Shown here one piece after another: positions 1-64,000 of a stretch of DNA of 64,000 nucleotides. A program made the translations under genes and the position numbers. The notes beneath the pieces are model-generated. The model was not told the origin of the DNA. It ran no database searches and saw only the letters and a program-made list of their open reading frames with translations. Source of the stretch: Polycyclovorans algicola TG408 (GTDB lineage: Bacteria; Pseudomonadota; Gammaproteobacteria; Nevskiales; Nevskiaceae); NCBI RefSeq assembly GCF_000711245.1, contig NZ_JOMH01000001.1, positions 490,830 to 554,829 on the forward strand. Direction: 5' to 3'. Within the stretch, counting starts at the first letter, position 1. Each line of letters starts with the position of its first letter.

Positions 1-618
1 GACGTGCAGATGCCGGTCATGGACGGCTTTGCCGCCACCCGCGAGATCCGCCGCGTGCTTGCCGCCGGCCCACGCATCATCGCGGTCACCGCCAACGCAC
101 TGGCGGGTGATGAGCAGCGCTGCCGCGAGGCCGGCATGGACGATTACCTGAGCAAGCCACTCAACCCGCGTGCGCTTGCGGTCGCGCTGGACCGCGCGCA
201 GCGGGCGATCAGCCTCAACGAGGGCACAGATTCGGCACTTGCGCCTGAGACAAGTGCGGGTGCCGACGTGGCCACGGGCGACTTCAGCGATGCCGGTTTT
301 GAAAAGCTGATCGAGCTGTTCGAGCGCGACGGCGCCGAAGAGGTGATTGCGGCCCTGCGCCACGACCTGACCGGCCAGCGTGCCGACCTGCAACAAGCGC
401 TGGCCAATGATGACGCTGAGGTGCTGGGACGGGTCGCGCACACCCTCAAGTCGACCAGCCGGCTGGTCGGGGCCGAGGCACTGGGCCTGCGTTACGAACA
501 CATCGAGCTGGCGTGCCGTGACGGCGCCTTCGATCACGCGCGCGCTGGCGCCACCGACCTGTTCGCGCGCTACGTCGCACTGGTCGACGCGCTAGAGGCC
601 GCGCTCCAACGGCCGTAA
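1..618 (+). CDS. Hybrid sensor histidine kinase C-terminus (receiver + HPt), 5' partial
   Basis: The frame is open from base 1, so the gene starts outside the window; 205 residues are visible. The first residues read [10 protein letters not shown], the phospho-acceptor Asp block of a response-regulator receiver. The conserved Thr (AVTAN, about residue 30) and Lys (YLSKPL, residue 52) follow. After a short linker there is a histidine phosphotransfer domain with AHTLKSTS; the His is residue 147. This order, with no output domain, is typical of the tail of a multistep phosphorelay sensor kinase (BarA/ArcB-like). The input and kinase domains are not visible, so the stimulus is unknown. A stand-alone receiver-HPt protein cannot be excluded. 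Confidence 0.85.
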
Positions 619-733
619 TAGATCTCGCCCGCGCGAGCCCTCTCAATCCCCAGCGAACCAGTACAGCTCTCCGGGGTCGTAGAGGTCCGCAATGGCGGCA
701 TCCCCACCTCTCCGAGTTCACCTTGGCGCATCC

Positions 734-1831
734 ATGGCGTTTCTGACGACGACTGCGGCTCCCCCACCGTGCCGCAGTGCGGCATTCCTGATGCTCGCCA
801 TCCTGCTTGGCGGCTGTGGCGAACGTGCAACACCGGCCGGCAACGGTGCAGAGGCGGCGAGCGCTGGCCTGCCGGTTGAGGTCGTGCGCGTGGCGCCGCG
901 TGACCTGTCACGCGAGGTCAGCGTGTCTGCGCCGGTCGAGCCGCTGCGGCACATCGAGCTGGCCAGCCAGATCGCCGGGGTCATCACGATGCTCGACGTC
1001 GAGGCCGGCGACCGGGTCGAGAAGAACGCGGTGCTGGCCACCCTGGACGTACGCGAAACCCGCGCCGAGCTTGCCCGTGGCCGCGCGCTGCTGCGCGAGC
1101 AGGAGGTGAACCTGGAGCGGCTGAGCAAACTGCGCGAGCGCGGCTACATCGACGAGGCCAGCCTGAGCATCGCCCAGACGCAGATGGAAGTGGCGCGCGC
1201 GGATGTAGGCCTGTGGGAAACACGCGCCAGCTTCGGCACCGTGCGCGCACCCATCAGCGGCATGGTCACCGCGCGCTACGTCGAGCCCGGCGAGTCAGTC
1301 AGCCAGTACGCGCCGCTGCTGTCGCTCGCCGACTTTGACCAGCTCGTCGTGCGCTTTGGCCTGTCGGAGCTCGATGTGGCGGGCCTGGCGCCGGGCGACG
1401 ACGTGCCGGTCACCATCGACGCGCTGGGCGCAGGCGTCACCCTCACCGGCACCTTGCGCCGCATCATGCCCACCACCGAAAGCACCAGCCGCCTGGTGAC
1501 CATCGAAGTGGCGCTGCCCGACAGCGAGCGTGCGCCGCTGCGGCTGGGGTATCTGGCGCGCACCACCCTGGTCGTGGACCGGCGCAACGATGTGCTGGCC
1601 GTGCCCATCAGCTCAGTGGGCCTGCGGGCCGGCGGCAGTTACGTGATGGTCGTCAACGACGACGACGCCCTGGAACGACGCGAGGTTGAAGTGGGTGTGA
1701 GCCGCGGCAACTGGCGCGAGATCACCGGCGGGCTGGCGGTCGGCGATGCGGTGGTCACCAGCAGCCCGGCCGATCTGACGCCCGGCGAGACCGTGCGCAT
1801 CGTCCGCGAACTCGACCCGGCCGCAGCGTGA
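734..1831 (+). CDS. RND efflux periplasmic adaptor (membrane fusion) lipoprotein
   Basis: 365 residues if started at the ATG at 734. An upstream in-frame ATG at 692 exists, but the 734 start gives a compact lipoprotein signal with hydrophobic LMLAILLGGC and a lipobox Cys at residue 28. The mature protein has the AcrA/MexA order: a lipoyl-like half (ASQIAGVITML followed by EAGDRVEKN), an alpha-helical hairpin rich in Glu/Arg/Leu, the returning half (GTVRAPISGMVTARYVEPGE) and beta-barrel and membrane-proximal domains. It bridges the inner-membrane pump to an outer-membrane channel. Its TGA overlaps the GTG start of the pump gene (GTGA). No outer-membrane factor gene lies nearby, so the pump must borrow one. 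The substrate cannot be deduced. Confidence 0.9.
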   Translation: MAFLTTTAAPPPCRSAAFLMLAILLGGCGERATPAGNGAEAASAGLPVEVVRVAPRDLSREVSVSAPVEPLRHIELASQIAGVITMLDVEAGDRVEKNAVLATLDVRETRAELARGRALLREQEVNLERLSKLRERGYIDEASLSIAQTQMEVARADVGLWETRASFGTVRAPISGMVTARYVEPGESVSQYAPLLSLADFDQLVVRFGLSELDVAGLAPGDDVPVTIDALGAGVTLTGTLRRIMPTTESTSRLVTIEVALPDSERAPLRLGYLARTTLVVDRRNDVLAVPISSVGLRAGGSYVMVVNDDDALERREVEVGVSRGNWREITGGLAVGDAVVTSSPADLTPGETVRIVRELDPAAA

Positions 1832-4800
1832 ACCCGCCGCGCGAAATTGCCCGCAGCACCCGCCACACGCGCGGCGTGACGCACATGGCCATCCGCCGCC
1901 CGCTGGGCACCATCGCCATCACCGCCGTAGTGCTGGTGCTGGGGCTGTTTGCCACCGGTCGCCTCCCGGTCAACCTGCTGCCCAACGTGGTGTATCCGCT
2001 GATCCGCATCAGCGTGAACTACCCCGGCGTTGCGCCCGAGGTCATTGAAGAACAACTGGTGCGGGTGCTGGAGCGGCAGCTTTCGCAAACCGAAAACCTG
2101 GTGCTGCTCAGCGCCGAGGCCGAAGAAGGCCGCGCTGACCTGAACCTGGTGTTCGACTACGGGGTGAACCTCGACGTTGCCATGCAGGACGCCGCGCGGC
2201 TGCTGGAGGCGGCGCGCGCGCAATTGCCCGACGACGTCGAGCCGCCGCGTATCCGCAAGTGGGACCCCGGCGAATCGGCGGTGTTTGAGTCGGGCTTTTC
2301 GTCGAGCATTCGCGGCCCGCGCGACGTGCGCGACTGGGTCGAGACCCGGCTGGCGCCGCAGTTGCAATCGATTCCCGGTGTGTCGGGCGTCGAGGCCATT
2401 GGCGGCCAGGAACGCGAAATCGAAGTGGTGCTGGACCAGCAGCGGATGAACGCCTACGGCCTCGACCTGCAAACCGTGGCCGCCGCCATCGGCGAGGAGA
2501 ACCGCAACATCGCGGCGGGCAATGTCACCTCCAACACCTTTGATGTGCGGGCACGCGTCGATGGCCGGTTCACCGCGCCCGGCGATCTGGCGCAGATGCT
2601 GATTCCGGTGGCCGGCAGCGACCGCAACATCCGCCTCGATGATGTGGCGATGGTCCGCGACGGCTTCCGCGAGCAGCGCGTGTTCGTGCGGCTCGACGGC
2701 GCGTCGGCCACGCAGATGTCGGTGTTCAAGCAGCCCGACGCCAATACGGTCGAAGTGGTCGAGGCGGTCAGCGCGCGGCTGGAATCGCTGCGCGACTCCG
2801 GGTTTATTCCTGAGGACATTCGCTGGCAGGCCACCAAGAACGAGGCCTTTTTTGTGCGCGGCTCCATTGATGCCGTCACCACCGCAGCGGTCAGCGGCGC
2901 GGTGCTGGCCATGCTCGTGGTGCTGGCGTTTCTGGGCAGCCTGCGCAAGTCGCTGGCCATCGGGCTGGCGATTCCGGTCGCCATTCTCGCCACGTTTTCG
3001 TTGATGGGTTTGGGCGGCCTCACGCTCAACGTGATCAGCCTCGGCGGGCTGGCGCTGGGCGTCGGCCTGCTGCTCGACAACGCCATCGTCATGCTGGAAA
3101 ACATCGCCCGGCACCGCGAGCAACTGGGCAAAAGCCCTGACGATGCCGCCCACGACGGCGCTGATGAAGTGGCCTCGGCCATCGTTGCCGGCACGCTCAC
3201 CAACCTGGCTGCGGTGGTGCCGTTTCTGCTCGCCAGCGGCTTTGCGGCGATGGTGTTTCGCGACCTGATCATCACCATTTCATTTGCCGTCGCGGTGTCG
3301 CTGGTGGTGGCGCTGACCCTGGTGCCCATGGCCTCGGCGCAGTTGGGCCGGGTGAAATTTCGCTCGCGCCTCAACGAGCGCGGCCCGTGGCGCGCGTTCG
3401 AGGCCCTGCTGGGCCGCACCAGCCGCGGGTACGAACACGCCTTGCACGGCATCTTGCGCTGGCGGTGGGCGGTGCTCGCCGCCAGTGTTCCGGTCCTGAT
3501 CGCCGGCTACGCGCTGTTTGGCCAGCTTGGCTCGGAGTTTCTGCCGCAGCTCGACAACGGCGAAGTGGGCGTGCGCGTCAACTTGCCTCCCGGCACCACG
3601 CCGGAGCAGACCAACGACGCCGCCCAGCAAATCGAAGCCGTGCTGCGCGACATGCCGCATGTCGAAAGCCTGTTCACCATCACCGGCGGCGCGCTGTACG
3701 GCGGGGTGGTGACCGAGCGCAACGGCCGCGCCAACGTCGATGTGCGCCTCAGCGATGCCGCGCTGCGCCCCGACTGGCCGGCCGGACGCTGGGTGGTGGA
3801 GGCGCGCAAACGGGTCAAGGCGCTGGACCTGCCGGGCGCGCGGTTGCGGGTTGATCCGCCGTCGATTCGCGGGCTCAACTTCAGCGTCTCGGGCGAAGAC
3901 TTTGACCTGAAGGTGGTCGGCGGCGAGCTCGCCGAACTGGAACGCGTGGCGCGCGAAGCGGTGCGGCTGATTGCCGACGTGCCCGGCCTGGCCGGGGTAG
4001 AGATGCGCGAAACCGACCGTTCGCCGCAATTGTCGATAGCCGTGGACCGTGCGCGTGCGGCGGCCATGGGGCTGAATCTGGGCACGATTGGCGACGCGCT
4101 GCGCAGCTCGGTGACCGGCGCCGTGCCCACCCGCTACACCGATGGTCAGAACGAGTACGACGTGCGCGTGCGCCTGCCCGACACCGCCATCGACAGCCTC
4201 GATGCGCTGAGCAGTGTGCTGATCGCCAACGGCGACAATGGCTTGGTGCGGCTCGGTGACGTGGCCAGCCTCGACTTCACCGAAGGCCCGTCCGAAATCG
4301 AGCGCGAAAATCAGGTGCGCATCCAGCGCATCGTCGGCAGCTTCAACACCTCCCAGGCCGATGTCGGCGCGGTGATGGCCGAAGTGCAACGTCGCCTCGC
4401 GCCGCTGGACGCCAGCAGCGAAGCGACGCTGATCTATGGCGGCCAGTTCGAGTCGATCCAAGAGACCAACCGGCAAACCCGCAACGTGCTGCTACTGGCA
4501 GTCTTTCTCGTGTTCGCGGTGCTGGTGGTGCAGTACGAACGGCTCAGCAACCCGGTGGCCATCATCATCACGGCGCCGTTTTGCCTGGTGGGCGCGGTGG
4601 CGCTGCTGTGGGTGACCGGCACGCCGCTGAGTTCACCCGCACTGCTGGGCATGGTGCTGCTGATCGGCATCGTGGTGAACAACGCCATTTTGCTGATCGA
4701 GTACATCGAACGCGGCCTGCTCGACGGCCTGGCGCTGGAAGAGGCGGTCGCCCAGGCCGGGCGCATCCGTCTGCGGCCCATCCTCATGACCGTGCTCACC

Positions 4801-5013
4801 ACCGTGTTCGGCATGCTGCCGCTGGCGCTGGGCATGGGTTCGGGCGCCGCGCTGATGCAGCCGCTGGCCATCGCGGTGATTGGCGGCTTGCTGTTCTCGA
4901 CCGTGCTGACGCTGGTGATAGCGCCGTGCCTGTTCGTGGTGGTGCGCGGCGCCGCAGACCGGCTTTCGGGCGCGCTGTTCGGGCGCGGAACCGCCGCCAG
5001 CGCAACGTCCTGA
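1828..5013 (+). CDS. RND multidrug/solvent efflux inner-membrane transporter
   Basis: 1061 residues, the normal size for an AcrB/HAE1-type pump. The GTG at 1828 overlaps the adaptor stop; an ATG at 1885 (MAIRRPLG) is an alternative start just before the first membrane helix. Two repeats of one helix, a large periplasmic loop and five or six helices are visible. Helix 4 carries LLLDNAIVMLEN (about residue 416), with one Asp followed by Asn where AcrB has two Asp. Helix 10 has VVNNAILLIEY (about residue 948), with Asn where AcrB has its relay Lys. It uses the proton gradient to export substrates from the periplasm or inner membrane. The family call is firm; the substrate is unknown. Confidence 0.92.
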   Translation: MNPPREIARSTRHTRGVTHMAIRRPLGTIAITAVVLVLGLFATGRLPVNLLPNVVYPLIRISVNYPGVAPEVIEEQLVRVLERQLSQTENLVLLSAEAEEGRADLNLVFDYGVNLDVAMQDAARLLEAARAQLPDDVEPPRIRKWDPGESAVFESGFSSSIRGPRDVRDWVETRLAPQLQSIPGVSGVEAIGGQEREIEVVLDQQRMNAYGLDLQTVAAAIGEENRNIAAGNVTSNTFDVRARVDGRFTAPGDLAQMLIPVAGSDRNIRLDDVAMVRDGFREQRVFVRLDGASATQMSVFKQPDANTVEVVEAVSARLESLRDSGFIPEDIRWQATKNEAFFVRGSIDAVTTAAVSGAVLAMLVVLAFLGSLRKSLAIGLAIPVAILATFSLMGLGGLTLNVISLGGLALGVGLLLDNAIVMLENIARHREQLGKSPDDAAHDGADEVASAIVAGTLTNLAAVVPFLLASGFAAMVFRDLIITISFAVAVSLVVALTLVPMASAQLGRVKFRSRLNERGPWRAFEALLGRTSRGYEHALHGILRWRWAVLAASVPVLIAGYALFGQLGSEFLPQLDNGEVGVRVNLPPGTTPEQTNDAAQQIEAVLRDMPHVESLFTITGGALYGGVVTERNGRANVDVRLSDAALRPDWPAGRWVVEARKRVKALDLPGARLRVDPPSIRGLNFSVSGEDFDLKVVGGELAELERVAREAVRLIADVPGLAGVEMRETDRSPQLSIAVDRARAAAMGLNLGTIGDALRSSVTGAVPTRYTDGQNEYDVRVRLPDTAIDSLDALSSVLIANGDNGLVRLGDVASLDFTEGPSEIERENQVRIQRIVGSFNTSQADVGAVMAEVQRRLAPLDASSEATLIYGGQFESIQETNRQTRNVLLLAVFLVFAVLVVQYERLSNPVAIIITAPFCLVGAVALLWVTGTPLSSPALLGMVLLIGIVVNNAILLIEYIERGLLDGLALEEAVAQAGRIRLRPILMTVLTTVFGMLPLALGMGSGAALMQPLAIAVIGGLLFSTVLTLVIAPCLFVVVRGAADRLSGALFGRGTAASATS

Positions 5014-5032
5014 CGACCGGCGCTGCACGACC

Positions 5033-5058
5033 CTCGTGTACACTACGCTCGTGTACAC
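5033..5058. promoter_or_regulatory. Tandem palindrome, probable toxin-antitoxin autoregulatory operator
   Basis: The 11-base word CTCGTGTACAC occurs twice, at 5033-5043 and 5048-5058, and each copy holds the perfect 8-bp palindrome GTGTACAC. The centres are 15 bp apart, and the antitoxin ATG follows 14 bp after the second copy. Paired palindromes next to the antitoxin start are the usual operator layout for ribbon-helix-helix antitoxins. Binding itself is inferred. Confidence 0.5.
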
Positions 5059-5072
5059 CACCGGGGCTCGTC

Positions 5073-5306
5073 ATGCTCAGCAACATCACCCTGTCGGCCG
5101 AAAAAGACCTGATCGCCCGCGCCCGCGCCCGTGCCCAGGCGCACAACACCACGCTCAACGCCGAATTCCGCGCCTGGCTGCAAACCTATGCCGATGAAGA
5201 GGCGGCGGAGCGGGTGCGGGTTTTTGATGAAATCATGAGCCGCATGACGTACGCCGATTCCGGCGGCCGCAAGTTCACGCGGGATGAGATGAATGAGCGA
5301 CGTTGA
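5073..5306 (+). CDS. Antitoxin of a type II toxin-antitoxin pair (VapB-like)
   Basis: 77 residues starting MLSNITLSAEKDLIARAR. The short N-terminus with alternating residues followed by a helix (NITLSAEKDLIARARARA) fits a ribbon-helix-helix DNA-binding fold. The acidic/basic C-terminal half (EEAAERVRVFDEIMSRM) would wrap the toxin. It overlaps the downstream PIN-domain gene by 14 bp, the classic antitoxin-first arrangement. It presumably represses its own promoter at the repeats just upstream. The partner identifies it as VapB-like; the sequence alone is too short to name the antitoxin family surely. Confidence 0.75.
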   Translation: MLSNITLSAEKDLIARARARAQAHNTTLNAEFRAWLQTYADEEAAERVRVFDEIMSRMTYADSGGRKFTRDEMNERR

Positions 5307-5756
5307 GCGGGCCTTTCTCGACACCAATATCGTCATCTACAGCGTCGATATCGCCGACCCGGCGAAACAACGAACCGCTCAACTTCTTCAGAGTCGTCTC
5401 ATTTCACAGCACCACGCCGTGATCAGCACACAGGTGATCCAGGAGTTCCTGAACACCTGCCTGCGTAAGTTGAAGACCCAACTCACGGCGCAAGATGCTC
5501 TGGACATCGCGGAGCGGATTCTCTGGCCAATCTGCAAGGTCTCGCCCTCGTATGCCCTGCATCACCGCGCCATCGCGCTGCACCAGCGCCTCGGTTTTTC
5601 GTTCTACGACAGCCTGATTGTCGCCGCCGCGCTCCAGGCTGGCTGCACGCGGCTGTACTCCGAAGACCTGCAACACGGCCAGCAGATCGAGCGCCTGACC
5701 ATCGTCAATCCCTTCCTGCCTGACGCCCCGGTCGCACCGCGCAAACGCCGTCGTCC

Positions 5757-5760
<4 letters not shown>
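5293..5760 (+). CDS. PIN-domain ribonuclease toxin (VapC family)
   Basis: 155 residues. The N-terminal FLDTNIVIYSVD places the first metal-binding Asp at residue 10. Glu51 (TQVIQEFLN), an Asp near 108 (SFYDSLIVAAAL) and an acidic pair near 127 (LYSEDLQHG) complete the expected PIN active-site quartet. VapC toxins cut tRNA or rRNA and are held inactive by the co-encoded antitoxin. The ATG lies inside the 3' end of the antitoxin gene. The TGA overlaps the ATG of hrpA (ATGA at 5757-5760), so toxin and RNA helicase may be translationally coupled. All four catalytic positions appear intact, so the toxin is likely active. Confidence 0.88.
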
Positions 5761-9851
<4,091 letters not shown>

Positions 9852-9949
9852 ACAATGACCGCGCAAAAGGTGCCGCCCGTGCGTGAGCCCATCGGCGACG
9901 ATAATCTAGGCGCCCTGCACTGCAACCTCGCGAGCGGCCACCCGCCCTG

Positions 9950-10819
9950 ATGAAGCTTTCCGTACTGGTCACCACCTACAACGCGCTGCGATGGCTGGAG
10001 AACGTCGTCTGGGGGTATGCCGTGCAAACCCACCGCGATTTCGAGCTGATCATCGCCGACGATGGCTCGGGTCCCGAGACCGCAGAACGCATCCGTGCAC
10101 TGCGCGTTGAGACCGGGTTGGACATCGTGCACCTCTGGCAGCCTGACGAGGGCTTCCAGAAATGCCGCGTCCTCAACAAGGCGATTCTGGCCGCGCGCCA
10201 TGACTACCTCGTGTTTTCAGACGGCGACTGCATTCCGCGTGCCGACTTTCTCGCGGTGCACGCGGCGCGCGCCCAGCGCGGTTACTTCCTGTCGGGCAGC
10301 TATTACAAATTGCCCATGACCACCAGCGAGGCGATCACCGTGGACGACATCCGCACCCAGCGCTGCTTCGACATTGGCTGGCTGCGCGCCCATGGTCTGC
10401 CCGCCGGCCGCAAGAATCTCAAGGTGATCGCCGGTCCGCGCCTCGCCCGCTTCCTCAATGCCACGACGCCGACCCGCTGCAACCTCAAGGGCGCCAACGC
10501 CTCGGCGTGGCGTGACGACGTGTTGCGGGTCAACGGCTTTGACGAACGCATGCAGTGGGGCGGACTCGACCGCGAGTTTGGCGTGCGGCTGCTCAATGCC
10601 GGGGTCAGGTCGCGGCACGTGCGCTTTGATGCCATCTGCCTGCACCTTGACCATCCGCGCGGTTACGCCAACCCCGAACGCGTGGCCTTCAACAAGGCGC
10701 TGCGGCAGTCACACGCCCGCGAGGGCACGGTCGAAACCGGGCACGGTATCCGCCAGTTGCTGGCTTCAGGTTTCACACCTGACCAGGCGCGGGTGCCGGA
10801 CACGGCGGGCGCGGCATGA
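9950..10819 (+). CDS. GT-A fold glycosyltransferase, family 2 (type A, copy 1)
   Basis: 289 residues beginning MKLSVLVTTYNALRWLENVV, the nucleotide-sugar binding start of GT2 enzymes. IIADDGS follows, and the metal-binding DxD lies in FSDGDCIPR (about residue 90). A second domain has KGANASAWRDDVLRVNGFDE, like the galactosyltransferase C-terminal domain (Glyco_transf_7C). It is closely similar along its whole length to the gene at 14624, so the two are paralogs. Its TGA overlaps the start of the FkbM-type methyltransferase (ATGA). Location inside a cluster of transferases suggests a surface glycan such as lipopolysaccharide core. Donor and acceptor sugars are unknown. Confidence 0.85.
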   Translation: MKLSVLVTTYNALRWLENVVWGYAVQTHRDFELIIADDGSGPETAERIRALRVETGLDIVHLWQPDEGFQKCRVLNKAILAARHDYLVFSDGDCIPRADFLAVHAARAQRGYFLSGSYYKLPMTTSEAITVDDIRTQRCFDIGWLRAHGLPAGRKNLKVIAGPRLARFLNATTPTRCNLKGANASAWRDDVLRVNGFDERMQWGGLDREFGVRLLNAGVRSRHVRFDAICLHLDHPRGYANPERVAFNKALRQSHAREGTVETGHGIRQLLASGFTPDQARVPDTAGAA

Positions 10820-11676
10820 GCACGACCGCCGAGCGTGACCCCGGCAAGACCCAAGCCTGGGGTGCCCACGCCCCGACCGGCTTGGCCGGCTGGGTCATCC
10901 GTATCTGCCACGCGCTGCCCGGCACCTCGCGCATCTGGTACCGCCTGACGCGGCTGTTGCGCGGGCCGATCAAGCGGGCGCCGGTGCGACCCTTCGACGT
11001 CAACGCGCTGGGCATGGAGTTGCGGCTGCTCAACCGCGGCAATTTCTGCGAGATGACCGCGCTGTATGCCCCGCAGTTTTACGACGTGCCGGAGCTCGAC
11101 TGGCTCGCCGCGCAACTCGCCGACGGCGGCACCTTTGTCGACATCGGCGGCAACATTGGGCTTTACAGCCTGGCGATGGCACACCGGCTGGGGTCGCGCA
11201 TCAGCATCCACACCGTCGAGCCCGACGCCGAGCTTTCAGCGCGAATGCGCTTCAACGCCGAGCACAACGGCCTCAGCATCAACCTGGCACCGGTGGCGCT
11301 GAGTGATCACGAGGGCATCGCGACGCTGAAGATCGACGCCCGACAGCGCGGCCAGAACAGTCTGCAGGACGGCACGGCGAACGGTCAGGCGGACACCCGG
11401 GAGGTCCCGGTCAACACGCTGCTGGCACTGTGCCAGTCACGCGACATCACCCGCATCAGGGCGATGAAGATTGACGTCGAGGGCCACGAGCCGCGCATCC
11501 TCGGGCACTTCTTCGACAATGCCCCGGAAACCCTATGGCCCGAGGCGCTGTTGATCGAGCACGTCCACGACGACAACCGGCTGATGCAGCGCCTGATCGA
11601 CGCGCTGGGCTATGTCGAGCAGGGCCGCACGTCGCGTAATTTGCTGCTCAGCCGCGCGTCGACCACAGGCGGCTGA
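10816..11676 (+). CDS. FkbM-family SAM-dependent methyltransferase
   Basis: 286 residues. After a basic, mostly helical N-terminus, the SAM-binding loop reads FVDIGGNIGLYSL (about residue 113), followed by the acidic end of strand 2 in HTVEPDAEL and, later, IKVDxEG-like KIDVEGHEPRIL. That order matches the FkbM methyltransferase domain, members of which O-methylate sugars in polyketides and surface polysaccharides. It is coupled to the upstream glycosyltransferase by a 4-bp overlap, so a methylated sugar on the product glycan is plausible. Its 3' end overlaps the convergent gene at 11648 by 29 bp. Confidence 0.82.
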   Translation: MSTTAERDPGKTQAWGAHAPTGLAGWVIRICHALPGTSRIWYRLTRLLRGPIKRAPVRPFDVNALGMELRLLNRGNFCEMTALYAPQFYDVPELDWLAAQLADGGTFVDIGGNIGLYSLAMAHRLGSRISIHTVEPDAELSARMRFNAEHNGLSINLAPVALSDHEGIATLKIDARQRGQNSLQDGTANGQADTREVPVNTLLALCQSRDITRIRAMKIDVEGHEPRILGHFFDNAPETLWPEALLIEHVHDDNRLMQRLIDALGYVEQGRTSRNLLLSRASTTGG

Positions 11677-12565
11677 GGCTGCGCTCCAGCTTGTCGAGGT
11701 TGCGCAGCAGCGACGCGTTCTGAAACGGGTGATAGCGCCACGGGGTGGTCAGCCGCGCCGCGTCTTCAAGCCGCAAAAAAGTCTCGGCGACGGGCAACTG
11801 CTGCGGGTCGCGCTGGCGGAAGGCCTCGGCGTGGGCCTGCGACATCATGCGCAACGGATGAAATCCGCAGCCCTGACGCCGCTCGGCATGCTGCATCGCC
11901 CGGGTCTTGCTACGGCCCCGATAGGCCGGCACCGACGGCAGCCACATGACGAACGGCGCAAACATGAAGCCCATGGGGCCGAACAGCCGCCTGGCCTGCG
12001 GCTCGTTGCCATGCTCGCGGGCGGTGAACTGCCAGCCCTGCGCCCTGAGCCGCGCCGTGTCGGCGATAAAAATATCTGAGTAGTGCCCACCAACGCTGAG
12101 CCGCTCGGCCTCGCGCAGGTAACAGCCGGTGGCGTCATCAAAGCGGGTGATCTGCCGGTCGCGGGCGGCATTGCAGCCCTTGAGAAACGCCGGGTGCAAA
12201 AACGCCGCGTTGGGCCGTTGTTCAAACCAGCGATTGATGGCTGCGGCGTCGGTCTCATCCAGTGGCCGCACCAACTGCATGTCGTCCTGCAAAAAGCACA
12301 CGCGTGGCGCGTCGGTACGGTCCAGCGCCGCCTGCATGTTGGCGCTGAGTCCGCCGTGCTTGGAGCCTTCGCCGCCTGCGCGGACCACCACTTCGTGACA
12401 CTCACCGACCCGCTTCAGAACGGCGACGGTTTCGGGGTCGTCACTGGCGTCGTCCATCACCGTCAGCGTCGCGCCCGGGGCGCAAGTCTCGATGGAGCGC
12501 ACACAATGGGCCAGAAAACGACCGCGGTTGAAAGAGAAAATGTAGAAGTGCAGCGGCGGGGTCAT
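11648..12565 (-). CDS. Putative glycosyltransferase, GT2-like (type B, copy 1)
   Basis: 305 residues from the ATG at 12565 (MTPPLHFYIFSFNRGRFL). An open frame runs further upstream to 12778 but its extra residues look non-coding, and the paralog at 17420 starts at the equivalent place. Motifs shared with that paralog are FSFNRGRFL, the VMDDASDD nucleotide-binding strand, CFLQDDMQLVRPL in the position of DxD, YSDIFI/YSDISI and SGCGFHP-like GCGFHPLRMM. It runs convergently into the FkbM gene, opposite to most of the island. A glycosyltransferase role is inferred from the GT-A-like first third; donor and acceptor are unknown. Confidence 0.72.
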   Translation of the reverse strand: MTPPLHFYIFSFNRGRFLAHCVRSIETCAPGATLTVMDDASDDPETVAVLKRVGECHEVVVRAGGEGSKHGGLSANMQAALDRTDAPRVCFLQDDMQLVRPLDETDAAAINRWFEQRPNAAFLHPAFLKGCNAARDRQITRFDDATGCYLREAERLSVGGHYSDIFIADTARLRAQGWQFTAREHGNEPQARRLFGPMGFMFAPFVMWLPSVPAYRGRSKTRAMQHAERRQGCGFHPLRMMSQAHAEAFRQRDPQQLPVAETFLRLEDAARLTTPWRYHPFQNASLLRNLDKLERSLSRLWSTRG

Positions 12566-12782
12566 GGGTTCCAAGGATCGGAGCGGCCGCCGCAGTTTAC
12601 GCAACGTCCGGCCCCGGCTTGCGCGCCGACTCGCGCGGCCGGACGGTCTCTCGCCATCGAACAAACCGCGCGTCGACGATCTGGGGCACCATGTGGCATC
12701 GCGCTTAGTCGCCGCGCCCGTATCGGCGTGCCTCCCGACCTGCCTCACGGAACACGCCGCGCCACAGAATCCGTCCACTCCC

Positions 12783-13679
12783 GTGACACTGACGCCGCCC
12801 AGGGTGGCCGACGGTGCGTGGCATGCCGTCTGCCGTCATTTTTTTCGGCTGGCGGCCAGCGGCATTGTGCCGGCGCGCTGGTTTTCGCCCGCGCCACCCA
12901 TGCAGCGTGACGCCGTCACCGGCCGCCTGACGATTGAAGTGGTCAGCCACTGCTGGCAGTACGCGCACCTGCTCAAGCACCAGCTCAGCTCACTGGTCCT
13001 GCATCCGCCGCAACAGGTCGATGTTCGCGTCACCGTGTTTCATGCCGTCGAAGACGCTGACACCGTGGCCCTGCTCGCCTACTTCGCGCGTCACGAGGTC
13101 CCCGGCGTGCGCTGGAACTGGCAGGTGTTGCCACCCGACCAACTGATGCGCCGGTGCATCGGTCGCAACCAGGCAGCGCTGGCCACGACGGCCAACTGGG
13201 TGTGGTTCACCGACTGTGATCTGGTCTTTGGCGAGGGTTGCCTCGACGCGCTGGCTGAAAATCTGCAGGGTCGCACCGACGCCTTGGTCTATCCGCAGGT
13301 GGAGCATTGCACTTCGTTGCTGGCGGACGACGACGCCTCGCTGGCCGGCTTTTCGCCTGAAGCCGATCTGGCCGGCACCGTGGTGGACTTCAAGGCACGC
13401 GCTGTGTCGCGGGCCACCGGCCCTCTGCAGATCGCCCATGGTGACGTGGCGCGGGCGGTCGGTTACTGCGACGCCATCGCGGCCTACAAACCGGGCGCCG
13501 ATCATTGGCAGAAATGCTACGAGGACCGCACCTTTCGCTGGTTGCTGGGCACCCGCGGCGTGCCGCTGGACATCCCCGGGGTCCAGCGCATCCGCCATGT
13601 GTCCAAGGGTCGGTATCGCGCCGGCGGCCGCATGGCGACGCTGCGCCAGCAAATCCGCAAGGCCAAGGACCGCGCCTAG
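12783..13679 (+). CDS. Putative GT-A glycosyltransferase (type C, copy 1)
   Basis: 298 residues from a GTG at 12783; an ATG at 12900 is an alternative. I prefer the upstream start because similarity to the neighbouring broken copy extends before 12900 (ARWFSPAP here, AAWWSGVAP there). Key features are VVSHCWQYAHLLKHQLSSLV, the metal-site candidate WVWFTDCDLVFGEGCLDAL, GPLQIAHGDVAR and a C-terminal HVSKGRYRAGGR basic tail. The TDCD motif after a predicted strand fits DxD of GT-A enzymes. It stands two bases before the degenerate tandem copy. No substrate can be assigned. Confidence 0.7.
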   Translation: MTLTPPRVADGAWHAVCRHFFRLAASGIVPARWFSPAPPMQRDAVTGRLTIEVVSHCWQYAHLLKHQLSSLVLHPPQQVDVRVTVFHAVEDADTVALLAYFARHEVPGVRWNWQVLPPDQLMRRCIGRNQAALATTANWVWFTDCDLVFGEGCLDALAENLQGRTDALVYPQVEHCTSLLADDDASLAGFSPEADLAGTVVDFKARAVSRATGPLQIAHGDVARAVGYCDAIAAYKPGADHWQKCYEDRTFRWLLGTRGVPLDIPGVQRIRHVSKGRYRAGGRMATLRQQIRKAKDRA

Positions 13680-13681
13680 CA

Positions 13682-14590
13682 ATGCACACCGGGGGTGGCG
13701 CCGCGCCGATGGGCCGCGTCCGTGATGCCCTTGCACGACGGCTGACCGGGCTCTTGGCGTCCACCCCGGTTCCGGCCGCATGGTGGAGCGGCGTCGCGCC
13801 GAGGCCGGCACCGCTGTCCACCGGCCGACGGCTGACGCTCTAAATCGTCAGCCATTGCTGGCAGTACGCGCCGTTGCTGCGTCATCAGCTGGCCTCGCTG
13901 GTGCGCAACCCGCCCACGGCACTCGACGTTCGCGTCAGGGTGTTCTTCAGCCATGACGATCCAGCGACCGAGAACCTGCTTGCGGCATTCGCCGCGCACC
14001 GGCCACCCGGCATTGAATGGCATTGGCACGCCCTGCCCACGCCGCAGTTGATGCGGCGGACGATTGGCCGCAACCTCGCCGCGCGGAGGAGCCCCGCCGA
14101 CTGGCTGTGGTTCACCGATTGCGATGTCCTGTTCGGCGCGGGCTGTCTGGACGCGCTGGCTGATCGGCTGCGTGGTCAGTCGGCTGTGCTGGTGCATCCG
14201 GGTATCGAGTGGACCACCGACCTGTTGCGCGATTCGGCGATCCAGCGGGCGTCGGTCGATGCGCCGTTGGACTGTGAGCCCAACCTCACCTTCACACCCC
14301 ACGCCGTCACCCGCGCCACGGGGCCCCTGCAGATCGTCCGCGGCGATGTTGTGCGCAGGGTCGGTTACTGCGCGGCAACCCCCGCGTTTCTGACCCCCGC
14401 GACGCACTGGTGCAAAACCCGGGAAGACCGCGTGTTCCGCTGGCTGCTCGGCACTCAGGGGCAAGGGCTCGCGATCCCCAGGGTGCAGCGTATCCGCCAC
14501 CTCAGCAAAGGCCGTTATGGTCCGACCGCACGGCTGACCGCGCTTCGACAGTCCGTGCGCCGCGCAAAGGACGACTGGTTGCGTCGATAA
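13682..14590 (+). pseudogene. Tandem copy of type C glycosyltransferase, interrupted by a stop codon
   Basis: The frame from the ATG at 13682 (or 13709, MGRVRDALARR) aligns with the preceding gene through STGRRLTL, then meets TAA at 13841-13843. The same frame continues at once with IVSHCWQYAPLLRHQLASLV and runs intact to TAA at 14588-14590. The intact copy has LTIEVVSHCW here, so GAA (Glu) has apparently become TAA. The rest retains WLWFTDCDVLFGAGCLDAL, GPLQIVRGDVVR and HLSKGRYGPTAR. A start at the in-frame TTG 13874 would give a protein lacking the first strand. It is most simply a recent pseudogene; sequencing error or readthrough remain possible. Confidence 0.75.
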
Positions 14591-14623
14591 TTGCCGGCTC
14601 CCTGCGGAACCCTTCGGAGCGCC

Positions 14624-15475
14624 ATGAAGCTTTCCGTCATCCTCTCGACCTTTAACGCGCCCCACTGGCTGACAAAATCATTGCTGGGGTACGCGCAGCA
14701 GCAGTACCGCGACTTTGAGGTGGTGATTGCCGACGACGGCTCGACCGAAGAAACCCGTGCCTTGATCGCGCGAATGCGCGACGAAACCGGGCTGACCTTG
14801 CGCCATGTCTGGCAGCGCGACGACGGCTTTCGCAAATGCCGCATCCTCAACAAGGCGGTGCTGCAGGCCCAAGGCGACTACCTGCTGTTCAGCGACGGCG
14901 ATTGCATTCCGCGCCGTGACTTTGTTGCCGTGCACGCGGCCCGGGCGGCGCCGGGGCACTGGGTCGCGGGCAGTTATTACAAGCTGCCGATGGTCACCAG
15001 CCAGGCCATCACTGCGCAGGACATCGCCAGCGGCCGCTGCTTCGACCTGCGCTGGCTCAGGGCCCATGGCCTGCCGTCCAGCCACAAGACGGTGAAGCTC
15101 ACGGCCACGCCCGGTGTGGCGCGTTGGCTCAATCAGCTCACACCGGCGCGCTGCGACTTCAAGGGCGCCAACGGCGCGGCATGGAAGGCCGACGTGTTGC
15201 GCGTAAACGGCTTTGACGAGCGCATGGGCTACGGCAGCGAAGACAGTGAGTTCGGCACCCGCCTGCTGAACGCCGGGATTCGTGCCCGCAGCGTGCGCTA
15301 CGACGCGGTCTGCCTGCACCTTGATCACCCACGCGGCTACGTCGACCAAGCCGCCTACGCTCGCAACCGGGCGCTGCGCAAGCACAACCAACGCCAGCGA
15401 GTCAGTCGCACCGACTTCGGCATTGCCGAACTGCAGCGAGACGGTTACCCGCGTGCCGCCGCCATCGCCAACTGA
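14624..15475 (+). CDS. GT-A fold glycosyltransferase, family 2 (type A, copy 2)
   Basis: 283 residues from the ATG at 14624 (MKLSVILSTFNAPHWLTKSL), which matches the N-terminus of the paralog at 9950; the frame is open further upstream but without support. It shows VIADDGSTEETRALI, the DxD in FSDGDCIPRRDF (about residue 91), SYYKLPMVTS, KGANGAAWKADVLRVNGFDE and VCLHLDHPRGY, all shared with copy 1. As in that copy, a GT2 domain is followed by a galactosyltransferase-type C-terminal part. An IS630 element begins 32 bp after the stop. The two copies probably add related sugars to one surface glycan. Confidence 0.85.
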   Translation: MKLSVILSTFNAPHWLTKSLLGYAQQQYRDFEVVIADDGSTEETRALIARMRDETGLTLRHVWQRDDGFRKCRILNKAVLQAQGDYLLFSDGDCIPRRDFVAVHAARAAPGHWVAGSYYKLPMVTSQAITAQDIASGRCFDLRWLRAHGLPSSHKTVKLTATPGVARWLNQLTPARCDFKGANGAAWKADVLRVNGFDERMGYGSEDSEFGTRLLNAGIRARSVRYDAVCLHLDHPRGYVDQAAYARNRALRKHNQRQRVSRTDFGIAELQRDGYPRAAAIAN

Positions 15476-15504
15476 CGCGCAGCCTTCCAATGCTTGAGGT
15501 GCGA

Positions 15505-16593
15505 CTAGTGTCCCGAGTCAGAAATCCGCAGACAAAACCGTTTGACGGAATCGAGGATTTGGTCTGCGGTCTTGGTCCAGACAAACGGTCTGGGATTTTG
15601 GTTGTAGGTTGAGAGGTAATCGCGGATGGCTTGCTCCAGTTCGCGGGTGCTGCGATGAGTGCCACGCCGAATCTGCTTGCGTGTGATCTCGGCAAACCAG
15701 CGTTCGACCTGATTGATCCACGATGCAGAGGTCGGGGTGAAATGCGGGTGGAATCGTGGATGTCGTGCAAACCAGCGCTTTACCGCAGGGGTTTTGTGGG
15801 TTCTGTAGTTGTCCATCACGACATGGACTTCGGCATCGTCGGGCACGCTTTGGTCAAGCGTTGCCAGGAACTTCAGGAATTCGGCGGCACGATGGCGTCG
15901 GTGCAATTGCCCGATCACCTTGCCGGTCGCCACATCCAGCGCGGCGAACAACGTGGTGGTGCCGTGGCGCATGTAGTCGTGCGTGCGCCGCTCCGGCAGG
16001 CCGGGCGTCATCGGCAGAATCGGCTGCGTGCGATCCAGCGCCTGAATCTGACTCTTCTCGTCGACGCAGAGCACGACGGCTTTCTCGGGTGGCGCCAGGT
16101 ACAGCCCAACAATATCCCGCACCTTGTCAACAAACAGGGCGTCGGTGGAAAGCTTGAACGTCTCTTGACGATGCGGCTGCAAGCCAAACGCCCGCCAGAT
16201 GCGCGACACCGACGACTGCGACAGCTTCATGTGGTCGGCCAAGGCGCGCGTGCTCCAGTGCGTTGCGTCCACCGGCTTGGACTGCAGCGTCTTGGCGATG
16301 ACGGCTTCCACCAGGTCATCCCCGATGCGCCGGGGCGCCCCCGGTCGCGGATCGTCCAAAAGCCCATCCAGACGGCGCTCCACGAACCGCCGCCGCCACT
16401 TGCCAACCATCTGCTTCGAGACGTGCAACCGTGCCGCCGCCTCGATGTTCTGCGCCCCCTGCGCGCAGGCGAGCACGATACGTGCGCGCATCGCCAGCGC
16501 CTGGCTGGTCTTGTGCCGGCGCGTCCATTCGACCAGCCGATTGTTCTCTTCCGCCGTGAGCTTCAGTTCCGGCAATGGCCGTCCACGTCCCAT
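15505..16593 (-). CDS. IS630-family DDE transposase
   Basis: 362 residues. The N-terminal third is a helix-turn-helix domain pair ([33 protein letters not shown]). The catalytic DDE core has the first Asp in [12 protein letters not shown], the second in [12 protein letters not shown] and the Glu in [15 protein letters not shown], spaced as in IS630/Tc1-mariner enzymes. The frame runs through the left terminal repeat and its TAG stop is formed by the flanking TA plus one host base (15505-15507), so the stop codon is supplied by the target site. No frameshift is seen, so the enzyme should be functional. Confidence 0.93.
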
Positions 16594-16671
16594 GACAATC
16601 CCCTCGATATCTCGATGATACCGAGACAGACGGAGTCGTCATTGGTTCATATTATTTATGACTCACGACAC
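15508..16671 (-). mobile_element. IS630-family insertion sequence
   Basis: About 1164 bp bounded by terminal inverted repeats: 15508-15525 (GTGTCCCGAGTCAGAAAT) and the complement of 16654-16671 (GTGTCGTGAGTCATAAAT), 15 of 18 positions identical. Each end is flanked by TA (15506-15507, 16672-16673), the IS630 target duplication. Removing the element and one TA restores CTAG, the target word known for IS630. It carries one complete transposase gene and looks intact. Confidence 0.9.
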
Positions 16672-17423
16672 TAGCGCAGTGCATAGATCATCAATCGCAG
16701 ACCCACCCGCCCGTCGCGCCACCCGCCGCGTCGCAGATACGACTTGATCACCGCGCCCAGCGGGCTGAAGGTCCAAGCCTGAACGCCGTGACGGATCGCC
16801 GCCCAACGCGGCGACTGCCCTTTTCGCTGGCAGCGATCAAGCAAGCCCAGCGCGGCCAGGTCGGTGTAACGGGCAAGCTTCTCGTCCACCTCGGCCTGGG
16901 TCTCAAAGGTGAGGTGCACGAGACGGCCCGCCAGCAGCCGCCGCGGGCCGTCCACCAACAAGCCCTCGTGCACGCGTTTGTCGGGCGCCCAGTGACAACG
17001 GCGCCGGTCATAAAGCCGCGGGACGCGATCCGGGCTGACGATGGGGTACACCACGCGCACCGGCTGGCCGTAAGCCTGCCAGTGGCGTTGCACGTCATAA
17101 GCCGCCTGATCAAGTCCCGCTGTCCTGACCGCCCTGATGGCCGCGACTAACACGTCATCCGGGCGTTTGTCGCAGTCACAAAAGAAAATGTAGTCGTGGC
17201 TGCAAGCCTGCTCGGCGACGCCGCGCTGGGTCCGGAAATCGCTGAAAGGATGCGTCACGAAGCGGGCGCCGGCCGACGCCGCAATCGCTTGCGTCGCATC
17301 TGCGCTGCCGCTGTCGAGCACCACAACCTCGTCCGCAAACCGGTTCAGCTGGGCAAGGATGGATTGCAGATAGCGCTCTGAATTGAAGGTCAGCACATAA
17401 GCCGACAAGCCGGGCCGGTTCAC
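16671..17423 (-). CDS. Family 2 glycosyltransferase, WaaE/KdtX-like
   Basis: 250 residues from a GTG at 17423, which overlaps the TGA of the upstream gene as GTGA; a longer frame upstream is not supported. The start VNRPGLSAYVLTFNSERYL, the strand VVVLDSGSADATQ, the DxD-like FFCDCDKRPDD and the later KRVHEGLLVDGPRR resemble beta-1,4-glucosyltransferases of the WaaE/KdtX group that act on lipopolysaccharide inner core. Its TAG stop lies on the boundary of the IS630 element; the codon is TA from the target duplication plus the element's first base, so the protein length is unchanged. It is in an operon with the type B gene upstream. Confidence 0.8.
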   Translation of the reverse strand: MNRPGLSAYVLTFNSERYLQSILAQLNRFADEVVVLDSGSADATQAIAASAGARFVTHPFSDFRTQRGVAEQACSHDYIFFCDCDKRPDDVLVAAIRAVRTAGLDQAAYDVQRHWQAYGQPVRVVYPIVSPDRVPRLYDRRRCHWAPDKRVHEGLLVDGPRRLLAGRLVHLTFETQAEVDEKLARYTDLAALGLLDRCQRKGQSPRWAAIRHGVQAWTFSPLGAVIKSYLRRGGWRDGRVGLRLMIYALR

Positions 17424-18361
17424 GGTGCTGGCCCCTGACGGACGGGCGTGATCGCCGCCAGCCCTCGACGAAGGCGCATCTCGATACTGTTCAGCCATTT
17501 CAGATCGCGATGACCCTGCAACCCGTTGAATCGCCAAAGCGCGGTCGGGTCGCGGCCTGCGACCCACAGGAAATCTTCAACGCAAGGAAAGATGCGAGGG
17601 TCGCGCGCGCGCATTGCCGCCACGGCCTCACGGGTCATCGGTTCGATGGGGTGAAAGCCGCAGCCGCTGCGCTTCTCGCCCAAGGTCAACGCGAGCGTTT
17701 TGTGCTTGCCGCGAAAGGCTGGCACCCACGGCAACATCATCGCAAACGGCGCGTGCAGGATGCCCATGCGCATAAAGTGCGCGCGCGCCTGTCGTTCGTT
17801 GTCGTGTTCAGCGTTCTTGAACTGCCAACCGGCAGCGTGCAGCCGCTGCGGCAGGGTGATCGAAATATCGGAGTAGTAAACCCCGGCCGTTTGCGAGCTC
17901 AGCCTGGGCAGGTAAACCCCGGTGACGGGATCGAACTGCAGGGCATCGGGCGGCTGCGCCTTCTTTCTGCGGTGGACAAACGCCGGGCTCAAAAATGCCG
18001 CTTTGGGCGAGTGGGCAAAGTAGCGATCAATCGCTGAGACATCGTCGGCTTCGAGTGGCCGGACCAGCTGGGCATCGTCCTGCAGGAAGCACAGCGGCAC
18101 GTCGGGTTGTGCAATATCGAGCGCTGACTGCATGTTGGCATACAAACCGCCGTGCTTGGCTGCTCCCGTCCTGGCCGCAACGGTCACGCGGTGGCGTCGC
18201 GAAACATCGGCGATCACCTGCAGGGTGTCGGCATCGTCACTGCCATCATCGACGATGTGCACCGGACAGCCGGGCGCGAACTGCTCAATGCTCTCAATGC
18301 AGTGCTGCAGGAAGCGGCCCCGATTGAAAGAGAAAACGGCGAACTGGAGTTCTTGCGACAT
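17420..18361 (-). CDS. Putative glycosyltransferase, GT2-like (type B, copy 2)
   Basis: 313 residues starting MSQELQFAVFSFNRGRFLQ. It is similar along its length to the gene at 11648: FSFNRGRFL, VDDGSDDADTL, CFLQDDAQLVRPLE, VYYSDISITLPQRL, HAPFAMMLPWVPAFRGK and GCGFHPIEPM. The N-terminal part behaves like a GT-A nucleotide-sugar domain, with QDD near residue 100 as candidate metal ligand. It is first in a two-gene unit with the WaaE-like gene (GTGA overlap). The shared and strictly spaced motifs between the B copies suggest both are under selection. Substrate unknown. Confidence 0.72.
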   Translation of the reverse strand: MSQELQFAVFSFNRGRFLQHCIESIEQFAPGCPVHIVDDGSDDADTLQVIADVSRRHRVTVAARTGAAKHGGLYANMQSALDIAQPDVPLCFLQDDAQLVRPLEADDVSAIDRYFAHSPKAAFLSPAFVHRRKKAQPPDALQFDPVTGVYLPRLSSQTAGVYYSDISITLPQRLHAAGWQFKNAEHDNERQARAHFMRMGILHAPFAMMLPWVPAFRGKHKTLALTLGEKRSGCGFHPIEPMTREAVAAMRARDPRIFPCVEDFLWVAGRDPTALWRFNGLQGHRDLKWLNSIEMRLRRGLAAITPVRQGPAP

Positions 18362-18499
18362 GCCAGATCCGGTGAGGAAGCCGAGCGGGTACGACCCGCC
18401 GAGACCGGCATGTTAGCCCGCCACCATGGGTGAGAATTCAGCCCCGAGCCGGCGCCACGGCTTAGCATCCGCCCACAATGCCTCACTGTTGGAGAATCG

Positions 18500-20095
18500 A
18501 TGCAACGCCGAGCCCTGTTGCGTGCCGCCGCCCTCGCCGGCGCCAGCCTGCCATTCCCCGCCGCGCTACTCAGCGTCAATGCCAATGCCGCCGACCCGAA
18601 GCGTCTGGGCGATGCCGAGCGCTTCGACTATGCGACGCTCAAAGGCAAAGCTCGCGAACTGTCGGCGCAGCCGTATCAATCCCATGAGGGCGAATTGCCA
18701 AAGGCGGTCTCGGCGCTGGACTGGGACCAATACCAGTCGATTGGCTTCGATGCCGACCACGCGCTGTGGGGCGACGACAAGCTGCGCTTCAAGGCGCAGT
18801 TTTTTCACCTGGGCCTGTTCTTCAAACGACCGGTGACGCTGCACGAAGTGGTGGATGGGCAGGCGCGCGCGCTGGCCTATGACCCGGCCCTGTTCGACTA
18901 CGGCGACAGTGGCCTGATCGGCCGGCGCCTGCCGCGCGACCTGGGGTTTGCCGGCTTTCGGCTCAACATTGATACCGACCCGACGCGAGACGTGGCGGCA
19001 TTTCTCGGGGCCAGCTATTTCCGCGCGGTGGGCGGCGACTGGCAATACGGTCTTTCGGCGCGCGGGCTGGCCATCGACACCGCCTTGCCGCGACCGGAAG
19101 AATTCCCCGACTTTGTCGCCTACTGGCTGGAAAAGCCGGATCCGCAGTCCGATTCGCTGGTCGTTTACGGTCTGCTCGACTCGCCGAGCACCACCGGCGC
19201 CTACCGCTTTGTGCTCACGCCGGGGCAGAACTTCGTGATGGACATTGACGCCGCGCTGTACCCGCGTAAACCCATCGAGCGCCTCGGCATCGCGCCGCTG
19301 ACCAGCATGTATCAGACCGGCGAAAACGACCGCCGCATGGCCAACGACTGGCGCCCCGAGATTCACGACTCCGACGGCCTGGCCCTGCACAGCGGCAGCG
19401 GCGAATGGGTCTGGCGGCCGCTAAGCAATCCCCGACAGTTGCGCTTCAACATCTTTCAGGACGACAACCCGCGCGGCTTCGGCCTGCTGCAGCGTGACCG
19501 CGACTTCAACCACTATCAGGATGACGGTGTGTTCTACGAGCGTCGGCCCAGCCTGTGGGTGCAGCCCAAGGCCGGCTGGGGCAAGGGCGCGGTGCAGTTG
19601 GTGGAGATTCCCACCGTCGATGAAACCTTCGACAACATCGTGGCCTTCTGGAACCCCGAGCAGCCGGTCACGCCGGGCGAGGAACATCTGTTCGGCTACC
19701 GATTGCATTGGGGGGCCACGCCGCCAGAGGTGCCGCCGCTGGCCACCTGCGTCGCCACTCGCACCGGCATCGGCGGCGTGGTCGGCAAAACGCGGCAGTA
19801 TTTCTCGTGGCGATTTGCCGTGGATTTTGCCGGCGGCAACCTGTCGCTGATCAACCCCGAGCACACCGACATTGAAGCGCGGGTCACCACGTCACGCGGC
19901 CGGGTCGAGACTGTTTCGGCACGCCCGCTGCACGCCATTGACGGCTATCGCGTGATGTTCGACCTGGTGCCGCCCGACGGGTCCGAAGACCCCATCGACC
20001 TGCGCCTGCAGCTCAGCGCCAACGGCCAGACCCTGACCGAAACCTGGCTTTACCAGTACAACCCGCCACCGGCCGGTGAACGCGCGGCATCATAG
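18500..20095 (+). CDS. opgD: Glucan biosynthesis protein D (OpgD/MdoD)
   Basis: 531 residues. The start MQRRALLRAAALAGASLPF is a twin-arginine signal (RRALLR, then a hydrophobic stretch and ANA-A cleavage near residue 31), as in E. coli OpgD rather than the Sec-exported OpgG. The mature part has the MdoG-family beta-sandwich: RFDYATLKGKARELSAQPY, YQSIGFDADHALW, FHLGLFFKRPV, LGASYFRAVGG, QYGLSARGLAIDT and FQDDNPRGFGLLQRDRDFNHYQD. These proteins shape the backbone of osmoregulated periplasmic glucans. No opgH glucosyltransferase is adjacent. It sits between the glycosyltransferase island and another putative transferase. Confidence 0.92.
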   Translation: MQRRALLRAAALAGASLPFPAALLSVNANAADPKRLGDAERFDYATLKGKARELSAQPYQSHEGELPKAVSALDWDQYQSIGFDADHALWGDDKLRFKAQFFHLGLFFKRPVTLHEVVDGQARALAYDPALFDYGDSGLIGRRLPRDLGFAGFRLNIDTDPTRDVAAFLGASYFRAVGGDWQYGLSARGLAIDTALPRPEEFPDFVAYWLEKPDPQSDSLVVYGLLDSPSTTGAYRFVLTPGQNFVMDIDAALYPRKPIERLGIAPLTSMYQTGENDRRMANDWRPEIHDSDGLALHSGSGEWVWRPLSNPRQLRFNIFQDDNPRGFGLLQRDRDFNHYQDDGVFYERRPSLWVQPKAGWGKGAVQLVEIPTVDETFDNIVAFWNPEQPVTPGEEHLFGYRLHWGATPPEVPPLATCVATRTGIGGVVGKTRQYFSWRFAVDFAGGNLSLINPEHTDIEARVTTSRGRVETVSARPLHAIDGYRVMFDLVPPDGSEDPIDLRLQLSANGQTLTETWLYQYNPPPAGERAAS

Positions 20096-20100
20096 TCGTC

Positions 20101-21054
20101 ATGCGTGCGCCAACCCTCTCACTGCTGACCGTCACCTGGGCCGGTGATGCACGACACTTCGATTTGCTGCGCGCGTCGCTGCAGCGCTCGTCGCTGGTGG
20201 CCGTGCCGCACCACGTGGTGGTGCACAGCGAGGACCTGCCGACCTTTGCCGGACATGTGCCCGCCGTCGAACTGCAGCCCACCGCCGACGTGCTGCCGGG
20301 CGGTCTTGAAGCGGCGCGCGTTAACGCGCTGGGCTGGCAACACCGCCTGGGCCGCCACGGCACCAAGTGGCTGAGCAGCCTGACGCGCAGCCTCGGCGCG
20401 CCTGTGTGGCCACGGTATCTGGGCTGGCACATGCAGCAGATCAGCAAGCTGGCCAGCGTTGCCGCCAGCCCGGCCGACACCGTGCTGGTGCTGGACTCCG
20501 ACGTCATCGTCACCGCACAGGCGCGGGTCGATGACTACCTGCACCCCACGCGTCCGGTCTGCATCGAACAGTGGCAACCCGCCGAGAAGGCACGCGGCAA
20601 GGTCCGCAAGTGGAACCGCGAGGCACACCGCCTGCTGGGCCTGCCGTTTGACGCCAAAGCGCCGGTCGACCTGTATTTCGACACGCCCTTTCCGATGCAC
20701 CCGCCCAGCGTGCGCGCACTCATGCGCTGGCTTGAGAATCGCTATCAGTGTCCATGGTGGCAGGCCATTCTTGCCCAGCCGCCGCGCCGCTGGTCCGAGT
20801 TCGCCACCTACCGGCTGTTCCTGCGCCAGCACCCAGCCGCTGGCGGTGTGGAATGGCGATCGCCCGCCTTGTCGCGCTACGTCCACGACGCCACCGATCT
20901 CCCTGCGCTCATCGCTCATCTGCAGGCGCTGATGGCGGAGCCGGACTGCCACTACATCACCCTGCACTCGCAGAGCAGCGGGCGTGGTTTGTGGGATGCG
21001 GACCAGGTGATTCCGAGTGTGCGGGCGCTTGTCGACCCCGTCGCAGGACGCTGA
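20101..21054 (+). CDS. Putative glycosyltransferase (DUF6492-like)
   Basis: 317 residues, starting five bases after opgD, so likely cotranscribed. The order TLSLLTVTWAGDARHFDLLR, then WPRYLGWHMQQISKLA and VLVLDSDVIVT resembles the poorly characterised DUF6492 family, in which a GT-A-like domain with DSD as metal site follows a HMQQ-type loop. A C-terminal part has DLYFDTPFPMHPPSVRALM, WSEFATYRLFL and HCHYITLHSQS-like CHYITLHSQSSG. Its placement after opgD suggests decoration of a periplasmic or surface glycan. The family name is from memory of the motif pattern; a function is not established. Confidence 0.6.
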   Translation: MRAPTLSLLTVTWAGDARHFDLLRASLQRSSLVAVPHHVVVHSEDLPTFAGHVPAVELQPTADVLPGGLEAARVNALGWQHRLGRHGTKWLSSLTRSLGAPVWPRYLGWHMQQISKLASVAASPADTVLVLDSDVIVTAQARVDDYLHPTRPVCIEQWQPAEKARGKVRKWNREAHRLLGLPFDAKAPVDLYFDTPFPMHPPSVRALMRWLENRYQCPWWQAILAQPPRRWSEFATYRLFLRQHPAAGGVEWRSPALSRYVHDATDLPALIAHLQALMAEPDCHYITLHSQSSGRGLWDADQVIPSVRALVDPVAGR

Positions 21055-21233
21055 GTCCGATCATCTCGGCGACGAGGCGGCTGGTTTTGGTCCGCTACGA
21101 CGGAGGGCGACTTGTGCCGCAGCTCGGCTGCACGACGAAGCCGGTCGGGCGCCGGCAAGACCCTCGGCCGCAGCAGGTGCAGCGCACAGCGGATTACACT
21201 CGCCGCTTCACACTAAAAAAGGGAGAGTTCACG

Positions 21234-21704
21234 ATGCAGCCAAAACAAAAAATCATGGTCGGCCACGGTGCGGTGGTGATGTTCATCGGCATGCTCGCGG
21301 GCTTTGGCCTGCTGTCGAGCCTGATCGGCGGGCTGGAGTTGATTCCCGGCAGCATCATCGAGTTCACCATTCCCGGCGACGCCGGCAGTTGGGCGCGGGC
21401 GCACATTGGCGGCATGTTCAATGGCGTGTTCATCATGCTGGTGGCCTTGCTGATCATGGCGATGAAGATCGCCGACAAGCCCGCAGGGCAGCTGCACTGG
21501 ATGCTGATTGGCACGGGCTGCGCCAACACCATCTTTTACTGGGCCGCGCTGATGGCGCCCAACCGCGCGCTGACGGTGGCCGACAATGTGCACGGCGAGT
21601 CCAACATCTGGGCGATCATCGGCCTGCTGCCGGCGCTGGTGTTTGCCATCGTGTCGCTGGTGGCGGTCTACATCCTCATTCGTCAGGCCTTCGCCAAGGC
21701 CTGA
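21234..21704 (+). CDS. Styrene-oxide isomerase-like membrane protein (StyC family)
   Basis: 156 residues from the ATG at 21234, preceded by GGGAGAG. Four hydrophobic helices are visible (about 10-35, 63-82, 91-112, 130-152). Motifs shared with StyC are KIMVGHGAVVMFIGMLAGFG, GGLELIPGSIIEF, WARAHIGGMFNG and ANTIFYWAALMAPNRALT. StyC is a haem-dependent integral membrane enzyme that isomerises aryl epoxides to aldehydes; the His in MVGHG and the RAH motif correspond to conserved positions. No StyA/StyB monooxygenase lies nearby, so the true substrate may be another epoxide. The gene follows a 179-bp gap after the preceding transferase. Confidence 0.78.
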   Translation: MQPKQKIMVGHGAVVMFIGMLAGFGLLSSLIGGLELIPGSIIEFTIPGDAGSWARAHIGGMFNGVFIMLVALLIMAMKIADKPAGQLHWMLIGTGCANTIFYWAALMAPNRALTVADNVHGESNIWAIIGLLPALVFAIVSLVAVYILIRQAFAKA

Positions 21705-21715
21705 TGCAACACGCG

Positions 21716-23143
21716 TCAGGCTGGCGCCTTGCTGGCCTGACGCGCCTTTGCCTTGACTGCGGGGACCACCGGGGCGCCGCCCGCTTCAAGCTCGTCCAGT
21801 GACTCGCCGAGATAGTCGAGCAAGCGCTGCAGGCTCGGCAGCGTTTTACGGCAGCCAATCAGCCCGAAGTCGATGAAGTCGTGGCGACTGACCAGGGTGA
21901 TGTTGAGCGCAATGTTGTTGACCAGCAGCGACACCGGGTACACGCCGTCGAGCTTGCAGCCCTGCCAATAGGTCTCGGTGCGCGGGCCGGGCACGTGAGA
22001 AATCACCACATTGACGATGGTTTTGGTCCGGCTGAAGCCGGTGAGCAGATTGAACACGCCAGGCGCAAACATCAGGCCTTCGTAGGCCATGAGCTGCGAC
22101 GGGTTCAGCGCCCTGAGCACTTGCTTGTTGTAGTCCATGCAGGCTTTCACGGCGAGCAAACGTGCTTCAGGACACGCAATGTGAGTGCCGAGATGCGTCA
22201 GCGCAAAGGCCACTTCGTTGCCCGAATCACCATCGTCGCGCCGCGTCGAAACCGGCACGGCGGCCACCAGCGGGGCGTCGGGCAGGGCATTCAACTCGCC
22301 CAGATAGCGCCGCAGCGCGCCGCCGCACATGGCCAGCACGACGTCGTTGACGGTGGCGTCGAAGCGCCGTGCGATCGCCTTGATGCGCGGCGTCTCGTAC
22401 GACTGGGCGGCAAAGCGCCGCGAGCCCGAAATATTGTTGTTAAGAATGGAGCGCGGCGCTTGCAGGCTGCCGATGCAGTCTTCGCGCCCGGCGCGCTGGT
22501 CACGGCGCACCTGGCGAAACTGCTGGAACACCGGCGTCACGCCGTCGAGCCCCTGCTGGGCCAGGGCGCGCAAGGCATTCACCCCGCGCAGCGACGGCGT
22601 TGGCACTGGCAAGCGGCGTTCGCGGGTGCGGCGGGTGCGCACTTCCCACGGGGCGGGCATGGTGATGGAGGTTTCGGCATCGGGGGCCATCGACTTCATC
22701 AGCAGGCGAATGCCCGCCACGCCATCGACCAGTGCGTGGTGAATTTTTGAGTACAGCGCAATGCGCCCGTCGTCCAGGCCTTCAATCAGATAGATGCGCC
22801 ACAGTGGATAAGCGCGATCCAGATGCGCCGCGTGCACCCGCGAGACCATGGCCAGCAGTTCACGAACACGCCCCGGCTTCGGCAGCGCCAGGTGCACGAA
22901 ATGCTGCGCAAGGTCGAAGTCGCCCGACTCATCCCAAAACTTGAACCCCGCCCGGCTGACCAGCCGCCGGTTGAACGGCGCTGCGGCCTGCGCCGATTGC
23001 CGCAGGCGCTCGGCCAATTGCAGCGCAAAGTCGGGCGGCGCGTCCGGCGGCGGGGTGAACAGGCAAAGCGCGCCCACATGCAGCGGTTGCTGGCGCTGCT
23101 CCATGAGCAAAAAAATGTTGTCGATGGCTGACAAAGGTTTCAT
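21716..23143 (-). CDS. Wax ester synthase / diacylglycerol acyltransferase (WS/DGAT)
   Basis: 475 residues from the ATG at 23143, preceded by GGAGAG five bases upstream; an open frame extends to 23176 but without a ribosome site. The active-site motif HHALVDG (YSKIHHALVDGVAGI, about residue 130) is intact. PLWRIYLIEGL, NDVVLAMCGGALRRYL and NVVISHVPGPRTETYW are standard for this family. The enzyme joins fatty acyl-CoA to an alcohol or diacylglycerol, forming storage wax esters or triacylglycerol at the inner membrane. It is convergent with the StyC-like gene, 11 bp between stops. Bacteria often hold several such genes; chain and alcohol preference cannot be told here. Confidence 0.92.
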   Translation of the reverse strand: MKPLSAIDNIFLLMEQRQQPLHVGALCLFTPPPDAPPDFALQLAERLRQSAQAAAPFNRRLVSRAGFKFWDESGDFDLAQHFVHLALPKPGRVRELLAMVSRVHAAHLDRAYPLWRIYLIEGLDDGRIALYSKIHHALVDGVAGIRLLMKSMAPDAETSITMPAPWEVRTRRTRERRLPVPTPSLRGVNALRALAQQGLDGVTPVFQQFRQVRRDQRAGREDCIGSLQAPRSILNNNISGSRRFAAQSYETPRIKAIARRFDATVNDVVLAMCGGALRRYLGELNALPDAPLVAAVPVSTRRDDGDSGNEVAFALTHLGTHIACPEARLLAVKACMDYNKQVLRALNPSQLMAYEGLMFAPGVFNLLTGFSRTKTIVNVVISHVPGPRTETYWQGCKLDGVYPVSLLVNNIALNITLVSRHDFIDFGLIGCRKTLPSLQRLLDYLGESLDELEAGGAPVVPAVKAKARQASKAPA

Positions 23144-23503
23144 TGTTCTCTCCGTGGCACTGGGGCCTATTATCAAATACCGGGTCCTGATTATGTCTAC
23201 GTCTCAGCATATTTTATAAATATCCATAAATATCATGGCCTTATGATGATCCGGCCGATTGATGGCCTTCTGCCCGGAAACCCTCGATATCGCGGGCTTT
23301 CATAGCGTCGCTGAGCATCTCAGCTGAGGCATAGACATAATCAGGTACCGGGTTGCCAAGTGCTAACAGGCCGCCGGGCAACTTTCTCATGACAGCATTG
23401 CCTGCACGTTGCAAAGCAAAAGCCGTGCCGTGCCTTGATTTGGCTTGACGCACACAGTGTGCGCACGCATGCTCATTCAACGCTTCAACCCAGCCTTACG
23501 AAC
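23144..23503. other. 360-bp intergenic region with a long inverted repeat
   Basis: Between WS/DGAT and ccdA there is no convincing gene. An inverted repeat joins 23178-23210 to 23321-23354: the shared core CCTGATTATGTCTA is exact and about 26 of 31 positions match. The minus-strand arm lies in a short open frame (23241-23480, 79 codons; PDYVYASAEML) with no family resemblance that I can see and no ribosome site. The segment 23209-23245 is AT-rich, unlike its surroundings. The right end carries the probable ccd promoter. Confidence 0.5.
23445..23463 (+). promoter_or_regulatory. Probable ccd promoter/operator palindrome
   Basis: A perfect 15-bp palindrome, CGCACAC-A-GTGTGCG (23449-23463), overlaps a -35-like TTGACG (23445-23450). 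No good -10 box is visible at the right distance. Its position, 41 bp before the antitoxin ATG, fits autoregulation by the CcdA-CcdB complex. Inferred from position and symmetry only. Confidence 0.4.
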
Positions 23504-23749
23504 ATGTCCATGCTTGAACGTTCAGCCCCGCCGCGCCGTGCCCTCAACGTGCGGGTGCGCGGCGACATCATCGACGCCGCCAAGGCCGCAGGCTTGAACC
23601 TGTCGCAGATTACCGAGGCCGCGCTGACTGCCGCGTTACGCAGTGCACAAAACCGGCAATGGCAAGAGGAGAACGCCGAGGCCATCGCGTACCATCGCGC
23701 CCGGATCGAACGGGACGGCATGTGGAACATGGACCTGGTGCGGTTCTGA
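23504..23749 (+). CDS. ccdA: CcdA-family antitoxin
   Basis: 81 residues from the ATG at 23504 (a second ATG at 23510 is possible). The ribbon-helix-helix part is RRALNVRVRGDIIDAAKAAG followed by LNLSQITEAAL; the C-terminal tail, ENAEAIAYHRARIERDGMW, matches the toxin-binding end of CcdA (NxxxIxxYNxxVExxGxF pattern). It neutralises CcdB and represses the operon. Its TGA shares one base with the ccdB ATG. Both halves of the protein are intact. Confidence 0.9.
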   Translation: MSMLERSAPPRRALNVRVRGDIIDAAKAAGLNLSQITEAALTAALRSAQNRQWQEENAEAIAYHRARIERDGMWNMDLVRF

Positions 23750-24060
23750 TGGCGCAGTTTCAGTTGTATCGAAACCAGCGCCCCAGTAGCTCAGACATTC
23801 CTTATCTGCTCGACGTGCAGTCGGATGCGGTGGATACGGGCTCACGGCTGGTGCTGCCGGTCATTCCAGCGGATCGGCACGGGCCGCCATTCACCCGGCT
23901 GCATCCGCAAGTGCTGGTGCACGGCAAGCCGCATGTCGTGGTCACCAGCGACGCCGCCGCGGTCGCTGCACAAAGCCTGCGCCCACCCGTGGTGGCGGAC
24001 CTGACGGGGCAGCGCCACGACTTTTTGAATGCGCTTGATTTTCTGTTGACCGGCTACTGA
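23749..24060 (+). CDS. ccdB: CcdB-family DNA gyrase toxin
   Basis: 103 residues. The fold signature is clear: AQFQLYRNQ, then YLLDVQSDAVDTGSRLVLPVIP, then HPQVLVHGKPHVVVTSDAAAV, then LRPPVVADLTGQRHDFLNALDFLLTGY. F-plasmid CcdB uses its C-terminal Trp-Gly-Ile to trap gyrase on DNA; here the end is LLTGY, so the last three residues differ and the toxicity may be altered. It is translationally coupled to ccdA. The stop at 24060 is followed after one base by the ATG of pyrF, so the toxin gene may be cotranscribed with pyrF-hemE. Confidence 0.92.
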   Translation: MAQFQLYRNQRPSSSDIPYLLDVQSDAVDTGSRLVLPVIPADRHGPPFTRLHPQVLVHGKPHVVVTSDAAAVAAQSLRPPVVADLTGQRHDFLNALDFLLTGY

Positions 24061-24061
24061 C

Positions 24062-24775
24062 ATGACCCGCCTTGCCATTCCCGCCCACGAACGCCTGATC
24101 ATCGCCCTGGACCTGGCCACCGCAGACGCCGCGCTGGCGCTGGTGCAGCGCATCGGCAGCGCCGGGCACTTTTACAAAATTGGCCTGGAATTGCTCATGG
24201 CGCCGGGCTTCTTTGACTTGCTCGACACGCTGAAACGCCGCGACAAAAAGGTGTTCGTTGACCTGAAGTTCTTCGACATCCCCGAAACCGTGGCGCGCGC
24301 CATCCGCAACCTGTCGGAGCGCGGCGCCGACTTTGCAACCCTGCACGGCAACCAGACCATGATGGAAGCTGCGGCGCAGGCCAAGTCCAACGGCCTCAAG
24401 GTGCTGGCGGTGACGGCACTGACCAGCCTCGACCAGGGTGATCTCGACGACATGGGCTTTGCCTGCACCATCGCCGACCTGGTGCTGTCGCGGGCCAAAC
24501 GCTCGCTGTCGGCCGGGTGCGATGGCGTGGTGTCGTCAGGGCTGGAAGTGCAGCGCCTGCGCCTTGAGGCGCCCGACAAACTGATCTGCGTGACCCCCGG
24601 CATCCGCCCGATTGCCAACCGCGTAGAAGGCGACCAGAAGCGGATCATGACCGCCACCCAGGCCATAGCCGCCGGCAGCGATTATCTGGTGGTGGGGCGG
24701 CCGATCCGCGACGCCGCCGACCCGCGTCACATGGTTGAAACCCTGCAAACTGAAATTGCCGCCGCGACTGCCTGA
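24062..24775 (+). CDS. pyrF: Orotidine 5'-phosphate decarboxylase
   Basis: 237 residues. The TIM-barrel starts [18 protein letters not shown] (substrate Asp), followed by [17 protein letters not shown], the catalytic cluster [17 protein letters not shown] (Asp-Lys-x-x-Asp), [31 protein letters not shown] and the phosphate loop VTPGIRP, ending DYLVVGRPI. The enzyme makes UMP from OMP, the last step of pyrimidine synthesis. It starts one base after ccdB, with no room for its own promoter downstream of the toxin, and precedes hemE by 10 bp. The ccdB 3' end would have to hold its ribosome site. Confidence 0.97.
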
Positions 24776-24785
24776 CAATACCGCC

Positions 24786-25850
24786 ATGACCACACTGATT
24801 CAGAACGACCGCTTCCTTCGCGCCTTGCGGCGCGAGCCGCTGGACCGGACCCCGGTGTGGTTCATGCGCCAGGCCGGGCGCTACCTGCCCGAGTACCGCG
24901 CCACCCGTGCCAAGGCCGGAGACTTCATGAGCCTGTGCCGCAATCCGGAACTGTGCGCCGAGGTGGCGATGCAGCCGCTGGAGCGCTATGACCTCGATGC
25001 CGCCATCCTGTTCTCCGACATCCTCACCGTGCCCGACGCCATGGGTCTGGGCCTGTCTTTTGCTGAAGGTGAGGGCCCGCGTTTCGCCGACCCCATCCGC
25101 GACCCGCGACAGATCGACAAGCTGCCGGTGCCCGACCCCAATGTAGAACTGCGCTACGTGATGGATGCGGTGTCCACCATCAAGCGCGCGCTGGACAGCC
25201 GCATGCCGCTGATCGGCTTTGCCGGCAGCCCGTGGACGCTGGCCACCTACATGATTGAAGGCGGCAGCTCCAAGGACTTCGCGCGCGCCAAAGCCCTGAT
25301 GTATGACGCGCCCGACGCCATGGAAGCGCTGTTGGCCAAGCTCAGCGCCGCCACCAGCCTGTATCTGCAGGCGCAGATCGAACACGGCGCCGACGCAGTG
25401 ATGATTTTCGACACCTGGGGCGGCGCGCTCACGCCGGAGGCCTATGTGCAGTTCTCGCTGGAGCCGATGGCGAAAATCGTCGCCCACCTCAAGCGCGTGG
25501 CACCGACGGTGCCGGTGGTGTTGTTCAGCAAGGGCGGCGGTCAGCATCTGGAATTGATGACCGAAACCGGCTGCGACGGCCTGGGCCTGGACTGGACCAC
25601 CGACATCGGCAAGGCTCGCGCCCGGGTTGGCGCGCAGGTGGCGCTGCAGGGCAATCTCGACCCCAGCATTCTCTACGCCAGCCCCAAGCGCATTCGCATG
25701 GAAGTGGCCAAGGTGCTGCAGAGCTATGGCAATGGCAGTGGCCACGTGTTCAATATGGGCCATGGCATCACGCCGGGCGTCAACCCTGAGCATGCGGCAG
25801 CCATGGTGGCGGCGGTGCACGAGCTCAGCCCGGCCTATCACGCCGCGTAA
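24786..25850 (+). CDS. hemE: Uroporphyrinogen decarboxylase
   Basis: 354 residues, full length. The N-terminal [16 protein letters not shown] is the family signature, and the substrate-centre Asp lies in [44 protein letters not shown] and [18 protein letters not shown] follow, ending in [18 protein letters not shown]. It decarboxylates the four acetate side chains of uroporphyrinogen III to coproporphyrinogen III for haem synthesis. It lies in one run with ccdAB, pyrF and the acyltransferase downstream (3 bp gap). Confidence 0.97.
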
Positions 25851-25853
25851 GCC

Positions 25854-26795
25854 ATGCTGGCCCGAGTGTTGACTGCGCCCATGATTGGCGTGCTGACCTT
25901 CGCGCTGAAGTTCGTCGTGCTGATTTTCTGGTTCACGCTGATGCTGCCTGGCGTCGTGCTGCACCTGCTGCCCAGCCGTGCGCTACGGGACCGCACCAGT
26001 CGCTATTGCGTGTTCATTGCCCGTCGCTGGGTCGGCACGAACCGACGGCTGTACCGGCTTGTGCATCCGATGGACTGGGAGGTGACGGTCGAGGGCGCGC
26101 TGGACCCGACGCGTAACTATTTGGTGGTGAGCAACCACCAGTCGTGGGCCGACATCCTGATCCTGTTTGCGGCCCTGCACGGGCGCATGCCGTTTTTGCG
26201 CTTCTTTTTGAAGGATCAGCTCAAGTACATCCCCATCATCGGGCAGGTGTGCTGGGCGATGGAATTTCCGTTCATGAAGCGCCATTCCAAAGAGGCGCTG
26301 GCCAAAAATCCTGCGCTGCGCAGCGAGGACCTCGAAACCACGCGCCGCAAGTGCGAGGTCTACAAGCGACAACCGGTTGCACTGGTGAATTTTCTTGAGG
26401 GCACGCGCTTCACGCCGGCCAAGCATCTGGCGCAGGCCTCGCCCTATGCTCACCTGCTCAAGCCCAAGAGCGCCGGGCTGGCCTTCACCCTCAATGCAAT
26501 GGGCGAACAGTTCGCCGGGCTGGTGGACGTGACGCTGGTCTATGCCCCCACCCGCGAAGGTCGCAGTCGTCTGTGGAGCTGGCTTTGCGGCGAGCAGGGC
26601 CACGCGTGTCTGCATATTGCGGTGCGCGCCATTCCGTCCGAACTGATGCGTGGCAACTACGAACACGACGTCGACTACCGCGCCCGCTTCCATCAGTGGG
26701 TCGCCAAGCTGTGGGCCGAAAAGGACGCCCGTATTTCCGGCCTGAAAAACCCCGACGCTGAAACAGCGCCGGGGTCTTCGTTCACCGCCATTTAG
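25854..26795 (+). CDS. 1-acyl-glycerol-3-phosphate acyltransferase-like (PlsC/YihG type)
   Basis: 313 residues. An N-terminal membrane helix (about 8-38) precedes the acyltransferase motifs: the HX4D motif in VVSNHQSWADILIL (about residue 88), LKDQLKYIPIIGQ, the FLEGTRFT block (about 180) and KPKSAGLAFTL. The long C-terminal part, with VDVTLVYAPTREG and HIAVRAIPSELM, matches YihG/lysophospholipid acyltransferases rather than short PlsC. It would acylate a lysophospholipid at the inner membrane. Its stop overlaps the stop of the convergent phoX gene, and its last 16 codons also encode the phoX terminator hairpin. Confidence 0.88.
   Translation: MLARVLTAPMIGVLTFALKFVVLIFWFTLMLPGVVLHLLPSRALRDRTSRYCVFIARRWVGTNRRLYRLVHPMDWEVTVEGALDPTRNYLVVSNHQSWADILILFAALHGRMPFLRFFLKDQLKYIPIIGQVCWAMEFPFMKRHSKEALAKNPALRSEDLETTRRKCEVYKRQPVALVNFLEGTRFTPAKHLAQASPYAHLLKPKSAGLAFTLNAMGEQFAGLVDVTLVYAPTREGRSRLWSWLCGEQGHACLHIAVRAIPSELMRGNYEHDVDYRARFHQWVAKLWAEKDARISGLKNPDAETAPGSSFTAI
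26745..26775 (-). terminator. Rho-independent terminator for phoX, inside the acyltransferase gene
   Basis: Read on the minus strand after the phoX stop, ACCCCGGCGCTG and CAGCGTCGGGGT pair around TTT with one mismatch (26749-26775), followed by a run of T (26749-26745). It lies wholly within the last codons of the convergent acyltransferase gene. Confidence 0.7.
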
Positions 26796-28924
26796 ATGGC
26801 GATTTCGCCGCCGTCGTCCCGCGTGATGGCGATGGTTGCGGTGCGCGGCCGACGGGAGCCGATGGTGCCGGCCAAGGTCGCATCGGCCGCATACGGCCAA
26901 CTGCTCTGGTAGTCCGTAAGGTCGCCGCGCTCGCCGGGATGCTGCACGTTGACAAACAGGGTCCGGTAATCCGGCGTGGCCTCCACCCCGGTGATCTCAC
27001 AGCCGCGCACCCCGACCAGAAACCGCCGCAGATTCGCACCCGGCGCGTCGCCGATGAAGGTGGTCACCAGCTCGCCATCGGCCCCCGGCACATTGAAGCT
27101 GCCGCCGTCGCCCACCGTGCCCGGCGTTGCGGCCAGCATCATGCAGTTGGTGGTGTCGGTGTAGGCGCCGTCGTCGGTCTGCAGCCAGAGAATACCGCGC
27201 TTGTCGAACCACAGGCCGTCGGGCGCCGAGAAGTCGTTGCTGTCGTCAAGGCCGGACAGGTTGATGGCCGCCGGATAGTTGGCGCGGGCGCCGAACGCGT
27301 AGACATCCCAGACGAAGGCGACGGCATCCTGCACGCCGTTTTCGCGCCAGCGGATCACGTGGCCATTGACGTTGCCGGCCGCCGTGTCGAGGCTGCCATC
27401 CGGGCCGCCGGTGTAGCTGCGCGGGTTGGCGGCATCACGTGGCTGTGAGCCCGCGCCGCCCTGACCGCGGCCACTGCTGCCGCTGCTGCTGTTGGTCAGC
27501 GCGAAATACACCTCGCCGTTGCGCGGATTGACGCCGCCCCATTCCGGACGGTCCATCTTGGTGGCGCCGGCGCGGTCGGCGGCGATACGCGAGTAAATGA
27601 CGATTTCCGCCGCCGACATGCCCTCGAGCAGCGGGTTGTCGGGGGTCAGTGGCAGCCAGTCGCCGGTGCCGTCACCGTTGAAACGTGCGGCGTAAAGCGT
27701 GCCGGTGTCCAGGTACTTGTCGCCGCCTTCGAGACCGAGCGTCGCGTCCGCCGGGTCCCACGCGGTGTCCGAGACGAACTTGAAGATGTACTCGTTGCGT
27801 GAGTCATCGCCGGTGTAGGCCACCAGCGGTTCACCCGCCACAGCCGGGGCAAACCAGACCCCCTCGTGCGAGCAGCGCCCGATGGCCGTGCGCTTTTTCG
27901 GTGTCGCGTCCGGGTTGTAGGGGTCAATCTCGACCGCGTAGCCGAAATGATGCGGCTCGTTGCGGAAGTCGTTGGCCGCCGACGCGCCGGTCCGTGAGGC
28001 ATTGAATCGGCGCTGCAGGTTGGCGGCGCCCGCCGGCGTGTCCCAGCCCCGATAGTTGAACCCGGTCGCGCCGGAACTGATGCCGTAACGCGCCAGTTGC
28101 GGCGTGTCGTCGCCGGCACCGTCGAGTGTGAAATAGGCGAACCAGTTTTCTTCACCCGCCAGATAGGTGCCCCAGGGCGTCACGCCGTGGCCACAATCGT
28201 TGAGCGTGCCGAAGGTGTCGATGCCGGTCGGCGACAGCGGTGTGGTCATCAGGCTTGAGCCCCGCGCCGGGCCACTGATCTCCATTGGGCTGTTCACATG
28301 CCAGCGACGGTTGAGGTCGCTGCTGCGATCCACGGCCCAGCCGCTGGACGACCGTGCCACTTCGATCACCCCAACGCCGTGCGCAAACTGCTCCTTGATC
28401 ACTTCGGCCAGCGGGCGGACGCCCTCACCCAGATCGGTCGGGCCGTTTTCGTGAAGGTACTGGTCGGTCAGCGCTTCATGGTTGATCACCAGCACGCCGC
28501 GGTCGCTGTTCTGGCTGCCCTTGGGCAACGGGTAGAAGGCCATGGCATCGTGATGGTCACCGGCGCGGCGGTCCCAGTTGCCGTCGTCCGAACCATCGTT
28601 GGGATATTCGGCCAGACCTTCGGTAATCGGGTCGCCCAGCGCGTAAAGCACGCTCGCGGAATAACCGGCCGGCAGCACCACGCGGTCTTCGAGGCTTTTG
28701 GCCACAGCGGAAAAACCCAGGCGCGGTTCGGGAATTTCGCCCGGGCCGTTGCTGCTGCCACTGCTGCACGCCGACAGCCCCAACAACGACAGCCCGCTGG
28801 CCGAGGTGATGGCGGCGGCGGCACCGCCTTTGAGGACCGAACGCCGCGAGAGGGAGGCATCGAGAATGTCCCAAAAAACGCGTTTGTCGGAACGGTTGCT
28901 GTCTTCAATCGGATGATGGCTCAT
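26792..28924 (-). CDS. phoX: PhoX-family alkaline phosphatase (DUF839), Tat-exported
   Basis: 710 residues from the ATG at 28924 (MSHHPIEDSNRSDK). A twin-arginine signal, LSRRSVLKGGAAAAITSASG, lies near residue 27 and is followed by SACSSGSS, so the Cys could be lipid-modified. The body shows PhoX blocks: GDHHDAMAFYPLP, GVLVINHEALTDQYL, WHVNSPMEISGPA, LNDCGHGVTPWGTYLAGEEN, GRCSHEGVWFAPA and EYIFKFVSD. PhoX enzymes use Ca2+ and Fe3+ to release phosphate from organic esters in the periplasm. No Pho-box was recognised upstream. It is divergent from the P450 gene (147 bp). Confidence 0.9.
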   Translation of the reverse strand: MSHHPIEDSNRSDKRVFWDILDASLSRRSVLKGGAAAAITSASGLSLLGLSACSSGSSNGPGEIPEPRLGFSAVAKSLEDRVVLPAGYSASVLYALGDPITEGLAEYPNDGSDDGNWDRRAGDHHDAMAFYPLPKGSQNSDRGVLVINHEALTDQYLHENGPTDLGEGVRPLAEVIKEQFAHGVGVIEVARSSSGWAVDRSSDLNRRWHVNSPMEISGPARGSSLMTTPLSPTGIDTFGTLNDCGHGVTPWGTYLAGEENWFAYFTLDGAGDDTPQLARYGISSGATGFNYRGWDTPAGAANLQRRFNASRTGASAANDFRNEPHHFGYAVEIDPYNPDATPKKRTAIGRCSHEGVWFAPAVAGEPLVAYTGDDSRNEYIFKFVSDTAWDPADATLGLEGGDKYLDTGTLYAARFNGDGTGDWLPLTPDNPLLEGMSAAEIVIYSRIAADRAGATKMDRPEWGGVNPRNGEVYFALTNSSSGSSGRGQGGAGSQPRDAANPRSYTGGPDGSLDTAAGNVNGHVIRWRENGVQDAVAFVWDVYAFGARANYPAAINLSGLDDSNDFSAPDGLWFDKRGILWLQTDDGAYTDTTNCMMLAATPGTVGDGGSFNVPGADGELVTTFIGDAPGANLRRFLVGVRGCEITGVEATPDYRTLFVNVQHPGERGDLTDYQSSWPYAADATLAGTIGSRRPRTATIAITRDDGGEIAI

Positions 28925-29071
28925 GGCAGTTGGCTGTGTGGTGAGAAGCCTCGCACCGTAGGCCGCCCCCTTTTCGCTGCGGTGACAGACCGATGACCAT
29001 TGCATGGCAAGCGGCCTTGCTCGACCCAAACCGCTCGTTCAATATCGTCGGCCTGTCAATTCCGGAGGCCC

Positions 29072-30436
29072 ATGGCCCGCATTTCATTCGACGGACTGAT
29101 GGGCGGTGGCGGCGAAATCGCCCATCTTCCGGGCCATCGCGGCGCGCCGCTGTTGGGCCATACCTTGCAGTTTCTGGGTGACCCGCTGGCCTTCGCGCGT
29201 CGTCACTCAGCGGCGCACGGAACGGTGGCGCGGGGCAACTTTCTGTTTCTGCCGCGCGTGATGTGCTTCAGCGCCGACATCAACGAACAGGTGCTGCTCA
29301 ACCGCGACGAGGCCTTTTCCAGTGAGCGTGGCTGGTCGCCGGTGCTGGAAAAGCTCTTCCCGCGCGGCCTGATGCTGCGCGACGGCGCCGATCACCGACA
29401 GCACCGGCGGCTGATGCAGCCAGCCTTCCGTAGCGAGGCTCTGGCCGGCTATCTCGACCTGATGAACCCGCTGATCGCCTCAAGGCTGGACCAATGGCAG
29501 GGGCAGCCCGACTTCCACTTTTACCCCGCCATCAAGCAGCTCACCCTCGACATGGCGGCGCAGATTTTTCTCGGTCTGGTGCTGGACGCGGAGGTCAGTG
29601 CGGTCAACCGCGACTTCTCTGACTTGGTCGAGGCCTCAGGCGCCGTGCTGCGCATGCGCTGCCTCGGCCCGTCGTGGACCCGTGGCCTGAGTGCGCGGCG
29701 GCGCCTGGAGCGACGCCTCACAGGCTTGATCGCCACGCGCCGCCGCAGTCCGTCGGCCGACCTGTTCAGCCAGTTGTGTCTGGCCGAAGACGAGCAGGGC
29801 CAGCGCTACGCCGACACTGAAATCGTCGACCATCTGATCTTCCTGATGATGGCCGCGCACGACACCACCACCAGCGCCTTGACGACCATCGTCTATGCCC
29901 TGACCCAACACCCGGTATGGCAGCAGCGGCTGGCCGAGCAGGCGCTGGATCGCAGCGACGAGCGCCCGGATTTCGAGGCGCTCAAGGGGCACGAGGAAAC
30001 CCTGTGGGTCCTGCGCGAGGCGCTGCGGCTTTACCCGCCGCTGACCATCATGCTGCGCGAGACCCTCAAACCGGTGCAGTTGGCCGGTCACCCCATTCCG
30101 GCCGGCATGTCGGTGGCGCTGTTCCCGGTTTACACCCAGCGCGACCCGCACTGGTGGACCGACCCCGACGGCTTCGATCCGGCGCGTTTCTCGCCGGCAC
30201 GTCAGGAGCACCGGCGCCACCCCTTCGCGTGGGCGCCGTTCGGCGGCGGCGTCCACATGTGCCTGGGGCTGCACTTTGCCGAGATGCAGGTGAAGGCGGT
30301 CATCCACCAGTTGCTGCGTCGCTTTTCATTTGCGGTGGCGCCGGGTTACGAGATGCCGTATCGCCTGGCGCCCATCGCCCATCCGCTGGACGGGCTGCCG
30401 CTGAAACTGGCGTCGCGCCTGCGAGGCCGGGCCTGA
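29072..30436 (+). CDS. Cytochrome P450 monooxygenase
   Basis: 454 residues from the ATG at 29072, after GGAGG at 29064; an earlier in-frame ATG is less likely. P450 signatures are all present: the I-helix MMAAHDTTTSAL (Thr for oxygen activation), ExxR in LREALRLYPPL, the PERF-like region FDPARFSPAR and the haem-binding loop FGGGVHMCLG with the Cys ligand. The type resembles soluble class I enzymes of the CYP120/CYP51-like shape with N-terminal LPGHRGAPLLGHTLQF. No ferredoxin or reductase gene is adjacent, so the electron donor must be encoded elsewhere. Substrate unknown; a lipid, sterol or alkane would fit the storage-lipid gene content nearby. Confidence 0.92.
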   Translation: MARISFDGLMGGGGEIAHLPGHRGAPLLGHTLQFLGDPLAFARRHSAAHGTVARGNFLFLPRVMCFSADINEQVLLNRDEAFSSERGWSPVLEKLFPRGLMLRDGADHRQHRRLMQPAFRSEALAGYLDLMNPLIASRLDQWQGQPDFHFYPAIKQLTLDMAAQIFLGLVLDAEVSAVNRDFSDLVEASGAVLRMRCLGPSWTRGLSARRRLERRLTGLIATRRRSPSADLFSQLCLAEDEQGQRYADTEIVDHLIFLMMAAHDTTTSALTTIVYALTQHPVWQQRLAEQALDRSDERPDFEALKGHEETLWVLREALRLYPPLTIMLRETLKPVQLAGHPIPAGMSVALFPVYTQRDPHWWTDPDGFDPARFSPARQEHRRHPFAWAPFGGGVHMCLGLHFAEMQVKAVIHQLLRRFSFAVAPGYEMPYRLAPIAHPLDGLPLKLASRLRGRA

Positions 30437-30475
30437 GCGGGTAGCATGACCTTTCACTTAATCGGATGTTGATAC

Positions 30476-30961
30476 ATGCAGATTGCGGCTCAAACCGTTG
30501 CCCGTTTCCACTACACCCTGACCAACAGCAAGGGTGAAGTACTTGATCAATCCCCCGAGGGTCAGCCCATGGCTTACCTGCACGGCGGCGGCAACATCAT
30601 TCCCGGCTTGGAAAAAGAACTGGCCGGCAAGGTTGCGGGCGACAAGCTCAGCGTGACCGTCGCACCGGGCGAAGGCTATGGCGAAAAGCGTATGGAGCTG
30701 ATCCAGCAGGTGCCCCGTGATGCGTTTCAGGGCATCGACACCATCGAGGTCGGCATGGCCTTTCAGGCGCAATCTGCCCAGGGCCCGATGCGGGTCACGG
30801 TGACCGCGGTCGAAGCCGACACCATCACGGTCGATGGCAATCATCCGCTGGCCGGCGAGACCCTGAAGTTCGAAGTCGAGATTGCCGATGTGCGCGCCGC
30901 CACCGAGGAAGAGACCACCCACGGTCATGCCCATGGTGACGGCGGTCATCATCACCATTGA
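30476..30961 (+). CDS. slyD: FKBP-type peptidyl-prolyl isomerase SlyD
   Basis: 161 residues. The FKBP half (ARFHYTLTNSKGEVLDQSPEG, HGGGNIIPGLEKELAGK) is interrupted by the insert-in-flap chaperone domain (VAPGEGYGEKRMELIQQVPR, DTITVDGNHPLAGETLKFEVEI), as in SlyD. The C-terminus is His-rich (HGHAHGDGGHHHH), a nickel-binding tail for hydrogenase or urease maturation and metal storage. It folds proteins in the cytoplasm. A strong bidirectional terminator follows 21 bp after the stop. Confidence 0.96.
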   Translation: MQIAAQTVARFHYTLTNSKGEVLDQSPEGQPMAYLHGGGNIIPGLEKELAGKVAGDKLSVTVAPGEGYGEKRMELIQQVPRDAFQGIDTIEVGMAFQAQSAQGPMRVTVTAVEADTITVDGNHPLAGETLKFEVEIADVRAATEEETTHGHAHGDGGHHHH

Positions 30962-30982
30962 TCCATGCCGAAGGCATCATTG

Positions 30983-31008
30983 AAAAGGCCCGCAATGCGG
31001 GCCTTTTT
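30983..31008. terminator. Bidirectional rho-independent terminator
   Basis: AAAAGGCCCGC (30983-30993) and GCGGGCCTTTT (30997-31007) form a perfect stem with a three-base loop, with T-runs on either strand. It serves slyD on the plus strand and the convergent gene at 31014 on the minus strand. Confidence 0.9.
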
Positions 31009-31013
31009 CATGC

Positions 31014-31616
31014 TCAGTTGCCGGGGTTGGCCGGCTGCGGCAGATGCCCAAAGCGAGCGTCCCAGTCGTCAAGCTCGCTGCGCAGCCGCCGGTCCTGCCA
31101 AAGCACGAACGGCTGCCCGCCCATGCTCGGCCCCAGTGGCGAGGCCTGCTGGGCAACGTTGGACGCCACCCGCCGCTGGCCGCTGACCAGCACCTGCCGA
31201 TTGGCCCCCTCGCGCCGCAGCCTCGGCTCGGCACGCGCCAGCACCGGCGCGTAATCGTTGGCACTGACCGGGTAAAAGGTCACCTCCATCAGCCGGTCAT
31301 TAAAAAAGTCCAGGGTCAACCGACCCGGCACGTCGAGGTGCGAGAACGGCCGTAATTCCAGCGTGATGAGTTCGCGCGCCGGGTGGGCCGGTGTTGCGGC
31401 CCGGCGCACGTCGGTGATGACGATTGCCTCGGGGTGGGCCGCGCGCACGCTGGCGAGATCAACATAGCTGGTGAAACCGGCCCCGAGCTCGATGCCAGGT
31501 TTTCGTTCGCCGAACGCCGCCGTTTCGCCGTGCAGCGGCACCGGCCGCGCCCACCACCAGAAGGCCGCCGTAGCGGCCGCCACCAACACTGGAACCGCCC
31601 ATAAATAACGCTTCAT
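31014..31616 (-). CDS. Uncharacterised single-pass membrane/exported protein
   Basis: 200 residues. The N-terminus, MKRYLWAVPVLVAAATAAFWWW, is a signal anchor. The rest is soluble with GIELGAGFTSYVDLASVR, ITLELRPFSHLDVPGRLTLDFFNDRLMEVTFYP and a Pro/Asn-rich tail. I recognise no family. The pattern of a short structural domain with FFNDRLMEVTF suggests a periplasmic domain comparing a reaction product or ligand, but nothing identifies it. It shares the terminator with slyD and its start is 119 bp from the divergent rmuC. Confidence 0.7.
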   Translation of the reverse strand: MKRYLWAVPVLVAAATAAFWWWARPVPLHGETAAFGERKPGIELGAGFTSYVDLASVRAAHPEAIVITDVRRAATPAHPARELITLELRPFSHLDVPGRLTLDFFNDRLMEVTFYPVSANDYAPVLARAEPRLRREGANRQVLVSGQRRVASNVAQQASPLGPSMGGQPFVLWQDRRLRSELDDWDARFGHLPQPANPGN

Positions 31617-31735
31617 GGCGCAGTGTTGATTGCCGGCGCGGACCGCGCAAGCGGCATCTCATCGAATCAGCCCGCGGCACGTTAGGCTTGGCACCCGACC
31701 TGCCACATTCACCTTCCCAAGGGCACACCCAAAAT

Positions 31736-33190
31736 ATGGACGAGGCGCTACTGCTGCCGCTGGTCGCCGGACTCGGTGTTGCCCTGCTGGCCGCGCTGCT
31801 GCTGGCATGGGTGCAGTTTCGCGGTCGGCGGGCGCTGCAACGCCGGCTGACCGAGGTACAGGCCACGCTCGACGCCCAGCGCGCCGCATTGCAGAGCGAG
31901 GCCGAACGCCGCGCCATTGCTGAAACCGACGCGCGCCGCGTGCCGACGCTGGAAGCCGCCCTGCAGGCGTCAGCCACTCAGCGTGACGACACCACCCGCG
32001 CGCTGGCGCAAACCGCCGCGCAGTTGCAGGCAGAACGTGAAGGCGCGGCCGAAAAGCTGGCGCTGCTTGACGAGGCCCGCAAGTCGCTCAGCGACGCCTT
32101 CAGCCACCTGTCGTCACAAGCCCTGCAGAAGAACAACGAGTCATTTCTGGCTTTGGCCCGCACCCAGCTGGAGCGCTACCAGGAGGCCGCCAAGTCGGAG
32201 CTCGGCGCGCGCGAGAAAGCGGTCGCGGCGCTGGTCAAACCCATTCAGGAATCGCTCGGCCGGGTCGACGGCAAGCTCGGCGAGCTGGAGCAGGCACGGA
32301 TCGCCTCTTACGCGGCGCTCAACGAGCAACTGAAAGGGCTGGTCGAAACCCACCTGCCGCAACTGCACCGCGAAACCGCCAGCCTGGTCACCGCGCTGCG
32401 TACGCCCACGGCGCGCGGCCGCTGGGGCGAAGTGCAACTCAAGCGCGTCGTCGAGATGGCCGGCATGGTCCAGTACTGCGACTTCACCGAGCAGACCTCC
32501 AGCGACGGGGACGGTGGCCGGCTGCGCCCCGACCTGCTGGTGAGGCTGCCCGGCGACAAGCGCGTGGTGGTCGATGCCAAGGCGCCGCTGGACGCCTACC
32601 TGCGCGCTGCCGAGGCCAGCGACGAGGCGGTCCGCCAGCAGCATCTGGCGCACCACGCGCGGCAGGTCCGCACCCACATTCAGGCGCTGGGCCGGAAGGC
32701 GTACTGGGAGCAGTTTTCGCCGACGCCAGAGTTCGTGGTGCTGTTTCTGCCTGGCGAAAACTTCTTCTCCGCCGCCCTGGAACAAGATCCCTCATTGATC
32801 GAATACGGCGTCGCCGAGCGGGTGATTCCGGCCACGCCGACGACATTGATCGCGCTGCTGCGCGCGGTGTCGTACGGCTGGCGGCAGGAGGCACTGGCCC
32901 AGAATGCCGAAGAGATTGCCGCGCTGGGCCGCGAGCTTTACGAACGCATCCGCCCGCTGGCAGCGCACTGGAACAGGCTCGGCGACCAGCTTGGCAAAAC
33001 CGTCGACACCTACAACAAGGCCACCGCCTCGCTGGAGACCCGGGTGCTGGTTTCGGCGCGCAAACTTCAGGCGCTACGCGTGGCGCCCGACAGCAGCGAG
33101 ATCGACGCGCTCGACCCGGTCGAGCACCAGCCACGCGCACTGCAGGCCGATGACTGGCAAGACGACGACACGCCGCCGACTACCCGATAG
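31736..33190 (+). CDS. rmuC: DNA recombination protein RmuC homolog
   Basis: 484 residues from the ATG at 31736. A membrane helix (about 5-25) is followed by a long coiled coil rich in Ala/Glu/Arg to about residue 150. The RmuC core starts near 200: TPTARGRWGEVQLKRVVEMA, YCDFTEQTSS, RPDLLVRLPGDKRVVVDAKAP, then FVVLFLPGENFFSAALEQDP and ATPTTLIALLRAVSYGWRQE. The core belongs to the restriction-endonuclease-like fold (Asp, Asp-x-Lys in VVVDAKAP). RmuC limits DNA inversions in E. coli. The frame is complete. Confidence 0.94.
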   Translation: MDEALLLPLVAGLGVALLAALLLAWVQFRGRRALQRRLTEVQATLDAQRAALQSEAERRAIAETDARRVPTLEAALQASATQRDDTTRALAQTAAQLQAEREGAAEKLALLDEARKSLSDAFSHLSSQALQKNNESFLALARTQLERYQEAAKSELGAREKAVAALVKPIQESLGRVDGKLGELEQARIASYAALNEQLKGLVETHLPQLHRETASLVTALRTPTARGRWGEVQLKRVVEMAGMVQYCDFTEQTSSDGDGGRLRPDLLVRLPGDKRVVVDAKAPLDAYLRAAEASDEAVRQQHLAHHARQVRTHIQALGRKAYWEQFSPTPEFVVLFLPGENFFSAALEQDPSLIEYGVAERVIPATPTTLIALLRAVSYGWRQEALAQNAEEIAALGRELYERIRPLAAHWNRLGDQLGKTVDTYNKATASLETRVLVSARKLQALRVAPDSSEIDALDPVEHQPRALQADDWQDDDTPPTTR

Positions 33191-33258
33191 GGTCTGGCAA
33201 TGGCTGCCGCGCCGTCGCAGCATCGCCCGCACCCAAGACGTCACCCGGAGAGAGACTT

Positions 33259-35286
33259 TTGAAGCGGATTGCACCCTGCGGCATCGCCGCCCTGCTGGCC
33301 GCACTGGCCTGGAACGCCACGGCCGACGACGGCAGCACCCGGTTGGCGCCGGTGGTCGTGACCAGCGAGCGCATCAGCGCGCCGTGGGTGGAATCCCCCA
33401 CCGCCATTGGCGTGATCGACACCGACGTACAGTTGGGTGACGCCGGGCTGGCGCTCTCGGAAACCCTGGTACGGATTCCCGGCGTGTTCACGCAGAGCAC
33501 CTACAACCTCAATCAGGGTCTGCGCTTGTCGATCCGCGGCTTCGGCAGCCGCGCGGCCTTCGGCGTGCGCGGCGTGCGGGTGTTCGTCGATGACATTCCA
33601 CTGACCATGCCCGATGGCCAGACTGATCTTGATGCCCTCGATCTGGCGCTGGTCGAGCAGGTGGAAGTGCTGCGCGGCCCGGCCTCGGCGCTGTATGGCA
33701 ACGGCGCGGGCGGCGTGCTGTCGATCACCACCCGCGACCGTCCCGAGCATCAACATGGCCGCGTTGACGTGGTCGCCGGAGAACTCGGCGAGCGGCGCAT
33801 GCGCGGCGAAGTGGGAATGCACAACGACACCCAATCGGGGCTGGTGTCGCTGGCCTATCGCGAACTCGAGGGCCACCGCGACAACATGGAAGCCCAAAGC
33901 CTCAATGGCTCGGCCCGATACGCGCAGGAGATCGGCGAAGGCACGCTGGCATTCAACCTCGCAGTGCTCGACATCGACGCCGAAGACCCGGCCGCGCTGA
34001 CGCTCGCCGAGGTGCAGGCCAACCGCCGCCAGGCCAACCCCGGTGCAGTGAACTTCGCGGTGGGGGAGTCGATCCGGCAGGAGCGCATCGGCGTGTCGTG
34101 GCGTTCGCCGCTGAATGCGCAAACCGACTACCGACTGCGCACCTGGCTGGGCCAGCGCGACTTCACCAACACCCTGCCGTTTGCCGGCGGCGGCCAGACC
34201 GCGTTCGACCGCGTGTTCGGCGGGCTTGGCGGGCAGGTCGATCATCGCTATGGCTGGGCCGGCACCGCCAACACGGTGAGTATTGGTGCCGACATCGAGG
34301 CGCAAACCGACGAGCGTCGCCGCTTCGATAACAGCCCCGGTGGGGTGCGCGGCGATCTGACCTTGGACCAGGACGAGCGCGCACGCGGCGTTGGCGTTTA
34401 TGTCAGCAATCAGATGGCCTGGCAGCGCATCACCGCGACCACAGGCCTGCGCTATGACCGCATTCGCCTGTCGGTGGGCGACGGCTTTCAGGCCGATGGC
34501 GACGACTCCGGCAAACGTGAGTTCAACCGCACCAGTGTGAATCTGGGGCTGGGCTACGCGCTGACCGAGCGCAGCAGCGTGTTCACTCGCTACGGCACCG
34601 GCTTCGAGACGCCGACCAACTCTGAGCTGGCCAACCCCAACGGCGGCGGCTTCAACCCGGCCCTGGGCCCGGCCGAAGCGCGCAATGTCGAGGTCGGCTA
34701 CAAATTCGACAGCACGCGGCTGCGCGCCGAGGGGGTGGTCTACCGCATTCGCAACAAGGACGAGCTGATCCGCTTTGAACTTGACGGCCAATCGGGCCGC
34801 AGCTTTTTCCGCAATGCCGGCGTCACCGACCGTGACGGCGTCGAGCTGAGCGCGGTGTGGCAGGCGCTGCCGCCGCTGACGGCATCGATGAGCTACAGCT
34901 ACAACGACTTCAGCTTTCGAAACTACCAATTGGCTGGCGATGACTTTTCCGGCAACGCCCTGCCCGGTTTGCCAAAGCAACAATGGTTCGCCGAGTTGGC
35001 CTACCAGCCACTGCCGGCGTGGACCACGCGTCTACAAGCGGTTGGCCAGGACCGGGTGTTCGTCAACGACGCCAACAGCGTGCGCGTGCCCAGCTACACG
35101 GTACTCAACGCGCGCCTGTCGTGGACCGGCGAGTTCGCGGGGCGCCAAATCACCCCCTACGTCGCCGTCAACAATCTGCTGGACCGCGAATACAACGACA
35201 ACCTGCGGGTCAATGCCGGCTTTGGTCGTTACTACGAGCCGGCCGCCGACCGGGTGGTGCTCGGAGGGCTCAGCGTGACGTTCTGA
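33259..35286 (+). CDS. TonB-dependent outer-membrane receptor
   Basis: 675 residues with a Sec signal peptide (cleavage after NATA, about residue 22). The plug domain has a TonB-box-like TRLAPVVVTSERI, then LSETLVRIPGVF, LRLSIRGFGSRAAFGVRGVRVFVDD and EVLRGPASALYGNGAGGVLSI, followed by a 22-strand barrel ending GGLSVTF with a terminal Phe. Such receptors import siderophores, cobalamin, nickel or oligosaccharides using TonB energy. The FxSR/AFGVRG block is typical of siderophore- or copper-type receptors, but no neighbouring transport gene tells the ligand. The nearest following gene, an aldehyde dehydrogenase, is 182 bp away. Confidence 0.93.
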   Translation: MKRIAPCGIAALLAALAWNATADDGSTRLAPVVVTSERISAPWVESPTAIGVIDTDVQLGDAGLALSETLVRIPGVFTQSTYNLNQGLRLSIRGFGSRAAFGVRGVRVFVDDIPLTMPDGQTDLDALDLALVEQVEVLRGPASALYGNGAGGVLSITTRDRPEHQHGRVDVVAGELGERRMRGEVGMHNDTQSGLVSLAYRELEGHRDNMEAQSLNGSARYAQEIGEGTLAFNLAVLDIDAEDPAALTLAEVQANRRQANPGAVNFAVGESIRQERIGVSWRSPLNAQTDYRLRTWLGQRDFTNTLPFAGGGQTAFDRVFGGLGGQVDHRYGWAGTANTVSIGADIEAQTDERRRFDNSPGGVRGDLTLDQDERARGVGVYVSNQMAWQRITATTGLRYDRIRLSVGDGFQADGDDSGKREFNRTSVNLGLGYALTERSSVFTRYGTGFETPTNSELANPNGGGFNPALGPAEARNVEVGYKFDSTRLRAEGVVYRIRNKDELIRFELDGQSGRSFFRNAGVTDRDGVELSAVWQALPPLTASMSYSYNDFSFRNYQLAGDDFSGNALPGLPKQQWFAELAYQPLPAWTTRLQAVGQDRVFVNDANSVRVPSYTVLNARLSWTGEFAGRQITPYVAVNNLLDREYNDNLRVNAGFGRYYEPAADRVVLGGLSVTF

Positions 35287-35468
35287 TGCCAGGCGCGTGA
35301 TCGCCAATCCTGCCAGTCCGGGTAGTGCCACCCCGTGGCGCTTGGGCGTAGCGTGGTTTTCAGTCGGCTGACGTGCTGAGTTTCCGGGTCATCGAGAAAT
35401 GTGCGCGTGGTGCGCCGGCGATCAACCGCTTTGCGTTCACCCAAAACATTGAGAGGAGCCTCAACGAC

Positions 35469-36989
35469 ATGAACCAACCCGCAACCATGGCGACGCCGAC
35501 CAAGTCGCCCTTCAAGGCCAAATACGACAACTTCATCGGCGGCAAATTTGTCGCGCCGCTGGGCGGCCAGTACTTCGACAACGTGTCGCCGATCAACGGC
35601 AAGGTGGTCTGCCAGATCGCCCGCTCGCAAAAAGAAGACATCGAGCTGGCGCTGGATGCCGCGCATGCTGCCGCCGATGCCTGGGGCAAGACGGCCCCCG
35701 CCGAGCGCGCGCTGATCCTCAACAAGATTGCCGACCGCATGGAGCAAAACCTGCCGGCCATCGCCGAGGCCGAAACCTGGGACAACGGCAAGCCGATTCG
35801 CGAAACCACGGCCGCCGACATTCCGCTGGCCATCGATCACTTCCGCTATTTCGCCGGCTGTATCCGCGCCCAGGAAGGCTCGCATTCGCAGGTCGACAAC
35901 GACACCGTGGCCTATCACTTTCATGAGCCGCTGGGCGTGGTTGGGCAGATCATTCCTTGGAACTTCCCCATCCTCATGGGCGTGTGGAAGCTCGCCCCTG
36001 CGCTCGCTGCCGGCAACTGCGTGGTGCTGAAGCCCGCCGAGCAGACCCCCGCCAGCATCATGGTGTTGGTGGAGCTGATTGCCGACCTGCTGCCGCCGGG
36101 CGTGTTCAACGTGGTCAACGGCTTCGGCCTTGAAGCCGGCAAGCCGCTGGCCTCCAGCTCGCGCATCGCCAAGATCGCCTTCACCGGCGAAACCACCACC
36201 GGGCGGCTGATCATGCAGTACGCCAGCCAGAACCTGATTCCCGTCACGCTGGAGCTGGGCGGCAAGAGCCCCAACGTGTTCTTCGAAGACGTCATGGACG
36301 AAGACGACGCTTTCTTCGACAAGGCGCTGGAAGGCTTTGCGATGTTCTCGCTGAATCAGGGTGAAGTCTGCACCTGCCCGAGTCGCGCGCTGATTCAGGA
36401 GTCGATTTACGAGAAATTCATGGAGCGCGCCATCAAGCGCGTGCAGGCCACCAAGCAGGGCCATCCGCTGGACCCGAGCACGATGATCGGCGCGCAGGCC
36501 TCCAGCGAGCAGCTTGAAAAGATCCTGTCGTACATCGACATCGGCAAGCAGGAAGGCGCCAAGGTGCTCACCGGCGGCGCGCGCGCCGACATGGGCGGCG
36601 ACATCAGCGGCGGCTACTACGTGACGCCCACGGTGTTCCAGGGTCACAACAAGATGCGCATCTTCCAGGAAGAGATCTTCGGGCCGGTGCTGTCGGTGAC
36701 CACCTTCAAGACCGAGGAAGAAGCGCTGGCCATTGCCAACGACACCCTCTACGGCCTCGGCGCCGGGGTGTGGAGCCGCAACGGCAACACCGCCTACCGT
36801 ATGGGCCGGGGCATCAAGGCCGGCCGGGTGTGGACCAACTGCTATCACGCCTACCCCGCGCACGCGGCGTTTGGCGGATACAAGCAGTCGGGCATCGGCC
36901 GCGAGAATCACAAGATGATGCTCGACCATTACCAGCAGACCAAGTGCCTGCTGGTGAGCTACAGCCCCGACAAGCTGGGTTTCTTCTAA
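35469..36989 (+). CDS. NAD-dependent aldehyde dehydrogenase (acetaldehyde dehydrogenase type)
   Basis: 506 residues from the ATG at 35469, after GAGAGGAG; the open frame starts earlier but the ribosome site decides. ALDH motifs: [20 protein letters not shown] (cofactor), FTGETTTGR, the catalytic Glu in LELGGKSPN (about 268) and catalytic Cys in [15 protein letters not shown] (about 306). The [10 protein letters not shown] block and the [16 protein letters not shown] region match ExaC/AcoD/AldB, which oxidise acetaldehyde or similar aldehydes. The DUF779 gene follows after a terminator, a partner frequently found beside this ALDH subgroup. Confidence 0.94.
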
Positions 36990-37027
36990 AAAGCCTCTGC
37001 GATACGGCTGCGCTCGCCCTCACCACC

Positions 37028-37062
37028 GGCGCCCCGGGGTTACCCTTGGGGCGCCGTTTTTT
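37028..37062 (+). terminator. Rho-independent terminator after aldehyde dehydrogenase
   Basis: GGCGCCCC (37028-37035) and GGGGCGCC (37048-37055) form a strong stem followed by TTTTTT. It lies in the 83-bp gap before the DUF779 gene and should uncouple most expression of the two. Confidence 0.85.
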
Positions 37063-37072
37063 GGAGTCGCTG

Positions 37073-37465
37073 ATGAATTCAGCACAAGACGCATTACCCG
37101 ATCGGGTGCTGGCCACCGACGCCACCGTGGCGCTGATCGCCGCGCTGCGCGAGCGTCACGGCCCGGTGCTGTTTCACCAGTCGGGCGGCTGTTGTGATGG
37201 TTCGGCGCCCATGTGCTTTCCCATTGACGACTACCTCGTCAGCGATGAAGACGTCTGTCTCGGCGAGATTGGCGGCGCCAAGTTCTATATCAGCCCGTCG
37301 CAGTACGAATACTGGAAACACACGCAGCTGATCATCGACGTGGTCGAAGGTCGCGGCGGCATGTTCTCGCTGGAAAACGGTACCGGCAAGCGTTTTTTGG
37401 TGCGCTCGCGCCTGTTCACCGACGACGAGGCCCTGGCACTGGGCCTGGTTTCACACACTCCCTGA
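37073..37465 (+). CDS. DUF779 protein, aldehyde-dehydrogenase associated
   Basis: 130 residues from the ATG at 37073. Conserved blocks include LRERHGPVLFHQSGGCCDGSA, MCFPIDDYLVSDEDVCLGEI, YISPSQYEYWKHTQLIIDVV and GMFSLENGTGKRFLVRSR. The CCDG and following MC residues could bind a metal. DUF779 genes are very often next to ExaC/AldB-type dehydrogenases, as here, so a link to aldehyde oxidation or its regulation is likely although no activity is known. The thioredoxin-like gene follows 16 bp later. Confidence 0.88.
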   Translation: MNSAQDALPDRVLATDATVALIAALRERHGPVLFHQSGGCCDGSAPMCFPIDDYLVSDEDVCLGEIGGAKFYISPSQYEYWKHTQLIIDVVEGRGGMFSLENGTGKRFLVRSRLFTDDEALALGLVSHTP

Positions 37466-37481
37466 AGGAGACCTTGTTTTA

Positions 37482-38036
37482 ATGGCTTTAACCCCCTCCA
37501 ACATGATGGACTTGGGCACGCCGGCGCCCGACTTTTCGCTTCCCGAACCGCTCACTGGCCGGGTGCATCGTCGCGACGGTTTGCTGCGTGCCCACGGCCT
37601 GCTGGTCGCCTTCATCTGCAACCACTGCCCGTACGTGAAGCACATCAATCCCGAGCTGGTGCGGGTTGCGCAGTGGGCGCTGGATCACAACATCGGCGTG
37701 GTGTTCATCTCATCGAACGACGCCACCAAGCATCCGGCTGACGGCCCCGAGGCCATGGCCCAGCAGGCGCGGTCGCTGGGCTATCCGGCGCCCTATCTTT
37801 ATGACGAAACCCAGGAGGTGGCGCGCGCGTTCGATGCCGCCTGCACCCCGGATTTCTTTTTGCTCGACGCCGACCTGAAGCTGTATTACCGCGGGCGGCT
37901 GGACGGCGCCACGCCCGGCAACGACGCGCCCCTGAATGGCGAAGACTTGCGCGCTGCACTTGCCGAGCTGCACGCCGGCATGCCCGCACCCGAGCAACAG
38001 CTGCCAAGCAAGGGCTGCAACATCAAGTGGCGTTGA
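37482..38036 (+). CDS. Thioredoxin-fold protein (AhpC/TSA-like)
   Basis: 184 residues. LGTPAPDFSLPEPLTGRVH begins the thioredoxin-fold domain and the active-site CxxC lies in LLVAFICNHCPYVKHINPE (about residues 47-50). VVFISSNDATKHPADGPEAM and TPDFFLLDADLKLYYRGRLD follow. This is the group often annotated as thioredoxin family or redoxin-domain protein, with a CNHCP active site, presumably reducing a disulphide or peroxide. The 16-bp spacing to DUF779 and a GGAG-like site before the ATG suggest cotranscription. Confidence 0.88.
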   Translation: MALTPSNMMDLGTPAPDFSLPEPLTGRVHRRDGLLRAHGLLVAFICNHCPYVKHINPELVRVAQWALDHNIGVVFISSNDATKHPADGPEAMAQQARSLGYPAPYLYDETQEVARAFDAACTPDFFLLDADLKLYYRGRLDGATPGNDAPLNGEDLRAALAELHAGMPAPEQQLPSKGCNIKWR

Positions 38037-38139
38037 CATGGCGGGGTCGGATGTTCATCACGCAAAACTTCGGTCCCTTCCCGATTGACCACGACATGAC
38101 GTATGGCCGTCTTACGAGACCCCGCAAACAGGAGAACCG

Positions 38140-38385
38140 ATGAAAACCTCACCCTTGATCAACCGCCGGCCCATGCTGCGGCTCGCCGCGCTGGCCCCGC
38201 TTGGGTTGCTCATCGCCGCCTGCGGTCAGGAGGGAACGCCAGAAGGCACGCCACAGGAAGGTTCTACTTCAAATGCCGATGCCCCGTGCACCGAGCGGGA
38301 TGGCGCGTGGTTTGGACGCACGCCGAGCGGCAGCATCGTCACTACACAAACGCGTGAGGCTTGCGAGCAGCGCGTCAGCCCATGA
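38140..38385 (+). CDS. Small uncharacterised lipoprotein
   Basis: 81 residues after an AGGAG site. A lipoprotein signal with a twin-arginine-like start (NRRPMLRLAALAPLGLLIAAC) ends in the lipobox Cys at residue 28. The mature part is short and polar (TPEGTPQEGSTSNADAP, then CTERDGAWFGRTPSG and a second Cys near the end, ACEQR), so a disulphide pair is possible. No family recognised. The periplasmic side of a membrane is its probable location. Confidence 0.65.
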   Translation: MKTSPLINRRPMLRLAALAPLGLLIAACGQEGTPEGTPQEGSTSNADAPCTERDGAWFGRTPSGSIVTTQTREACEQRVSP

Positions 38386-38472
38386 TCGGGCGCAGAGCAG
38401 ATCACCGGCTGACCTAGCCTGAGCAGGGCGCCAAACAGCGCGCAGAAGACATCACCCATTGAGGAGAGTGCC

Positions 38473-39387
38473 GTGAGAGAAGACATCACATTCACAGCCC
38501 CTGGCGCCACCCTGCGCGGCTGGTTCTACCCGGCCGCCGACGCCCAAGGCCCGGCAGCATGCGTGGTGCTGCAGCACGGTTTCACGGCGGTGAAGGAAAT
38601 GCACCTTGACGACTACGCCACGCACTTCCAGGCCGCCGGATTGGCCTGCCTGGTTTATGACCACCCCGGCTTCGGCGACAGCGACGACCTGCCGGGAACG
38701 CCGCGCCAGCAGGTCGACCCTTGGCAGCAGATTCGCTGCATTCAGCACGCCATCACCTACGCGCAGTCGCGCAAGGATGTCGACCCTGGTCGTATCGGCC
38801 TGTGGGGCTCCAGTTATGGCGGTGGCAACGCTTATGTGGCAGCCGCCATCGATCGCCGTGTCAAAGCCGTGGTGGGCCAAGTGCCGGCAATCTCGGGCTC
38901 CGAAACCTTCAAACAGTTGGTGCGTATCGACCATTGGGCGGCGATGGACGCAGCCTTTGCAGCCGAGCGTCAAGCCCAGTTGAACGGCGCGCCACCCACT
39001 TACATTCCCATCGTCGCCGAAGACCCTGCCGCGATGTCGGGGCTACCGACGCCCGATTCCTGGGAGTTTTTCCGCCATTACATCGACAAGCCAGGCGTCA
39101 AGTGGAAGAACGAAACCACGCTGCTGTCGATGGAGTTTTTTCGCGGCTATGAGCCCGGCGCCTACCTGCCGATGATTGCGCCCACCCCGTTGCTGATGGT
39201 CGTCGCACCACTGGACCGGCTGGCGGACGGCGGCCTTGCCACCGCCGCCTTCGAGACCGCTCGACACCCCAAGCAACTCACGCTGGTGCCCGGCGGACAT
39301 TTCGACGCGTACACCGGCAAGGGCTTCGAGATTTCGGCGGGCGCGGCGCGCGACTGGTTCGTCCGGCACTTGATCAACCCGGACTGA
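38473..39387 (+). CDS. Alpha/beta hydrolase (dienelactone hydrolase-like)
   Basis: 304 residues from a GTG at 38473, preceded by TTGAGGAGAG. VVLQHGFTAVKEMHLDDYA carries the oxyanion-hole region, CLVYDHPGFGDSDD follows, and the nucleophile elbow is GLWGSSYGGGN (Ser near 119). PLLMVVAPLDRLAD holds the likely acid and VPGGHFDAYTGKGFE the catalytic His. This is the YcjY/xylan-esterase-like group often annotated as alpha/beta hydrolase. Substrate unknown. The gene is separate from yggX, which it meets tail-to-tail with 28 bp between. Confidence 0.88.
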   Translation: MREDITFTAPGATLRGWFYPAADAQGPAACVVLQHGFTAVKEMHLDDYATHFQAAGLACLVYDHPGFGDSDDLPGTPRQQVDPWQQIRCIQHAITYAQSRKDVDPGRIGLWGSSYGGGNAYVAAAIDRRVKAVVGQVPAISGSETFKQLVRIDHWAAMDAAFAAERQAQLNGAPPTYIPIVAEDPAAMSGLPTPDSWEFFRHYIDKPGVKWKNETTLLSMEFFRGYEPGAYLPMIAPTPLLMVVAPLDRLADGGLATAAFETARHPKQLTLVPGGHFDAYTGKGFEISAGAARDWFVRHLINPD

Positions 39388-39415
39388 AATCCACCGCGAT
39401 CTACCGCCAGGGCGG

Positions 39416-39721
39416 TCAGCTTTCGGGGGTGTACTGCTTGACGCCGCTGTCGCCGGCGGGCGGCACGAAACCGGTGCCGGTGAGTTCGCCGCCTTCAAAG
39501 AAATACTTCTTCAGTTCATCCATAAGAAAGCTGCGCGCCTTGGCATCGGCCAATGCCAGCCGGTATTCATTGATGAGCCGGGTCTGATGCTCCATCCATG
39601 TGGCCCAGGCTTCCTTGCTGACGTTCTCGAAGATCTTCTGCCCCAGCGGGCCGGGCAGTGGCGGTTTGGGCAGGGCTTCGGCTTCGCGGCCGAGTTTGAT
39701 GCAGTGAACGGTTTTGGTCAT
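39416..39721 (-). CDS. yggX: Probable Fe(2+)-trafficking / oxidative damage protection protein YggX
   Basis: 101 residues, the usual length. TKTVHCIKLGREAEALPKPP is the highly conserved N-terminus with the Cys at position 7, and PLPGPLGQKIFENVSKEAWATWMEHQTRLINE continues the family pattern. YggX protects iron-sulphur clusters and helps iron traffic. It is coupled to mutY by an ATGA overlap (yggX ATG 39721, mutY TGA 39720), the same gene order as in E. coli. Confidence 0.96.
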   Translation of the reverse strand: MTKTVHCIKLGREAEALPKPPLPGPLGQKIFENVSKEAWATWMEHQTRLINEYRLALADAKARSFLMDELKKYFFEGGELTGTGFVPPAGDSGVKQYTPES

Positions 39722-40776
39722 GAGGCCTCGGGGGTGGTTGTGGCCGCGGTGTGGGCGACCCGTTGTTCGATCATGCGCCGGATGGGCGCGGGGAGCCCGA
39801 GGGTAAGGGCTTGCGTCGGGGCGTGCCAGATCAGGTCGTCGTTCACGGCGGGCTGGCCCTGCAGATGCACCGGGTCCATCTGCAGATCGAAGTGCGTAAA
39901 GCTGTGGGCGATGGGCGTCAGCGGGGTGTTGTCGAACGGTTGCAAGGCGTCCAGCCCGCTGGGCCATGCATCGCCGGCCATGATCACCGGCAGACTCCAC
40001 AGCCCGCCCCAGATGCCGCGCTGCGGACGGCGCGCCAGCAGAATCTCGCCGTCGTGGTTCTCGACCACCAGCACCTGCGCCTGCTTTCGTGGCCGCGCGC
40101 GCCTGGGCTTGGGCGTGGGCAGGCTGGCCACGCTGCCCTGCTGCCGCGCCAGGCAGTCCTCTTGCACCGGGCAGAGCAGGCATTGCGGGCGCCTTGCCGT
40201 GCAACAGGTGGCGCCCAGGTCCATCAGCGCCTGCGTGTAGTCGGCGTATCGGGCTTCGGGCAGACGTGATTCGGCAAGCGCCCAGAAAGCCTTTGACACG
40301 GCCGGCGTGCCCGGCCAGCCGTGCAGCGCGGCGTGGCGTGCCAACACGCGGCGCACGTTGCCGTCGAGAATGGGCGCGCGCGCATCAAAGGCCTGACTGA
40401 CGATGGCCCCCGCGGTCGAGCGCCCGATACCCGGCAATGCCAGGCAGCCTTCGACGGTGCGGGGAAATTCCCCGCCCAAGCCATTCGCCACGCCCTGAGC
40501 GCAGGCGTGCAGGTTGCGGGCGCGGGCGTAGTAGCCAAGGCCCGACCAGTGGGCGAGCACGTCATCCAGCGGTGCGGCGGCCAGCGTTGCGACGTCGGGA
40601 AAGCGCGCCATAAAGCGCGTGAAGTACGGAATGACCGTCGCGACCTGCGTCTGCTGCAGCATGATCTCCGACACCCACACGCGGTATGCCGAGCGCGGCC
40701 GCTGCCACGGCAGATCGTGTCTGCCGTGTGCATCGAACCACTGCAGCACGCGCTCCGCGAACGGCTTTGCACTCAC
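39718..40776 (-). CDS. mutY: A/G-specific adenine glycosylase MutY
   Basis: 352 residues. The HhH-GPD core shows PWQRPRSAYRVWVSEIMLQQ (catalytic Glu), the hairpin ALPGIGRSTAGAI and the Asp in PILDGNVRRVLAR. The 4Fe-4S cluster ligands are C-x6-C-x2-C-x5-C in CTARRPQCLLCPVQEDC. The C-terminal MutT-like domain, VVENHDGEILLARRPQRGIW, recognises 8-oxoG. MutY removes A mispaired with 8-oxoG. It overlaps asmA upstream by 4 bp and yggX downstream by 4 bp. Confidence 0.97.
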   Translation of the reverse strand: MSAKPFAERVLQWFDAHGRHDLPWQRPRSAYRVWVSEIMLQQTQVATVIPYFTRFMARFPDVATLAAAPLDDVLAHWSGLGYYARARNLHACAQGVANGLGGEFPRTVEGCLALPGIGRSTAGAIVSQAFDARAPILDGNVRRVLARHAALHGWPGTPAVSKAFWALAESRLPEARYADYTQALMDLGATCCTARRPQCLLCPVQEDCLARQQGSVASLPTPKPRRARPRKQAQVLVVENHDGEILLARRPQRGIWGGLWSLPVIMAGDAWPSGLDALQPFDNTPLTPIAHSFTHFDLQMDPVHLQGQPAVNDDLIWHAPTQALTLGLPAPIRRMIEQRVAHTAATTTPEAS

Positions 40777-43226
40777 GACGCAGGTTCGGGGGTCGCCTCG
40801 GCCGCAGGCTCAGCGGTGGGCGTCGGCCTGGCACGCGGCGCGCGACCAAACAGGCCGCGAATGGCATCGACCGCGCCGTCGCCCAGCTCTTCTTCGATTT
40901 TTGACTCGACCTTCTCTTTCGCGCGGGCTTCCTCGGCCTTGGCCTTGGTGCGCAACTCTTCTTCGTCCACCCCGAGGCGCTCCCGCGCTTCGCTGACGGC
41001 CTTCGACTTCAAGGCCTCCTTGAAGTCGAAACGCACCTTGGGGTCGAACAGGCTGCCACTGAGCGCGATGGGAATGGTCAGACCGCGCAGAGCTTCAAGC
41101 TCCTTGCCGCCCTGACCGGTGGCGGTGGCGACCACCGTCGGTTTGGCGAGGAATTCCAGCGTTTCATTGACCAGATTGATCTTGCCGCCGCCATCAAGGC
41201 GGAACAGCGGGCTGGCCGCGTCAAGCAGCGTGGTTTCAAGCACGCCGTTGGTGATTTTTGCAGCGAAGGCCAGCGACGAGAAGTCGGTTTCTTCGACCGT
41301 GGCCGGCGCCCGTGCCGCGGCTGCGTTGCCGGTGAAGGCCGCCTCGGCGCGGCGCAACGCGGCACCGAGGTTGAAGCCCTTGACCGCGCCATCACGCAAC
41401 TGCGCCGAGAGCTGCCCGTTGAGCGCCGCGCGCAGATCGCCGACGGTGTTGCCGCTGGTACGCAGATCGACATCGAACTGGGTGAGGCCCGACAGGTATT
41501 CCTTGCCGATGAAGTCTTTCAGGAAGGGCGCCGCCTGAAACGCGTCGAGTCCGGCCTTGAGGTTCCAGCCGGGGTTGTCGCCGGGGGTGTAGCGGTGATC
41601 CAGCGCGATGTTGCCGCCATAGAGCTTGGCTGCAATCTGCTGGCGCTTGGGCTGGCCGGCGGCGCCGCTGAGGGTGACTTGCGCGTCATTGAGGGTGAGC
41701 CCGCTGACCTTGAGCTCGCCGATGCGCAGCACGCCATCGACGTTAAGTGCATCGAGCATCTCGGTGGGCAACTGGATGGCGTTGATGTCGCCGCCTTCCT
41801 CGCCATCCGCCTTTTTGTCGCCGCCATCACCTTCTTCGGTGGGCGGCATGTAGCGGTCGGCGTCGAGCCGGTCGACGTTGAGGTCGAAGCGGATCGCCTG
41901 GCTGGCAAAGTCACGCACCTCGGCCGAGCCGCGCGCGGTGGTGTCGTCCAGCACCAGCACGATGTTTTTCAGTGCAATGCCGCGCGTGCCGCCGCCGATG
42001 TCACTGCTGAACTGCAACTTCTGCAGCGCGGTGTCGTCCTGCATGGGCGGCAGTTCGATGCCGAGTTCGGCCGCCAGCTTGCGCGGCGAGAACGCGGCCA
42101 GCGCCAGCTTGCCCTGTGCCTGCGGCGCGTCGCTGTCGAGTTTGCTGGCATCGACGTTGCCGCTGAGGTTGGCTTCGCCGGCCTTCAGCGACAGGCCGTT
42201 CACGCTCGCGGTGTTGGCCGTGCCGTCGTAACTGACGTCACCGCGCAGGGTGATGTCGACGGGTTTGTTGAGGGCCTTGCTGCTGGCGGTGGCATCCAGC
42301 GCCAACTTGCTCAGCGCCAACTTCATCGCGGTCCAGTCGAGCTCGACGGGCGAGGTCAGGCGGCCTTTGGCGCTGCCCTCGGCGTGGGTTACATCGAAAT
42401 CGACGGCGAGATCCACCCAGTCGAGGCGAGTGTCGGTGAGGTTGATATTGGGGTTGCCGGTGAGCTCGCTGGTGGCCGCCAGACCCTCACCTTCAAGCTT
42501 GATCGCGGTCTTCAGATCGGCAATGGCCACCCGCGAGAAATCTTCTTCAGGAGAAATGCGGCTGCTCAGGTCCCAGCGCACGGTCATGGCAGGTTCGCCA
42601 AGGGTGATCTGTGCCCCGGTGGTGACGTCGAAGGCTTCGCCCAGGGCGAGCCGCCCGGTGGCCAGCGAAAAATCCTCGATCTTGATGTTCTGGTCGGCTT
42701 GCCGGTCGTCGAAGTGGATGGCCGCGTTGGTGATGTTGATGCCGCCAATGTCGATTTGCCGAGGGTCGAAACCGCCTTCGGCCGTCGCGGCTTCGGGCTC
42801 TTCTTCAGGGGCGTCTTCACCGGCGTCGGCCAGATCGTCCCAGTTGGTGGTGCCGTCAGCCTTGCGCGCGAGGTTGGCGGTGAGCCCGTTGAGCGTGATG
42901 GCGCTGACCTCCAGTTGCCGGTCAAACAGCAGTGGCAGCACCTTGACGCCGACGTCGGCCTCTTCAATCGACGCGAAGGGCTCATCGCCAAAGCCTTCGG
43001 CGTTACCGAGTGCGGCGTCATTGACCCGCAGCTTCACCCACGGAAACACCTTCAGTTCGATCTGGCCAAGTGCGAAGGTTCGTCCGGTGGCTTCTTCGAC
43101 CTTGCTGGCGATGGTGTCGCGGTAGTCATTGGGGTCGATCAGCAACGGCAGTGCAATGGCCACGCCGATCAACAGCAGCAACAGCGCGCCGAACGCGGCC
43201 AGAACAATTTTCAGTGCCTTGGGCAT
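40773..43226 (-). CDS. AsmA-family protein
   Basis: 817 residues. One N-terminal membrane helix (about 6-28) is followed by the AsmA domain: NDYRDTIASKVEEATGRTFALG, FPWVKLRVNDAALGNAEGF and long repeating beta-rich blocks. The C-terminal part includes FQAAPFLKDFIGKEYLSGLTQ, GDLRAALNGQLSAQLRDGAV and a charged coiled coil (EELRTKAKAEEARAKEKVE). AsmA-like proteins act in outer-membrane lipid and porin assembly as possible bridge-like lipid carriers. The acidic linker (EDAPEEEPEAATAEGGF) is low-complexity. It starts the asmA-mutY-yggX unit. Confidence 0.92.
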   Translation of the reverse strand: MPKALKIVLAAFGALLLLLIGVAIALPLLIDPNDYRDTIASKVEEATGRTFALGQIELKVFPWVKLRVNDAALGNAEGFGDEPFASIEEADVGVKVLPLLFDRQLEVSAITLNGLTANLARKADGTTNWDDLADAGEDAPEEEPEAATAEGGFDPRQIDIGGINITNAAIHFDDRQADQNIKIEDFSLATGRLALGEAFDVTTGAQITLGEPAMTVRWDLSSRISPEEDFSRVAIADLKTAIKLEGEGLAATSELTGNPNINLTDTRLDWVDLAVDFDVTHAEGSAKGRLTSPVELDWTAMKLALSKLALDATASSKALNKPVDITLRGDVSYDGTANTASVNGLSLKAGEANLSGNVDASKLDSDAPQAQGKLALAAFSPRKLAAELGIELPPMQDDTALQKLQFSSDIGGGTRGIALKNIVLVLDDTTARGSAEVRDFASQAIRFDLNVDRLDADRYMPPTEEGDGGDKKADGEEGGDINAIQLPTEMLDALNVDGVLRIGELKVSGLTLNDAQVTLSGAAGQPKRQQIAAKLYGGNIALDHRYTPGDNPGWNLKAGLDAFQAAPFLKDFIGKEYLSGLTQFDVDLRTSGNTVGDLRAALNGQLSAQLRDGAVKGFNLGAALRRAEAAFTGNAAAARAPATVEETDFSSLAFAAKITNGVLETTLLDAASPLFRLDGGGKINLVNETLEFLAKPTVVATATGQGGKELEALRGLTIPIALSGSLFDPKVRFDFKEALKSKAVSEARERLGVDEEELRTKAKAEEARAKEKVESKIEEELGDGAVDAIRGLFGRAPRARPTPTAEPAAEATPEPAS

Positions 43227-43328
43227 GAGGCCCCCCTTCTCGAAGTCGAATCAGGCCATCATAAACGTGCTGTTACCGACCGGACTCTGAACCGGCACCC
43301 TGTCGCCGCACGAGTCGAGGACATCACC

Positions 43329-43565
43329 GTGTTAACCCTTGTGGAAGTCGCGCTGACACTCGCCGGCCTGGCGCTGATCGTTTACCTGATTTACCTGCTG
43401 TTCTACTCGAAGAGCGAGGCCTTGCGCAGTGAGGCCAGTGGCAAAAGTAGTGGCCGTCGCATTGACCGCCGTGAGCAGGAGCGTCAGGACCGCCGTCACC
43501 GAGATGCCTCGCCCCCGGAAGGTGAAGACCGTCGCAGCGGCCCGCGTCGCGACCGGGAGGACTAA
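43329..43565 (+). CDS. Small membrane protein with a charged tail
   Basis: 78 residues from a GTG at 43329 (an internal GTG also possible). A hydrophobic helix, VALTLAGLALIVYLIYLLFY, is followed by a highly charged tail (RRIDRREQERQDRRHRD, then GEDRRSGPRRDRED). No family is recognised. The tail is convergent with thiS, overlapping it by four bases. Codon use and a helix-plus-basic-tail form look genuine but the protein is short. Confidence 0.5.
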   Translation: MLTLVEVALTLAGLALIVYLIYLLFYSKSEALRSEASGKSSGRRIDRREQERQDRRHRDASPPEGEDRRSGPRRDRED

Positions 43566-43753
43566 CCCCCGCCGACGGCGTGCACCACCTCGATCTGGTC
43601 GTCCTGTGCGAGCGCATGATCCGGCCAGGTCGAGCGCGGGACCACCGCACCATTGACTGCGATGGCTATACGTCGCCCGGCCAACGACAACTCGTCGATC
43701 AGGGCGGCGACGGTCGGCGGCGTGCCGGGATGAGGTTGTCCGTTGACGGTCAT
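43562..43753 (-). CDS. thiS: Sulphur carrier protein ThiS
   Basis: 63 residues. MTVNGQPHPGTPPTVAALID and RRIAIAVNGAVVPRSTW match the ubiquitin-like ThiS fold, and the C-terminus, VVHAVGGG, ends in the Gly-Gly tail needed for adenylation by ThiF and for thiocarboxylate sulphur delivery to the thiazole. No thiG, thiF or thiE gene is adjacent, so the gene is isolated. It is divergent from the tRNA-Gly, with 65 bp between starts. Confidence 0.88.
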   Translation of the reverse strand: MTVNGQPHPGTPPTVAALIDELSLAGRRIAIAVNGAVVPRSTWPDHALAQDDQIEVVHAVGGG

Positions 43754-43801
43754 GAGGAAACGATTTGTCGGTCGCGGTACTAAATTGAGTCGCGGCGGCC
43801 C

Positions 43802-43807
43802 TATAAT
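43802..43807 (+). promoter_or_regulatory. Consensus -10 box before tRNA-Gly
   Basis: A perfect TATAAT lies 11 bp before the tRNA. A good -35 is not at the ideal spacing: TTGAGT at 43785 is 11 bp upstream, too close, so this could be an activator-dependent or weak -35 promoter. A GC-rich discriminator (GGCACTGCTG) follows, as for stable RNA promoters. Confidence 0.45.
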
Positions 43808-43818
43808 TCGGCACTGCT

Positions 43819-43892
43819 GCGGGTGTAGCTCAATGGTAGAGCAGAAGCTTCCCAAGCTTACGACGAGGGTTCGATTCCCTTCACCCGCTCCA
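43819..43892 (+). tRNA. tRNA-Gly (anticodon CCC)
   Basis: The 7-bp acceptor stem GCGGGTG/CACCCGC, a D arm GCTC/GAGC, anticodon loop TTCCCAA and T arm GAGGG-TTCGATT-CCCTT fold well, ending with an encoded CCA (43890-43892). Anticodon CCC reads GGG. The top pair of the anticodon stem is a G-A mismatch. It matches the E. coli glyU type closely. Confidence 0.95.
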
Positions 43893-43942
43893 TAATGGTG
43901 TTTCTGGCCCACTCCAATCGTCGAGACGGTAACCTCCGATTG

Positions 43943-44377
43943 ATGAGCATTCTTTCCTCGCTGCGCAGTTGGCTGGCCATTTCACTCTGGGTGACGAGTT
44001 TCGTCGTCGTCGCTCAAAGCCGTTTTTTCCCCGAGCCCGACTGGCAGGCTTGGGTCGATCAGCTGATGACCGACGTTGACCGCGAGGCGCGGGTTGAGAC
44101 CGAGCGCCCCCGGGGCTCGGTGGCCGGCGAGCGGACGGCCATGGCCATTGCCCGGCAGGTCTGGACCGACAACCTGGGACGCGACGTGGCCGAGGCAGCG
44201 CGACCTTATCGGGCGTTCAAGCGGCATAACCTGTGGATTGTCACCGGCACCGAGGGCATCGAGCGACCGGGTGACGGCCCGGTGCTGGTGCTCACGCGCG
44301 ATGCCGGTGCGGTGGTGTTGATCCGGCCACCGCTAGACGATGATCAAGCGGCCGCGCGAACTGCAAACCCTGGCTGA
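43943..44377 (+). CDS. Uncharacterised protein with signal anchor, NTF2-fold-like
   Basis: 144 residues from the ATG at 43943, about 50 bp after the tRNA. An N-terminal signal anchor ([17 protein letters not shown]) is followed by [19 protein letters not shown] and [32 protein letters not shown]. The 'Pro-x-Ala/Tyr ... Trp-Val-x-Gly-Thr ... Gly-x-Val' rhythm resembles NTF2-fold immunity-type proteins, but similarity is faint. The 3' end overlaps the convergent dusC by 34 bp. The role is unknown. Confidence 0.6.
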
Positions 44378-45336
44378 TTTTTGGCCGCAGCCACTTGTGC
44401 CGCCACCGCCGAGTCGAGCTGCACGCAGTCGCGGCCTCGGCGAATCTCAAGAAAGAAGGCCTGCGCTTCCGGGTAATGGCGTGACAGCGCAAACACCCAC
44501 TGCTTGAGCCTGCCCGGCGCGTGGCGCTCGGGCACCTGGGCGCGGAGGGTCTGCCAGTAGGCGCCCATCATCACCACGAGGTCAGTCCAATCCAGCGGCA
44601 TGCAAGCCTGCCCTTTTGCGGCAGCGTGTATATGTCGTGCAAGATCGGGGCGGGCGACAAGGCCGCGACCAAGCATGAAGTTGTCGACGCCACTTTCGGC
44701 TCGGCAGCGCCGCCAGTCGGCCACCGACCAGACCTCGCCATTGGCATAGACCGGCACCGACACGACCTCGGCGATGCGCGCAATCCAGTGCCAGTACGCG
44801 GGCGGGTTGTAACCGTCGGCCCGCGTGCGGGCGTGCACCACCATTTCGGCCGCGCCGCCATCAGCCAGCGCCCGGGCGCAGTCGAGTGCACGTGAGGTGT
44901 CGGCATAGCCGAGCCGCATCTTGGCGGTGACCGGCACCCGCATCGGCACTGAGGCTCGCACCGCCGAGACAATTCGATGCAGCAACGCCGGATCGTCAAG
45001 CAGCACGGCGCCGCCGCGATTGCGGTTGACGATCTTTGCCGGGCAACCAAAGTTGAGGTCGATCACTGGGGCGCCGAGTTCGGCGGCGCGTGCCGCGTTT
45101 TCGGCCATGCAGGTCGGGTCGCCGCCCAGCAACTGCAGTCGCACGGGCGTGCCACTGGCAGTCGTCCAGCCGGATGCAAGTTCTGGCGCCAACGCGTGGA
45201 ACACCTTGGGCGGCAGCAGGCGGTCGGTGACGCGAACGAACTCGGTCACGCACCAGTCGATGCCGCCCACGGCGGTGATCATCTGCCGCATTCGGGCGTC
45301 GACAACGCCCTCCATCGGGGCCAGGGCAATCCGCAT
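44344..45336 (-). CDS. dusC: tRNA-dihydrouridine synthase (DusC type)
   Basis: 330 residues. The FMN-binding barrel begins [17 protein letters not shown], and the family block [20 protein letters not shown] carries the GCP Cys. [57 protein letters not shown] and [16 protein letters not shown] follow. The YNPPAYW block is typical of the DusC subfamily (U16). Together with tRNA-Gly close by, it is a translation-related gene pair, though on opposite strands. Confidence 0.92.
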
Positions 45337-45364
45337 CAGCGTGCCTATCGGCGGACCGGCCGAG

Positions 45365-45802
45365 TCACGGCAGATCGAGATCGAAAAGGCTGGTGGCGAT
45401 GGTGTCTAGCACCAGCACACGATCCTGATTGTGGACGCGCCACTGCCAGCGCAACTTGCCGACCTTACCGCTGGACGACACCCCGGTGCCGAGCACGTCC
45501 AGGGTAATGGTCAGCGCGTCATCGGGGCGCACCGGCGCGGTCCATTTCAGGTACTCCAGCCCCGGCGAGCCGATCGAGCCCGAGTCCAGCAGCGGGCCCT
45601 CGCAGACCGTGCGCATGGTCAGGGCACAAGTCTGCCAACCGCTGGCAATCAGCCCTTTCCAGCGGCTCTTGGTCGCCCATTCGGGGTCGGTGTGGAACGG
45701 CTGCGGGTCCCACAGGCGGGCAAAATTGATGATCTCGGCCTCGCTGAGCGACACCGGGCCCAGCGTGAGGGTCTGATCGGGCGAGAAGTCGTGAAATTTC
45801 AT
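45365..45802 (-). CDS. MaoC-like hot-dog dehydratase
   Basis: 145 residues. The hydratase-2 motif is seen in [20 protein letters not shown] (Asp and His about residues 31 and 36). [18 protein letters not shown] and [20 protein letters not shown] complete the hot-dog fold. Such proteins hydrate enoyl-CoA or release acyl groups; substrate unknown. It is 28 bp downstream of dusC on the same strand direction of reading (maoC is upstream in transcription) so the two may be cotranscribed. Confidence 0.88.
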
Positions 45803-45973
45803 GGGGCGTCAGTGACGGCGGAGAGGTCGCTATGGTGCCAGTGCGGCGACAACGCTGCCGCCGCGGGTCGGCGCTCACATGCGTGCGCACTTGATGGCCG
45901 GACCGGACAAAAGTGTTACGTTCCGTTGCCCGCGCTGGAGGGCAATAACCACCAAAACAAATGGGAGAACACC

Positions 45974-46591
45974 ATGAGAATTCACACAGCCGGGCTTAGC
46001 GCCCTGATGTTGTCGGCCTTCGCGTTTCAGGCGAATGCGCAGCAAACATCTTTTGGTCATGTCGATGCGTATTACATTCCTCGTGCCGACTTGGAGCTTT
46101 CTGACGCAACCGGCAGCGCCGAGGATGACGGTGACGGGTTCGGGCTCAAGGGCCGGTTCCTGGTCTCCGAGCAGCTCTTCATCGCCGCCGAGTACCAGGC
46201 CGTCGAGTATGACGACAGCAACATCGAACTCGATCAGGTGCGGGTCGGCTTGGGGTTGGGTCTGCCCATCAACACCGCGCTGCGGTTCGTTGGGCAGGTC
46301 GAATACGTCGATGTCGAAGTCGACACTCCAGGATTCAGTTCCGAAGGCGAGGACGGGTTCGGCGTACATGGCGGCCTGGAGGCCGTGCTGTCGCCGCAAT
46401 TCTCACTGCACGGCAGCGTTGGATTCCTCTCCCTTGGCGACACCGACGGTCCAGAGTTCTTGATCGGTGCACGTTTCCATGTCGCACCTAACTTCAGCCT
46501 GTTTGCTGACTACCGCGCCAGCCGTTTCAGTGACAGCGGCACCGATTTAGATCTGGACGATCTGCGCATCGGCGCCGGTTTCCACTTCTAA
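45974..46591 (+). CDS. Outer-membrane beta-barrel protein (copy 1)
   Basis: 205 residues from the ATG at 45974 after GGGAG. A Sec signal (ends FQANAQ, about residue 22) is followed by short barrel strands of alternating polarity: SFGHVDAYYIPRADL, FGLKGRFLVSEQLFIAAEYQ, DQVRVGLGLGLP, FGVHGGLEAVLSPQFSLHGS, GPEFLIGARFHV and FADYRASRF, with C-terminal Phe. The length suits an 8-stranded barrel. The gene at 47994 is a clear paralog. A strong terminator follows. Function unknown. Confidence 0.82.
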   Translation: MRIHTAGLSALMLSAFAFQANAQQTSFGHVDAYYIPRADLELSDATGSAEDDGDGFGLKGRFLVSEQLFIAAEYQAVEYDDSNIELDQVRVGLGLGLPINTALRFVGQVEYVDVEVDTPGFSSEGEDGFGVHGGLEAVLSPQFSLHGSVGFLSLGDTDGPEFLIGARFHVAPNFSLFADYRASRFSDSGTDLDLDDLRIGAGFHF

Positions 46592-46618
46592 GCAGAGATC
46601 TTAGCTGGAAGCACACGA

Positions 46619-46644
46619 ACACCCTGCCAGCGCAGGGTGTTTTT
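46619..46644 (+). terminator. Rho-independent terminator after outer-membrane barrel copy 1
   Basis: ACACCCTGC (46619-46627) and GCAGGGTGT (46632-46640) with loop CAGC, followed by TTTT. It ends the barrel transcript. Confidence 0.85.
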
Positions 46645-46661
46645 GGTTGCGGCTGGCGACG

Positions 46662-47828
46662 CTATCGCGCTTGATAAACCGCCCGCTCAAATCGCCGTAC
46701 GACCTCGACGATGGCGGGATCGAAGAACGGTAGTGACTGGGCCAGAAAAATTGCCGTGATGTCCTGCACCGGGTCCACCCAGAAATAAATGTTGCTGAGC
46801 CCGACCCAGGCGTAGCTGCCGGCCGCGCGCCCTTCCGGCGTGGCTTCGGTGTTGATCAGCCCGCCCAGCCCGAACTTGCAGGCGGTTCCAGGGTGCAGGT
46901 CGACCGGGTGGCTGAAGTCGGGCATCGCCGTGGATATCGGCGTCATGTTCAGGTCACCAATCTGGTTACGGCGAATTTCGGCCACGGTCTCGGGTTTGAG
47001 CAGGGTCGCGCCGTCCAGCGAGCCGTCGTTGAGCAGCATGCGCATCAGCCTCATATAGTCCGGCGCGGTGCCAAACAGAGCGTGGCCGCCCATCTGGACT
47101 TCGGGTTGCGGAGGGAGTTCGAACGCCATGGGTTGCAGTCCGCCATCCGGCGTTCGCGCGTGCATGCTCGCGCGCCGCGCGGCCTGCTCGGCGTTGAGTG
47201 TGAAACCGGTATCGACCATGTTCAGCGGGTCGAAAAGCTCAGCCTTGAGATAGTCGCCGAGCCGCTTCCCGGTCACAGCTTCGAGCATCAGGCCGGCCCA
47301 GTCGATGCCGATGCCGTACACCCAGGCGCTGCCGGGGTCGGCGACCAGCGCGCGGTGCAGCGTCGCGCGGGTGCCACTGAGTACGTTGTCCTTGCCGGCG
47401 TCGACCAGCTCGCGCGCCACGTCGGGGTGAAACAGTTCGTAGCCGAGTCCGCTGGAATGGCTGAGCAAGTGACGCAGGGTGACGGGCGACCGCGGTGCTC
47501 GCAAAACCGGTTCGCCAGCGTCGGTGTAGCGCTCGCGAACCAGCAGCTCACCGAGCTCGGGGCAGACCTTGGCGGCGGGTGCGTCAAGATCGAGCAGGCC
47601 GCGCTCGACGCATTGCATGACCGCAACGCTGGTCACCACCTTGCTCAGCGACGCCAACCACGCGAGAGAATCGAGGGTCATTGTCGCGGCTTGCCCGCAC
47701 ACCCGAGCCCCGGCGGCACCCTCATAGAGCAGACCGCGGCGATTGCCGGCCATCGCCACCACGCCGGCGACGGCGTTGTTGGCCACGGCCTCGGTAAGAA
47801 CCTCGTCAAGGGCGGCTTTGAGGGGCAT
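46662..47828 (-). CDS. Serine hydrolase, beta-lactamase/class C-like
   Basis: 388 residues from the ATG at 47828, preceded by GGAGAG; the frame is open further but unsupported. The SxxK motif is WLASLSKVVTSVAV (Ser about 60), a Tyr appears in AWVYGIGIDWAGL in the position of YxN, and HALFGTAPDYMRLMRMLLNDG matches the third region. No signal peptide is seen, so it may be cytoplasmic, as in EstB-like esterases rather than secreted beta-lactamases. It lies convergent to the first barrel gene and divergent from the second. Substrate unknown. Confidence 0.87.
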   Translation of the reverse strand: MPLKAALDEVLTEAVANNAVAGVVAMAGNRRGLLYEGAAGARVCGQAATMTLDSLAWLASLSKVVTSVAVMQCVERGLLDLDAPAAKVCPELGELLVRERYTDAGEPVLRAPRSPVTLRHLLSHSSGLGYELFHPDVARELVDAGKDNVLSGTRATLHRALVADPGSAWVYGIGIDWAGLMLEAVTGKRLGDYLKAELFDPLNMVDTGFTLNAEQAARRASMHARTPDGGLQPMAFELPPQPEVQMGGHALFGTAPDYMRLMRMLLNDGSLDGATLLKPETVAEIRRNQIGDLNMTPISTAMPDFSHPVDLHPGTACKFGLGGLINTEATPEGRAAGSYAWVGLSNIYFWVDPVQDITAIFLAQSLPFFDPAIVEVVRRFERAVYQAR

Positions 47829-47993
47829 TGATCTCTCCAGATTGAATTTGGTTGCGCGACCCACCGGCGGCGCATCACTTTGGTGCACCACGAACCATTG
47901 TGGCGCAATCTTCGCCGGCCGTTCAGATTCATTGCGGTACCTTGCCTGGGTCCTGACTTGGACGCCATGTATAAGAATTAACTGGAGATTTTC

Positions 47994-48590
47994 ATGAAAC
48001 TCTATCAAGTGGGAATGGGCGTTTTGGCGTTGTCATCGCTGGCCTTCCACGCAAATGCCCAGCAACCTTCTTTCGGCCATCTCGATGGCTATTTCATCCC
48101 CAATGCTGAAATTGACGTCTCCCCAGGCGGCGACACGGACGGTGACGGCTTCGGCACCAAAGGCCGGTTTGCCATTGCCGATCAGTGGTTCATCAACGGT
48201 GAATACCAGGCGGTCGATTACGACCGTTCCGGTGATCTCGACCAGCTCCGTTTCGGCGTGGGAATGCACTCTCCACTGAACCAAAACGTGAATTTTGTCG
48301 GGCTGCTGGAATACATCAATGTTGACGGAGATCGTGGTGGTCCCGACGAAGACGGCTTTGGTGTACACGGTGGTCTCGAAGCCGCACTGGCACCGCAATT
48401 CATGGTCCACGGCAGCGTCGGCTACGTGATGCTGGATGATCTGGACGGCCCCGAGTTTCTGCTGGGTGTTCGTTATCAGGCCACACCGCAGATCAGCATT
48501 TTCGGCGATTACCGCATGACACGCTTGAGCGATCGAGGGGTTGATGTTGACCTGGACGACCTGCGTATCGGTGTGGGTTACCACTTCTGA
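47994..48590 (+). CDS. Outer-membrane beta-barrel protein (copy 2)
   Basis: 198 residues, SD CTGGAG. The Sec signal ends FHANAQ. It aligns with the protein at 45974 along its whole length (QQPSFGHLDGYFIPNAEIDV, FGTKGRFAIADQWFINGEYQ, DEDGFGVHGGLEAALAPQFM, GPEFLLGVRYQATPQIS, VDVDLDDLRIGVGYHF), so the two arose by duplication. As in copy 1, acidic loops (DTDGDGFG, DRGGPDEDG) resemble calcium-binding repeats. The terminal Phe fits BAM-mediated folding. Function unknown. Confidence 0.82.
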   Translation: MKLYQVGMGVLALSSLAFHANAQQPSFGHLDGYFIPNAEIDVSPGGDTDGDGFGTKGRFAIADQWFINGEYQAVDYDRSGDLDQLRFGVGMHSPLNQNVNFVGLLEYINVDGDRGGPDEDGFGVHGGLEAALAPQFMVHGSVGYVMLDDLDGPEFLLGVRYQATPQISIFGDYRMTRLSDRGVDVDLDDLRIGVGYHF

Positions 48591-48614
48591 TTGTCGGTTT
48601 CACGCAGTAAACGG

Positions 48615-48637
48615 ACCCCGCCTCGGCGGGGTTTTTT
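48615..48637 (+). terminator. Rho-independent terminator after outer-membrane barrel copy 2
   Basis: CCCCGC (48616-48621) and GCGGGG (48626-48631) with a four-base loop, followed by TTTTTT. Confidence 0.88.
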
Positions 48638-48687
48638 GTGGGTGCGAGAGGCTTGCGTTTTGCGAGGCAGGCGCCATAAATACACCC

Positions 48688-49554
48688 ATGAAAAGTCGTC
48701 ATGTCACCCGCATCATCCCCGGCCGCGAAACCTCGGATGGCGCAGGCGTGAAACTGCGCCGCAGCATCGGCGCGGCCCCGTCGCTGCGCCTCGACCCATT
48801 CTTGATGCTCGACGAGTTCGGCACCGACAACCCGGACGATTACATCGCCGGCTTTCCGCCGCACCCGCACCGCGGCTTCGAGACGGTCACCTACATGATC
48901 GACGGCCACATGCGCCACGAAGATCACTTGGGCAATGTCGGCGAGCTGAAAAGCGGCGGTGTGCAGTGGATGACCGCCGGGCGCGGGGTGATTCACTCCG
49001 AAATGCCGCAACAGGCCGAAGGGCGCATGCGCGGCTTTCAGCTGTGGATCAACCTACCGGCGGCCGAAAAGATGAAACCGGCCGGGTATCGCGACATTCC
49101 TGCCAGCGAACTCCCCGAACGACGGCGGGCCAACGGCGGGTCGGCCAAGCTCATTGCCGGCAGCCTTGCGCTGGACGGCGAGACGGTCTCCGGCCCCATC
49201 AACGCCACGCCGGGGGCAATGGCCACCGACCCGCTGTTCGTCGACCTGCTGCTGCCCGCCGGGGGCAGCCAGACGCTACCGATGACCGCGGGCCATAACG
49301 CCTTCGTGTACGTCTACGAAGGTGCGATCCGTATCGGCGAGAAAGCCATACCGCAATATGCCGCCGGCATCCTCGGCGACGGTGATCAACTGACCCTCAC
49401 GGCCGGCGACGCGCCGAGTCGGGTGATTGTCCTCGCCGGCAAGCCGCTCAATGAGCCGGTGGCGCAGTACGGCCCGTTCGTGATGAACACCCACGCCGAG
49501 ATCGAGCAGGCGATTGCCGACTACCAGGCAGGCCGCCTGGTCGAAGCGGCGTGA
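48688..49554 (+). CDS. Pirin family protein
   Basis: 288 residues from the ATG at 48688. The two-cupin pirin layout is clear: PFLMLDEFGTDNPDDYIAGF, metal-binding His in FPPHPHRGFETVTYMIDGHM and RHEDHLGNVGELKSGGVQWM, then GVIHSEMP and a second cupin ending AGKPLNEPVAQYGPFVMNT. Bacterial pirins can act as quercetin dioxygenases or regulators of metabolic enzymes. Its TGA overlaps the GTG of the next gene (GTGA). Confidence 0.94.
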   Translation: MKSRHVTRIIPGRETSDGAGVKLRRSIGAAPSLRLDPFLMLDEFGTDNPDDYIAGFPPHPHRGFETVTYMIDGHMRHEDHLGNVGELKSGGVQWMTAGRGVIHSEMPQQAEGRMRGFQLWINLPAAEKMKPAGYRDIPASELPERRRANGGSAKLIAGSLALDGETVSGPINATPGAMATDPLFVDLLLPAGGSQTLPMTAGHNAFVYVYEGAIRIGEKAIPQYAAGILGDGDQLTLTAGDAPSRVIVLAGKPLNEPVAQYGPFVMNTHAEIEQAIADYQAGRLVEAA

Positions 49555-49961
49555 TTGAAGGCCGCTGTTACTGTGGGGCCGTGCGTTACCGCTACGACGG
49601 CGTGCTGGGCCCCATCGCGCTGTGCCACTGCAGCCAGTGCCGGCAGGCCAGCGGCGCGCCGTTTGCCGCCAACAGTCCAATCGCTGCGGCCGGATTCCGG
49701 CTGGTCCGTGGTGCCGATGCCATCACCGAGTACGTGGGTGCAGGCGACAAGAAGCGCGCCTTCTGCCGACACTGTGGCAGCCCGCTGTACAGCCGGCGTG
49801 ACGCGCGCCCTGAGACCCTGCGCTTGCGTATGGGCACGGTGACCAGCCCGGTCGATGCCCGCCCGTCGCATCACATCTACGCCGCCTCGTGCGCCGACTG
49901 GTTTCCCATCACCGACGACCTGCCGCGCTACGCCGAGATGGAAGACAGCCCGCGGCTCTGA
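49551..49961 (+). CDS. GFA-family (CENP-V/GFA) zinc-binding protein
   Basis: 136 residues from GTG 49551, overlapping the pirin stop. The paired zinc sites are EGRCYCGAVRY, LCHCSQCRQASG and FCRHCGSPLYSR. The family includes glutathione-dependent formaldehyde-activating enzyme; most members are uncharacterised aldehyde or S-adduct enzymes. Its coupling with pirin is probably regulatory convenience. No glutathione formaldehyde dehydrogenase gene lies close by. Confidence 0.92.
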   Translation: MIEGRCYCGAVRYRYDGVLGPIALCHCSQCRQASGAPFAANSPIAAAGFRLVRGADAITEYVGAGDKKRAFCRHCGSPLYSRRDARPETLRLRMGTVTSPVDARPSHHIYAASCADWFPITDDLPRYAEMEDSPRL

Positions 49962-49981
49962 GTCGTCGGTAAAGTGCCGGC

Positions 49982-50617
49982 ATGGACCCCAGCACGCTCA
50001 CACTCGGTAGCCTAGCCGCCCTGTTCGGCGCCATGGCCTTGCTCGCCGCCGTGCCCAGCACCAGCGTGCTGATCGTGACCTCTCGTGCGGCGGCGAACGG
50101 CTTCGCGCACGGCGCCTGGGTGAGCCTTGGCGTGGTGGTCGGTGACCTGCTGTTCATCGCCGTGGCGATGTTCGGGCTGATGGCGCTGATCGACGCCCTG
50201 GGGCCGGCTTTTGTCGCGGCCAAAGTCATCGGTGCGTTGTATCTGTTGTGGCTGGCACGCGGCCTGTGGCGCATGACGCCGCCGACCCCGCAGGCGGCTC
50301 CGGTACGGGCCACCGCGACCGGCAGCGTCATGGCCGGCCTGACGCTGACCCTCGGTGACCAGAAAGCGGTGCTGTTCTATCTGGGCTTTTTGCCCGCATT
50401 CGTACCGCTGACGGACGTAGAAACCGCCGATGTGTTGGCGGTGATGCTCGCCGCCGCGGTGGCCGTGGGCGGGGTCAAGCTGGCCTATGCGGCGGTGGCT
50501 GCGCGTGGCACCAAGGTCATGACGGGTGGTCGGCTGCGTGCCCTGCCGCGTGTGGCGGCGGTACTGGTCGCGGTGGTGGGCGTAATGGTGTTGGCCTCTA
50601 CGGTCGTTGCCTCATGA
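49982..50617 (+). CDS. LysE/RhtB-family amino-acid exporter
   Basis: 211 residues with about six hydrophobic helices. The family signature appears in FGAMALLAAVPSTSVLIVTS, SRAAANGFAHGAWVSLGVVVGDLLF and GAL YLLWLARG-like VIGALYLLWLARGLWRM, with SVMAGLTLTLGDQKAVLFYLG following. These carriers export basic, hydrophobic or homoserine-like amino acids, or other solutes. It overlaps the DUF4326 gene by four bases (ATGA). Confidence 0.9.
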   Translation: MDPSTLTLGSLAALFGAMALLAAVPSTSVLIVTSRAAANGFAHGAWVSLGVVVGDLLFIAVAMFGLMALIDALGPAFVAAKVIGALYLLWLARGLWRMTPPTPQAAPVRATATGSVMAGLTLTLGDQKAVLFYLGFLPAFVPLTDVETADVLAVMLAAAVAVGGVKLAYAAVAARGTKVMTGGRLRALPRVAAVLVAVVGVMVLASTVVAS

Positions 50618-50940
50618 ACGCGACCGCGTCACCACCTAGCCGCGTGCAGCTCAGTCGCCGCAAGGGCTGGCGACTGCCGGCGGGCACGGTCATCGTCAGT
50701 CGCCCCAACCGCTGGGGCAATCCCTTCAAGGTACAGACCACGCACCCCAACGCCGGTTGGATCGAAGGCCGCGCGGCTGCGGTGACGGCCTACCGACGCT
50801 ACCTTGCCGAGCGCCCCGAATTGATCGCCGCCGCGCGCGCCGAACTGGTCGGCCAGCATCTGGCCTGCTGGTGCCCGCTCGACCAGCCCTGCCACGCCGA
50901 CGTGCTGCTGGCGGTGGCCAACGGCAGCGCACCCGTTTAG
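50614..50940 (+). CDS. DUF4326 protein
   Basis: 108 residues. The domain signature is RVQLSRRKGWRLPAGTVIVS, RPNRWGNPFKV and AWCPLDQPCHADVLL-like LACWCPLDQPCHAD with Cys and His that may bind metal. DUF4326 is of unknown function and is common in phages and environmental bacteria. It is translationally coupled to the lysE gene, which is unusual. The stop lies 1 bp from the convergent OPT transporter stop. Confidence 0.9.
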   Translation: MNATASPPSRVQLSRRKGWRLPAGTVIVSRPNRWGNPFKVQTTHPNAGWIEGRAAAVTAYRRYLAERPELIAAARAELVGQHLACWCPLDQPCHADVLLAVANGSAPV

Positions 50941-50941
50941 A

Positions 50942-52669
50942 TCACGCCAGCATCGTCGCCAGCGCGGTTGCCACGCCCGCCAGCGATTCGCCGCCCACCA
51001 GCCCGGCCGCCACCGCAATCACGTGGCGCAGCGCCCAGTGCGGTGCGACTCGCTTGAGCGCTTCGGCCAGCACGGCGCCCAGACACAGGCCGAAGGCGAT
51101 CCACGCCGGAATCACGAACGCCAGGCCCATCGCCGCCGCACTCGGCGCCCAGCGTGCGAAGCGGGCCGGGGCGCGGAATTGCCAGAGCGCCAGAGCCAGT
51201 CCCGCGACGCCGCCGGCCGCAGCGGCCGGAACACTCAGCTGCGGTAGCGCGGCGAGGCCGCCCGCCATCACCTCGGCGACGGCTTTCCAGGTGGCGACGG
51301 CCGGTGCCGGCCACTCAGGTGTCAACAACATGGTGGCTGGGTCGGGAATCAGCAGGCCGTAGCTCAAGCTGCCGACGATGCTGCCGATGATCACGCCAAA
51401 AATCTGCGCCACAAACTGCGGCGCCGGGCGGGCGCCCAGCAGCGCACCGGCTTTCAGATCGTTGAGCAGGTCGCCGGTTTGCCCGGCCGCGCCGCCGGTC
51501 ACGTTGGCGCCCATCAGGTTGGCGGTGGCGGTGCCCGGCGCCAGTGCCCCCACGCCCAGTTGCGCGATCTTGCCCAGCGCGCCAATCGGCGGAATGCCGG
51601 TTTCGCCCACCACCCGTGCGGCGACGATCGCCAGCCCCAACGCCATGCCCACGGCGGCCAGCGCCACTGCAAAGTGGATGCCGAACAACTGCATCTGCAG
51701 GCCCACCACCAGCGCCACGGCGGCGAGCGTGCCGGTCGCGAACACGGCTTTCGGCAACGGAAAGCGTCGCTTGGTGGCGGTGCCTGCCACTGCGGCAGAT
51801 CGACGCCCTAGCCAGAGGCTGGCCAGCGCACCCGTGGTCATCAGCGTGACGCCGGGCCAGATCAGCCAGCCCACCAGTTCATTGAACCACACGGCATCGG
51901 TCGCGCCCGGGCTCACCAGCCCCTGCCCCAGCAGCCACGGCGCCAGCCCCAGCCAGGCGATCAGCGCCCCGAGCAGCAGCGACAGCCCGGCGCGCAGGCC
52001 GATGATGGCGCCGAAGCCAATCATCAGCAGCGAGCCATCCAGCGCGATGCCCAACTGCTTGAAACTGGCCGTCGGTAAGCCGCCCGGCAGGCTGGCGCGC
52101 AGGGTGACGCTGAACAAGTCACCAAGCAGTTTGACGCTGGCCGAGATCACCGCCGCCAGCCCAAGCCAGCGCAGGCGGCTGCGTGCGTCGCGACCGTCGC
52201 CGTGAATGCTGCCCAGGGTTTCCGCCGCCGCGGTGCCTTCAGGAAACGGCAGCGACCCGCCCTGGATGAAGCGCGCGTGCAGCAGCGCGGCAATCGCCAC
52301 GCCCAGCACGCTCACCGAAAACACCCACAGCATCAGCAGCACGCCGTCCGGCACCGGGCCGCCGAGCAGCGCCAGCGCCGGAATCGGCGCCACCAGGCCG
52401 CCCGACACGATCGACGCCGAGGAAGACGCGGTGGTCTGGTTGATGATGTTTTCCGGCAGGCCCCAGTGCCGCGCGCCGGCCAGATCCTGCATCAGCCGCC
52501 AGAAGGCGACGGCGAGCAGCGCACTGGCAATCGACATGTTGAACGACCAGCCAATCTTCAGGCCGCTGTACACATTGCACGGGGTGAGCAGCGCGCCCAG
52601 CACCGCGCCGGTGAGCAGCGCGCGGGCGGTGAGGGCGGGTTGAACCGGATTGGCGGGCGGGGCCGTCAT
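50942..52669 (-). CDS. OPT-family oligopeptide transporter
   Basis: 575 residues with roughly 14 hydrophobic helices. The blocks TPCNVYSGLKIGWSFNMSIA, GLPENIINQTTASSSASIV, LPFPEGTAAAETLGS and LVGETGIPPIGALGKIAQLG match the OPT superfamily (bacterial branch). It moves oligopeptides or metal-chelate complexes with proton gradient. Length is in the normal bacterial range. It precedes the AcpH-like gene, 24 bp away. Confidence 0.92.
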   Translation of the reverse strand: MTAPPANPVQPALTARALLTGAVLGALLTPCNVYSGLKIGWSFNMSIASALLAVAFWRLMQDLAGARHWGLPENIINQTTASSSASIVSGGLVAPIPALALLGGPVPDGVLLMLWVFSVSVLGVAIAALLHARFIQGGSLPFPEGTAAAETLGSIHGDGRDARSRLRWLGLAAVISASVKLLGDLFSVTLRASLPGGLPTASFKQLGIALDGSLLMIGFGAIIGLRAGLSLLLGALIAWLGLAPWLLGQGLVSPGATDAVWFNELVGWLIWPGVTLMTTGALASLWLGRRSAAVAGTATKRRFPLPKAVFATGTLAAVALVVGLQMQLFGIHFAVALAAVGMALGLAIVAARVVGETGIPPIGALGKIAQLGVGALAPGTATANLMGANVTGGAAGQTGDLLNDLKAGALLGARPAPQFVAQIFGVIIGSIVGSLSYGLLIPDPATMLLTPEWPAPAVATWKAVAEVMAGGLAALPQLSVPAAAAGGVAGLALALWQFRAPARFARWAPSAAAMGLAFVIPAWIAFGLCLGAVLAEALKRVAPHWALRHVIAVAAGLVGGESLAGVATALATMLA

Positions 52670-52693
52670 GGCCCGAGTGTAGCCACGCGGGGC

Positions 52694-53287
52694 TTATGGA
52701 TGGACCGGCAGATGCGCCGCCACCCAGGTCTGCACGTACGCGATCACGCTCGGCAGGAACACCTCGAATTGCTGCGCCAGCAACGCTTGATGTTGCTCGA
52801 GCACCGGCATGGCGTCCGTCAACGGACTGGGTCGACGCAGGCGGGCGTCCGTCCGCGCCAGCGCCCGCGCCACGCCCGCCGGTTCGGCGTAACCGGCCAG
52901 CACCTCGGGCAGATGGGCCAGGCGTTCAGCCGCAAACGGCGCCCAGTCCGGCCATTCGATGCGGGCGGCGGCCATCATGCGGGCGGCAAACGTTGGCAGC
53001 GGCTCGTCGTGCCAGGTTGCCCAATGCCGGGCAAGCAGATGGTCGAAATAGATGTCGATCAGGATACCGCCATAGCGCCGGAACCCGGGGGGCAAGGCTG
53101 CGAGCAACGGTTGCACGGCCGGGTGATGGTCGGTGAAATGATCCACCCGGCGGTGCAGCACGATGCCGCTGCGCACCCCGGTCCGGGTATCCGGTTCGAG
53201 CCGTCCGCGCACGTGATCGCCCAGAATCGCCCCGGCCGGCGAGGTGCCGGTGCGGTCCGCAAGATATAAGTGCGCGAGGTAGTTCAA
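52694..53287 (-). CDS. acpH: Acyl carrier protein phosphodiesterase-like (AcpH)
   Basis: 197 residues from a TTG at 53287: the first residues, (M)NYLAHLYLADRTG, align exactly with the MNFLAHLHLA start of E. coli AcpH. The next upstream in-frame ATG (53350) would add 21 poorly coding residues and overlap the cupin gene, so TTG is preferred. HRRVDHFTDHHPAV and FDHLLARHWATWHDEPLP carry the conserved His/Asp cluster. AcpH removes the phosphopantetheine group from ACP. The end, RMMAAARIEWP and LTDAMPVLEQHQALLAQQFE, fits the HD-like fold. Confidence 0.87.
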   Translation of the reverse strand: MNYLAHLYLADRTGTSPAGAILGDHVRGRLEPDTRTGVRSGIVLHRRVDHFTDHHPAVQPLLAALPPGFRRYGGILIDIYFDHLLARHWATWHDEPLPTFAARMMAAARIEWPDWAPFAAERLAHLPEVLAGYAEPAGVARALARTDARLRRPSPLTDAMPVLEQHQALLAQQFEVFLPSVIAYVQTWVAAHLPVHP

Positions 53288-53309
53288 AACGGCGCGGCCG
53301 GGCGGGTGT

Positions 53310-53705
53310 TCAAGGGTCGTCCGAGGCTTCAAGGTCCTCGTAATGGGCATCGCGAAACCGCGGGGTGCAGACGGCGAGAAACACCAGATCGGTCTCGCCG
53401 GTGTTGTGGATACGCTGCCGCTGGCCGGGCGGGATGACCACGGCATCGCCCGGGCCGACCGGTGTTGGCGGTTCATCGCCCACTTCCACGCACCCCTGGC
53501 CTTCCAGCAGCAGATAGCGCTCGGTGGTGTTCCGCACCCGATGCCAGCGGGTGATGCCGCCGGGCGCCACGCGGGCGCGCGCCACCGACACGTCATCGTC
53601 GGCCGGGTGATTCCACCACTCGGTGATGGCACAGCCCTCGCGGAAGTCGTACTCGGCGCCGGCAGCGTTGTGTTCGATGCGGGCGGTGGGCGGGGGTCGG
53701 GTCAC
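53310..53705 (-). CDS. Cupin-domain protein
   Basis: 131 residues. The cupin core is VARARVAPGGITRWHRVRNT (His for metal binding), LLLEGQGCVEVGDE, VGPGDAVVIPPGQRQRIHNTG, DLVFLAVCTPRF. The first motif has a single His (WHRV) and the second has RQRIHNTG. The short length and REGCAITEWWNHPADDD start fit a conserved hypothetical cupin. It lies 15 bp after moeA in the same direction; a role in the Mo cluster is not evident. Confidence 0.87.
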   Translation of the reverse strand: MTRPPPTARIEHNAAGAEYDFREGCAITEWWNHPADDDVSVARARVAPGGITRWHRVRNTTERYLLLEGQGCVEVGDEPPTPVGPGDAVVIPPGQRQRIHNTGETDLVFLAVCTPRFRDAHYEDLEASDDP

Positions 53706-53720
53706 GGCAGGGTCTCCGTC

Positions 53721-54926
53721 TCAATCGGCAAGGGTGATGAACGGCAGCGCCGCGCCGGCCGGGTGTTCGCCGGGCGGCACGCGGACGATCACGTTGGCGT
53801 CAATCAGGTTGCTGAGCATGTGCGAACCCTGGCGGCCCAGCGGATGCAGGGCCACGCCATCGGCGGTGACGGACATGCGCATGCGCGCCAGCAGGTCGCG
53901 GCGACCGTCGCCCCGGAAGGTGTCGGTCAGACGGCCCATCTGCCAGAGCGGCAGGGGCAACGCTTCGCCTTCCAGCAGCGCCATCAACCGCGCGGCGTGC
54001 ACTTCCAGCCCCACCAGCACCGCGCCGGGGTTACCGGGCAGGCCGAGGATGAACTGCTGCCCGCGCTGACCGAAATACAGGGGCATGCCGGGTTTTTGCG
54101 CCACCCGCCAGAAGCGCTCTTCCACGCCCAGAGAGGCCGCCGCTTCGCGCAGAAAATCCTTGTCGCCCACCGACACGCCGCCGGTGGTGATCACCAGATC
54201 GGCGTCAACCAGTGCGTCGCGCAGCGCGCTGATGACGGCCTCCAAGGTGTCGGGCACGTAGCGCACCTCGGGTACCGCCCCGCCGCGCGCCTGAAACCAG
54301 GCGTGCAGCAGCGGCCCGTTGGCATCGAAGATCTGGCCGGGCAGCAGCGCGCCGCCGGGCGGCACCACCTCATCGCCGGTCACCAGCAGCGCGATGCGCG
54401 GTGCGCGGTACGCCGACACCGTGCCGATGCCGGCCATCGCCAGCGCCGCGATGCCGCCCGGGTGCAGCCGTGTCCCGGTTTGCGCCAGCTCGGCGCCAGC
54501 CTGAAGCTCTTCGCCGCGAAAGCGGGTGTCCTCGCCGGGCGGCAAGGCCCTGGTCAGCGTGATGACACCGTCCCCCCGCTGCACGATCTCCTGCCGCGCC
54601 ACGGTGTCGGCGCCGGGCGGCAGGGTGCCGCCGGTGAAGATGCGCACCGCCTCACCGGGGCCGACATGAGGCAGTGCACCGGCGCCTGCAGCCACTTCGC
54701 CGACCAGGGTCAGGTCAACCGGCGCCGCGTCACCGGCGGCCGCCAGATCAGCGCTGCGCAGCGCATACCCGTCCACCGCGCTTTGCGTAAACATGGGCAG
54801 GTCGGTGCTCGCCACCGGAGCCTCGGCAAGCACCCGGTTGAGCGCGTCGCGCAGGGGCAGGCGCGCCACGGGCAATGGCCGTGCGTGCTGCGCGTAGGCC
54901 GCCAGGGCCGCGTCGATTGAAATCAC
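53721..54926 (-). CDS. moeA: Molybdopterin molybdenumtransferase MoeA
   Basis: 401 residues from a GTG at 54926 that overlaps the tauE stop; the frame is open further upstream but only as a shadow. MoeA blocks are ISIDAALAAYAQHARPLPVA, PMFTQSAVDGYALRSADL, ADTVARQEIVQRGD, RIALLVTGDEVVPPG and the catalytic ITTGGVSVGDKDFLRE, with LGLPGNPGAVLVGLEV. It inserts molybdate into adenylated molybdopterin. It lies within the moa run, so the Mo-cofactor synthesis genes are expressed together. Confidence 0.96.
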   Translation of the reverse strand: MISIDAALAAYAQHARPLPVARLPLRDALNRVLAEAPVASTDLPMFTQSAVDGYALRSADLAAAGDAAPVDLTLVGEVAAGAGALPHVGPGEAVRIFTGGTLPPGADTVARQEIVQRGDGVITLTRALPPGEDTRFRGEELQAGAELAQTGTRLHPGGIAALAMAGIGTVSAYRAPRIALLVTGDEVVPPGGALLPGQIFDANGPLLHAWFQARGGAVPEVRYVPDTLEAVISALRDALVDADLVITTGGVSVGDKDFLREAAASLGVEERFWRVAQKPGMPLYFGQRGQQFILGLPGNPGAVLVGLEVHAARLMALLEGEALPLPLWQMGRLTDTFRGDGRRDLLARMRMSVTADGVALHPLGRQGSHMLSNLIDANVIVRVPPGEHPAGAALPFITLAD

Positions 54927-55672
54927 CAGCTCACTCCCAAACCCAGCATTTTGAGGCCCGCCACCAGCAAGACCACGGCGAGCGCGCGTTTGATCTGAAT
55001 CGGCGGCAGGCGACGGCTGCCCAGCCAGCCGCCCACGCTGCCGCCGATCACGGCGGCCAGCAGCAGCGGCACCACCAGGTCTGCAGGTGGCCATCCCTGA
55101 CCCTGACCCTGGCCCCACCAGCCCAGCAAGCCGGCGAGCGAATTGAGCAGGATGAACGGCGCCGACACCGCCGCCGCCACATGCGCGCGCGCCCAGCCGG
55201 CAAACAGCAGCAGCGGCGTGAGAAAGATACCGCCGCCCACCCCAACCAGGCCCGAGATCAGGCCCAGCAGCGCGCCCACCGGCAGTGCCCAGGCGAGGCT
55301 CAGCACCCGCTGGTACGTCGCTTCGCGCGGCTGCCAGAACAGCCGCGCCGCCGACAGCAACAGCACCGCGCCAACAACCAGCCCGAAGAGTCCGGCATCG
55401 AGTGGCACGCGTCCGCCCAGCCAGGCGAACGGCACGGCGGCCACCGCAAATGGCCACAACAGTGCCCAGCGAAAATACCCGGCGCGGGCGAACTGCGCGG
55501 TGGCAATACCAGCGACCACCACGTTCATCATCAGCGCGGTGGGGCGAATGGTTTCCGGCGCCAGGCCCGCCAGCGCCATCACCGCGATGTAGCCCGAGGC
55601 GCCGCCGTGACCGACGCTGGCGTACAGCGCGGCAATCAGCAACAGCGCCGCCGGCAGCAGCACGGCGGTCAC
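54923..55672 (-). CDS. TauE/SafE-family sulphite/organosulphur exporter
   Basis: 249 residues, about seven to eight hydrophobic helices. The family motif GLISGLVGVGGGIFLTPLLL (about residue 140) and the earlier GHGGASGYIAVMALAGLAPE are present. These proteins move sulphite, sulphoacetate or other anions. It sits between moaCB and moeA with a GTGA coupling to moeA, so a link to Mo-dependent sulphur metabolism, such as sulphite oxidase substrate handling, is possible but inferred. Confidence 0.88.
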   Translation of the reverse strand: MTAVLLPAALLLIAALYASVGHGGASGYIAVMALAGLAPETIRPTALMMNVVVAGIATAQFARAGYFRWALLWPFAVAAVPFAWLGGRVPLDAGLFGLVVGAVLLLSAARLFWQPREATYQRVLSLAWALPVGALLGLISGLVGVGGGIFLTPLLLFAGWARAHVAAAVSAPFILLNSLAGLLGWWGQGQGQGWPPADLVVPLLLAAVIGGSVGGWLGSRRLPPIQIKRALAVVLLVAGLKMLGLGVSW

Positions 55673-55674
55673 GC

Positions 55675-56607
55675 TTACTGATACCCGCCCGGATGCGGCT
55701 TGCCCGGCCGGCAGACCTCGATCAGGTGAATCAGCGCCGGTTGAATCGCCGCCATGGTCTCGCTGGCGCCGCCGCGCGAGCCGGGGCAGGTCACGATCAG
55801 GCTGTTGTTGCGCGCGTAACCCGCCACGCCGCGTGACAGCGCCGCGTAAGGCGTGCGCCGCTGGCCAAAGGCGCGCGCGGCTTCCATCAGCCCCGGCAGT
55901 GGTTGCAGCAGATACGGCGTGACGGTTTCCACCGTGCAGTCGCGCGGCGAAACGCCGGTGCCGCCGACGGTGATGATCAGCGCCGTGCCGGCCTCTATGG
56001 CGGCATCGATGCGCTGGCGCAGATCGTCGGGCTCATCGGCAATCACCTCGTAGCCGACCTTCGCAAAACCGGCCTTGCTTAAGGCGGCCTCGACGGCGCG
56101 TCCGGCGGTGTCGGGCTTCCTGCCCGCAGCAACCGTGTCGGAGAGCACGATCACCTGCGCATCGGCCGCCACCCGCAGCTTGCGGCCGAACTGCGACTTG
56201 CCACCCTTCTTCTCTTCCAGATGCGTGTCGGTGATGCGCAGCTCGGCGGGTTGGCAGTGCGGTTTGAGCATGTCGTAAAGCGTCAGCGCGGCCAGGCTGG
56301 CGGCGGTGAGTGCTTCCATCTCCACCCCGGTGGGGCCGATGGTTTCGACGGTGGCGATCACCTTCACCGAGGTGTCGGCCAGGTCAAAGTCGATGTCGGC
56401 GCGGTAGATCGGCAGCGGGTGGCATAGCGGAATCAGCTCGTCGGTACGCTTGGCGGCGAGGATGCCGGCGACACGTGCGGTCTTGAGCGCATCGCCCTTG
56501 TCGGTATTGGCCTCACGCAGGCGCGTGATGCAGCCGGCCGGCGCGTGCAGCACGCAACTGGCACGCGCGCTGCGGCGGGTTTCGGGTTTGCTGCCGACGT
56601 CTTTCAT
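55675..56607 (-). CDS. Fused MoaC-MoaB (cyclic pyranopterin synthase / adenylyltransferase) protein
   Basis: 310 residues from the ATG at 56607 (MKDVGSKPETRR). Residues 1-150 are MoaC: MKDVGSK, KTARVAGILAAKRTDELIPL, the CHPLPI motif, VETIGPTGVEMEALTAAS. Residues about 165-310 are MoaB/MogA: VIVLSDTVAAGRKPDTAGRA, IITVGGTGVSPRDCTVETV and SLIVTCPGSRGGASETMAA. MoaC completes cPMP synthesis and MoaB adenylates molybdopterin. The linker is short, EEKKGGKSQFGRKL. Usual bacteria keep separate genes, so a fusion is notable but known elsewhere. Confidence 0.95.
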   Translation of the reverse strand: MKDVGSKPETRRSARASCVLHAPAGCITRLREANTDKGDALKTARVAGILAAKRTDELIPLCHPLPIYRADIDFDLADTSVKVIATVETIGPTGVEMEALTAASLAALTLYDMLKPHCQPAELRITDTHLEEKKGGKSQFGRKLRVAADAQVIVLSDTVAAGRKPDTAGRAVEAALSKAGFAKVGYEVIADEPDDLRQRIDAAIEAGTALIITVGGTGVSPRDCTVETVTPYLLQPLPGLMEAARAFGQRRTPYAALSRGVAGYARNNSLIVTCPGSRGGASETMAAIQPALIHLIEVCRPGKPHPGGYQ

Positions 56608-56642
56608 GCGTGTGACTCGATCATTGAAAACGAGATAGGGCG

Positions 56643-56700
56643 GTAGGTCGGGTTTCAACCCGACAGGCGACGGTTGATGTCGGCATGAATGCCGACCTAC
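56643..56700. repeat. REP-like palindromic element between moaCB and moaE
   Basis: Nested palindromes: GTCGGGTT/AACCCGAC (56647-56654, 56657-56664), GTCGGCAT/ATGCCGAC (56679-56686, 56689-56696), and an outer pair GTAGGTCGG (56643-56651)/CCGACCTAC (56692-56700). It has the form of a twin-hairpin REP element. Its edge provides the TAG stop of moaE. Confidence 0.8.
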
Positions 56701-57185
56701 GGGCGCGGCCGGTCGTGGTCGTGACCGCAAGGTTCGGCCGCCACGCCGAAGCTGGGCTCGCCCAATTCCGGATTGATGCAGCAGCCATCAACAAAAAGGC
56801 TGCTGCCGTCGGCGTAGAACTCTTCCTTCCAGATCGGCACGCGGTGCTTGACTGCATCGACGGCATAGCGACACCCCGCGAAGGCTTCGGCGCGATGCGC
56901 GGCGCGCACCACGCAGTAAATCGCCACATCGCCAATTTCCAGCATCCCCACGCGATGCGTGACGCGGCAGTAGGGCAGGTCGAATTTGGCGCGGGTTTCG
57001 GCTTCGATCTCGCGCATCAGGCGCTCGGCCAGCGGCGGGTAGGCGGAGTAGCGCAGCCGCAGCACCGGCTTGCCTTCGTGGTGGTTGCGGACCGCACCGC
57101 CGAAGATCGCGAGGCCGCCGCAGTCGGGGAACTGGCCTTCGGCGAGCAGCGGATCGAGGGTGAGCGTGTGTTCCGACAGCGACAT
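56697..57185 (-). CDS. moaE: Molybdopterin synthase catalytic subunit MoaE
   Basis: 162 residues. VRNHHEGKPVLRLRYSAYPP, CRVTHRVGMLEIGDVAIYCV and HRVPIWKEEFYADGSS carry the conserved Lys cluster that binds the substrate, and RAAHRAEAFAGCRYAVDAVK is the usual helix. The extra tail (CGHDHDRPRP) is His/Asp/Arg-rich. It joins sulphur from MoaD-thiocarboxylate to cPMP. It follows moaD by one base. Its stop codon lies on the edge of the REP repeat. Confidence 0.96.
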   Translation of the reverse strand: MSLSEHTLTLDPLLAEGQFPDCGGLAIFGGAVRNHHEGKPVLRLRYSAYPPLAERLMREIEAETRAKFDLPYCRVTHRVGMLEIGDVAIYCVVRAAHRAEAFAGCRYAVDAVKHRVPIWKEEFYADGSSLFVDGCCINPELGEPSFGVAAEPCGHDHDRPRP

Positions 57186-57186
57186 G

Positions 57187-57435
57187 TCAGCCCCCGGCCA
57201 CAGGCGGTAACAGGGCAACCATCATGCCGTCTTCGAGGGACGTACGCCGCGACACGATCTGGTCATCAACGGCCAGTGCTGCGCGCTCCAGCGCTTCCCA
57301 CGCGTCGGGGAATCGGTCGCCGAGTGCGGCCACGGCATCGCCTAGGGTGGCGGTGTGGTCCGGCAGGGTCAGGGTAAGCGGTGCTTCCTGGCAGCGGCGC
57401 GTCAGGCCGCCGTAGAAGGCGAAGGTGATGTTCAT
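57187..57435 (-). CDS. moaD: Molybdopterin synthase sulphur carrier subunit MoaD
   Basis: 82 residues. MNITFAFYGGLTRRCQ is the first strand of the ubiquitin-like fold, VAALGDRFPDAWEALERAAL the helix, and the C-terminal LLPPVAGG ends in the Gly-Gly tail that carries the thiocarboxylate. The start lies 193 bp from moaA, further apart than the other genes of this run. Confidence 0.93.
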   Translation of the reverse strand: MNITFAFYGGLTRRCQEAPLTLTLPDHTATLGDAVAALGDRFPDAWEALERAALAVDDQIVSRRTSLEDGMMVALLPPVAGG

Positions 57436-57628
57436 GCGGCGGTTCAACTCCTGAAAATGTGCTGTGGCCATCCTTGGCTGTGCGTTCGCTGTGCCTGCGA
57501 GCCACTCCAGGTGGGAGCTCATAGATGCCATCCCTGGCGCGACGTGATCACTCGATTGACCCCCGGCCCGGCCTTCCCTGGCCGGGCGTTCGCGCTGCCT
57601 GCGCGCAGTGCGCGCAAAGCGCCAGCGC
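57436..57628. other. 193-bp spacer between moaA and moaD with a strong hairpin
   Basis: No gene. A perfect 8-bp stem, GCCCGGCC (57566-57573) and GGCCGGGC (57580-57587), with a 6-base loop, is followed by a GCGC-rich block (GCGCGCAGTGCGCGC) but no T-run on the transcribed strand. It could be a weak attenuator, a repeat, or RNA structure between the two genes. Confidence 0.45.
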
Positions 57629-58657
57629 TCACCCCCCCATCCCGTGCATGAGAATAGTCCGCTCCACCGGCCCGGGCTGCGCCGCGTACCCGGCCTGTTT
57701 GTGCCACACGGCGCGGTGCAGGGTTTCGGTGAGGGCATCGTCGTCAGCCCCGGCGCGCATCTGCGCACCCATCGGCGTGCCGGTTTGGGCGAACAGGCAC
57801 GTGAACAGTTCGCCGGTGGCGGTGAAGCGGATGCGGTCGCAACTGCCGCAGAACGGGTTGGACACGGTGGCGATCACACCGACGCGGTCCTGGCCGTCGA
57901 TGCGATAGCGGGTGGCGGGTTCAGCGCTGCGCGGCAGGGCTTCGACGGTGTGTTGGGTGCGCAGCACCGCCAGCACCTCGGCCTCGCTCATGACGGTTTC
58001 GGGACGCCACCGGCCCGGCTGGTCCAGCGGCATGTATTCGATGAAACGCAGGCTCAGATCCTGCTCCAGCGCCCAGCGCGTGAGCGGCAGAATCTGGTGG
58101 TCGTTGCGGTCGCGGATCAGGACGGCATTGAGCTTGACCGGCAGCCCGGCGGCGCGGGCGGCGTTGATGCCGCGCAGCACTGGCGCAATGGGACGGCCAG
58201 TGAGGGTCTCGAAAACGTCGGGATCAATGGCATCGAAGCTGATGTTCAGGTCATCGAGCCCGGCATCGGCCAGCGGCTGGGCCAGTTCGCCCAGGCGCTC
58301 GGCGTTGCTCGTCATCGACAGCCGCTGCAGGCCCGACGAACGCAGGGTTTGCAGGTCGGAGACGATGTCGCGCACGCCGGCGCGCAGCAGCGGCTCGCCG
58401 CCGGTGAGGCGAATGTGGGTGATGCCCTGATCCACCGCCAGCCGCGCCATTCGCAACAGCTCGGCGCGGGTCAGCAGGCTGGCCTTGGGCAGCCACACCG
58501 GGTGCTCCGGCATGCAGTAGCTGCACCTGAAGTTGCAGCGGTCGGTGAGCGACAGCCGCAGCTTGCGCTTCACCCGGCCGTGCTGGTCGCGCAGCCGGGC
58601 CGCGCCCTGCGTGGGGCGATCATTGGTGATGGGATCGGGTAAAACGGTGTCGAGCAC
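57629..58657 (-). CDS. moaA: GTP 3',8-cyclase MoaA
   Basis: 342 residues from a GTG at 58657 (VLDTVLPDPITNDRP). No ATG is present near the aligned start; the longer frame reaching 58765 runs through the modE region. The radical-SAM cluster is CNFRCSYC (C-x3-C-x2-C), followed by THIRLTGGEPLLRAGV. The C-terminal second cluster is NPFCGSCDRIRFTATGELFTC (C-x2-C-x13-C), split here. The protein ends with Gly-Gly (MHGMGG), needed for activity. It makes the first intermediate of molybdopterin from GTP. It faces modE across the operator at 58688. Confidence 0.95.
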   Translation of the reverse strand: MLDTVLPDPITNDRPTQGAARLRDQHGRVKRKLRLSLTDRCNFRCSYCMPEHPVWLPKASLLTRAELLRMARLAVDQGITHIRLTGGEPLLRAGVRDIVSDLQTLRSSGLQRLSMTSNAERLGELAQPLADAGLDDLNISFDAIDPDVFETLTGRPIAPVLRGINAARAAGLPVKLNAVLIRDRNDHQILPLTRWALEQDLSLRFIEYMPLDQPGRWRPETVMSEAEVLAVLRTQHTVEALPRSAEPATRYRIDGQDRVGVIATVSNPFCGSCDRIRFTATGELFTCLFAQTGTPMGAQMRAGADDDALTETLHRAVWHKQAGYAAQPGPVERTILMHGMGG

Positions 58658-58687
58658 GCTGCGCTGCTGGGTTGGCGGTCGGACTCG

Positions 58688-58711
58688 CGTTATACACCAC
58701 TGGACATAACG
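58688..58711. promoter_or_regulatory. ModE-type operator between moaA and modE
   Basis: CGTTAT and ATAACG, inverted and separated by exactly 12 bp (24 bp in all), match the half-site and spacing of the E. coli modA operator as I recall it (CGTTAT, 12 bp, ATAACG). The site ends one base before the modE ATG and lies 31 bp from the moaA GTG, so the bound repressor would control both. Binding is an inference. Confidence 0.7.
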
Positions 58712-58712
58712 A

Positions 58713-59087
58713 ATGAACACTACCCCCGCTTTGCCGCACTCACCTCCGCTTAAAGTGCACGCCAATTTCTGGCTGATGGCCGGTGATCAGAGCCTGGGCG
58801 GGCATGGCCGTATTGAGTTGCTGGAGCGGGTGCGTGACAGCGGCTCGATCCGGCAGGCGGCGCTGGCCATGGGCATGAGTTACCGCGCGGCATGGGGTGC
58901 GGTGCAGACCATGGAACGTCGGCTCGGCCAGCCGCTGGTCAACCGCGCGACCGGCGGCAAGGGTGGCGGCGGCGCGACCCTGAGCCCCGCAGGCCAGCGG
59001 CTGATCAAGGCCTATCGAGCGCTCGAGGCCGAACATGCGCGGCAGGTGGGTCGGCTCAACGCCAGGCTAGTCAAACTGCTGGCGTGA
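58713..59087 (+). CDS. modE: ModE-like regulator, DNA-binding domain only
   Basis: 124 residues. The LysR-type winged helix is RIELLERVRDSGSIRQAALA, MGMSYRAAWGAVQTME, RRLGQPLVNRATGGKGGGGA and TLSPAGQRLIKAYRALE, as in the N-terminal half of ModE. The C-terminal molybdate-binding (Mop) domains of E. coli ModE, about 130 residues, are absent. It could regulate the Mo genes constitutively or with a partner. The start sits immediately after the operator. Confidence 0.88.
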   Translation: MNTTPALPHSPPLKVHANFWLMAGDQSLGGHGRIELLERVRDSGSIRQAALAMGMSYRAAWGAVQTMERRLGQPLVNRATGGKGGGGATLSPAGQRLIKAYRALEAEHARQVGRLNARLVKLLA

Positions 59088-59092
59088 GTGGG

Positions 59093-59707
59093 TCAGCCCT
59101 GGGCCGGACCGGAGGCGTCGCCCGACAGCGACCGGGCGGCACGCGCCAGATCATCTGCGGTGTTGAGATTGAAAATATCGGCGCGCCAGCCGCGCACCGG
59201 CACCGCCACCGCACCCTCGGCGTGCAGCCAGTGACGCACCGCCCGCTGCTCGCCGTGCAGCCAGGTTTCAAGCCCCGGCCGCAGATCGCGGTGCAGCAGG
59301 CAGCAGGGATAGAGCGCGTCCTCACCAATCACCGCGTAGGCGGCGTGGGCTCGTGCGTCAGTGGCGGCGTTCATGAGCTGATCACCCAGATCCAGCGGCA
59401 GGCCCAGCGCGTCGCAAGGCACCACCAGCAGCCAATCGCCGGCGCAGTGATCAAGGCCGGCCAGTAGACCGGCCAGCGGCCCCGCAAAGCCCGGCACCGG
59501 GTCGGCAACCACCTGCCCGAAGCGCGCGTAGTCGGCTGGGTTGCGATTGGCGCTGATCAGCATTGTGGCCACCTGCGGCGACAACCGTTCGGCGACATGG
59601 GCGATCAGCGGCCGGTCGTGCAGCGGCACGAGACCCTTGTCGCGGCCGCCCAGCCGTTGGCCGCGACCCCCGGCGAGGATGAGCCCGGTGGGGCGTATGG
59701 CGCTCAT
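59093..59707 (-). CDS. mobA: Molybdenum cofactor guanylyltransferase MobA
   Basis: 204 residues. LILAGGRGQRLGGRDKGL is the nucleotide-binding start, then RPLIAHVAERLSP, LISANRNP, DPVPGFAGPLAGLLAGLDHC and LLVVPCDALGLPL (metal-binding Asp). It adds GMP to the Mo-cofactor for DMSO-reductase-type enzymes. The start overlaps the class-V enzyme's last codon (ATGA). Tail-to-tail with modE, 5 bp apart. Confidence 0.95.
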   Translation of the reverse strand: MSAIRPTGLILAGGRGQRLGGRDKGLVPLHDRPLIAHVAERLSPQVATMLISANRNPADYARFGQVVADPVPGFAGPLAGLLAGLDHCAGDWLLVVPCDALGLPLDLGDQLMNAATDARAHAAYAVIGEDALYPCCLLHRDLRPGLETWLHGEQRAVRHWLHAEGAVAVPVRGWRADIFNLNTADDLARAARSLSGDASGPAQG

Positions 59708-60837
59708 GTCGAGCTTGCCAACACATCGATCAGCCGGTCGATCTGGCCTTCTTTGATGTGCAAATACGGTGCGATGCGCAGCGCCCCGGCGCGGCTGGCA
59801 AGAATGCAGCCGGCCTCGCGTGCGGCAGCGGTGACGGCGGCCAGGCGGTCCGGCGGTGGCCGCCATGCGCAGAAGTGCGGCGCGTGGCCGGGTGTCAATC
59901 CGTCACCGAGGCCGCGCTGCGTCAGGCCGGTTTCAAGATGGCTGACGAGTGCGGCGACGCGGCTGCGAACCGCATCCAGCCCCCACGCCTGCATCTGGTC
60001 GATGGCCGCCAGCGACATCGGCACCAACAGGGGATGGGCGTGGGCACCAAAGTCGAAACGCCGGGCGCCGTCGCGGTATGCCGGGGTGGACACAAGCGAT
60101 GCAAAGTCGCCCTCCGCCTGCCGCGCAGCGATGCCGTGCTCCAGCGGCTGCCCCTGTTCACGCCAACGCGGCGCGGCCCACAGCCAGCCGAGGCCGTAAG
60201 CGCCGAGCAGCCATTTGTGGCCCGGGGCGATGACAAAGTCCGGCGCCAGGGCTTCGAAATCCAGCGGCAGGATGCCCAGTGACTGGCTGGCATCGATGAC
60301 CAGTGCGGCGCCTGCGGCGCGGGCGGCGAGGGCAATGCGTGGCAGATCCAGCAGCGCGCCATCGGCCCAGTGCGCGTGCGGCACGCTGACCACGGCGGTG
60401 TGGGCGTCAATGTGCTGCAGCACGGCGTGGGTCCAGTCCTGTCCGGGCTCGCAACAAGCTTGCTGCAGCACGGCGCCGACGCGTGTGCAGGCGTGCTCCC
60501 AGGCCAGCCGGTTCGACGGATGTTCGGCGGCCAGCACCACCACGGATTGGCCGGCGGCGAGGGGCAGGTTCAGCGCCGCCAGGCTCATGCCGTGACCCAC
60601 CGAGGGGCAAAAGGCCAGGGCATCGGGCGTGGTGCCGAGCAAGGACGCGGTGTTTCGACGCAGGTTTTCGACGGCGGCGTGCCAGTCGGCCTCACCCGTC
60701 TCCCAGGGGCGTGCGCTGGCGTGCAGGGCCGTGTGTGCTGCGGCGTTGACCGCGTGCAGGCGCGGGCCAGCGCCACAGGTGTTGAGGTAGATCACCTCGG
60801 GCGGCAGGTCGAACAGGGCGGTGTCATCGGGTGCCAT
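59704..60837 (-). CDS. Class-V aminotransferase-fold PLP enzyme, candidate EgtE-like C-S lyase
   Basis: 377 residues from the ATG at 60837 (MAPDDTALFD); an ATG at 60864 is also in frame. The fold-type I PLP pattern is present: YLNTCGAGPRL, SVGHGMSLAALNL, VVSVPHAHWADGALLDL, the Asp in LVIDASQSLGILPLDF and the Schiff-base Lys in IAPGHKWLLGAYGLGW (about 218). This is the EgtE/isopenicillin-epimerase/cysteine-desulphurase type. It is divergent from egtB with 112 bp between, and mobA follows by overlap. EgtE in mycobacteria is a class-V enzyme that releases ergothioneine from its sulphoxide. The assignment here is by context and fold; a desulphurase for Mo-cofactor sulphuration is an alternative. 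Confidence 0.75.
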   Translation of the reverse strand: MAPDDTALFDLPPEVIYLNTCGAGPRLHAVNAAAHTALHASARPWETGEADWHAAVENLRRNTASLLGTTPDALAFCPSVGHGMSLAALNLPLAAGQSVVVLAAEHPSNRLAWEHACTRVGAVLQQACCEPGQDWTHAVLQHIDAHTAVVSVPHAHWADGALLDLPRIALAARAAGAALVIDASQSLGILPLDFEALAPDFVIAPGHKWLLGAYGLGWLWAAPRWREQGQPLEHGIAARQAEGDFASLVSTPAYRDGARRFDFGAHAHPLLVPMSLAAIDQMQAWGLDAVRSRVAALVSHLETGLTQRGLGDGLTPGHAPHFCAWRPPPDRLAAVTAAAREAGCILASRAGALRIAPYLHIKEGQIDRLIDVLASST

Positions 60838-60949
60838 CCGCGCATGGTAATCGCGTCGTGCCATCGGACCGTAACCGGCTGCGTGCACCCTGCGTGCCGA
60901 TCTTTGGCATTCTGCGACTTCATTTTTTGCACACCGAAATCAGCCTTCC

Positions 60950-62221
60950 ATGCTTGACGTCCCATGCCATTTGCAGGCGCCGTCAGTGGCGGCCCCGGCA
61001 CAATCCCTGCTCGCAAAGTTTCGGGCGGTGCGCGCCCGCAGCCGTTTGCTGGCCGCTGGCCTCAGCGCCGAAGACGCCGCCTTGCAGTCGATGCCCGATG
61101 CCAGCCCAGCCAAGTGGCACCTGGCGCACACCACCTGGTTCTTCGAGCAGTTCGTGCTTGGCGCTGAGGCGGGTTACGTGCCGGTGCATCCACGCTGGGA
61201 CTACCTGTTCAACTCTTATTACCAGAGCGTGGGGCCGATGCACGCCAGGCCTCAGCGCGGCCTGTTGTCACGCCCGGGCTTCGACGAAGTGCTGGCCTAT
61301 CGTCACGAGGTTGAGGCCCGCATCGGCGATCTGCTCGCGCGCAGTGACGACCCCGAGCTGCTGCGGCGGATCACCCTGGGCCTGCACCACGAGCAGCAGC
61401 ATCAGGAGTTGCTGCTGACCGACATCAAGCATCTGTTCTCCCTGAATCCGCTGGAACCGGCGTTTAAGCCCGCGCCGTTGCAGGGGGTCTCTGCGGCGCT
61501 GCCGCTGCAATTCATCAACGGGATCGAGGGTATTCATCACATCGGTCATGACGGTGATGGTTTCGCCTTTGACTGCGAAACGCCGCGCCACCCAACACTG
61601 CTGCACCCGCATGCCCTCGCCAACCGGCCGGTGACCAACGGGGAGTACCGGGCCTTCATTGAAGACGGGGGGTATCGCAATCCGCTGCTGTGGTTGTCGG
61701 CAGGCTGGACCACCGTGCAGCAACAGGCTTGGATGCATCCGCTTTACTGGTCCGACGATCTTGAAACCGCGTTCACACTGGCCGGGCGGCAACCGCTGGA
61801 CCCGAATGCGCCGGTCTGCCACGTCAGCTATTTCGAAGCCGAGGCCTTTGCCCGCTGGGCCGGTGCCCGCCTGCCGACCGAAGCCGAGTGGGAAGTGGCC
61901 GCCGCCGGTCAAGCGGTGGCCGGTGGTTTTGCGGATACCGGGCACTACCACCCGCGCGCGGCGGCAACCGGCAGCGGCTTCCAACAGTTGTTCGGCGATG
62001 TGTGGGAATGGACCGCCAGCCCGTTCACCGCCTATCCCGGCTACCAGCCTTTACCCGGCGCACTGGGTGAGTACAACGGCAAGTTCATGTGCGGTCAGTT
62101 CGTGTTGCGCGGCGGCTCCTGCGCCACGCCCGAGAACCACGTGCGCGCCAGCTACCGCAACTTTTTCATGCCGCCGGACCGCTGGCAGTTCAGCGGCCTG
62201 CGACTGGCCCAAGACCGATGA
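60950..62221 (+). CDS. egtB: Ergothioneine biosynthesis protein EgtB (sulphoxide synthase)
   Basis: 423 residues. The N-terminal DinB-like domain supplies the iron ligands: His in KWHLAHTTWFFEQF and HX3HXE in GLHHEQQHQELLLTDIKH. The C-terminal formylglycine-type domain has FINGIEGIHHIG, HALANRPVTNGEYRAFIEDG, LPTEAEWEVAAAG and FGDVWEWTASPFTAYPGY. EgtB joins hercynine to a cysteine-type donor with oxygen, giving the sulphoxide. No egtA or egtC is present in the window, so a free-cysteine version is possible. TGA overlaps the egtD start (ATGA). Confidence 0.94.
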   Translation: MLDVPCHLQAPSVAAPAQSLLAKFRAVRARSRLLAAGLSAEDAALQSMPDASPAKWHLAHTTWFFEQFVLGAEAGYVPVHPRWDYLFNSYYQSVGPMHARPQRGLLSRPGFDEVLAYRHEVEARIGDLLARSDDPELLRRITLGLHHEQQHQELLLTDIKHLFSLNPLEPAFKPAPLQGVSAALPLQFINGIEGIHHIGHDGDGFAFDCETPRHPTLLHPHALANRPVTNGEYRAFIEDGGYRNPLLWLSAGWTTVQQQAWMHPLYWSDDLETAFTLAGRQPLDPNAPVCHVSYFEAEAFARWAGARLPTEAEWEVAAAGQAVAGGFADTGHYHPRAAATGSGFQQLFGDVWEWTASPFTAYPGYQPLPGALGEYNGKFMCGQFVLRGGSCATPENHVRASYRNFFMPPDRWQFSGLRLAQDR

Positions 62222-63195
62222 ACGACGCCGCCAACACCCACTTTGATCCGCCGGCCGACGCGCGCGCGCAGCTGCGCGCCGACGTTCGCGCCGGCCTCGC
62301 CCAAACCCCCAAGCGCCTGCCGTCCAAATATTTTTACGACACGCAGGGCTCCGAGCTGTTCGAGCAGATCTGCGAGCAGCCGGAGTACTACCTGACGCGC
62401 ACCGAGCTGGCGCTGCTGGAGGCCGAGGCGGCCCACATTGCAGACGCGGTGGGGCCCGGCGCGCTGGTGGTGGAATTTGGCAGCGGCAGCGGCATCAAGA
62501 CCGAATTGCTGCTGGCCGCCCTGCACGACCCGGTGGCGTTCGTGCCCATCGAGATCTCGCCGAGCGCGCTCAGCGGCAGTGTCGATCAATTGCAGGCGCG
62601 CTTCCCCGAGCTTGAGCTGATGCCCCTGTGTGCCGACTTCAATCAGCCGCTGCAAATGCCCGTGCCGCAGCGGCAACCGCAGCGGGTGTTGATCTTTTTT
62701 CCCGGTTCGACGCTCGGCAACTTTGAGCGTGCGCAAGCCATCAAGTTGCTCAAGGTGATGCATGCCGACATGGGCGAAAACGGCGCGGCACTGGTCGGCA
62801 TCGACCTGCAAAAAGAGCCCGCGCTGATCGAGGCGGCCTACAACGATGCCGCCGGCGTGACGGCCGCTTTCACGCTGAATCTGCTCACCCGCCTGAACCG
62901 CGAGTTGGGGACCGACTTCGACCTGCACCAATTCGCCCACCGCGCCCATTACAACGCCGAGATGGGCCGTATCGAAACCGCGCTGGTCAGCCAGTGCGCC
63001 CAGGAGGTGATGTTCGAAGGCCAGCCCGTCCGCTTTGCCGAAGGCGAGGCGATGCAGGTGGAGTACAGCTGCAAGTACGCCCCGCAGGACTTTGCCGACA
63101 TGGCGACTACCGCAGGGCTGCGCGTGACCCGCACCTGGACCGACCCCAACCAATGGTTTTCTCTGGTGATGCTGCAACACCTGACGTTCAGCTAG
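62218..63195 (+). CDS. egtD: L-histidine N-alpha-methyltransferase EgtD
   Basis: 325 residues. The family start LPSKYFYDTQGSELFEQICE is followed by the SAM motif LVVEFGSGSGIKTELLL, VPIEISPSALSGS, LIFFPGSTLGNF and YNAEMGRIETALVSQ. It trimethylates histidine to hercynine, the substrate of EgtB. It is coupled to egtB by a four-base overlap. The last residues, WTDPNQWFSLVMLQ, match the DUF2260/EgtD end. Confidence 0.95.
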   Translation: MNDAANTHFDPPADARAQLRADVRAGLAQTPKRLPSKYFYDTQGSELFEQICEQPEYYLTRTELALLEAEAAHIADAVGPGALVVEFGSGSGIKTELLLAALHDPVAFVPIEISPSALSGSVDQLQARFPELELMPLCADFNQPLQMPVPQRQPQRVLIFFPGSTLGNFERAQAIKLLKVMHADMGENGAALVGIDLQKEPALIEAAYNDAAGVTAAFTLNLLTRLNRELGTDFDLHQFAHRAHYNAEMGRIETALVSQCAQEVMFEGQPVRFAEGEAMQVEYSCKYAPQDFADMATTAGLRVTRTWTDPNQWFSLVMLQHLTFS

Positions 63196-63262
63196 CTACT
63201 GCACACTGCGCCGTCGCTGCAATGCAATGCACGGCGCACAAAACCAAACCAAGGAGAGGGAT

Positions 63263-63469
63263 ATGGGCGTTTCGAAACTACTGGGCCTGGTGCTGCTGGT
63301 CGGGGGCCTGATCGCGCTTTACTTCGGCTTTAACGCCACCGAAAGCCTGGGCGAACAGATGGTCGAAGGCGTGACCGGCAAGTTCACCGACAACACGATG
63401 CTCTATCTCGTGGGTGGCGGCGTGTCCGCTGCGGCCGGTCTGGCACTGCTGATCTTCGGCAAAAAGTAA
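63263..63469 (+). CDS. DUF3185 small membrane protein
   Basis: 68 residues, SD AAGGAGAGG at the right distance. Two hydrophobic helices, KLLGLVLLVGGLIALYFGF and TMLYLVGGGVSAAAGLALLI, with NATESLGEQMVEGVTGKFTD between, match DUF3185. The function is unknown; such proteins are inner-membrane. A strong terminator follows. Confidence 0.9.
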   Translation: MGVSKLLGLVLLVGGLIALYFGFNATESLGEQMVEGVTGKFTDNTMLYLVGGGVSAAAGLALLIFGKK

Positions 63470-63486
63470 GACCGGAGTTCGCCATG

Positions 63487-63514
63487 AAAAGCCCCGCTAC
63501 GGCGGGGCTTTTTT
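63487..63514 (+). terminator. Rho-independent terminator after DUF3185
   Basis: AAAAGCCCCGC (63487-63497) and GCGGGGCTTTT (63502-63512), loop TACG, T-run to 63514. Its A-run also suits the minus strand, so it may end the DUF427 transcript too. Confidence 0.88.
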
Positions 63515-63568
63515 GTGCGGTCGCTTCCATCGAACCCGCCTGCTGTCGAGCGGCTTCACGGGCAGACC

Positions 63569-63850
63569 CTATGGCCCGACCCGAACACCTTTCCAAAACG
63601 CCACCCGATTGCCAATCGACGCGGCCGCATCCTTCGGCTCGGGATAAAACCACGCGGCGTTGGCGTTGACCTGGCCGTCTGCCACCACATCGAAATAGTG
63701 CGCGGTGCCTTTCCAGCCACAGACGGTCTGGTGCGGCGACGCCGCGATGTGTTGCGGGTTGACGGCGTCCATCGGGAAGTAATGGTTGCCCTCCACCACC
63801 ACGGTGTCGTCGCTGTCGGCAATTACAACGTCATTCCAAATCGCTTTCAT
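63569..63850 (-). CDS. DUF427 domain protein
   Basis: 93 residues. The whole protein is a DUF427 domain: KAIWNDVVIADSDDTVVVEG, NHYFPMDAVNPQHI, ASPHQTVCGWKGTAHYFDVV, then NANAAWFYPEPKDAAASIGN and VAFWKGVRVGP. The Trp, His and Tyr pattern is conserved in the family. Its function is unknown. Confidence 0.92.
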   Translation of the reverse strand: MKAIWNDVVIADSDDTVVVEGNHYFPMDAVNPQHIAASPHQTVCGWKGTAHYFDVVADGQVNANAAWFYPEPKDAAASIGNRVAFWKGVRVGP

Positions 63851-63989
63851 GGGTCAATCCTGTGGACGCGGGAACAGGCGCTACCGTAGCCGATGTCCGG
63901 CCTGTGGCAATTACGCTAGGCTCCTGCGCGACAAAACGAACGCTGTCTGATCAGCGTCAACCAAAATGTGATGTGCCAGGGGAATCAAC

Positions 63990-64000
63990 ATGAGCAGTCC
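63990..64000 (+). CDS. Start of a gene cut by the window end
   Basis: ATG at 63990 with an AGGGGA ribosome site seven bases upstream; only MSS is visible. Nothing can be said about the product. Confidence 0.35.

Follow-up and report, generated by a model that had tools for sequence, protein, structure and literature searches.

Why should one short chromosomal island hold three glycosyltransferase families twice each? The window analysed here, a 64,000-nucleotide stretch of the Polycyclovorans algicola TG408 genome, raises this question at positions 9950–18361, which the original prediction read as a block that had duplicated and was then rearranged, possibly to build a repeating surface glycan. 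We found all six genes of the pairs A/A', B/B' and C/C' where they had been placed, and the proposed order and strands (A+, M+, B-, C+, C'+, A'+, IS630-, W-, B'-) were borne out. By BLASTP within the window, A and A' share 59.6% amino acid identity over 275 aa (E 6e-125), C and C' 53.7% over 283 aa (E 1e-98) and B and B' 47.7% over 302 aa (E 8e-89). The pairs are old, because their DNA identity is only 62–67%. The methylase M is of the FkbM type as proposed (TIGR01444, 79.2 bits against a cut-off of 37.7), and the transposase is indeed that of an IS630 element (NF033545, 277.9 bits against a cut-off of 100). Beyond position 18361 the inserted stretch continues with an OpgD/MdoG gene, D and a small membrane protein, and it stops at a WS/DGAT gene whose end lies at 21716. 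In the list below, cassettes 1 and 2 are the A-M-B and W-A'-B' sets; G000 is the window's own genome, G001 a congener, G002 a sister genome, and G064 and G070 belong to one genus outside the window's family.

5757–9851, plus strand: HrpA-type helicase (Pfam), left flank; 332 bp from the WS/DGAT gene in G001
9950–10819, plus strand: A, GT2 glycosyltransferase, cassette 1; PF00535 62.9 bits, 88% to G002 A
10816–11676, plus strand: M, FkbM-family methyltransferase (TIGR01444), cassette 1; adjoins A in G002, G064 and G340
11648–12565, minus strand: B, predicted GT-A glycosyltransferase (AlphaFold model, Foldseek), cassette 1; 77% to G002 B
12783–13679, plus strand: C, predicted GT-A glycosyltransferase (model, Foldseek) with a DxD motif, start codon uncertain; family near kdkA
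13682–14590, plus strand: C', interrupted paralogue of C; TAA at 13841–13843
14624–15475, plus strand: A', GT2 glycosyltransferase, cassette 2; PF00535 64.8 bits, 59–62% to A' of G002 and G070
15505–16674, minus strand: IS630 element of 1170 bp (NF033545), CTAG at both ends, terminal repeats GTGTCnnGAGTCA
16671–17423, minus strand: W, GT2 (WaaE-like) glycosyltransferase of 250 aa, cassette 2; last codons lost at the IS edge
17420–18361, minus strand: B', predicted GT-A glycosyltransferase, cassette 2; PF00535 24.5 bits (cut-off 23.3), groups with B' of G002 and G070
18500–20095, plus strand: OpgD/MdoG-type periplasmic glucan gene within the inserted stretch; PF04349 674.8 bits
20101–21054, plus strand: D, DUF6492 protein; PF20102 54.7 bits, 75% to G002 D, family near kdkA in relatives
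21234–21704, plus strand: small membrane protein, start uncertain; no Pfam match, DNA alignment to G002 begins at 21242
21716–23140, minus strand: WS/DGAT gene (PF03007), right flank; adjoins HrpA in G001

The GT2 model PF00535 is matched above its cut-off by A, A', W and B' and below it by B, C and the open part of C'. Structural models suggest GT-A-like folds for B (pLDDT 91; Foldseek matches to TarP and SpsA) and for C (pLDDT 81; matches to SpsA and K4CP), with TM of about 0.5 to these solved GT-A enzymes in both cases; a C-family profile searched by sequence against solved structures gave a best E of 0.48. D, a DUF6492 protein, is probably a glycosyltransferase as well, and our literature search found no paper on that family. 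W matches only general GT2 models or others below cut-off, with no WaaE model among its matches, although the libraries may hold none. With its glycosyltransferases and FkbM methyltransferase, the island very likely serves a surface glycan, as the original prediction suggested.

Comparison of the locus across genomes showed that the two halves of the island are alternatives elsewhere. In G064 and G070, different cassettes stand between closely similar flanks, B-A-M in the former and W-A'-B'-B'' in the latter. The two genomes are 90.7% identical over 7,037 bp spanning waaA, kdkA, C and most of D, and 96.6% identical over 6,202 bp from an epimerase gene onward; between these flanks (10197–13798 of locus L053) only 241 bp align, at 69%. 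The G070 cassette spans two contigs whose join we infer; each contig ends in a piece of A', and the pieces share 98.5% identity across an overlap of 133 aa. The window and G002 contain both kinds of cassette, and the site is near-empty in G001, where the HrpA and WS/DGAT genes are neighbours. Because the sets are alternatives in G064 and G070, occur together in the window and G002, and have this near-empty counterpart in G001, A/A' and B/B' are best read as adjoining cassettes. The island would have been inserted between hrpA and the WS/DGAT gene, with cassette 1 common to the window and G002, and with the window's second set a diverged form of a cassette also found in G002 and, in another family, in G070. 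C and D would be the constant core genes, and C' an older extra copy of C that has since been interrupted.

The two cassettes differ in how closely they resemble those of the sister genome. At the DNA level, cassette 1 is collinear with G002 at 79%, C at 78% and D at 77%; in cassette 2, A' and W reach only 65–68%, and B' has no DNA match. The cassette-2 proteins of G002 are nearer to those of G070 than to those of the window (W, 69 against 60%; A', 78 against 59%; B', 70 against 43%). Counting against the cassette reading, the top identity of the window's A', 63–64%, is to loci L031 and L033. Strong relatives of W (E below 1e-100) occur only in G000, G002 and G070 among 100 genomes. A' and W are convergent, facing and overlapping in G070 and G002 and still facing in the window. 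Relative to those two genomes, the window has A'-W in inverted orientation, lacks B'' and carries IS630 within the end of W. M does not mark cassette 1 strictly: one weak relative (33%) adjoins an A'-type gene in G442 (locus L178), and both M and W are missing from G003 and G014, which have A, B and C.

An account that stays close to the original prediction holds that a single ancestral block of A, B and C underwent duplication in this lineage, after which inversion and IS630 shuffled it. Three families are present twice, an IS630 and an inversion relative to G002 and G070 are there, and by identity B' is nearest to B (48% to the cassette-1 B of G002 and the window, against 43–44% to B' of G002 and G070). 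Set against this, M and W have no second copy within the island, the pairs differ in depth (60, 54 and 48% aa), and G064 and G070 carry one set or the other. The trees bear on both sides. The first trees, from which hits under 180 aa and duplicates were omitted (the 145-aa G070 A' piece among them) and in which G002 A was included, placed A with G002 A (100/100) and B with G002 B (100/99). B' grouped with B' of G002 and G070 (94/83 in the first tree, 80/91 in the later one), and C' with C and G002 C (94/93, then 77/84 in the later, best tree); A' took no firm position in its tree. For the later trees, 7 of 24 A rows and 12 of 33 B rows, being long or distant, were omitted and two new A rows and one new B row added, and Ferrimonas was left out of the C tree (one of 15 rows). 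The named groups agree between first and later trees, with lower support later for B' and C', and the present B tree only leans toward a B' outside the B of the genus.

The original prediction had made the duplication depend on the partners being each other's closest homologues. Taken literally, this fails for A and B, as AU tests rejected A+A' and B+B' as groups by themselves (p 3e-4 and 7e-5), largely owing to the close orthologue that each of A and B has in G002, which makes such a test nearly automatic. More telling are the later AU tests, a set of eight p-values left uncorrected. A duplication in the ancestor that the window shares with G002, that is, a within-genus origin of A', was not rejected for A (p 0.34); for B, the grouping of B, G002 B and B' was marginally rejected (p 0.03, one of the eight), and for C the duplication is present in the best tree. 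Grouping the window and G002 copies of A' or B' without G070 was rejected (p 1e-4 and 4e-6). An older duplication spanning the G002 and G070 copies was rejected neither for A (p 0.15) nor for B (p 0.08), and an old duplication may underlie both cassettes; C and C' may have arisen by genuine tandem duplication. Of the prediction's central claim, the rearranged glycosyltransferase island with its FkbM methyltransferase stands, and the block duplication as stated is not supported, given the alternative halves in G064 and G070 and the single M and W; we consider duplication of one block in this lineage unlikely.

Two breaks in the island had been overlooked. In C', an in-frame TAA at codon 54 leaves the reading frame open only from a TTG at 13874, and the gene retains 68 of 72 family-invariant residues on a long branch (1.2–1.4 in the trees). 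W ends at the IS630 edge, its stop being the TAG of the CTAG at the right edge (16671); past the left edge, the minus strand still encodes SHLKHWKAAR, identical to the tail of G002 W. At 250 aa, W is about 24 aa shorter than its relatives (274–275 aa). The element itself, with its transposase above the NCBIfam cut-off, CTAG ends and short terminal repeats, has nothing unusual for the IS630 family, and an identical second copy lies 2.3 Mb away in the same genome (2790249–2791414). We considered IS630 as the agent of the A'-W inversion, but this is not demonstrated because, of 12 matches in the genome, only the element itself flanks A'-W; a literature search for IS630 with core oligosaccharide found no paper. 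The damage could also mean that the locus is decaying, with cassette 2 a remnant and only cassette 1 at work, which is compatible with any origin of the pairs. The stop and long branch of C' and the codons lost from W fit decay, and there is a stop in A of G002 as well. Against it, A' and B' are open, W retains its GT2 domain, and the GC3 of A', W and B' (0.82, 0.78 and 0.74, with B' lowest) is set beside 0.80–0.89 in the other genes checked. On balance, we find a decayed second cassette rather doubtful.

Which glycan the island serves is suggested by the neighbours of its gene families in relatives. Outside family f1, the window's family, the Kdo kinase gene kdkA lies within 8.6 kb of C in all 16 fetched loci; L053 and L055 are the sole near-identical pair in C (99%), and the others reach at most 86%. 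Within the same distance, kdkA accompanies A in 11 of 14 loci outside f1, D in 6 of 6 and B in 10 of 20. Inside f1, it was found in none of the six C loci in the stretch examined, this window included, and near distant B relatives in none of ten loci, one of which (L038) adjoins waaA. Linkage to kdkA, as expected of a lipopolysaccharide (LPS) or lipooligosaccharide (LOS) core locus, is seen in the relatives and not in this genome, where the island lies about 450 kb from kdkA (954.8 kb) and waaA (967.6 kb).

An exopolysaccharide or capsule repeat unit as the island's product instead has some points in its favour: it does not adjoin waaA here, an MdoG/OpgD gene lies within the inserted stretch, and A and A' match the EpsD exopolysaccharide model N-terminally, though far under the cut-off (77 and 88 bits against 370). 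A and A' also match chondroitin polymerase over residues 3–244, the A-pair profile matching residues 94–340 of the Escherichia coli K4 enzyme (PDB 2z86/2z87) at E 3e-23; unlike that enzyme, A consists of one GT2 domain (289 aa) and lacks a second active domain. However, the same gene families adjoin kdkA or waaA in relatives, and Pfam recognised no polymerase, flippase, ABC exporter or initiating transferase among 14 window proteins (ten island proteins and four neighbours including both flanking genes; the membrane protein at 21234–21704 matches nothing). We regard a repeat-unit locus as quite improbable, and the repeating glycan of the original prediction is not supported; judged from the kdkA linkage of C in relatives and from the lack of any recognised polymerase or flippase, the glycan is most likely the lipopolysaccharide core rather than a repeating polymer. 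Our preferred reading, to which we give a probability of roughly 0.68, is an LPS-core (or LOS-core) locus away from waaA and kdkA, whose pairs come mostly from two alternative cassettes side by side. A, B, C and D would each add one sugar to Kdo, phospho-Kdo or the growing core, using nucleotide sugars at the cytoplasmic face, and M would methylate a core sugar. Holding both cassettes may make the core longer or more diverse.

The wa regions of Aeromonas hold waaC and waaF, which encode heptosyltransferases. We searched ten genomes for Glyco_transf_9 (PF01075) and found it in one of six C-bearing genomes and in three of four without a C match. It was absent from G001, G002, G003, G014, G064 and G070; the one G000 copy lies at 2354620, next to a gene resembling HldE, and G009 carries a single copy against three in each of G068 and G082. 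A core lacking heptose was dropped as a firm claim, as G000 has PF01075 and ten genomes are too few, and for the latter reason it is kept only within a broader, tentative possibility. This is that A–D mark an undescribed, heptose-poor LPS core route in several gammaproteobacterial lineages, in which C would be the first transferase on the phospho-Kdo that WaaA and KdkA produce, and families would exchange A/B cassettes whole, switching core types by replacement.

In the Aeromonas account (PMC5372535), the wa core oligosaccharide genes are split over chromosomal regions 1–3, with kdkA in one of them; region 1 types differ by exchange of a single glycosyltransferase, wahZ versus wahE, within the same architecture, and region 2 has inserted gene sets in some species. 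Separate core regions and glycosyltransferase exchange within one architecture resemble what we see here, whereas families A, B, C and D appear to be different and two cassettes coexist in one site. A report on the Acinetobacter baumannii LOS core describes sequential transferases building on Kdo and a variable outer core (PMC10936431); that is apparently another locus, with genes other than A–D. Our literature search for Nevskia with lipopolysaccharide and glycosyltransferase found nothing relevant.

The island is probably a known kind of locus, a core locus exchanging glycosyltransferases as in Aeromonas, here in new gene families, and cassette exchange at a core locus would supplant the block-duplication account. 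It also gives a likely LPS-core role, next to the Kdo phosphate, to poorly annotated families: C, which has no Pfam match above cut-off, B and DUF6492. If this is true, these genes would help to predict in which environmental gammaproteobacteria the core is unusual and among which lineages core types are exchanged.

The original prediction of three duplicated pairs within 9950-18361 is confirmed, as all of the genes were located (listed below) and the pair members share 47.7-59.6% protein identity (59.6% for A/A', 53.7% for C/C', and 47.7% for B/B') and 62-67% DNA identity.

Genes of the island (window coordinates, strand, and gene)
9950-10819, plus strand, glycosyltransferase A
10816-11676, plus strand, FkbM-family methyltransferase M
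11648-12565, minus strand, glycosyltransferase B
12783-13679, plus strand, glycosyltransferase C
13682-14590, plus strand, glycosyltransferase C'
14624-15475, plus strand, glycosyltransferase A'
15505-16674, minus strand, IS630 element
16671-17423, minus strand, WaaE-like GT2 gene W
17420-18361, minus strand, glycosyltransferase B'

The Pfam GT2 model scores above its cut-off for A, A', W, and B' and slightly below it for B, C, and the uninterrupted part of C'. Structure predictions for B (pLDDT 91) and C (pLDDT 81) resemble GT-A enzymes (SpsA, TarP, and K4 chondroitin polymerase) with TM-scores of ~0.5 at 12-15% identity. A profile of the A pair also hits K4 chondroitin polymerase at E 3e-23, with residues 3-244 aligned.

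G064 and G070, two genomes of one genus in family f4 of the same order as the window genome, are 90.7% identical in DNA through waaA, kdkA, C, and most of the DUF6492 gene D (99% for the C proteins and 74% for D) and 96.6% identical in the downstream genes. Between these shared flanks lies B-A-M in G064 and W-A'-B'-B'' in G070, where B'' is a further B-type gene and the slot was pieced together from two contig ends that both carry part of A' (98.5% identical over a 133-aa overlap). From this comparison, we conclude that the two gene sets are alternative cassettes of one slot. Both kinds, cassette 1 (A, M, B) and cassette 2 (W, A', B'), are present in the window and in its congener G002. Window and G002 DNA are 77-79% identical in cassette 1, C, and D and merely 65-68% identical in A' and W, with no DNA match for B' at the threshold used. 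Cassette 2 of G002 is nearer to that of G070 than to that of the window, and grouping the window with G002 to the exclusion of G070 is rejected for both A' (p 1e-4) and B' (p 4e-6). Strong W matches occur in only three of 100 genomes (the window genome, G002, and G070), and ten further genomes have weaker ones (E 2e-40 to 1e-26). M also adjoins A in another family (G340, locus L181). More than two arrangements exist, because a weak M relative adjoins an A'-type gene in G442 (locus L178), and G003 and G014 have A, B, and C with both M and W absent.

These results partly support the earlier proposal that a block duplicated and was then rearranged, possibly for a repeating surface glycan. In its favor, the pairs are real, C' groups with C in both trees, and the tests do not reject an A duplication that predates the separation of the window genome and G002 (p 0.34); against it stand the alternative cassettes of G064 and G070 and the closeness of cassette 2 of G002 to G070. 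The equivalent test for B is marginal (p 0.03), and weak as one of eight p-values. The position of A' is unresolved in the A tree, and its nearest relatives by identity are two gammaproteobacterial loci (63-64%). B' shares 48% identity with the B proteins of the window and G002 and 43-44% with B' of G002 and G070, and the trees join it with the latter (support 94/83 in one and 80/91 in the second). An older duplication that gave both cassettes, followed by transfer to G070, is not rejected (p 0.15 for A and p 0.08 for B). Two adjacent cassettes, rather than one simply duplicated block, are the better-supported description of the present anatomy of the island. Comparison of the locus across genomes does reveal rearrangement: A' and W are convergent with overlapping ends in G002 and G070, and in the window they are still convergent with the IS between them, the A'-W pair being inverted relative to B'.

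The island lies between hrpA and a WS/DGAT gene, which are 11.9 kb apart in the window (G000 C1:490830-554829). In G002, they enclose A, M, B, a two-component system, C, W, A', B', B'', and D, and in the congener G001 they are 332 bp apart, so the site is near-empty in one of three genus members. A, B, and C have no matches in the G001 genome at thresholds of E 1e-25, 1e-10, and 1e-10, respectively. The G001 gap (L102 9633-9966) contains short motifs in repeats, GTCATTGCGAG... and GCGATGACAGAC... The histidine kinase and response regulator of G002 lie between B and C (L047 14210-16172), where the window has no space for them (217 bp). Codon 23 of the G002 orthologue of A (L047+L048) is a TAG stop, which may be a real break or an assembly error. 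An OpgD/MdoG gene (18500-20095) lies between B' and D in the window; since its close relatives are in G009 (73%), G005 (66%), and G013 (60%) but the only MdoG genes of G002, G003, and G014 are less similar (43-46%) and lie elsewhere in the genome, its history may differ from that of the cassettes, and it may have been gained or retained independently of them. Within hrpA, 6443-6622 and 6746-6859 are unalignable to G002, a net 156 and 111 bp longer, in frame. Both consist of inverted repeats rich in GC, with folding energies of -125 and -73 kcal/mol, and look like palindromic repeat elements within a conserved coding gene; no further copies were found in the 173 kb of G000 sequence searched.

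Two of the island genes are altered. W terminates at the TAG within the CTAG that borders IS630 and has 250 aa versus 274-275 aa in G070 and G002, and its former tail, SHLKHWKAAR, persists across IS630 (10/10 residues as in G002). Because CTAG stands at either end of both IS copies, the stop may predate or follow the insertion. C' has an in-frame TAA at 13841-13843, a position that is glutamate in 13 of 13 aligned C-family members, including window C. This TAA may be a sequencing error. C' retains 68 of 72 family-invariant positions (the stop is one of the four lost); this 94% is at the low end, as the same count for each of the 13 members, against the positions shared by all of the remaining 12, gives 94-100%. 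The well-preserved motifs suggest that the break is recent, and the long C' branch (1.36 in one tree and 1.22 in the second) suggests that C' had loosened beforehand.

C is found in six of 100 relatives and in nine of 369 genomes of the class, counting the window genome in both. Outside family f1, that of the window, and measured within fetched loci, C lies 0.2-8.6 kb from kdkA in 16 of 16 loci (L031-L035, L040, L053, L055, and L178-L185), and these C genes are distinct (≤86% identical, save L053/L055 at 99%). There, A is near kdkA in 11 of 14 loci (exceptions L140-L142), D in six of six, and B in ten of 20, where the ten misses are distant relatives, one of which (L038) adjoins waaA. None of the six f1 C loci (the window, L047, and L049-L052) has kdkA in its fetched stretch, and in G000 the island is ~450 kb from it; the kdkA-waaA interval of both G000 and G001 contains D-type paralogues. 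In the same two genomes, a protein family without a Pfam match (L097 11490-12329 and related frames in L098 and L101) adjoins kdkA and waaA and is perhaps another core glycosyltransferase. The sole Glyco_transf_9 match in G000 (C1:2354620-2355312, L105) adjoins an HldE-like kinase/cytidylyltransferase, and G001 and G002 have no match. The scanned window proteins include no recognizable polymerase, flippase, or exporter, and one of them, a small membrane protein, has no match.

WaaA transfers Kdo to lipid A, and KdkA phosphorylates Kdo. Given these roles and the linkage in relatives, the simplest reading is that A-D would extend the LPS core. A locus of this kind is already known, since an Aeromonas study describes separate core regions, with kdkA in one, and glycosyltransferases exchanged within a fixed architecture (PMC5372535). 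The gene families and the adjacent cassettes are new here.
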